DNA of 23,874 bases from IMG/VR virus record IMGVR_UViG_3300009163_000183, positions 1 through 23,874 of that record; one strand, written 5' to 3'. The translations under genes and the position numbers were made by a program. Origin of the DNA: a virus. The notes below the pieces were generated by a model that was not told the DNA's origin, made no database searches, and saw only the letters and a list, made by a program, of their open reading frames with translations. How positions within the stretch are numbered: position 1 is the stretch's first letter; every line of letters begins with the position of its first letter. Below are positions 1-23,874 of this stretch, one piece after another.

Positions 1-122
1 ATCACCTCAGTCTCGTCACCAAAAATTGGATGCTCGAAGAACTCTATTTCTTGACCTTGTTTGTTGGTCATCTTGCCGTAGCTTGTTGGATTTCTATCCA
101 TTAGTTTTTGATAGTTTATCAT
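1..122 (-). CDS. Unknown small phage protein, 3' end cut by window edge
   Basis: An open frame runs from an ATG (complement of 120-122) leftwards off the window, giving 40 full codons with no stop. The visible N-terminus begins MINYQKLMDRNPTSYGK and continues with GQEIEFFEHP and GDETEV, a plausible soluble, acidic, non-repetitive protein. It is the most downstream visible member of the minus-strand cluster. The spacer to the next gene is only 11 bases and carries the A-rich sequence CCTAAAAAA just before the ATG, as for its neighbours. I do not recognise a family. It is a real gene rather than a chance frame because of its codon flow, leader and orientation, but the size and function are unknown. 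Confidence 0.6.
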   Translation of the reverse strand, partial: MINYQKLMDRNPTSYGKMTNKQGQEIEFFEHPIFGDETEV

Positions 123-133
123 TTTTTTAGGTT

Positions 134-361
134 TTAATAACTCCATAGAGTTAGGTTAGTATTTTCTTTTATTCTTGCTTTAACTTTAACTATTAACTCG
201 TCTATAATAGCTATTGTCTTTGCTCCTTTGTATTGAGTTATTGGTCGATTGGTCTTACGTCTATAATAAGTAACGTATACCTTTGTTCTGTCTTCTTTCA
301 TAACACTTAGCTCTGCTACTGCATCTTTGATGGTTACATATCCTATCTGTATTCTGTTCAT
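134..361 (-). CDS. Unknown small basic phage protein (75 aa)
   Basis: A 75-residue frame starting MNRIQIGYVTIKDAV, with a central segment that alternates charged and beta-branched residues (TKVYVTYYRRKTNRP) and a helical part IAIIDELIVKVKARIKE. No signal peptide, membrane span or known motif is visible. The start is preceded by the leader AAAAACTAGAAAAC, nearly identical to that in front of the gene at 387-560, which supports the chosen ATG. It lies within a run of six co-oriented genes, probably one transcript from 1407-1414. The order of strands and the tiny gene sizes are typical of phage early or host-takeover regions, but that role is inference. Function unknown. Confidence 0.65.
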   Translation of the reverse strand: MNRIQIGYVTIKDAVAELSVMKEDRTKVYVTYYRRKTNRPITQYKGAKTIAIIDELIVKVKARIKENTNLTLWSY

Positions 362-386
362 GTTTTCTAGTTTTTAGGTTGGTTAA

Positions 387-560
387 TTAATCTTGACAAG
401 CATATAGTACTTGCATCAAGCTATCGTATAAGAATCTTCCATTGTATGTCTCGCATCCAAATCGATTGATGGTGATGTCGTTATCGCTTAGATTTAGTGT
501 AGTATAAGTTCCGGTGCGTTGACCATAGCTGTCAATATCGCATACATAATAAGTTTTCAT
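387..560 (-). CDS. Unknown 57-aa phage protein
   Basis: Read by hand: an ATG at the complement of 558-560 opens 57 codons ending in TAA (complement of 387-389). The product starts MKTYYVCDIDSYGQRTG and ends LMQVLYACQD. It has three cysteines (about residues 7, 35 and 55) with no recognisable zinc-binding spacing, and it looks like a small alpha/beta protein. Its leader contains AAAAACTAGAAA, shared with the gene at 134-361. The spacer to that gene is 25 bases. The frame is uninterrupted and fills the gap between neighbours exactly, which supports it as a real gene. Function unknown. Confidence 0.6.
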   Translation of the reverse strand: MKTYYVCDIDSYGQRTGTYTTLNLSDNDITINRFGCETYNGRFLYDSLMQVLYACQD

Positions 561-584
561 AATTTCTAGTTTTTAAATTGTTAG

Positions 585-728
585 TTAATACCACACCTCG
601 TCTAAGGTGTAGCCGTACTTCTTGCTTACATACTTGATGAAGTTGTCAAGGTGTAGCTTGTTGTTAAAATTACTGCTCATGGTGACGTACTTTCCGTATG
701 CGTCCATGAATTTAATTGTTGCGTTCAT
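585..728 (-). CDS. Unknown 47-aa phage protein
   Basis: Read by hand from an ATG at the complement of 726-728 to TAA at 585-587, 47 codons. The product begins MNATIKFMDAYGKYVTM and ends YGYTLDEVWY. It is rich in Lys and Tyr with a likely helix LDNFIKYVSKKYG. The first ten residues (short strand, then a D-A-Y-G turn) suggest a small beta-hairpin start, but no family is recognised. It is preceded by an A-rich leader (AAATAACAAT) and sits 24 bases from the next gene of the cluster. Upstream (729-810) is a short non-coding stretch holding an inverted repeat. Confidence 0.55.
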   Translation of the reverse strand: MNATIKFMDAYGKYVTMSSNFNNKLHLDNFIKYVSKKYGYTLDEVWY

Positions 729-752
729 ATTGTTATTTGTTTATTGGTTAGT

Positions 753-798
753 GGTGTAGTGGATGTCGCTTCCATGAATTAGTCTCCCTAACTACACC
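753..798 (-). other. Perfect 8-bp inverted repeat between two small genes
   Basis: GGTGTAGT at 753-760 and ACTACACC at 791-798 are exact reverse complements separated by 30 bases, lying wholly in the 82-base gap between two minus-strand genes. There is no T-run after the stem on the minus strand, so it does not look like an intrinsic terminator. It could be an RNA processing or stability element, or a protein-binding site. Seen in sequence; role unknown. Confidence 0.35.
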
Positions 799-810
799 TT
801 GTGTTGCTTG

Positions 811-1035
811 TTACTTTGCGTTTAGATAGAACGTTTCGATTGTACAATACATATCGTACTCATCCGTTTCAATCGTACACCCCCACGATTTGCATCCTTT
901 CAATGCTTGAGTATATGATGTCTTCACCTCAGTTTCTTTGAGATAATCTAAACACCTTTCGTATGCACCTTTTACGTTTCCATATACTCCAATGTTTCCA
1001 TCGTGACTTCCTCTTACTACAAATACTTTTTTCAT
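811..1035 (-). CDS. Unknown 74-aa phage protein
   Basis: A 74-residue frame starting MKKVFVVRGSHDGNIGVYG. The N-terminus looks like a beta strand followed by a glycine-rich turn, then the helix GAYERCLDYLKE and a C-terminal half with four cysteines (CKSWGC, CTIETFY and one in the helix). The spacing does not make a convincing zinc ribbon. The pattern of strand, Asp-Gly turn, helix and short strands is common in small phage proteins of unknown role. The leader CTAAAACCTAACAAA before the ATG resembles those of the neighbouring genes and supports the start. It lies downstream of the gene at 1063-1371, separated by 27 bases, on the same presumed transcript. Confidence 0.65.
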   Translation of the reverse strand: MKKVFVVRGSHDGNIGVYGNVKGAYERCLDYLKETEVKTSYTQALKGCKSWGCTIETDEYDMYCTIETFYLNAK

Positions 1036-1062
1036 TTTGTTAGGTTTTAGATTGTTATTTAC

Positions 1063-1371
1063 TTATTTGTTTTTAATTGCTTTTTTAAATGTCTTTAAAA
1101 TAATGTTCAAGGTGTACACTAAGTGCTTGTTGCAGTACTCGTCTCCACATACTGAAATCTTGTTCATGTTGTATCGCTCCTTCTTGTCTATAAATGAATA
1201 GGTGTCCGTATCGCTTTCAATTGTCACGAATTGGTTGCTCACCTTGATAGGCTTGATTACAACGTAGTAAGGCCATGTCCCACCATTGTAGGTCGTCGGG
1301 TACTCATCCAATTGGTTTACCTCTTCAATCAGTGAGTTAATCTCGTTAATCTTGTTTAAAATTGCTTTCAT
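1063..1371 (-). CDS. Unknown 102-aa phage protein, first gene of the minus-strand cluster
   Basis: The frame is open further upstream, to an ATG at 1440, but that longer form would run through the promoter at 1407-1414. The internal ATG at 1371 has an A-rich leader (AAAAACCGATAAA) and gives a natural start, MKAILNKINEINSL, so I use it. The product has an N-terminal amphipathic helix of about 20 residues (INEINSLIEEVNQLDEY), a beta-rich middle with WPYYVVIKPIKV, and a lysine-rich helical C-terminus (ILKTFKKAIKNK). No known motif is seen. As the promoter-proximal gene of a divergently read cluster of tiny genes it may be an early gene, but function is unknown. Confidence 0.65.
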   Translation of the reverse strand: MKAILNKINEINSLIEEVNQLDEYPTTYNGGTWPYYVVIKPIKVSNQFVTIESDTDTYSFIDKKERYNMNKISVCGDEYCNKHLVYTLNIILKTFKKAIKNK

Positions 1372-1406
1372 TTTATCGGTTTTTATGGTTAGGGACAATT
1401 CCCGTA

Positions 1407-1414
1407 CAAATATA
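1407..1414 (-). promoter_or_regulatory. Bacteroidota-type -7 promoter element for the minus-strand cluster
   Basis: On the minus strand the sequence reads TATATTTG, an exact match to the Bacteroidota -7 consensus TAnnTTTG, 35 bases before the ATG at 1371 and followed by an A-rich leader. No clear TTG is seen at the -33 position. It is the only good promoter match upstream of the six-gene minus-strand run. Confidence 0.6.
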
Positions 1415-1475
1415 CAGATACTTTTTAATATGAATAGCATAAGTATAGTATAAATATTAATAAAGTTATTAACAA

Positions 1476-1506
1476 TTAAATGTTCACATAAGAACTTAAA
1501 TGTTCA
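1476..1506. repeat. Two direct repeats TTAAATGTTCA, 20-base period
   Basis: TTAAATGTTCA occurs at 1476-1486 and exactly again at 1496-1506. The 20-base spacing puts both copies on about the same face of the helix. GTTC (1482-1485) and GAAC (1492-1495) also make an inverted repeat within it. The position, about 60 bases behind the minus-strand promoter, fits an operator or an iteron pair. Seen in sequence; role inferred. Confidence 0.55.
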
Positions 1507-1610
1507 TAAGTGTTTAGAGGGGTTACTGAAGTTTTGTACCCCATGATTTATTTAGGCATGGAAGCAGTGAGGGGGTGAGAACCTCCTTTCTCTTGCTGAC
1601 CAAAAGAGGG

Positions 1611-1643
1611 AATGCGATTTAAGGGCATTTTAATGCGATTTAA
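1611..1643. repeat. Two direct repeats AATGCGATTTAA, 21-base period
   Basis: AATGCGATTTAA occurs at 1611-1622 and 1632-1643, an exact 12-base repeat at a 21-base period. Between them GCATT (1625-1629) pairs with AATGC (1632-1636) across a two-base loop. The two-turn spacing suggests a protein-binding array (iterons or an operator). Role inferred. Confidence 0.55.
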
Positions 1644-1662
1644 CGAACTTTGCCGTCTTATT

Positions 1663-1681
1663 AAGGTATAATACCTTTTTT
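1663..1681 (+). terminator. Weak intrinsic-terminator-like hairpin in the non-coding region
   Basis: AAGGTA (1663-1668), loop TAA, TACCTT (1672-1677), followed by T residues to 1681. The stem is only six pairs with two G-C pairs, so the call is tentative. No gene lies just upstream on this strand. If real, it would end a short structured RNA made from 1510-1680. Confidence 0.3.
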
Positions 1682-1958
1682 AAGAGAAGTGCGTTTTTGT
1701 GTGTGGGCGTGGGTTACGGAGGGGGTGAGGCGAGGATGCCCTTGTGTCTTGTTGGTTACTAGATGATGAGCCTTGCGTGATGGAGGGGAGCGAGGGGGTG
1801 GCGAGGAGGGGCAGTGCGTGGGGTCGTGGGGGTGCAGTTGGTTGTCTAGTAGTGGAGGTGGGGCATGATTGGGTGGCCATGGTAAAAAGCCAAAAAAAAC
1901 AGACATCATCTGAAGTAAGCACCCCCCACCCCCCTAAAAAAAAATCAGTTTCCTACGC

Positions 1959-1997
1959 GAGGTGACTGCGCCATACCATACCATAACCCATCACCTC
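1959..1997. promoter_or_regulatory. Inverted repeat GAGGTGA/TCACCTC in front of the promoter at 2019
   Basis: GAGGTGA (1959-1965) and TCACCTC (1991-1997) are exact reverse complements. The 25-base spacer contains three tandem CCATA units (1971-1985). The right arm covers the expected -33 position of the promoter at 2019-2026, so a repressor or activator site is plausible. Inference from position only. Confidence 0.4.
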
Positions 1998-2018
1998 CTA
2001 TTATCTGATAAAATTTTA

Positions 2019-2026
2019 TAACTTTG
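2019..2026 (+). promoter_or_regulatory. Bacteroidota-type -7 promoter for the gene at 2048
   Basis: TAACTTTG matches TAnnTTTG exactly and is followed by TA, as in the other promoters of this window (context TATAACTTTGTA). It ends 21 bases before the ATG at 2048. No TTG is present at -33, where an inverted repeat lies instead. Confidence 0.65.
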
Positions 2027-2047
2027 TAGCTCACTAAAACAAGAGAC

Positions 2048-2299
2048 ATGATTGGAAAAAAATTTGGTAGCATTTACAGTTTAATGAATGACGGCCTAAC
2101 AGTAAAAGATGGTAGATTAATCAATAACCGACCTGATGGTAAGAATGGAATTGAGAAAGCTGCGGAGTTAAGAAAGGCTATAAAGAGAGCTGAGAAAATA
2201 GAAATGTATTCTGAGGCTGTTGCATTAGGAGACATGAAGGCAGATATGAGAGAAGAAGGAATGGACATGATGATGGCTTTTAAAGGTAGAAAGTCATAA
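2048..2299 (+). CDS. Unknown 83-aa phage protein, single-gene unit
   Basis: An 83-residue, mostly helical protein starting MIGKKFGSIYSLMNDG. After a short beta-hairpin-like part with DGRLINNRPDG, residues 35-70 are a charged helix (KAAELRKAIKRAEKIEMYSEA), and the C-terminus is Met-rich (GMDMMMAFKGRKS). No enzyme motif, signal peptide or membrane segment is seen. It has its own promoter 21 bases upstream and a terminator-like hairpin directly after its stop, so it seems to be a one-gene transcript between the non-coding region and the chaperonin genes. A small regulatory or DNA-binding role is possible given its charge and position, but nothing shows it. Confidence 0.7.
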   Translation: MIGKKFGSIYSLMNDGLTVKDGRLINNRPDGKNGIEKAAELRKAIKRAEKIEMYSEAVALGDMKADMREEGMDMMMAFKGRKS

Positions 2300-2301
2300 T
2301 T

Positions 2302-2323
2302 GACACTACTTTGTGTCGTTTTT
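2302..2323 (+). terminator. Terminator hairpin after the 83-aa gene
   Basis: GACAC (2302-2306) pairs with GTGTC (2313-2317) across a six-base loop and is followed by GTTTTT. The tail GTGTCGTTTTT is repeated directly (2313-2323 and 2325-2335), ending in a longer T-rich run. It starts three bases after the stop codon at 2297-2299, the expected position for an intrinsic terminator, although the stem is short. Confidence 0.5.
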
Positions 2324-2335
2324 AGTGTCGTTTTT

Positions 2336-2517
2336 ATTTTTGTAACTAATTAGTAATTAATACTTTATTCTTTAAATGTCGATTATGTCGATTTTAAAAA
2401 GAAAATACAGTGAGAGAAATACATATATATTAATATAAATATATATATATATATAGGGAAAAATTAAATTGACATTCTATTATTTTAAAAAAGATATTAT
2501 TATTACAATTTAGTTTA
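2336..2517. other. AT-rich leader region before groEL
   Basis: No gene is seen. It includes a tandem nine-base repeat ATGTCGATT (2376-2384 and 2385-2393) and a nearly pure A/T tract (2422-2455) of alternating AT dinucleotides. The first could be a regulator site for the groEL promoter; the second is easily melted or bent DNA. Both roles are inference. Confidence 0.4.
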
Positions 2518-2525
2518 TATCTTTG
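2518..2525 (+). promoter_or_regulatory. Bacteroidota-type -7 promoter for groEL
   Basis: TATCTTTG matches TAnnTTTG, in the context TTTATATCTTTG that recurs exactly at 6531-6542. It ends 26 bases before the groEL ATG at 2552. A TTGACA-like sequence (2469-2474) is too far upstream to be its -33 box. Confidence 0.65.
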
Positions 2526-2551
2526 CATCAACAATTTAATTAAATAACAAC

Positions 2552-4162
2552 ATGATAGATAGTGCAGGGTACTCACCCAAGAACTTACATTTCGGTGAAG
2601 AAGGCCGAAAGAAACTAATCAAAGGAGTTACGACAATGTCTAATGCTGTTAAGAGCACATTAGGACCGGGCGGTAATACTGTCCTAATAGAGTCGGTTAA
2701 TCACTTGCATGGTATAACTGTTACCAAGGATGGTGTAACTGTTGCTCGTTCTATTGACTTGTTAGACCCTGTCGAGAACCTTGCTGTAAGGATGATGAAA
2801 GAGGCGGCAGACAGAACGGCAACGAGTGCCGGAGATGGTACGACCACAGCGATTGTATTGACGGAGTCTTTAGTACTAGGCGGTCTTGAGTTAATAACTG
2901 ACAAGCACAACAGGACAGAGGTCCTGCGAAACATATCGGAGATAACTACAAAGGTGGTGGACAAGTTAAAGGAGAAGTCTATAGATGTAACGGATGACAT
3001 GATTGTTGACGTTGCAACTATCTCTGCAAACAATGACAGAAGTATTGGGACGATAATAGCTGATGTATACAACGACGTTGGTAAGTCGGGCATGGTGACT
3101 GTTGAGCGTTCACAGACATCGGACACATATGCAGAAACAACAACAGGAATAAAAGTAGACAGGGGATATGGCTCCCCATTGTTCATAAACGACCAAAAGC
3201 GTGACGAGTGTATACTTGAGGATACTATGATACTAGTAGCTGACGTGGACATAAACAGTGTCCTTCAGATAGAGAACGTGTTGAAACCAATCATCAACGA
3301 AGGTAAGAAGTTATTAATCATAGCACCTTGCAATGCAAATGTCTTAAATACATTGGCGGCAAATGTCATGAAGGGTAACTTAAAGATATGTGTAGTAGCT
3401 CCTCCAAACTTTGGATACAAGCAACACGAATTAATGCAGGATATTGCCATTAGCGTTGGGGCTACTTACTTCAGTGAAGGCACGGGGGATGACTTGAGTC
3501 ATATTACTTATGATGACTTGGGACATGCTTCAAAGGTAATTGTTGGTCGTGACAAGACGGTGATACTAAAGTCAAACGAAAACATAAACCAACCCGAGAT
3601 TGACGAGCGTGTAAAGCAACTGTGGGACGCCCATAAACTAGCGAAGCAAAAGAATGACAAGGACTTTATTGTTGAACGCATCGCATCTCTAACAGGTGGT
3701 ATAGGTGTAATATTTGTTGGTGGGAACACTGACTTGGAGCAAAAGGAGTTGTATGACCGAGTTGATGACGCAGTCTGTGCAGTACGTTCTGCTTTAGAGG
3801 AGGGTATATTGTCAGGGGCAGGGAAGTCATTGTATGAGATAAGCTTCGATGAGTTGCTTAGTGGAGTAGGTAGTGAGGAGCATAGTGTAGCGTGTGAGAT
3901 ATTTAAGGCGGCACTACAAGAACCCTTGACTCAGATACTAAGAAATGCAGGGCTATCTGTTGAGAGTATATACAACGGAGAAGAAGCGAATGGCTTTGGA
4001 TACAACTTAAAGACAATGGAGATGGGTGACTTAATTTCAATGGGTGTCATTGACCCACTAAAAGTAACCCGAAGTGCACTGCAGAACGCTGTAAGTGTAG
4101 CAACGACAATACTAAGTACAAACGCTATTATTACAATGGCAAGGACATATGAGTCACAGTAA
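2552..4162 (+). CDS. groEL: Phage-encoded group I chaperonin GroEL (536 aa)
   Basis: An ATP-driven ring chaperonin, close to the usual 545-residue length. Visible hallmarks, in order: STLGPGGNTV (35-44) and VTKDGVTVA (57-65) of the ATP site, GDGTTTA (94-100) with the nucleotide-contacting Asp95, an apical domain at about 190-375, and RVDDAVCAVRSALEEG (403-418), where Asp406 aligns with the catalytic Asp398 of E. coli. The equatorial domain closes with DPLKVTRSALQNA (501-513). Two departures stand out: the usual GGG loop after EEG is SGAGKS (421-425), and there is no C-terminal GGM-rich tail, the protein ending MARTYESQ. It has its own promoter and is followed by HNH and groES genes that overlap in series. 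Phage chaperonins are known to help fold capsid or other phage proteins; which client is used here is unknown. By-hand counting gives 28 of 60 G+C at 2881-2940, richer than later genes. Confidence 0.95.
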   Translation: MIDSAGYSPKNLHFGEEGRKKLIKGVTTMSNAVKSTLGPGGNTVLIESVNHLHGITVTKDGVTVARSIDLLDPVENLAVRMMKEAADRTATSAGDGTTTAIVLTESLVLGGLELITDKHNRTEVLRNISEITTKVVDKLKEKSIDVTDDMIVDVATISANNDRSIGTIIADVYNDVGKSGMVTVERSQTSDTYAETTTGIKVDRGYGSPLFINDQKRDECILEDTMILVADVDINSVLQIENVLKPIINEGKKLLIIAPCNANVLNTLAANVMKGNLKICVVAPPNFGYKQHELMQDIAISVGATYFSEGTGDDLSHITYDDLGHASKVIVGRDKTVILKSNENINQPEIDERVKQLWDAHKLAKQKNDKDFIVERIASLTGGIGVIFVGGNTDLEQKELYDRVDDAVCAVRSALEEGILSGAGKSLYEISFDELLSGVGSEEHSVACEIFKAALQEPLTQILRNAGLSVESIYNGEEANGFGYNLKTMEMGDLISMGVIDPLKVTRSALQNAVSVATTILSTNAIITMARTYESQ

Positions 4163-4661
4163 TTGCAGGAAGTGTGACAAAGAGTTTGTTCCTAAAAAGG
4201 GAGCGATAAACTATTGTAGCATATCTTGCAGGAACACGCGGAGTTTTTCAACCCAAACGAAGGAGAAGAAGAGTTGTATAACTAAAAGAAAGTGGTTAGA
4301 TGGGGCTTATTCTTTGGTTGATTGGGACAAGGCAAATGGTTCTGAAGAGAAGAGGTTCAAGCAACTTGAGTCTTGGAAGAAAAAAGCTTATGATAGACTA
4401 TTTAATGGGGAGAAGTTACACATACAAACCTTAAGAAAAATATTAATAGTAGATGTAGAGAATTGTTGTGAGCTATGTAACACTTCAGAATGGTTAGACA
4501 ATCCTATAACACTTGAGGTCCATCACATAGATGGCGACAACAAGAACAACGAGTTAACAAATTTACAAATACTTTGTCCGAATTGTCACTCACAAACGGA
4601 CAACTTTAGAGCTAAAAACATAAAAAATAAAAGATGCAACCAATTGGGAAGTACATTGTAG
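4149..4661 (+). CDS. HNH endonuclease with N-terminal zinc finger, between groEL and groES
   Basis: A 170-residue protein. The N-terminus has a four-cysteine zinc knuckle (Cys6, Cys9, Cys23, Cys27, in CRKC and CSISC). The C-terminal half is a classical HNH nuclease: CELC (107-110), EVHHIDGDNKNN (123-134) with the His pair at 125-126, TNLQILCPNCHSQ (137-149) with Asn138 and His147. The second CxxC pair (143/146) completes the structural zinc site. The middle (about 45-100) is Lys/Trp-rich and probably binds DNA. The ATG lies 14 bases inside groEL, and the end overlaps the groES start by 28 bases, so the three genes are likely translated in series. Free-standing HNH genes of this kind are usually homing endonucleases that spread between related phages. 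That role here is inferred from size, motif and position. The chaperonin genes on both sides appear intact. Confidence 0.9.
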   Translation: MSHSNCRKCDKEFVPKKGAINYCSISCRNTRSFSTQTKEKKSCITKRKWLDGAYSLVDWDKANGSEEKRFKQLESWKKKAYDRLFNGEKLHIQTLRKILIVDVENCCELCNTSEWLDNPITLEVHHIDGDNKNNELTNLQILCPNCHSQTDNFRAKNIKNKRCNQLGSTL

Positions 4662-4891
4662 TAAAAAACATTGACGAAGAGATTAAAACTGAGTCGGGAT
4701 TGATTTTATCAGGCGAGGATGCCAATCAACTGAGGTACAAACGCGCTGTTGTGCAAAAATCAGGCACAGATGTGTTGGTTATCAACGAGGGTGACGAGAT
4801 ATATTACGACAAGGGTCGTAGTTTCACCATGATAATCAATGATATTCAGTGTACAGTCATCACCGAGAACGATGTAGTGGTGGTATTATAG
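4634..4891 (+). CDS. groES: GroES-like co-chaperonin (85 aa)
   Basis: The product starts MQPIGKYIVVKNIDEE, matching the first strand of the GroES fold, followed by a mobile-loop-like stretch IKTESGLILSG (17-27), whose Leu-Ile-Leu (23-25) takes the place of the Ile-Val-Leu that docks on GroEL. Then come RAVVQKSG (37-44), INEGDEIYYDKG (50-61) with the conserved Gly-Asp turn, and the closing strands CTVITENDVVVVL. It is about 12 residues shorter than E. coli GroES, mainly because the roof hairpin is short. It overlaps the HNH gene by 28 bases, and its end overlaps the convergent regulator gene by six bases. With the GroEL upstream it forms a complete phage chaperonin pair. Fold assignment is by pattern and context, and I am confident of it. 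Confidence 0.85.
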   Translation: MQPIGKYIVVKNIDEEIKTESGLILSGEDANQLRYKRAVVQKSGTDVLVINEGDEIYYDKGRSFTMIINDIQCTVITENDVVVVL

Positions 4892-5329
4892 TTTATTTAC
4901 TGTCCTTTCCTTACCTTTGAAGGACTTGTTCATCTCCATAATCATATTGCGGTATACTTTGTCGGTATACTTCACATTTTTCTCAAACATAGTGTTGCCA
5001 CTACCCATTGGTATCTCCTCACCGCTAAGTTTCTTGTATATTGAGGTAATCATCCTGCTTGTCTTGTACGGCAGTTCATATATCGCCCTACTTCCTTTAA
5101 ATCCCCTACGAAATACAACTATCCACCCATCTCTTAGCAGGGTATCGAACCTATTCACGTTCCAACTAACAAGTGCATCGAACTCTTTGAACTTATCTTT
5201 TGTGAAGTACTGCTCGGAGTACAAGAATAGCAGTATGTCAAGGTCTGCTTGTGTTAGTCCGTACTTATTTTTGATGTAATATCTTATTACACGCCAATAT
5301 TTTAGATAGTCATTACCTATTTTTTTCAT
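4886..5329 (-). CDS. Winged-helix (MarR-like) DNA-binding regulator
   Basis: A 147-residue protein starting MKKIGNDYLKYWRVIRYY. The segment NKYGLTQADLDILLFLYSEQ (21-40) looks like the first helices of a MarR-type winged helix. KDKFKEFDALVSWNVNRFDTL (45-64) fits the helix-turn-helix, and DGWIVVFRRGFKGSRAIYEL (67-86) a basic beta wing. A helix follows (TSRMITSIYKKLSG), then a charged tail. It is the only minus-strand gene between the chaperonins and the structural genes. It converges on groES, with a six-base overlap, and diverges from the plus-strand genes starting at 5394. The 64-base divergent gap holds a promoter and a small inverted repeat, so it may control that promoter or itself. Fold by pattern recognition; role inferred. 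Confidence 0.7.
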   Translation of the reverse strand: MKKIGNDYLKYWRVIRYYIKNKYGLTQADLDILLFLYSEQYFTKDKFKEFDALVSWNVNRFDTLLRDGWIVVFRRGFKGSRAIYELPYKTSRMITSIYKKLSGEEIPMGSGNTMFEKNVKYTDKVYRNMIMEMNKSFKGKERTVNKL

Positions 5330-5349
5330 TTTATTAGATTTTATTTTAT

Positions 5350-5363
5350 TACTTTTGTAAAGT
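5350..5363 (+). promoter_or_regulatory. Promoter for 5394 onwards, with overlapping inverted repeat
   Basis: TACTTTTG (5350-5357) matches TAnnTTTG and ends 36 bases before the ATG at 5394. Overlapping it, ACTTT (5351-5355) and AAAGT (5359-5363) form an inverted repeat around TGT. A repressor bound there would cover the promoter, and the neighbouring winged-helix protein is the obvious candidate. The match is exact; the regulation is inferred. Confidence 0.5.
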
Positions 5364-5393
5364 TAATTCATAATAACTTAAAAAACAAAAGCC

Positions 5394-5588
5394 ATGCCAT
5401 TTGATGACGAAAAAAAAATCAAAAGATTAAAAGAGAGAGAAGCTAAACTTGTAAGCAGAGGTTACAAAGCTGTAGATGAAGGCAGAGAGAAGAAAGCAGA
5501 TAGATTATTAGGGAGAGCAGCGAGAGTTGAGAACCGTATAATTAATTTAAAGGAAAGAGATACTCCATTACCTCCCTCTAATTTTTAA
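5394..5588 (+). CDS. Small basic helical phage protein (64 aa)
   Basis: A 64-residue, highly charged protein (MPFDDEKKIKRLKERE...) that is almost all helix up to residue 56. A repeated spacing of Lys/Arg and Ala/Leu (KKADRLLGRAARVENRI) would give a coiled coil or a nucleic-acid-binding helix. It ends with a proline-rich tail TPLPPSNF. No cysteines or membrane span. It is the first gene of the rightward run after promoter 5350-5357 and is 10 bases from the next gene. The DNA is poorer in G+C here (18 of 60 at 5401-5460). Function unknown; small Lys/Arg-rich proteins next to virion genes are often minor structural or DNA-condensing proteins. Confidence 0.7.
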   Translation: MPFDDEKKIKRLKEREAKLVSRGYKAVDEGREKKADRLLGRAARVENRIINLKERDTPLPPSNF

Positions 5589-5598
5589 ATAAACTAAA

Positions 5599-5898
5599 AT
5601 GGGCGATAAAGATAAATCAGTAAACAAAAAAGGAGTCTTAGTTGATAAATCAGTTAAGACAACTGTAGAGCAAGAGAAAACTCCTGCTGAAAAGCTTGCG
5701 TTTAATAATGCTGCTGTTGAGGCAATTGCTAAAAACGCTGCTATAAGAGATGCAGAAAGAAAAAAGAATAAAGAGATTGCGTCTGAATCATATGCACGAA
5801 GACGAGCAAATAGAGATGCAGGTAGTACCGGTAGGACTAGATTAGTAGGACTATCAACTTTTAACCGACCTTTCCAAGGCGATGGACTTTCTAGCTAA
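5599..5898 (+). CDS. Unknown 99-aa Ala/Lys-rich phage protein
   Basis: The product starts MGDKDKSVNKKGVLVDKSV. The first 30 residues are lysine-rich and probably unstructured. Residues 30-75 form a charged alanine-rich helix (EKLAFNNAAVEAIAKNAAIRD, then RKKNKEIASESYARRRANRD), and the tail is RTRLVGLSTFNRPFQGDGLSS. The tail looks like an extended peptide that could dock to a partner. The stop overlaps the next ATG as TAATG, showing tight translational coupling. It sits in a run of four small basic genes before a fibre gene, so a minor virion protein is plausible. No family recognised. Confidence 0.65.
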   Translation: MGDKDKSVNKKGVLVDKSVKTTVEQEKTPAEKLAFNNAAVEAIAKNAAIRDAERKKNKEIASESYARRRANRDAGSTGRTRLVGLSTFNRPFQGDGLSS

Positions 5899-6188
5899 TG
5901 GCAAATAAAGAAAACATGAAATGCAATAGTCCTGTTCCTTCAGATAAGGCAGGCAAAAAGAAAATGGTCAAGGCATGTAGCAATGGAACAGAGAAACTGC
6001 TACACTTTGGAGCAAAGGGCTATGGTAATAACTATAGTGCTGCGGCAAGAAAGAGTTTTAAGGCACGACACAGTTGTGATACTGCAAATGACAAACTAAC
6101 ACCAAGATATTGGGCCTGCAAAAATCTATGGTCAGGACCGGGTGGTTCAACCACAAGCAATCCAAGTAATCGAAGAGGTAAATACTAA
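5898..6188 (+). CDS. Conserved small phage protein with ARHxC / RYWxCK motif
   Basis: A 96-residue basic protein. Its core reads KLLHFGAKGYGNNYS, then RKSFKARHSCD (51-61) and TPRYWACKNLWSGPGG (68-83). This resembles a motif I know from small proteins of marine T4-like and other phages (a leading HFG segment, then RxFRARHNCD and ARYWSCKAW). Their function is not established, though they are found near virion genes. Four cysteines (9, 27, 60, 69) and the conserved His59 could bind a metal. It overlaps the previous stop as TAATG, and the next gene begins directly after its stop, so it is read as part of one operon. Family resemblance by memory of motif; function unknown. Confidence 0.75.
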   Translation: MANKENMKCNSPVPSDKAGKKKMVKACSNGTEKLLHFGAKGYGNNYSAAARKSFKARHSCDTANDKLTPRYWACKNLWSGPGGSTTSNPSNRRGKY

Positions 6189-6524
6189 ATGAAAGACGCT
6201 TGTTATAAAAAGGTAAAGGCACAGTATGATGTTTTTCCATCTGCAAGAGCATCTCAAGCCATTGCAAAATGCAGGAAAGGTTCAGGTGCTGTTCGAAAGA
6301 CAGAGGCAGGAACATCTTTAAAGAGGTGGGAAAAAGAAAAGTGGACTGATACCAAGTCAGGTAAAGCGTGTGGTGCAGGAGGAAAAAATGAATACTGCAG
6401 ACCAAAGGTGAAGGTTTCTTCACAGACCCCTAAAACAATTTCTGAGATAAGTCCATCTAGGCTAAGTGCCAAGAAGGCAGAGAAGTCAAGAGTTGGTATG
6501 GGAAGAAAAGTTTCAAAAGTATAA
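6189..6524 (+). CDS. DUF5872-like small phage protein (111 aa)
   Basis: It starts MKDACYKKVKAQYDVFPSARASQAIAKCRKG, closely similar in pattern to the first module of DUF5872 proteins of phages and giant viruses (ACYxKVKxxYxVxPSAxASxALxKCRK). The second module, SLKRWEKEKWTDTKSGKACG with NEYCRPKVKV (43-75), matches the usual W-KEKW-D-GKxCG-CRP stretch, also known in such proteins. The C-terminus (76-111) is a basic, Ser/Lys-rich tail. The four or five cysteines may bind zinc. The ATG follows the previous stop with no gap. Role unknown; because it travels with the motif protein at 5898 and fibre genes it may be a minor virion or DNA-binding component. Confidence 0.75.
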   Translation: MKDACYKKVKAQYDVFPSARASQAIAKCRKGSGAVRKTEAGTSLKRWEKEKWTDTKSGKACGAGGKNEYCRPKVKVSSQTPKTISEISPSRLSAKKAEKSRVGMGRKVSKV

Positions 6525-6534
6525 TATAATTTTA

Positions 6535-6542
6535 TATCTTTG
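6535..6542 (+). promoter_or_regulatory. Bacteroidota-type -7 promoter for the beta-helix protein gene
   Basis: TATCTTTG, followed by an A-run and ATG 12 bases later (6555). The wider TTTATATCTTTG (6531-6542) is identical to the groEL promoter, and CTTTGTAAAAAA is shared with the promoters at 8063 and 22908. The very short leader suggests the transcript begins close to the start codon. Confidence 0.65.
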
Positions 6543-6554
6543 TAAAAAAAAATT

Positions 6555-7691
6555 ATGGCGATTATACCGCTTAATCAAAAATTTCATACTATAGACAATA
6601 GTGTTGTAACTAAAGAGCGAGGGTCGGCTTTAGTAAATTCTCAAAAAGAAATTTACCTTACCCAAGATATTATTGACACTGTAAGTGCTTTCGTTGGATT
6701 GGGAGGAACTCAATATGTATTTGTAACAGCAAATGGTACAAATGTACAAAATGCAGCAGAGCTACAAGCAGCTTATGTTACTGCTCAGGGTATGTCTCCA
6801 AGTATAACAAATAGAATTACTGTAATTGCTGCACCCGGAAATTATGATTTTAGCACTGCTAATTTTGAAATGGATACCCAATACATTGACTTAGTGTCAT
6901 TAGATGGAAATAGGAGCATAGTATTTAACGGCTTAAATACAATAGATATAACTGCAAATGATGTATTTGTAAGAGGTGTAGATGTTGGAACATTAAACTT
7001 TACTCTAGCAAATTCATTAAATTTATTAAGAGTAGAAAACTGCCAAGGTGGAGATAATTCATTTGGCGGTCAAGGCACAGCAAGTGGCACGTTTACTAAT
7101 TGTACAGGTGGATTTGCTTCATTTGGTGGTGGTGGTGGTACAGCAAATGGCACATTCACTAATTGTACAGGTTTAGTTTATTCATTTGGTGGTGATTTTG
7201 GCGGCATAGCAAGTGGCACGTTCACAGATTGCATAGGTACAGATTATTCATTTGGTGGTGATGGTGGCACAGCAAGTGGTGTGTTCACTAATTGCCAAAG
7301 TGGAGTTGATTCATTTGGCGGTAGTGGTGGCACAGCAAGTGGTGTGTTCACTAGTTGCACAGGTGTAGATGTTTCATTTGGCGGTCAAGGCACAGCAAGC
7401 GGCACGTTTAATAGTTGCACAGGTGGAGATGAGTCATTTGGTGGTACTGCCACAGCAAGTGGTGTGTTCACTAATTGTACAGGTGGATTTGCTTCATTTG
7501 GCGGTAGTGGTGGCACAGCAAATGGCACGTTTAATAGTTGCATAGGTGGAGATGAGTCATTTGGTAAAGGTGGCGTACTTAATGGCTTTTTATATTATTG
7601 CAGACTAATATTAGGAACATTTCAAATTGTGTCAGGTGGTGGTAGAACTGTATTATGTATAGATGGAAATAACAATCAAAATAATCAATAA
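6555..7691 (+). CDS. Beta-helix-type repeat protein, probable tail fibre or appendage (378 aa)
   Basis: Residues 1-50 form an N-terminal part (FHTIDNSVVTKERGSALVNS, then IYLTQDIIDTVSAF) of the kind used to attach fibres to the virion. Residues 50-160 resemble the entry turns of a right-handed beta-helix (ITVIAAPGNYDF, VFNGLNTIDITANDVFVRGV). Residues 161-349 are nine repeats of about 19-22 residues built on NCTGG-x-x-SFGG-GGTASGTFT, each with one Cys and one SFG. The regular Cys could stack on one face of the helix. A short cap follows (YYCRLILGTFQIVSGGGRT), with a polar tail GNNNQNNQ. The repeats are near-identical in DNA too, so copy number may vary by recombination. A receptor-binding or decoration role is inferred. 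Confidence 0.8.
   Translation: MAIIPLNQKFHTIDNSVVTKERGSALVNSQKEIYLTQDIIDTVSAFVGLGGTQYVFVTANGTNVQNAAELQAAYVTAQGMSPSITNRITVIAAPGNYDFSTANFEMDTQYIDLVSLDGNRSIVFNGLNTIDITANDVFVRGVDVGTLNFTLANSLNLLRVENCQGGDNSFGGQGTASGTFTNCTGGFASFGGGGGTANGTFTNCTGLVYSFGGDFGGIASGTFTDCIGTDYSFGGDGGTASGVFTNCQSGVDSFGGSGGTASGVFTSCTGVDVSFGGQGTASGTFNSCTGGDESFGGTATASGVFTNCTGGFASFGGSGGTANGTFNSCIGGDESFGKGGVLNGFLYYCRLILGTFQIVSGGGRTVLCIDGNNNQNNQ
7039..7572 (+). repeat. Nine in-frame coding repeats of about 60 bases
   Basis: The motif TCATTTGG recurs nine times, each followed by a Gly-rich stretch and GGCACAGCAA or a close variant. The period changes between 57 and 66 bases by whole codons. It codes for the SFGG/NCTGG repeats of the protein above. 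It is a coding repeat, not a CRISPR array, because spacers are not unique and the frame is kept. Confidence 0.8.
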
Positions 7692-7692
7692 C

Positions 7693-8013
7693 ATGAAAAA
7701 TTATCAATTAGTAAACGAAGGAACTTGGGTAGAAATACTTAAAGTAGAATTAACAGAAGAACAAAAAACTATTTTATTATCAAGTGATGATAAAAAAGAT
7801 TTACTTTCTTTAATTAAATCTCAAAGAGAAGGTGAAATATCTAATGAAAAAAAGAATTCTTTATCAGCTTTTTATAATTCAGTAAAACCTGCTTTAAAAG
7901 AAGAAGATATTTATGAATTAATTTCTATAGATATATCTGACAAAGAAGATGGCATATTTACAGGAATTTTAAATTGTAGAATAAACAAAGAACATATACA
8001 AATTAGATTTTAA
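7693..8013 (+). CDS. Unknown acidic 106-aa phage protein
   Basis: An upstream in-frame ATG at 7663 would lie inside the fibre gene; the ATG at 7693, two bases after that gene's stop, is a more natural start. The product begins MKNYQLVNEGTWVEILKVELTEEQ. It has a likely strand-strand-helix start, then a helical middle (EEQKTILLSSDDKKDLLSLIKSQR), and a C-terminal part with DGIFTGILNCRINKEHIQIRF. No membrane span or enzyme motif. It is the last gene before the strongest terminator in the window, in one transcript with the repeat fibre. A fibre chaperone is a common arrangement for a small gene just after a fibre gene, but this is only a guess from position. Confidence 0.7.
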   Translation: MKNYQLVNEGTWVEILKVELTEEQKTILLSSDDKKDLLSLIKSQREGEISNEKKNSLSAFYNSVKPALKEEDIYELISIDISDKEDGIFTGILNCRINKEHIQIRF

Positions 8014-8019
8014 ATTTAT

Positions 8020-8043
8020 AGCCACTTATAGAGTGGCTTTTTT
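8020..8043 (+). terminator. Strong intrinsic terminator
   Basis: AGCCACT (8020-8026), loop TATAG, AGTGGCT (8032-8038), a perfect seven-pair stem with four G-C pairs, followed by a run of T to 8043. It starts seven bases after the stop codon at 8011-8013 and comes 20 bases before the next promoter, so it separates two transcripts. Confidence 0.88.
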
Positions 8044-8062
8044 ATTCTTTAAAATAATTTCA

Positions 8063-8070
8063 TATCTTTG
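8063..8070 (+). promoter_or_regulatory. Bacteroidota-type -7 promoter for 8087 onwards
   Basis: TATCTTTG followed by TAAAAAATAAAATC and ATG at 8087. The 23 bases 8066-8088 are identical to 22911-22933 in front of the scaffold-like gene, so both promoter end and leader are reused. It lies directly after a terminator, which makes the call strong. Confidence 0.75.
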
Positions 8071-8086
8071 TAAAAAATAAAATCAA

Positions 8087-8266
8087 ATGGGAAAGACTAA
8101 AGGAATGGGTGATGTTATTGAAAAAATAACAACAGCCACAGGAATTAAAAAAGTAGTAGATACTGTTTCAAAAGCAACAGGAAAAGATTGTGGATGTGCT
8201 AAAAGAAAAGAAGCACTAAACAATCCTAACCTCCTTGTAAATAAAATGTTTAACAATAAAAAATAA
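8087..8266 (+). CDS. Conserved 59-aa phage protein with GKDCGCxKRKExLN motif
   Basis: Read by hand. The product is MGKTKGMGDVIEKITTATG, then IKKVVDTVSKATGKDCGCAK and RKEALNNPNLLVNKMFNNKK. The pattern of a glycine-led amphipathic helix, GKDCGC, RKExLN and a C-terminal LF-like end is one I recognise from many small proteins of Bacteroidota phages, always of unknown function. The closely spaced cysteines (35 and 37) suggest metal or disulfide use. It is the first gene after the promoter at 8063 and is followed by the next gene after four bases. Below common gene-calling size limits, so easily missed. Confidence 0.75.
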   Translation: MGKTKGMGDVIEKITTATGIKKVVDTVSKATGKDCGCAKRKEALNNPNLLVNKMFNNKK

Positions 8267-8270
8267 AAAA

Positions 8271-8408
8271 ATGAAAAAAGTAGCTAAGGTAACAAAGAAG
8301 ACAGCTTTTGATATTAAGGAAGCGAGTAATCAAAAATTAACGGCAAGTGCAAGAAACAACTATGCGAAAAACGCACAGGCGGCTATGAAAAATACTAAAA
8401 AAAAATAA
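8271..8408 (+). CDS. Tiny basic phage protein (45 aa)
   Basis: Read by hand from ATG 8271 to TAA 8406-8408. It begins MKKVAKVTKKTAFDIKEASN and continues to a lysine-rich end (NYAKNAQAAMKNTKKK). About a third of residues are basic, and the rest is helix-forming Ala, Asn and Gln. It is four bases after the previous stop and three before the next ATG, so the spacing argues for a real gene in an operon. It could be a small virion or DNA-binding protein; nothing specific is visible. Confidence 0.65.
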   Translation: MKKVAKVTKKTAFDIKEASNQKLTASARNNYAKNAQAAMKNTKKK

Positions 8409-8411
8409 GCT

Positions 8412-8894
8412 ATGCCAAATTTAAAACTTCAGGTAAGTAGAGCATTAAAGGTTATACCTTCAGCGAATACAAATATCCCAATGCCTAATGTTATTGTAAC
8501 TAGTACAGCAACAGCGACTACTACAGGCAAACTTGTAGATTCAACAAAGAATTTTTCTAGTAGTGGATTAAATGTTCAAGTTGGAGATATCGTATATAAT
8601 AATACACTTTCAAGTGCAGCAACTGTTACAAATGTAGATAGTGCCACACAGTTATCTTTAAACTCAAATATAATGCTATCAACAAATTCTTATGCATTAT
8701 ATTCAGGTACAAATACCACCGGCTCAGTTGAGCCATGTGTATTATACGTTGGTGTAGGAGGAACGCTTAATGTTACTACTGCAGGAGGTGATGTTGTAAA
8801 TTTTGTTGGAATAGCGGCAGGCACTTTTTTACCTGTACAAGTAATAAGAGTAAATTCAGTTGTAACTGCTACAGATATTATAGCCCTTTGGTAA
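8412..8894 (+). CDS. Beta-rich virion protein, probable head or tail decoration (160 aa)
   Basis: It starts MPNLKLQVSRALKVIPSANT, an N-terminal attachment-like region. The middle (28-100) reads as strands: TSTATATTTGKLVDSTKNF, then VQVGDIVYNNT and ATVTNVDSATQLSLNS, a pattern of beta-barrel or adapter domains in phage structural proteins. The C-terminal third (LYVGVGGTLNVTTAGGDVV, then GTFLPVQVIRVN and TDIIALW) matches a domain I know from small phage structural proteins, ending in an ALW/ALY tail. No signal peptide. It precedes the large adhesin by three bases, so it may act as its base or as a head decoration. The exact role is unknown. Confidence 0.65.
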   Translation: MPNLKLQVSRALKVIPSANTNIPMPNVIVTSTATATTTGKLVDSTKNFSSSGLNVQVGDIVYNNTLSSAATVTNVDSATQLSLNSNIMLSTNSYALYSGTNTTGSVEPCVLYVGVGGTLNVTTAGGDVVNFVGIAAGTFLPVQVIRVNSVVTATDIIALW

Positions 8895-8897
8895 ACC

Positions 8898-11381
8898 ATG
8901 CAGATAGGCATAAACATAGCTGTAAAGGGAACAAGAACATCAGGTCCATCAGCTGCACCTGTTAATACTGTAGCACCTGTAATTAGTGGTTCAACAACAC
9001 TTGGTAGTGTTCTTACATCAACAACAGGGACTTGGACCAACTCACCTACTAGCTATACCTATCAATGGAAGAGGGGAGCTACTAATATTGGAACTAATGC
9101 CAATACTTATACTTTAGTAGCTGCTGATTCAGGAGCAGCAATCACTTGTGTGGTTACAGCTACGAATGCATTGGGCAGTTCAAGTGCAACGTCTAATACA
9201 ATCACAGCAGGTAATTATGTACCTGTTAATACTGTAGCACCTGTAATCTCAGGATTTAATACTTTAGGTAGCACATTGACGTCAACAACAGGGACGTGGA
9301 CTAATTCACCAAGTAGTTTTGCATATCAATGGAATCGAAACGGTTCACCTATACCAAGTGCTACAGCATCAACTTATATTTTAGTTTTAGCTGATAACGC
9401 AGCGGCAATTACTTGTGTGGTTACGGCGATTAATGGTGCAGGCTCAACATCTGCAACATCCAATACAATTACAGTAGGTAATTATGCACCTGTTAACACA
9501 GTTGCACCTGTAATTTCAGGTTCAACTGCTTTAGGAGGTGTGTTGTCATCAACAACAGGAACGTGGTCAGGAATAAATACGATTACTTATGCATACCAAT
9601 GGAAGCGAGGGACTACTAACATAGGTACTAATTCATCAACATATACTTTAGTAGCAGCAGACTCAGCAGCAGCAATTACTTGTGTGGTGACTGCTACAAA
9701 TACTTTAGGTAGTTCAAGTGCAACATCTAACACAATCACAGCACAAACATATACAGCACCTAATAATACTGTAGCTCCTGTAATAAGTGGCACTACTACT
9801 TTAGGTAGCACATTGACATCAACAACAGGAGCATTTAACGGTAATCCAACACCTACTTATGGTTATCAATGGAGAAGAAATGCAGTTAATATAACAAGTG
9901 CTACAGCCTCTACTTATGTGTTGGTTTCAGCAGACTCAGCGGCAGCAATTACTTGCGTAGTAACGGCTACTAATGCATTGGGTAGTTCAAGTGCTCCCTC
10001 TAACACAATTACAGCAGATACTTACGCAGCACCTGTAAATTCGTCACCACCTGTAATTAGTGGTACAACTACAATAGGCAGTGTACTTACATCTACTTTT
10101 GGTGGTTGGACTAATTCACCTACTAGCTATGCCTTCCAATGGAATCGAAACGGTTCACCAATAGCAAGTGCCACAACATCTAGTTACACATTAGTTCAAG
10201 CAGACTCGGCAAGTGCAATTACTTGTGTAGTTACTGCTACTAATGCATTTGGTTCAACACCATCAACATCTAACACACTTACTACACCAACATATTCAGC
10301 TGCATTCACATCAACGTGGGCTGTAACAGCAGGGGAAACTATAACCTTACCATATGAGGCAGGAGGTACATACTCAGGAACAATTAATTGGGGGGATTCA
10401 AGTACATCTAATAACAGTTATGCTAACAGAACACATACCTATGCAGGTGCAGGTACATATACCATATCAATCACAGGTGTAACTACAGGCTTCAGATTTG
10501 CAAATACAGGCAGTAGACTTAACATCAGAACCATTACAAATTGGGGTACTTTGAGGTTAGGGAATAGTAATGCTTATTTTCAGGGTTGTTCAAACTTAAC
10601 TTTAACTACAGTTGTAGGGACATTAGACTTGACAGGTACAACAGATTTTTTTCAGATTTTTGGTAGTTGTGGTTCACTTACAACAATAAACGGTATTAAT
10701 TCTTGGAGCACAGGTGCAGTTACAAATATGTTTCAAATGTTTTATTCTTGCGGTAACTTAAATCAAGCATTGTCATTCAATACAGCAGCAGTAACTACTA
10801 TGACAGGTATGTTTCAATTTTGCAGTAGCTTTAATTCTTCATTAACATTTAATACAGCACTAGTAAATAGTATGAACTTTATGTTTTTTCAAGCTAGTCA
10901 ATTTAATACTGCACCAACATTTTCAAGCACAGCAGCAGTAACTACTATGCAAAGTATGTTTAGAGACTGTGCTAACTTTAATAAAGCATTGTCACTTAAC
11001 ACAGCAGCAGTTACTAATATGTATCAGATGTTTAGTGGTGCAACAGCATTTAATCAAGACATATCAGGGTGGAATACAATTTCAGTAACTAGTATGGGTA
11101 ATATGTTTAATGGAGCAACGGCATTCAATCAAAACTTAGGTTCGTGGAATGTGGCTAATGTTACAGACTTTGCAGGCTTTATGGTTACCAAAACAAACTT
11201 AACATTTTCTCCTACTAACTTAGATGCTATCTATAATGGATGGAGTGCAAGTGGAGTCAAGCCAAATATAAATATATCTTTTGGAGGTGCAAGATTTACA
11301 AATGCGGGTGGATTAGCAGGAAAAGCAGTATTAGTAGCAGCACCAAACAATTGGACAATAGTAGACGGAGGAGGAATATGA
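8898..11381 (+). CDS. Large adhesin: five Ig-like repeats, PKD-like domain and BspA/DUF285 repeats (827 aa)
   Basis: After a short N-terminus (MQIGINIAVKGTR) come five Ig-like domains (about 21-105, 109-193, 199-283, 288-373, 380-464). Each starts PVNTVAPVISG or a close variant, has a central YQW and ends AITCVVTATNALGSSSATSN. Residues 467-535 form a PKD-like domain (TINWGDSST, HTYAGAGTYTISITG). Residues 600-765 hold about seven repeats of about 25 residues with VTNMFQMF and TAFNQDISGWN, typical of the BspA-like surface repeat (DUF285, PF03382). A short C-terminal cap follows. There is no signal peptide, as expected for a virion protein. Ig-like domains commonly decorate phage tails and heads and bind carbohydrate; DUF285 is mainly known from bacterial cell-surface proteins. 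Host-binding fibre is the likeliest role. The stop overlaps the next ATG (ATGA). Confidence 0.85.
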   Translation: MQIGINIAVKGTRTSGPSAAPVNTVAPVISGSTTLGSVLTSTTGTWTNSPTSYTYQWKRGATNIGTNANTYTLVAADSGAAITCVVTATNALGSSSATSNTITAGNYVPVNTVAPVISGFNTLGSTLTSTTGTWTNSPSSFAYQWNRNGSPIPSATASTYILVLADNAAAITCVVTAINGAGSTSATSNTITVGNYAPVNTVAPVISGSTALGGVLSSTTGTWSGINTITYAYQWKRGTTNIGTNSSTYTLVAADSAAAITCVVTATNTLGSSSATSNTITAQTYTAPNNTVAPVISGTTTLGSTLTSTTGAFNGNPTPTYGYQWRRNAVNITSATASTYVLVSADSAAAITCVVTATNALGSSSAPSNTITADTYAAPVNSSPPVISGTTTIGSVLTSTFGGWTNSPTSYAFQWNRNGSPIASATTSSYTLVQADSASAITCVVTATNAFGSTPSTSNTLTTPTYSAAFTSTWAVTAGETITLPYEAGGTYSGTINWGDSSTSNNSYANRTHTYAGAGTYTISITGVTTGFRFANTGSRLNIRTITNWGTLRLGNSNAYFQGCSNLTLTTVVGTLDLTGTTDFFQIFGSCGSLTTINGINSWSTGAVTNMFQMFYSCGNLNQALSFNTAAVTTMTGMFQFCSSFNSSLTFNTALVNSMNFMFFQASQFNTAPTFSSTAAVTTMQSMFRDCANFNKALSLNTAAVTNMYQMFSGATAFNQDISGWNTISVTSMGNMFNGATAFNQNLGSWNVANVTDFAGFMVTKTNLTFSPTNLDAIYNGWSASGVKPNINISFGGARFTNAGGLAGKAVLVAAPNNWTIVDGGGI
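8958..10289 (+). repeat. Five coding repeats of about 255-275 bases (Ig-like)
   Basis: The five Ig-like domains show clear similarity in DNA as well as protein; for instance CACCTGTAATTAGTGG, ATTACTTGTGTGGTTAC and ATGCATTGGGCAGTTCAAG or near variants recur. The repeats probably arose by tandem duplication and could change in number by recombination. Confidence 0.75.
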
Positions 11382-11557
11382 AACACTATATAGTTTACAA
11401 CAATGACAAAGTAATATTCCATTATGGAATATTATTAGAAGACCAATTCTTGGCAACAGGACTTGAAGAAACATTTATAACTGAAGATAAGCAGGAGTTT
11501 ATTGATAAGTTAAAGAATGATTTTAACGTTGATTACACGGAAGAAAATGAAATCTAA
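11378..11557 (+). CDS. Unknown 59-aa phage protein
   Basis: The start chosen is the ATG at 11378, which overlaps the stop of the adhesin gene as ATGA; a longer frame starting at 11240 would lie deep in that gene. The product begins MKHYIVYNNDKVIFHYGILL and is acidic towards the end (EETFITEDKQEFIDKLKNDF, then VDYTEENEI). It looks like a small alpha/beta protein with a short hairpin. It overlaps the next gene by 11 bases. It is the first gene between the adhesin and the lysis genes. Function unknown. Confidence 0.65.
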   Translation: MKHYIVYNNDKVIFHYGILLEDQFLATGLEETFITEDKQEFIDKLKNDFNVDYTEENEI

Positions 11558-11711
11558 TATTTTAGCATCACTTTATTTTATATCAGGTTATATAACCTCG
11601 TTATTTATGATGTATCAAGGTAAAGAATACTACATTGTTTTTGGTGGTATAACATTATTTTTTTATTTAACTTTTACCTTAACTGAAGCTCTTGAAGAAT
11701 TAGACTTATGA
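11547..11711 (+). CDS. Small two-span membrane protein beside the holin (54 aa)
   Basis: I use the ATG at 11547, overlapping the previous stop by 11 bases, rather than an earlier start at 11517, because it gives a clean short N-terminus (MKSNILASLYFISGYITSLF). Two hydrophobic spans are seen: about 5-22 and 28-47 (YYIVFGGITLFFYLTFTL), joined by the short loop YQGKE, with an acidic C-terminus EALEELDL. Its stop overlaps the next ATG as ATGA. A small two-span protein next to a holin could be an antiholin or an extra holin, but its role is inference. Confidence 0.65.
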   Translation: MKSNILASLYFISGYITSLFMMYQGKEYYIVFGGITLFFYLTFTLTEALEELDL

Positions 11712-12169
11712 AAACACAACTATCCCTACTATTAATATCTATACAACAAGAACTATTGACACTTATATCTATATGCTTTGCATTCTTTTTACCAATAAGT
11801 GGTATACTCATAATGATAGGAGTATTAATATGTATTGATACTTTTACAGGAATTTGGAAAGCAAATAAATTAGAAGAGAAAATAACTAGCAGAAAATTAT
11901 CGTCTATTATTAGCAAGCTAGCACTTTATGAAATTACGGTTATTATGTTCTTTTTAATAGACCAATTCATACTCAATGACATTATACTTACATTCTTTAG
12001 TGTACCATTCATGCTAACTAAAGTAGTAGCGTTGGTATTGGCTAGTATAGAAGTAATGTCTATTAATGAGAACTACAAAGTAGTAAAAGGGATAGACCTA
12101 TGGCAGTCAATGAAGTTGTTGTTTGCAAGAGCAAAGGACATCAAAGACGACATAAATAAAATTAAATGA
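11708..12169 (+). CDS. Phage holin (153 aa)
   Basis: The product has an N-terminal helix ([15 protein letters not shown]), then hydrophobic spans at about 17-44 ([20 protein letters not shown], then VLICIDT), 72-100 ([18 protein letters not shown]) and 100-115. The stretch [21 protein letters not shown] (44-64) between spans is typical of a phage holin family (PF05105 type), in which Asp-x-x-x-Gly and the charged loop recur. The C-terminus is charged ([18 protein letters not shown]). It is directly followed, with an ATGA overlap, by the M15 peptidase gene, the classical holin-endolysin order. It would form membrane holes that start lysis. Family assignment by pattern. Confidence 0.85.
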
Positions 12170-12630
12170 CAACACAACAAGCAACAAAAAAATACGGTAC
12201 AGCTAATATCACAGGTGCAGGTTACTTAGTGAAAATTAAACTACCATATCCAATGCGTATTGCTTGGGACTTAGACAGCTCGGTAAATTCTATGATGTGC
12301 CATAAGTTAGTGGCGGATAATTTCACAGCGGTATTCAATGAACTACTATCTACCTATGGATACGATAAGATTAAGGAGTTAGGAATAGATTTATTTGGTG
12401 GATGCTTTAACTATAGGAAGATGAGGGGTGGAAATGCTTTGTCAATGCACTCATGGGGTATTGCAATAGACTTAGATCCTGCTAGAAACTTACTTAAGGA
12501 GTCATCTAAGACTGCTAGATTTGCAAGACCTGAATACAAGCCAATGATAGATATTTTTTACAAGCATGGATTTATATCTTTGGGTCGTGAAAAGAATTTT
12601 GATTGGATGCACTTTGAAATAAAAAATTGA
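12166..12630 (+). CDS. M15-family peptidase endolysin (154 aa)
   Basis: The protein cleaves peptide cross-links in the cell wall during lysis. The zinc-binding motif of M15 enzymes is visible: [13 protein letters not shown] (93-105) with ligands His95 and Asp102, and DWMHFE (146-151) with the third ligand His149. The order SxHxxGxAxD then WxHxE is the D-Ala-D-Ala carboxypeptidase / L-Ala-D-Glu endopeptidase pattern. The N-terminus ([19 protein letters not shown]) lacks a signal peptide, so release would need the holin. There is no extra cell-wall-binding domain. It overlaps the holin by four bases, and its stop overlaps the next ATG as TGATG. Confidence 0.9.
12575..12582 (+). promoter_or_regulatory. 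Possible internal promoter inside the endolysin gene
   Basis: TATCTTTG, in TTTATATCTTTG (12571-12582), identical over 12 bases to the promoters of groEL and of 6555. It is 48 bases before the next gene (12630). As it lies in coding sequence (codons for Phe-Ile-Ser-Leu) it may be chance, but it could raise expression of the genes that follow. Confidence 0.3.
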
Positions 12631-12767
12631 TGGCAAAAATAAAACTAGAGACAACAAAAAAGGTTAAACCTAAAGTTAAGCGTACAAACGTACACGCAAA
12701 AAGCAAAACTTCTAAATTGAAGTCAAGTAAAAAATATAAGAAACTTTATTCAAGACAAGGAAAATGA
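12630..12767 (+). CDS. Tiny very basic phage protein (45 aa)
   Basis: Read by hand: ATG 12630, sharing an A with the endolysin stop, to TGA 12765-12767, which overlaps the next ATG. It starts [20 protein letters not shown] and ends YKKLYSRQGK, with about 18 basic residues out of 45. The pattern of Lys/Arg followed by VHAKSKTSK and KKYKKLYSRQGK recalls a small conserved protein of Bacteroidota phages that I cannot name. Its charge suggests binding to DNA or RNA. The overlaps on both sides make it convincing as a gene. Confidence 0.7.
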   Translation: MAKIKLETTKKVKPKVKRTNVHAKSKTSKLKSSKKYKKLYSRQGK

Positions 12768-13048
12768 GAAATGATTTAGCAGGAACAAAGACAGGAAAGT
12801 CAAAGACAGCAAAGTATTATCAAGAACATCCTGAAGCGAGAAAAAAAAAGGTAAAGTATGACATGAAGTATCATGACACTGAAGAGCGTAGAAAATACCG
12901 AAGAGACTTAGAGCGCACTAATAGAAAAAATGGTACAAGTGGCAACCACGATGGTATCGACAATGCGCATGTTTCTAAAAACAAAACAGTACCTCAATCA
13001 CAATCTAAAAATAGAAGTGATAAATCAAATAATTTCTTTAAAAAATAA
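12764..13048 (+). CDS. Conserved basic phage protein (94 aa)
   Basis: It starts MRNDLAGTKTGKSKTAKYYQ and continues with EARKKKVKYDMKYHDTEERR (25-44) and KYRRDLERTNRKNGTSGNHD. The frame ends with HVSKNKTVPQSQSKNRSDK. It resembles a family found in marine phages and large DNA viruses, recognisable by YYxxNPExRxKKxxYDxxY, RRxYRxxLNxANR, GNxDGxDxSH and SxNR. The conserved Asn, His and Asn late in the chain recall a reduced HNH-like pattern, but I see no full nuclease motif. It lies between lysis genes, as an insertion of two small basic genes. Function unknown. Confidence 0.7.
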   Translation: MRNDLAGTKTGKSKTAKYYQEHPEARKKKVKYDMKYHDTEERRKYRRDLERTNRKNGTSGNHDGIDNAHVSKNKTVPQSQSKNRSDKSNNFFKK

Positions 13049-13051
13049 AAC

Positions 13052-13474
13052 ATGTTTAGAGTATTATTATTATTATTTGTGTTGTATGGTTGCTCTGCGC
13101 AATATCATTTAAACAAAGCCATTAAAAAGGGATATACCTGTGAGCAAACAGGAGATACCATAAGAATAACAACACTAGATTCCATCCCTGTTATCATAAA
13201 TGATACTATAGTATGGGAGAAGTTTATAAGCACTAAGGATACTATTATTAAATACAATACTGTCTATGTTCCTAAGACTAGGCAGGAGAAGAGGATAGAG
13301 TACAAGTTAAAAGTTAAAACTATATATAAAGACAGGATAGTTGAAAAGGCTCAAGCTAAGGCAGAGGGTAAAAAGAATCAACCAAAAAAGAATTTATTTT
13401 GGCTTGGAGTTTTAGTTGGAGTATTAATTTCATTGCTTTGGAAAATATTTGTTAAAAAAGCATTACATTTGTAA
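13052..13474 (+). CDS. Probable u-spanin: lipobox plus C-terminal membrane segment (140 aa)
   Basis: Residues 1-14 (MFRVLLLLFVLYGC) make a lipoprotein signal with a lipobox LYGC; Cys14 would be acylated and held in the outer membrane. Residues 15-114 are a periplasmic linker of charged and beta-rich stretches (DTIRITTLDSIPVIINDTIV, then RIEYKLKVKTIYKDRIVEKA). Residues 115-134 (LFWLGVLVGVLISLLWKIFV) form a single membrane segment followed by the cytoplasmic KKALHL. This order (outer-membrane lipid, periplasmic part, inner-membrane span) is the plan of single-protein spanins such as T1 gp11, 131 residues, which fuse the two membranes at the last step of lysis. The position downstream of holin and endolysin supports it. 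The protein family itself is not recognised; function from architecture. Confidence 0.75.
   Translation: MFRVLLLLFVLYGCSAQYHLNKAIKKGYTCEQTGDTIRITTLDSIPVIINDTIVWEKFISTKDTIIKYNTVYVPKTRQEKRIEYKLKVKTIYKDRIVEKAQAKAEGKKNQPKKNLFWLGVLVGVLISLLWKIFVKKALHL
13464..13471 (+). promoter_or_regulatory. Candidate promoter at the end of the spanin gene
   Basis: TACATTTG matches TAnnTTTG. A TTTG at 13437-13440 lies 23 bases before it, the upper end of the accepted -33 spacing. It ends 22 bases before the ATG at 13494. It overlaps the last codons of the spanin gene, so partly constrained; moderate confidence. Confidence 0.4.
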
Positions 13475-13493
13475 CTAACTTAAATTAAACAAA

Positions 13494-13754
13494 ATGAAAA
13501 AAGTAGAAAACAATGATATCCAAGATATTATATTTGCAACAGAAGAAGAATTAAAAAACATTAAAGAAATGAATACTGATTTTTCTAAAGCTAAAATGAA
13601 TCTTGGTGATTTAGAATTACAGAAGCAAAGCTTAATAAAATATATAGATAGTATTAAGGATGTGTTTTCAAAGCACGAAAAGATACTAATGGAAAAATAC
13701 GGAGAAGATGCTGTAATAAACATTGAAACAGGAGAAATAACAAAAAAACAATAG
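13494..13754 (+). CDS. Coiled-coil phage protein (86 aa), possible structural accessory
   Basis: The product starts MKKVENNDIQDIIFATEEEL. Residues 15-70 are one long helix or coiled coil (EEELKNIKEMNTDFSKAKMN, then LGDLELQKQSLIKYIDSIKD). It ends with EKYGEDAVINIETGEITKK, a segment I have seen in conserved small proteins next to phage structural genes. It sits 19 bases after the spanin, with a candidate promoter, and six bases before the first collagen-like fibre. It could be a fibre chaperone or minor virion protein; not recognised at family level. Confidence 0.65.
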   Translation: MKKVENNDIQDIIFATEEELKNIKEMNTDFSKAKMNLGDLELQKQSLIKYIDSIKDVFSKHEKILMEKYGEDAVINIETGEITKKQ

Positions 13755-13760
13755 GGTAAA

Positions 13761-15434
13761 ATGGCAAAAATAAGTACATATGTTATTAATACAGTACCTA
13801 CCACAAGCGATATGGTTATTGGTACTGATGTAAATTCAGCTAATGAAACTAAAAATTTTCTAGTTGGTGATTTACTAGCATTAATTCCAAATGCTACAGG
13901 CCCTGCCGGCCCGGCAGGTCCACAAGGTATTCAAGGAGTCACAGGTCCTACCGGCCCACAAGGAGCGACGGGTCTTCAAGGCCCACAAGGTCCAATAGGC
14001 CCTACCGGCCCACAAGGCGTTCAAGGCCTAACAGGACCAATAGGAGTCACAGGCCCTCAAGGTCTTCAAGGAATTGCCGGACCACAAGGGGTTGTAGGAT
14101 TAACAGGCCCAATAGGCTTACAAGGTAATCAAGGACCTCAAGGTATACAAGGACTAATAGGTGTCACAGGCCTTCAAGGTATTCAAGGACCTCAAGGTCC
14201 TCAAGGTGCAGCAAGCACGGTAGTAGGGCCAACAGGTCCTGCAGGTCTTCAAGGTGCAGTAGGTGCTGCAGGCCCACAAGGAATTACAGGAGCAATTAGC
14301 CCCGCAGGATTAAATTGGCAGGGCGCTTGGAGTGCCTTAAATACATATGTTATAGATGATGCTGTTGGTTTTGGTGGAGCTAGTTATTTTTGTATAGATC
14401 CTGTTGGACCATCAGCTACAAACCCTTCTTTAGACCCTACAAATTGGTCCTTACTAGCAAATCAAGGTCCCGCAGGAGCTGCCGGTCCAATTGGATTAAC
14501 AGGTCCTGCAAGCACAGTAGCAGGCCCCGCAGGCCCTGTAGGCCCTGCCGGGCCTGCCGGTCCTACAGGTGCTCAAGGGGTTGTAGGATTAACAGGCCCA
14601 ATAGGCCCTCAAGGACCAATAGGCCCAATAGGATTAACAGGTGCTACAGGAGGACAAGGACAAACAGGTCCAATAGGACCTATAGGTCCAACGGGCTTAA
14701 CGGGTGCAACAGGCCCTACAGGAGGACAAGGACAAACAGGACCACAAGGCCCCGTAGGTCCCGCAGGAGCTATAGGGTTAACAGGTTTAACAGGCCCTGC
14801 CGGTCCAATAGGACTAACAGGCCCTCAAGGCCCAATCGGTCCAATAGGACCAACAGGTCCTCAAGGCCCAATAGGCTTAACGGGTGCGACCGGTGCTAAT
14901 AGTAATAATAATATAGGAAGGGCTTATCAAGGAGGTTATATAGCAGCGGAATGGGTAGAAGGACCTTCACTTACTAAAAAAGTGCTTATTGTAATAAATC
15001 CGCAAAATGCAGTTTCTAGGAAATGGACTGTACAAACTCAAGTTAATAATACTGTTCCTGCTCCCGGAGCATTAAATCGGTATGATGGTCAACCAAACAC
15101 AACAGCAATAGTTGCACAGGCTGCAGGGTGTATTGGTTGCGATCCATTTGCAGCAGAATATGCTAATAATTTAACTACGGGTGGCTATACCGATTGGTAT
15201 TTACCTTCAATAGAAGAATTAAATATGGTTTATAATGCAGCAGTACCAATTACTAGGTCATTAGCGGCAAGTGGGTTTGCTCCTCCTTACTTTAACTTTG
15301 CTTCCGGTTATTGGAGTTCAAATGAGAATAGTAACAGCAGTGCTCTTTATTATAATTTTATTTTAGGCGATATAAGTACTATTGTAAAAAGTTTGGCAGC
15401 ACTCACTTTACCGGTTAGAATAGCTAATATTTAA
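13761..15434 (+). CDS. Collagen-like tail fibre with chitin-binding-like and Lcl/DUF1566 lectin-like domains (557 aa)
   Basis: Domain order: an N-terminal anchor (1-45, [20 protein letters not shown]) shared with the next gene; a collagen Gly-X-Y run (46-180); a module at 183-233 ([34 protein letters not shown]) that looks like a CBM5/12 carbohydrate-binding domain; a second Gly-X-Y run (234-378); and a C-terminal domain (385-557) with [26 protein letters not shown] and SGYWSSNEN, the pattern of Lcl/DUF1566. Such domains have a lectin-like fold and in the Legionella Lcl protein bind glycosaminoglycans. There is a CxxC at 457-460. Gly-X-Y repeats would make a trimeric stalk. The repeat X/Y positions are rich in Pro, Gln, Ile and Thr. 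Role inferred: host-binding tail fibre. Confidence 0.85.
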
Positions 15435-15436
15435 TT

Positions 15437-17095
15437 ATGCCAAAAATAAGTACATATATCGTTAATGCAGTGCCTACCATAAGTGACATGCTTATTGGTA
15501 CTGATGTAGACTCATATATGACAGATGAAACTAAAAATTTCTTGATTAGTGATTTAACATCATTAATAACAGTAAATCCTGTAGGACCACAAGGTCCAAT
15601 GGGTCCACAAGGTCCGCAAGGACTAATAGGCGCAACCGGAGCTCAAGGAATTCAAGGTCTTTCAAATTTAACAGTAGGTATTCAGGGAGTTACCGGCCCA
15701 CAAGGGGTGCCGGGAATAATAGGTGTAATAGGTGCAACAGGAGCAACAGGTCCATTAGGAAATCCGGGCACACAAGGCGACCCCGGACCAATAGGACCAA
15801 TAGGCGCAACCGGAGTGCTAGGTATTCAAGGTTTTCCGGGCACTCAAGGACCGATAGGTTTAACCGGTGCAGCAAGCACGGTAGTAGGACCAACAGGTCC
15901 TGCAGGTACAATACCGGGACCAATAGGTCAACAAGGACCAATAGGTATTGTGGGCTTACAAGGTTCTCAAGGAATAGCAGGAGTTAATGGTCCTCAAGGA
16001 TTAAATTGGCAAGGTACTTGGAGTGCTGCAGGTGTATATGTTGTAGATGATGCTGTTGAATATTTAGGTTCTAGTTATTTTTGTTATAATAATGTTGGAC
16101 CTATAGGCACAAACCCTGTTTTAGATACTGCACATTGGGCTATATTAGCAATGATAGGTGCAAATGGTCCAATCGGTCCAATAGGACCAACAGGTCCTCA
16201 AGGACAAATAGGGCCAACAGGAATACAAGGTCCTGCAGGTCCAATCGGTCCCGGTACTCAAGGTCCACAAGGACTAACAGGTTCACAAGGGGCAATAGGT
16301 ATAGTAGGTCCCCAAGGTCCAATTGGACTAACAGGAGCTACAGGAGTAATAGGTGCACAAGGCATTCAAGGAGTTATAGGTTTACAAGGTGCAGTAGGCC
16401 CTCAAGGTTTACAAGGACCAATAGGTTCTCAAGGAATAGCAGGTATTCAAGGACCTCAAGGTCCTACAGGTGCAGCAGGTACAATCGGACTTATAGGCCC
16501 TACAGGCGTTGTAGGTTCACAAGGGGTAGCAGGTCCCGCAGGCCCTGTAGGTCCTGCCGGACCCATAGGTTTACAAGGTCTTGATAGCACTTCTAATATA
16601 GGTAGGTTCTATGAAGGGGGTTGGATAGCAGCGGAATGGGTAGAAGGACCTTTACTTAAAAGATTTGTACTTATTGTAGGAGAACCTTTACCGAATAATC
16701 AGTGGACTCTTCCTGCCTATTGGTTTTCAGTTGTCCCACCTCCCGGAGCAATAGATTTTGTTTTTGGCGTGGCAAACACAGCGGCCATAACTAGTCAAGC
16801 AGGAGTCGGTTTATATGCAGCATATGATTGTGAAAATTTAGTATCCGGTGGCTATACCGATTGGTATTTACCTTCATTATGGGAATTAAATATGGTTTAT
16901 AATTCATTAGTACCAATTAATAGGTCAAGAATAGCAAGTGGGTTTTTTCAAATTCCTTTAGGTATTTATTGGAGTTCTACGGAGTATCTTTCGCCGTATG
17001 CTTATGCGGCAGATTTTTCGTATCCTCCTTCCGGCGGAGCGTATGCAAAAAATACTCCTCTTCCGGTTCTTCCTGTTAGAATAACTAGTATTTAA
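15437..17095 (+). CDS. Second collagen-like tail fibre, paralogue of the previous gene (552 aa)
   Basis: The same plan as the gene before: anchor (1-45, [20 protein letters not shown]), collagen run (48-188), CBM5/12-like module (188-238, [31 protein letters not shown]), collagen run (240-382), and an Lcl/DUF1566 domain (388-552) with [27 protein letters not shown] and [11 protein letters not shown]. The framework of the lectin-like domain is conserved between the two proteins, while the stretches between motifs (about 410-465 and 500-545) differ strongly, as expected if they bind different receptors. Only two bases separate it from the first copy, and both copies end TATTTAATTATG at the boundary to the next gene, which suggests tandem duplication of the whole gene. 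Gly/Ile/Pro-rich composition is caused by the repeats. Confidence 0.85.
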
Positions 17096-17097
17096 TT

Positions 17098-17325
17098 ATG
17101 GAAATAAGAAAAATTTCAGTAGGTCCTGATTATAAAGGAGGCGCAATGCATTACATTGTAGGTCAAAAAGTTTTAAATGAAACGTATGAAATACATTTAA
17201 TTAAACTTGAAGACATTACCCAATCTATAAAAATATTTATTATAAACGAATCAAATGAAATTCTTTTATGGAAAGAATTTACACAAACTATTCCAATCTC
17301 TATTGAATACAATATATTTTATTAA
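17098..17325 (+). CDS. Conserved 75-aa phage protein beside the packaging genes
   Basis: It starts MEIRKISVGPDYKGGAMHYI and continues VGQKVLNETYEIHLIKLEDI, with a C-terminus around LLWKEFTQTIPISIEYNIFY. The pattern (MEIRKIS-GPDYK--AMHY-VGQ, then IHLIK and LLWKEF) is one I recall from many Bacteroidota phage genomes, where it is annotated as hypothetical. It is all beta-strand-like and has no membrane segment. Its stop overlaps the next ATG as TAATG, so it is read with the head/packaging genes. Function unknown. Confidence 0.7.
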   Translation: MEIRKISVGPDYKGGAMHYIVGQKVLNETYEIHLIKLEDITQSIKIFIINESNEILLWKEFTQTIPISIEYNIFY

Positions 17326-17891
17326 TGAAATCCCCATTTTATTTTATTGTTGAATCTTTAATAAATAAGAGGTACAACAATACAAAAACCATTAGTGGAC
17401 TAGAAGTTATTACAAGTACATCTGAAGAAGACCATATATCTTCAAATAGATTTGCTAAGGTAATAGAAGTTCCATTAGGTTACAAAGGCCCAATATCTTC
17501 AGGCGACACATTGCTTGTTCATCATAATGTATTTAAGTACTATTATGACATGAAGGGAAATCAAAAGAGTGGTAAAAGTTTTTTTAAAGACGACAAGTTC
17601 TTTATTGAACCCGACCAATTCTATATGTATAAAAAGGATGACACATGGTATTCTTACGACAAGTATTGTTTTGTTAAGCCAATAGATGCTATTGACTCTT
17701 ATATAAAGAAACCATTTAGTGATGAGCCTTTAATGGGTGAGATGTTATATCCAAATGATTATTTAATTAGTAAAGGAATAAACAAGGGTGATATAGTATG
17801 CTTTTCACCCGACAGCGAATATGAGTTTACTATTGACGATGTAAAAATGTACAGGATAATAGACAATCAAATAACAATCAAATTAAATTAA
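17325..17891 (+). CDS. Possible GroES-like protein, maybe two fused GroES-fold parts (188 aa)
   Basis: No family is certain. Residues 20-70 read like a GroES fold: a flexible stretch with a hydrophobic triplet (SGLEVITSTSEEDHIS), then NRFAKVIEVP and ISSGDTLLVHHN with the Gly-Asp turn. A long insertion (70-120) follows, and then the end, LYPNDYLISKGINKGDIVCF and EYEFTIDDVKMYRIIDNQI, resembles the last strands of GroES (KxGDxVxF, then FxIDxxxYxIxxxxI). It could be one GroES domain with insertion or two partial ones. T4 gp31, a phage-made GroES, is needed for capsid assembly, and this gene lies just before terminase, portal and scaffold, so a similar role would make sense. Spacing: TAATG overlaps on both sides. 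Confidence 0.45.
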   Translation: MKSPFYFIVESLINKRYNNTKTISGLEVITSTSEEDHISSNRFAKVIEVPLGYKGPISSGDTLLVHHNVFKYYYDMKGNQKSGKSFFKDDKFFIEPDQFYMYKKDDTWYSYDKYCFVKPIDAIDSYIKKPFSDEPLMGEMLYPNDYLISKGINKGDIVCFSPDSEYEFTIDDVKMYRIIDNQITIKLN

Positions 17892-18172
17892 TGGACACAA
17901 AAGAAATAAAACTAAAAATTATTGCAGCAGGTCACAAGGCGGTTGAGCAGTTAATAAAAGTAGCAGAAGAAAATATTATTAAAAAAGATTCTGATGACGA
18001 GTTGGCTGCAGATAGATTAAAGAATGCTGCTATGACAAAAAAGTTGGCGATATTTGATGCCTTTGAGATACTAAATAGAATAGAACAAGAAAGAGAAGGT
18101 CTTGAGCATTTAGAAAAGGGAATAAGTAAAACAGATACTAAACAAGGGTTTGCGGAAAGACGTTCAAAATAA
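17891..18172 (+). CDS. Possible terminase small subunit (93 aa)
   Basis: The protein is all helix: MDTKEIKLKIIAAGHKAVEQ (1-20), an acidic stretch (NIIKKDSDDELAADRLKN), then AAMTKKLAIFDAFEILNRIE and a charged end. Position, directly before the large terminase with a 23-base overlap, and the all-helical, oligomer-friendly build fit the small subunit that recognises phage DNA for packaging. However, no clear helix-turn-helix is visible and the length is shorter than most TerS, so it is position-based. It starts at an ATG overlapping the previous stop as TAATG. Confidence 0.45.
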   Translation: MDTKEIKLKIIAAGHKAVEQLIKVAEENIIKKDSDDELAADRLKNAAMTKKLAIFDAFEILNRIEQEREGLEHLEKGISKTDTKQGFAERRSK

Positions 18173-20396
18173 CTTATATAGTATACAAAAAGATTTTGTA
18201 TCACCATCTATACTGTCCAATAAAAATAGGGCAAGGTCTTGGATATATGGTTATGATGATAAGTACGACATAGTTGTTATATCTAAAAATGGACAGGTAG
18301 GTCAAATAGTAAATATATCAGGATTAAATATAGGACTACCTACTGTTCCTGATAAAGTATATAAAAGAAGCGATAAAAAATCTGAGCAGTATTGGCAGAG
18401 AGAAGACTTACCAAGGGAGCTATCAAAGATACAATCAATTTTCCATTGGAATGAAATGCCATCACAATTTAAAGATAGATTGGTAGACTACATTGAGAAT
18501 GAATTTGATTACAGAGAGCGTGGCTTTTGGTTCATGAACAATGGAGAGCCAACGTATATTACAGGTTCTCATTATATGTACTTACAATGGGCAAGTATTG
18601 ACGTTGGATACCCTGACTTTCGAGAAGCTAATAGAATATATTGGATTTATTGGGAGGCGTGTCGTGCTGACAATAGGTCGTTTGGAATGATATACCTAAA
18701 GATAAGACGTTCAGGATTTTCTTTTATGGCATCTTCTGAATGTATAAATGTTGGAACTCTTGCAAGAGATTCAAGGGTTGGAATACTATCTAAAACAGGA
18801 GCGGATGCTAAAAAAATGTTTACAGATAAAGTTGTTCCAATTAATAGTAGGCTTCCATTTTTCTTTAAGCCAATTATGGATGGTATGGACAAACCTAAAA
18901 CTGAGTTGTCTTTCCGTATACCTGCATCAAAGATTACAAAAAAGAATATGTATAATTCTGAGCAAGATAGCATTGAAGGATTAGACACATCAATAGATTG
19001 GAAGAATACAGAAGACAACTCTTATGACGGAGAAAAGTTATTGTTCTTGGCTCATGACGAAAGTGGAAAATGGCTACGACCAAATAACATTAAAGAAAAT
19101 TGGCGAGTAACTAAAACTTGTCTTAGATTGGGTTCTAAGATTATTGGTAAGTGTATGATGGGTTCAACCTCAAATGCTTTATCAAAAGGTGGTAGTAACT
19201 TTAAAGATATCTATGAAGATTCTTCGGTGCTACATAGAAATGCAAATGGGCAAACTAAAAGTGGACTATACTCATTGTTCATTCCTATGGAATGGAATAT
19301 GGAGGGATTCATTGACTTATATGGTATGCCTGTATTTAATGCTCCTGAAGAACCAATACTAGGAGTAGACAAGATATTAATAAAGAATGGCGCTATTGAT
19401 TATTGGGAAGCGGAAGTTGATTCGTTAAAGAGTGATGCTGATGCATTAAATGAATTTTATCGTCAGTTTCCAAGAACAGAATCACACGCTTTTAGAGATG
19501 AAAGTAAACAATCGATATTTAATCTAACAAAGATATATCAGCAAATTGATTACAATGATTCAACAATAAGAGAACACCATACCACTCGTGGTAGTTTTCA
19601 TTGGAGAGATGGTATACAAGACTCAAAGGTTATATGGACACCTGACTCTAGGGGAAGATTTTCTGTGAGTTGGATTCCAAACAAATCAATACAGAATAAT
19701 GTATACAATAGAAATGGAACTTCTCATCCCGGCAATGAACATATGGGGTCATTTGGATGTGACTCCTATGATATATCTGCTGTAGTAGGTGGTAGAGGGT
19801 CAAACGGATCGTTACATGGCATGACAAAATTCCATATGGATGAAGCTCCTGTAAATGAATTTTTTTTAGAGTATATTGCAAGACCGCAAACTGCGGAGAT
19901 ATTTTTTGAAGAAGTATTAATGGCTTGTATTTTTTACGGTATGCCTATACTAATAGAAAACAATAAGCCAAGGCTACTATATCATTTTAAAAATAGAGGA
20001 TATAGAGGATTTTGTTTAAATAGACCTGATAAGTTGTATAATAAGTTGTCTAAGACAGAACGCGAACTTGGTGGTATACCAAACTCATCTGAAGATGTAA
20101 AGCAATCACACGCGTCTGCTATTGAATCTTATATAGAGAAGTTCATAGGAATGGATTTAGCAGGTAACTATAGGGATTCAGATGAAATAGGAACAATGCC
20201 ATTTACAAGAACATTAGAAGATTGGGCTAAATTTGATATAAATGATAGAACTAAGTTTGACGCTTCAATTAGCTCGGGATTAGCTATAATGGCTAATCAA
20301 AAACATATATACATACCGGAGAAAAAAGAATCAAAAATTAGCATTAACTTTGCAAGATATAGTAATGATGGAAATACAAGTCAATTAATTGAATGA
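18150..20396 (+). CDS. terL: Terminase large subunit, TTG start (748 aa)
   Basis: The packaging motor: ATPase plus nuclease. A degenerate Walker A is KIRRSGFSF (184-192); Walker B is LLFLAHDE (297-304) with Asp303 and Glu304; the coupling motif is GST (338-340). The nuclease core has GCDSYD (536-541) with Asp538, LIENN (601-605) with Glu603, and KFDASIS (702-708) with Asp704. At 748 residues it is longer than T4 gp17 (610), with an N-terminal part of about 170 residues before the ATPase. Start: there is no ATG in the open frame before residue 103, and TTG at 18150 is the likely start, 23 bases inside the previous gene. A stop at 18123-18125 rules out a longer frame. The stop overlaps the portal ATG (ATGA). 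It provides the key marker for a tailed phage. Confidence 0.92.
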   Translation: MRKDVQNNLYSIQKDFVSPSILSNKNRARSWIYGYDDKYDIVVISKNGQVGQIVNISGLNIGLPTVPDKVYKRSDKKSEQYWQREDLPRELSKIQSIFHWNEMPSQFKDRLVDYIENEFDYRERGFWFMNNGEPTYITGSHYMYLQWASIDVGYPDFREANRIYWIYWEACRADNRSFGMIYLKIRRSGFSFMASSECINVGTLARDSRVGILSKTGADAKKMFTDKVVPINSRLPFFFKPIMDGMDKPKTELSFRIPASKITKKNMYNSEQDSIEGLDTSIDWKNTEDNSYDGEKLLFLAHDESGKWLRPNNIKENWRVTKTCLRLGSKIIGKCMMGSTSNALSKGGSNFKDIYEDSSVLHRNANGQTKSGLYSLFIPMEWNMEGFIDLYGMPVFNAPEEPILGVDKILIKNGAIDYWEAEVDSLKSDADALNEFYRQFPRTESHAFRDESKQSIFNLTKIYQQIDYNDSTIREHHTTRGSFHWRDGIQDSKVIWTPDSRGRFSVSWIPNKSIQNNVYNRNGTSHPGNEHMGSFGCDSYDISAVVGGRGSNGSLHGMTKFHMDEAPVNEFFLEYIARPQTAEIFFEEVLMACIFYGMPILIENNKPRLLYHFKNRGYRGFCLNRPDKLYNKLSKTERELGGIPNSSEDVKQSHASAIESYIEKFIGMDLAGNYRDSDEIGTMPFTRTLEDWAKFDINDRTKFDASISSGLAIMANQKHIYIPEKKESKISINFARYSNDGNTSQLIE

Positions 20397-22888
20397 AAGA
20401 TACGATAATAGACATAACATCTGCTTCATTCCCAAGTCAGTTAGCAACAGACAGCGAAAAAGCAACAGAAAAATTTGGCCTTCAAGTTGGACAAGCTATT
20501 CAATATGAATGGTTTAGAAAGGATGGCGGGTCTTGTAGATTTTATAGTCAATGGAGAGATTTCCATAGACTCAGACTATATGCTCGTGGAGAACAGTCTA
20601 TTGTAAAATACAAAAATGAATTAGCGATTGATGGCGACTTATCTTACCTAAATTTAGATTGGACACCTGTTCCTATTCTTCCAAAGTTTGTAGATATTGT
20701 AGTTAATGGTATGTCAGATAGACTATTTAAAGTTAAGGCATACTCACAAGACGCAATGTCGCAACAAAAAAGAAGTAGATATCAAGACATGGTTGAAGGT
20801 CAAATGTTAGCCAAAGACAATCTTGAAGTAATTCAACAAAAAACAGGAATGAATCCATTTGTTATGAATCCTGAAGAACTTCCAAAAACAGACGAAGAGC
20901 TATCATTATTCATGCAAATACATTACAAGCCTGCTATTGAAATTGCTGAGGAAGAGGCTATAAATACATTGTTTGATGAAAACCATTACCAAGACACTAG
21001 AAAAAGAATAGACTACGACTTGACGGTAATAGGCATTGGTATAGCAAAACACGAATTTCTTTTAGGTTCAGGTGTAAACGTTTCATATGTAGACCCTGCA
21101 AATGTTGTTTATAGTTATACTGAGTCACCAAACTTTGAAGACTGCTTTTATTGGGGAGAGATAAAAACAATGCCTATAAGTGAACTATTAAAAATCAAGC
21201 CTACTTTAAAAAAAGAAGAGCTAGAAAAAATATCTAAAAGCAGTCAAGGTTGGTATGACTACTACAATGTATCTCAATTTTATGAGAACAGTTTATTTTA
21301 CAAAGATACTTGCACACTACTTTACTTTAACTACAAGACAACTAAAAAAATAGTATACAAAAAAAGATTTTTAGAAGGCGGTGGATCAAGAGTTATTGAA
21401 AAAGATGACACCTTTAATCCTCCTACTGAAATGATGGAGGAAGGAAATTTTGAAAAAATTGAAAAGACCATTGATGTTTGGTATGACGGTGTAATGGTAA
21501 TGGGCACAAACATTATCATTAAGTGGGAAATGGCCCAAAATATGGTCCGACCTAAATCATCGTCACAACATGCACTACCAAATTATGTGGCTGTAGCACC
21601 TCGTATGTACAAAGGCAACATAGAGTCCTTAGTAAGACGAATGATTCCTTTTGCTGACTTAATACAAATAACGCACTTAAAACTACAGCAAGTAATTGCA
21701 AGGGTTGTCCCTGACGGAGTATTTATTGATGCAGATGGATTAAATGAAGTTGACTTGGGTTCAGGTGCTGCTTATAATCCTGAAGATGCATTAAGACTTT
21801 ATTTCCAAACGGGTAGTGTTATTGGAAGAAGTTACACTCAAGAGGGCGATTATAATAATGCAAGGATACCTATAACGCAATTGACTTCAAATTCAGGGCT
21901 AAGCAAAACCCAAATGTTAATATCTAATTACAACCATTACATGGACATGATTAGGTCTGTAACGGGATTGAATGAGGCAAGAGATGGAAGTACACCTGAC
22001 CCTAATTCATTAGTAGGAGTTCAAAAATTAGCGGCATTAAATTCTAATACTGCTACAAGACATATCCTTGAGGGAGGACTTTATATTTATAGAACATTAG
22101 CGGAGGCATTAACATATAGAGTTGCAGATATATTAGAGTATTCAGATTTTAAAGATGATTTTGCAAATAAAATTGGAAAATATAATGTATCAATATTAAA
22201 TGATATTTCCGATTTATATATTTATGACTTTGGAATTTTTATTGAAGTGTCTCCTGATGAAGAACAAAAAGCACAGCTTGAAGCAAACATACAAATGGCT
22301 TTATCTAAGGGAGATATAAATCTTGAAGATGCTATTGATATTCGAGAGTTGAGAAATCTCAAACTTGCAAATCAATTGTTGAAGATGAAGAGAACTCAAA
22401 AACAAGATAGAGAGCAACAAAATCAAATGCAAATTCAAGCAATGCAGGCTCAACAACAATTGAAGTCTCAAGAATTAGCAATGCAAACTGCGATGCAAAA
22501 AATACAAATGGAGTCTGATGCTAAGTTAAAATTAAAACAAGCAGAGGTTCAATTTAATATTCAGCAATTAACAGCAGAAGCTGAACTTAAGAAAAGTTTA
22601 ATGGCAGTAGAGTTTGACTACAATATGCAATTAGGTGGCTTACAGCAAAACAACTTGAAGACTAGAGAGAATGAAAGAGAAGATGCTAAAGCAAAAAGAA
22701 TAAGCCAACAAAATACTGAACAATCAAAGTTGATAAATCAAAGAAAGAATAATTTGTCTCCTATAGACTTCCAAAACAGTGAAGATGATTTAGATGGATT
22801 CAATGTTCCTCAAAGCAAACCTATGAATTTTGAGTCAAATGAGGATAGTTTAGATGGATTTGATTTTGGTGAATTTGAACCTCGTTAA
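20393..22888 (+). CDS. Portal protein (831 aa)
   Basis: Recognised by position directly after TerL (ATGA overlap), by size, and by its order of parts: a helical N-terminus with WRDFHRLRLYARGEQS and SYLNLDWTPVPILPKFVDIV, a core with clip/wing-type strands (LFYKDTCTLLYFNY), and the region from about residue 560 (GLNEARDGSTPDPNSLVGVQ), typical of crAss-like and Bacteroidota podovirus portals. Residues about 660-790 form a long Gln/Met-rich coiled coil (NQMQIQAMQAQQQLK...), the barrel seen at the end of many podovirus portals. The last 45 residues carry two similar acidic motifs, SEDDLDGF and NEDSLDGF, 20 residues apart. The portal forms the 12-fold ring where DNA enters and leaves. Pattern- and position-based, fairly sure. 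Confidence 0.85.
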   Translation: MKDTIIDITSASFPSQLATDSEKATEKFGLQVGQAIQYEWFRKDGGSCRFYSQWRDFHRLRLYARGEQSIVKYKNELAIDGDLSYLNLDWTPVPILPKFVDIVVNGMSDRLFKVKAYSQDAMSQQKRSRYQDMVEGQMLAKDNLEVIQQKTGMNPFVMNPEELPKTDEELSLFMQIHYKPAIEIAEEEAINTLFDENHYQDTRKRIDYDLTVIGIGIAKHEFLLGSGVNVSYVDPANVVYSYTESPNFEDCFYWGEIKTMPISELLKIKPTLKKEELEKISKSSQGWYDYYNVSQFYENSLFYKDTCTLLYFNYKTTKKIVYKKRFLEGGGSRVIEKDDTFNPPTEMMEEGNFEKIEKTIDVWYDGVMVMGTNIIIKWEMAQNMVRPKSSSQHALPNYVAVAPRMYKGNIESLVRRMIPFADLIQITHLKLQQVIARVVPDGVFIDADGLNEVDLGSGAAYNPEDALRLYFQTGSVIGRSYTQEGDYNNARIPITQLTSNSGLSKTQMLISNYNHYMDMIRSVTGLNEARDGSTPDPNSLVGVQKLAALNSNTATRHILEGGLYIYRTLAEALTYRVADILEYSDFKDDFANKIGKYNVSILNDISDLYIYDFGIFIEVSPDEEQKAQLEANIQMALSKGDINLEDAIDIRELRNLKLANQLLKMKRTQKQDREQQNQMQIQAMQAQQQLKSQELAMQTAMQKIQMESDAKLKLKQAEVQFNIQQLTAEAELKKSLMAVEFDYNMQLGGLQQNNLKTRENEREDAKAKRISQQNTEQSKLINQRKNNLSPIDFQNSEDDLDGFNVPQSKPMNFESNEDSLDGFDFGEFEPR

Positions 22889-22907
22889 AATATTAAATTT
22901 TTTTATA

Positions 22908-22915
22908 TAACTTTG
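22908..22915 (+). promoter_or_regulatory. Bacteroidota-type -7 promoter for the scaffold-like gene
   Basis: TAACTTTG, in TATATAACTTTGTAAAA, 21 bases before the ATG at 22937. The leader 22911-22933 is identical to 8066-8088. It restarts transcription in front of the head-assembly gene just after the portal stop. Confidence 0.75.
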
Positions 22916-22936
22916 TAAAAAATAAAATCAAATAAA

Positions 22937-23874
22937 ATGGAAATGAAAGTTAGATTGCTAGACGGAGCAGAAGAAAAAAGTGTTGCTCAAATAGAAGAAG
23001 AATTACTTGCAAAGCACGAAGAGTCATTATCGACAGATAATAATTTTGAACCGCAAGAACAAGAACAAGAGCAGGGACAAGAATTTGAACCTGAAGAAGA
23101 ATTAAGCGAAGAAAGAGTTCTTTCATATATTGGGAAAAGATATAATAAAGAAATTAGTTCATTTGATGAATTAATGGCTGAAAGAAATATCACAGAAGAA
23201 ATTCCTTCCGATGTTGCTGCTTATATGAAATATAAGAAGGACACAGGAAGAGGATTTGAAGATTACATAAAGTTAAATAAGGATTTTGACAATATGGATC
23301 CTGAAGATTTAGTAAAAGAATATTTACAATCTACAAATACAGAATTAGATTCTGATGATATAGAATCATTATTAGAAAATTATCAATATGATGAAGATTT
23401 AGATGATGATGCTTTCATAAAAAAAACAAAGATTGCAAGAAAAAAAATTATTGCTGAAGCTAAGAAACACTTTAATAATCAAAAGGAGCAATACAACACA
23501 CCTATCGAGTCGATTGGTGCTAATGTTTCCGATGATGAAAAAGAAAATTTTGAAGCATATAAGCAATATACCAAGGAAGCTGCGACTATTGAAGAATCAA
23601 ACAAGCGAAAGCGTGAATGGTTCGACCAAAAGACAAATGAAGTTTTAAACGAAGAATTCAAAGGTTTTGAGTTCAATATAAACGAAAAGAAACTTTCATT
23701 TTCTCCCGGTAATCTAAGCGAGATTAAAAAAAATCATTCATCACCACAAAACTTTATAAATAAGTTTTTAGATGAGAATGGTTTAATGAAAGACGCAGAA
23801 GGATATCATAAATCGTTAGCTATGGCTATGAACCCTGAAAAGTTTGCTAAGTTCTTTTATGAACAAGGACAAGC
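22937..23874 (+). CDS. Scaffold-like head-assembly protein, 3' end cut by window edge
   Basis: Open frame from ATG 22937 with no stop, at least 312 codons. The start, MEMKVRLLDGAEEKSVAQIE, is followed by a very acidic Glu/Gln-rich segment (about 35-60), then a charged helical body (YIGKRYNKEISSFDELMAER, DFDNMDPEDLVKEYLQSTN, KTKIARKKIIAEAKKHF). It continues into a less charged part (FEFNINEKKLSFSPGNLSEI, then AMAMNPEKFAKFFYE). Scaffold proteins are usually acidic, helical, low-complexity and lie between portal and major capsid genes, as here. A protease would show a His/Ser motif in its first third, and none is visible. A promoter just upstream suggests strong expression. Scaffold is my best guess from position and composition. 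Confidence 0.65.
   Translation, partial: MEMKVRLLDGAEEKSVAQIEEELLAKHEESLSTDNNFEPQEQEQEQGQEFEPEEELSEERVLSYIGKRYNKEISSFDELMAERNITEEIPSDVAAYMKYKKDTGRGFEDYIKLNKDFDNMDPEDLVKEYLQSTNTELDSDDIESLLENYQYDEDLDDDAFIKKTKIARKKIIAEAKKHFNNQKEQYNTPIESIGANVSDDEKENFEAYKQYTKEAATIEESNKRKREWFDQKTNEVLNEEFKGFEFNINEKKLSFSPGNLSEIKKNHSSPQNFINKFLDENGLMKDAEGYHKSLAMAMNPEKFAKFFYEQGQ

Follow-up and report, generated by a model that had tools for sequence, protein, structure and literature searches.

Our analysis indicates that an old chaperonin operon harbours a nuclease gene with independent mobility, which is a known kind of event in a new place. The window, by which we mean the whole stretch of 23,874 bases analyzed here, is a fragment (virus record IMGVR_UViG_3300009163_000183). 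It carries groEL, an HNH endonuclease gene and groES, so arranged that the 5' end of the HNH gene lies within the 3' end of groEL and its 3' end lies within groES. The main features are as follows.

2518-2525, plus strand: Bacteroidota-type -7 motif TAnnTTTG (TATCTTTG) upstream of groEL, a putative promoter
2552-4162, plus strand: groEL, phage group I chaperonin, 536 aa (PF00118 and PHROG 5725)
4149-4661, plus strand: HNH endonuclease gene, 170 aa (PHROG 10822, E 7.7e-24; PADLOC homing-endonuclease model, E 3e-16)
4467-4598, plus strand: predicted HNH catalytic and zinc-binding region, CELC...EVHHIDGDNKNNELTNLQILCPNCH (sub-cut-off Pfam HNH match and direct reading of the sequence)
4634-4891, plus strand: groES, 85 aa (PF00166, AlphaFold2, Foldseek and alignment)
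4886-5329, minus strand: orf147 (PHROG 17028), 147 aa, conserved, tail to tail with groES
17325-17891, plus strand: second GroES-like gene, 188 aa, near the terminase gene (PHROG 13932 'co-chaperonin GroES', E 1.6e-25)

The sequence-only reading had described the three-gene arrangement and its overlaps, and we recovered the ORFs at identical coordinates, all three intact, with overlaps of 14 nt (groEL/HNH) and 28 nt (HNH/groES). Because 11 distinct contigs share both the arrangement and the site, and because no HNH copy is broken by a stop codon and the mean HNH dN/dS is ~0.20, the arrangement is not an assembly accident or a product of chance. The window comes from a phage of bacteria of the Bacteroidota type. 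Its terminase and portal genes belong to a type known from Flavobacterium, Cellulophaga, Tenacibaculum, Maribacter and Azobacteroides phages, and are closest to those of MW202828 and the Elemovirus phages. The genome-collection scan matched six metagenome-assembled fragments, and no host was found in it. We also observed two adjacent genes for collagen-like proteins (13761-15434 and 15437-17095), with G-x-y repeats and similar C-terminal domains, which are perhaps paired tail fibres.

The title of a 2017 paper by Marine et al., cited in PMC7185714, reportedly describes viral chaperonins as prevalent in virioplankton. We found more than 470 IMG/VR contig stretches that encode relatives of the window GroEL, and merging of duplicates left 115 distinct GroEL loci. 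In 113 of these, groES lies downstream of groEL on the same strand; in the remaining two, the portion of the contig examined showed no groES. The gene order in the 113 loci is groEL then groES, whereas Immutovirus has groES then groEL. Since groES follows groEL in 113 relatives and in the cultured Elemovirus, the pair is an inherited operon and not one moved by homing. In other words, these phages have the linked pair as a regular feature, which makes it unexceptional here. The idea that a phage GroEL with a linked GroES is rare holds in part only: GroEL is matched by just 249 of 50,697 phage records, some bacterial sequences included, but the IMG/VR stretches and the 113 linked loci speak against rarity within this group. 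GroEL-bearing marine Bacteroidetes phages have already been reported (PMC5332604). The neighbouring orf147 adjoins groES in 109 loci with a median spacing of -13 nt, and is very strongly constrained in the HNH clade (dN 0.003, dS 0.29, dN/dS ~0.01).

The HNH gene has a much narrower distribution. It is present in 11 contigs, all from the close clade of the window and with an identical boundary each time, and is absent from 102 of the 113 distinct junctions, where the pair is still present. Its presence amounts to one change on the GroEL tree, and the gene was gained once, in the ancestor of the lineage of the window. The sister pair L009/L010 (87% GroEL identity) has no HNH gene, and groEL and groES are 1 nt apart. 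Set side by side, these nearest, empty relatives and the 11 occupied contigs with their shared boundary agree with the earlier view that the gene was fitted in without damage to either groEL or groES. The boundary DNA is CATATGAATCAAACTAATATGAAGCC in L009 and, in the window, CATATGAGTCACAGTAATTGC, the HNH gene and then AAAAGATGCAACC. The HNH start codon is an out-of-frame ATG that already exists in the groEL end of the empty relatives; the final residue of the window GroEL is Q instead of N, and the rest of its C-terminus equals that of L009. No otherwise near-identical phage pairs with and without the HNH gene were found, the nearest empty site being at 87% in GroEL, so a recent homing event was not caught.

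The Pfam HNH models match residues 107-150 of the HNH protein only below the cut-off (17.4 vs 21.4 bits), and the catalytic motif EVHHIDG...N...LCPNCH is intact. Its relatives in other phages are HegA/F-TflIV-type nucleases, several of which adjoin tRNA genes, and on the basis of its sequence the gene looks like a free-standing gene of the homing-endonuclease type. We also considered a group I intron or RNA element around the HNH gene and rejected it: the Rfam models have no match in the window, and neither groEL nor groES is interrupted. In the HNH clade, dN/dS is ~0.20 for HNH, 0.08 for groEL and 0.07 for groES, showing that the HNH gene is under purifying selection; its protein changes faster than its neighbours (dN 0.064, vs 0.020 for groEL and 0.014 for groES). 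This selection, together with intact HNH genes in 11 of 11 contigs and the HNH protein of HK97, which works with the terminase (PMC10448857), would fit an HNH protein that cooperates with the chaperonin or the packaging machine and is selected for that role. However, the HNH gene is absent from all other relatives, its dN exceeds those of groEL and groES, and in this genome it does not lie near the terminase gene. We regard such a partnership as very improbable.

Comparison of gene trees revealed that HNH alleles have been exchanged between phages without the flanking chaperonins. L003 and L005 are sisters in both groEL halves (100/99 and 100/98) and in orf147 (99/98), and weakly so in groES (77/81), but this grouping is rejected by the HNH data (AU p 3e-4). 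Conversely, the HNH gene groups the window with L002, L006 and L005 (support 100/99.8), and this group is rejected by the upstream DNA, both groEL halves, groES, orf147 and the downstream DNA (AU p 4e-5 to 0.013). The conflict can be localized in L005.

4252-4505, plus strand: core of the L005 conversion tract, where L005 has the window-type HNH allele and mostly L003-type flanks

The diagnostic sites of L005 are 25 window-type vs 8 L003-type in the HNH gene, and 25 vs 42 in the flanks (Fisher p 5.6e-4). A comparison of L004 with L006 likewise showed a spike of divergence in the HNH gene, though their flanks are similar. These conflict tests used groups chosen once the trees were known, and the whole region recombines often; the groEL, groES and downstream trees are partly discordant as well. 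For these reasons our claim is limited to separate movement of the HNH gene; homing is not thereby proven.

These results also bear on the proposal, made in the sequence-only reading, that the HNH endonuclease could carry groEL and groES from one phage to another by homing. The gene does sit between the two, and the free-standing endonucleases of T4 are known to co-convert their flanks (PMC2988022). Against this, the pair occurs without the HNH gene in 102 of 113 junctions and in Elemovirus, so that it is present regardless of the nuclease, and the HNH alleles pass from one phage to another, with both flanks retaining a history different from theirs. We therefore rejected this proposal, which we consider very improbable.

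Next, the junction itself was compared among the 113 loci. It is tight in 26 (-20 to 35 nt) and holds 95 to 3552 nt in the other 87. The ORF clusters found there include the PHROG 13182 family, RyR, a Tad2-like protein, a class II synthetase-like protein, a PD-(D/E)XK nuclease and a crAss001_48-domain protein; apart from the Tad2-like protein, most occupants are without an assigned function. On the tree of 111 GroELs the content needs a minimum of 44 changes, and different inserts lie beside near-identical GroELs (L049/L051 and L038/L039). That the groEL-groES junction acts as a cargo slot within the operon is thus well supported. It is not a unique hotspot, a notion that we ruled out, since the orf147-orf96, orf96-orf111 and groES2-orf93 junctions vary too.

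Members of the 85-residue PHROG 13182 family lie in the junction of 40 loci (e.g. L011, L020 and L076) and occur once elsewhere in ~1.4 Mb of flanks. A role for this family as a chaperonin-specific partner is not favoured, as Bacillus phages have relatives, despite the 40 junction copies against one elsewhere in these genomes. Tad2-like (Thoeris anti-defence) proteins are encoded in the junctions of L060 (PF11195, E 7.1e-24), L039, L031 and L032, and RyR-domain proteins (PF02026) in those of L061, L014, L022, L038, L195 and L213. Separately, a gene of ~155 residues follows groES2 in L020, L040, L043, L044, L065, L076 and L078 and is absent in the window; by eye it resembles 2-oxoglutarate/Fe(II) oxygenases, and its position is a second variable slot.

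Such turnover raises the possibility that the HNH gene is ordinary, non-homing cargo that entered an expression slot by recombination, either illegitimate or homologous, with a possible role in competition among phages or in takeover of the host. The inserts of many families in 87 of 113 junctions, the repeated changes of content, the different inserts beside near-identical GroELs and the recombination throughout the region are all consistent with this. However, the strongest conflict does not extend beyond the HNH gene, the tract ends inside it, and the divergence between L004 and L006 spikes in the HNH gene despite similar flanks. We consider ordinary cargo unlikely, but it deserves to be kept in mind. 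A further, speculative and rather doubtful idea is that the junction is a dedicated promoter-served slot in which putative counter-defence and accessory genes are swapped, with HNH-type nucleases helping to drive the turnover by conversion.

We then analyzed the putative expression signals of the operon. TAnnTTTG is the known -7 motif of Bacteroidota promoters. Of 109 loci, which are related to one another, 101 have it in the 90 nt before groEL, where simple base shuffling predicts 7.7; upstream of groES it shows no enrichment (3 of 111 loci vs 3.7 expected). Both strands of the window together contain 49 such motifs vs 35 expected, and the TATCTTTG form occurs at 2518, 6535 and 8063, each time shortly before genes. 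The motif at 2518-2525 is probably the promoter of the operon, and its distribution suggests a single promoter for groEL, the insert and groES. A separate groES promoter inside the HNH gene was considered and rejected, given the lack of enrichment of the -7 motif upstream of groES and sigma-70-like sites at chance level.

Both chaperonin genes encode recognizable proteins. GroEL matches PHROG 5725 (E 1.7e-133), PF00118 over the full length of the Cpn60 domain (188.6 bits, cut-off 34.3) and NF009487 (484.6 bits, above the cut-off of 352), and scores below the cut-off of the equivalog model TIGR02348 (451.9 vs 582.1 bits). It can be aligned end to end with solved GroELs, the best being a reconstructed ancestral chaperonin of the Fibrobacteres-Chlorobi-Bacteroidetes group. 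In an alignment with E. coli GroEL, whose reference sequence was checked by length only, T30, L31, G32, P33, K51, D52, D87, T89-T91, I150, N153, D398 and D495 match, so that the nucleotide-pocket residues and the catalytic D398 are conserved. The apical groove differs from that of E. coli at L234E, E238K and A241I, which are constant in most of the compared relatives. The E. coli-type inter-ring contacts (R452/E461 and K105/E434) are not conserved in this alignment and the GGM tail is absent; both belong to the double ring of E. coli and are not obligatory for every group I chaperonin. A single-ring form of the phage GroEL is possible from these residues.

GroES scores 35.7 bits against PF00166 (cut-off 21.1) and is under the cut-off of all NCBIfam GroES models. 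Its AlphaFold2 model (pLDDT 89.9) matches the Cpn10 structure 5opx in Foldseek (TM 0.78) as well as T4 gp31, indicating that the Cpn10 fold, on which the idea of an intact pair depended, is kept; the alignments for the structure models were built from the fetched loci only. The segment KTESGLILSG, with GLIL where E. coli has GIVL, is a predicted hydrophobic mobile loop for GroEL binding, and its G22 and L25 are invariant across 52 sequences. In the alignment, the phage protein lacks the roof hairpin segment that its E. coli counterpart has, and is about nine residues shorter there. That the two proteins work together is plausible, given that GroEL has conserved ATPase residues and GroES the Cpn10 fold. 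The second GroES-like protein gave a lower-confidence AlphaFold2 model (pLDDT 72.5). Foldseek matched this model best to the chains in 7ekq that are tandem co-chaperonins, Cpn20 among them; judging from this model, the protein is probably a tandem co-chaperonin. Its gene is conserved among 21 of the fetched loci and is also present in Elemovirus, Cellulophaga and Maribacter phages; the Elemovirus counterpart, annotated 'chaperonin cpn10', has an equivalent position.

Taken together, we think it likely that the window shows an inherited chaperonin operon with a free-standing HNH passenger copied by short-tract conversion, for which the chaperonins are the docking site and not the cargo. In this account, an uncultured group of ~60-kb podoviruses, relatives of Elemovirus, has inherited the pair as an operon. 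A single Bacteroidota-type promoter ahead of groEL would drive it, and it would give the phage a chaperonin and co-chaperonin of its own. A free-standing HNH gene of the homing-endonuclease type would have entered exactly at the boundary of the groEL stop and the groES start, taking an existing out-of-frame ATG of groEL as its start, and, as a passenger, would share the expression of the operon, probably via translational coupling. In mixed infections, its product would very likely nick or cleave, close to the junction, alleles that lack the HNH gene or differ from it, so that its own gene is copied by short-tract gene conversion. The observed core of this account comprises the intact genes, the single origin, the empty sister site, the conflict of the HNH gene alone with both flanks and the purifying selection. 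The account is further supported by empty junctions beyond the sister lineage, the tract inside the HNH gene, the HegA/F-TflIV-type relatives, the PADLOC model, the T4 precedent and the motif found upstream of groEL and not of groES. It is weakened by the sub-cut-off Pfam HNH scores, and the HNH gene may since have given up homing and been retained for some other function.

This account separates a conserved phage chaperonin operon from a mobile passenger, two things that are confounded in a single sequence. Since one occupant is Tad2-like and most others have no known function, the groEL-groES boundary is a place to seek new accessory and counter-defence genes of phages; we regard this cargo-slot pattern as a more interesting lead than the HNH case. 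The operon is experimentally accessible because a cultured relative, Elemovirus with Flavobacterium, exists.

Among known systems, this Elemovirus (Flavobacterium phage vB_FspP_elemoA, MT497017) resembles the window in its groEL-first pair, which overlaps by a base, a second cpn10-like gene near the terminase gene, a genome of ~60 kb and a related terminase. It differs in that nothing lies between groEL and groES, the pair is on the strand opposite to its neighbours and GroES identity is ~30%. The closest annotated relative, Podoviridae sp. ctfjg026 (MW202828), shares the gene order (identities: GroEL 61%, GroES 60% and terminase 77%), but its groEL and groES are adjacent, and another HNH gene follows an orf147-like gene annotated as a repressor. 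Free-standing nucleases between conserved phage genes are a known event (PMC2988022, PMC10448857), and T4 has 12 such endonucleases (PMC2988022). Like the window gene, the T4 seg/mob genes occupy intergenic sites between conserved genes and have relatives with empty alleles (PMC2988022), whereas the HNH gene of the window is a candidate of this kind and sits in a chaperonin operon. HegA/F-TflIV of phage T5 shares the HNH domain family, with ~42% identity over residues 71-158, but is found at another genomic site, and the match spans about half of the window HNH protein. Finally, T4 gp31 is a phage-encoded co-chaperonin with the GroES fold (1g31, Foldseek TM 0.69). It partners the host GroEL, whereas the window encodes a phage GroEL next to the co-chaperonin.
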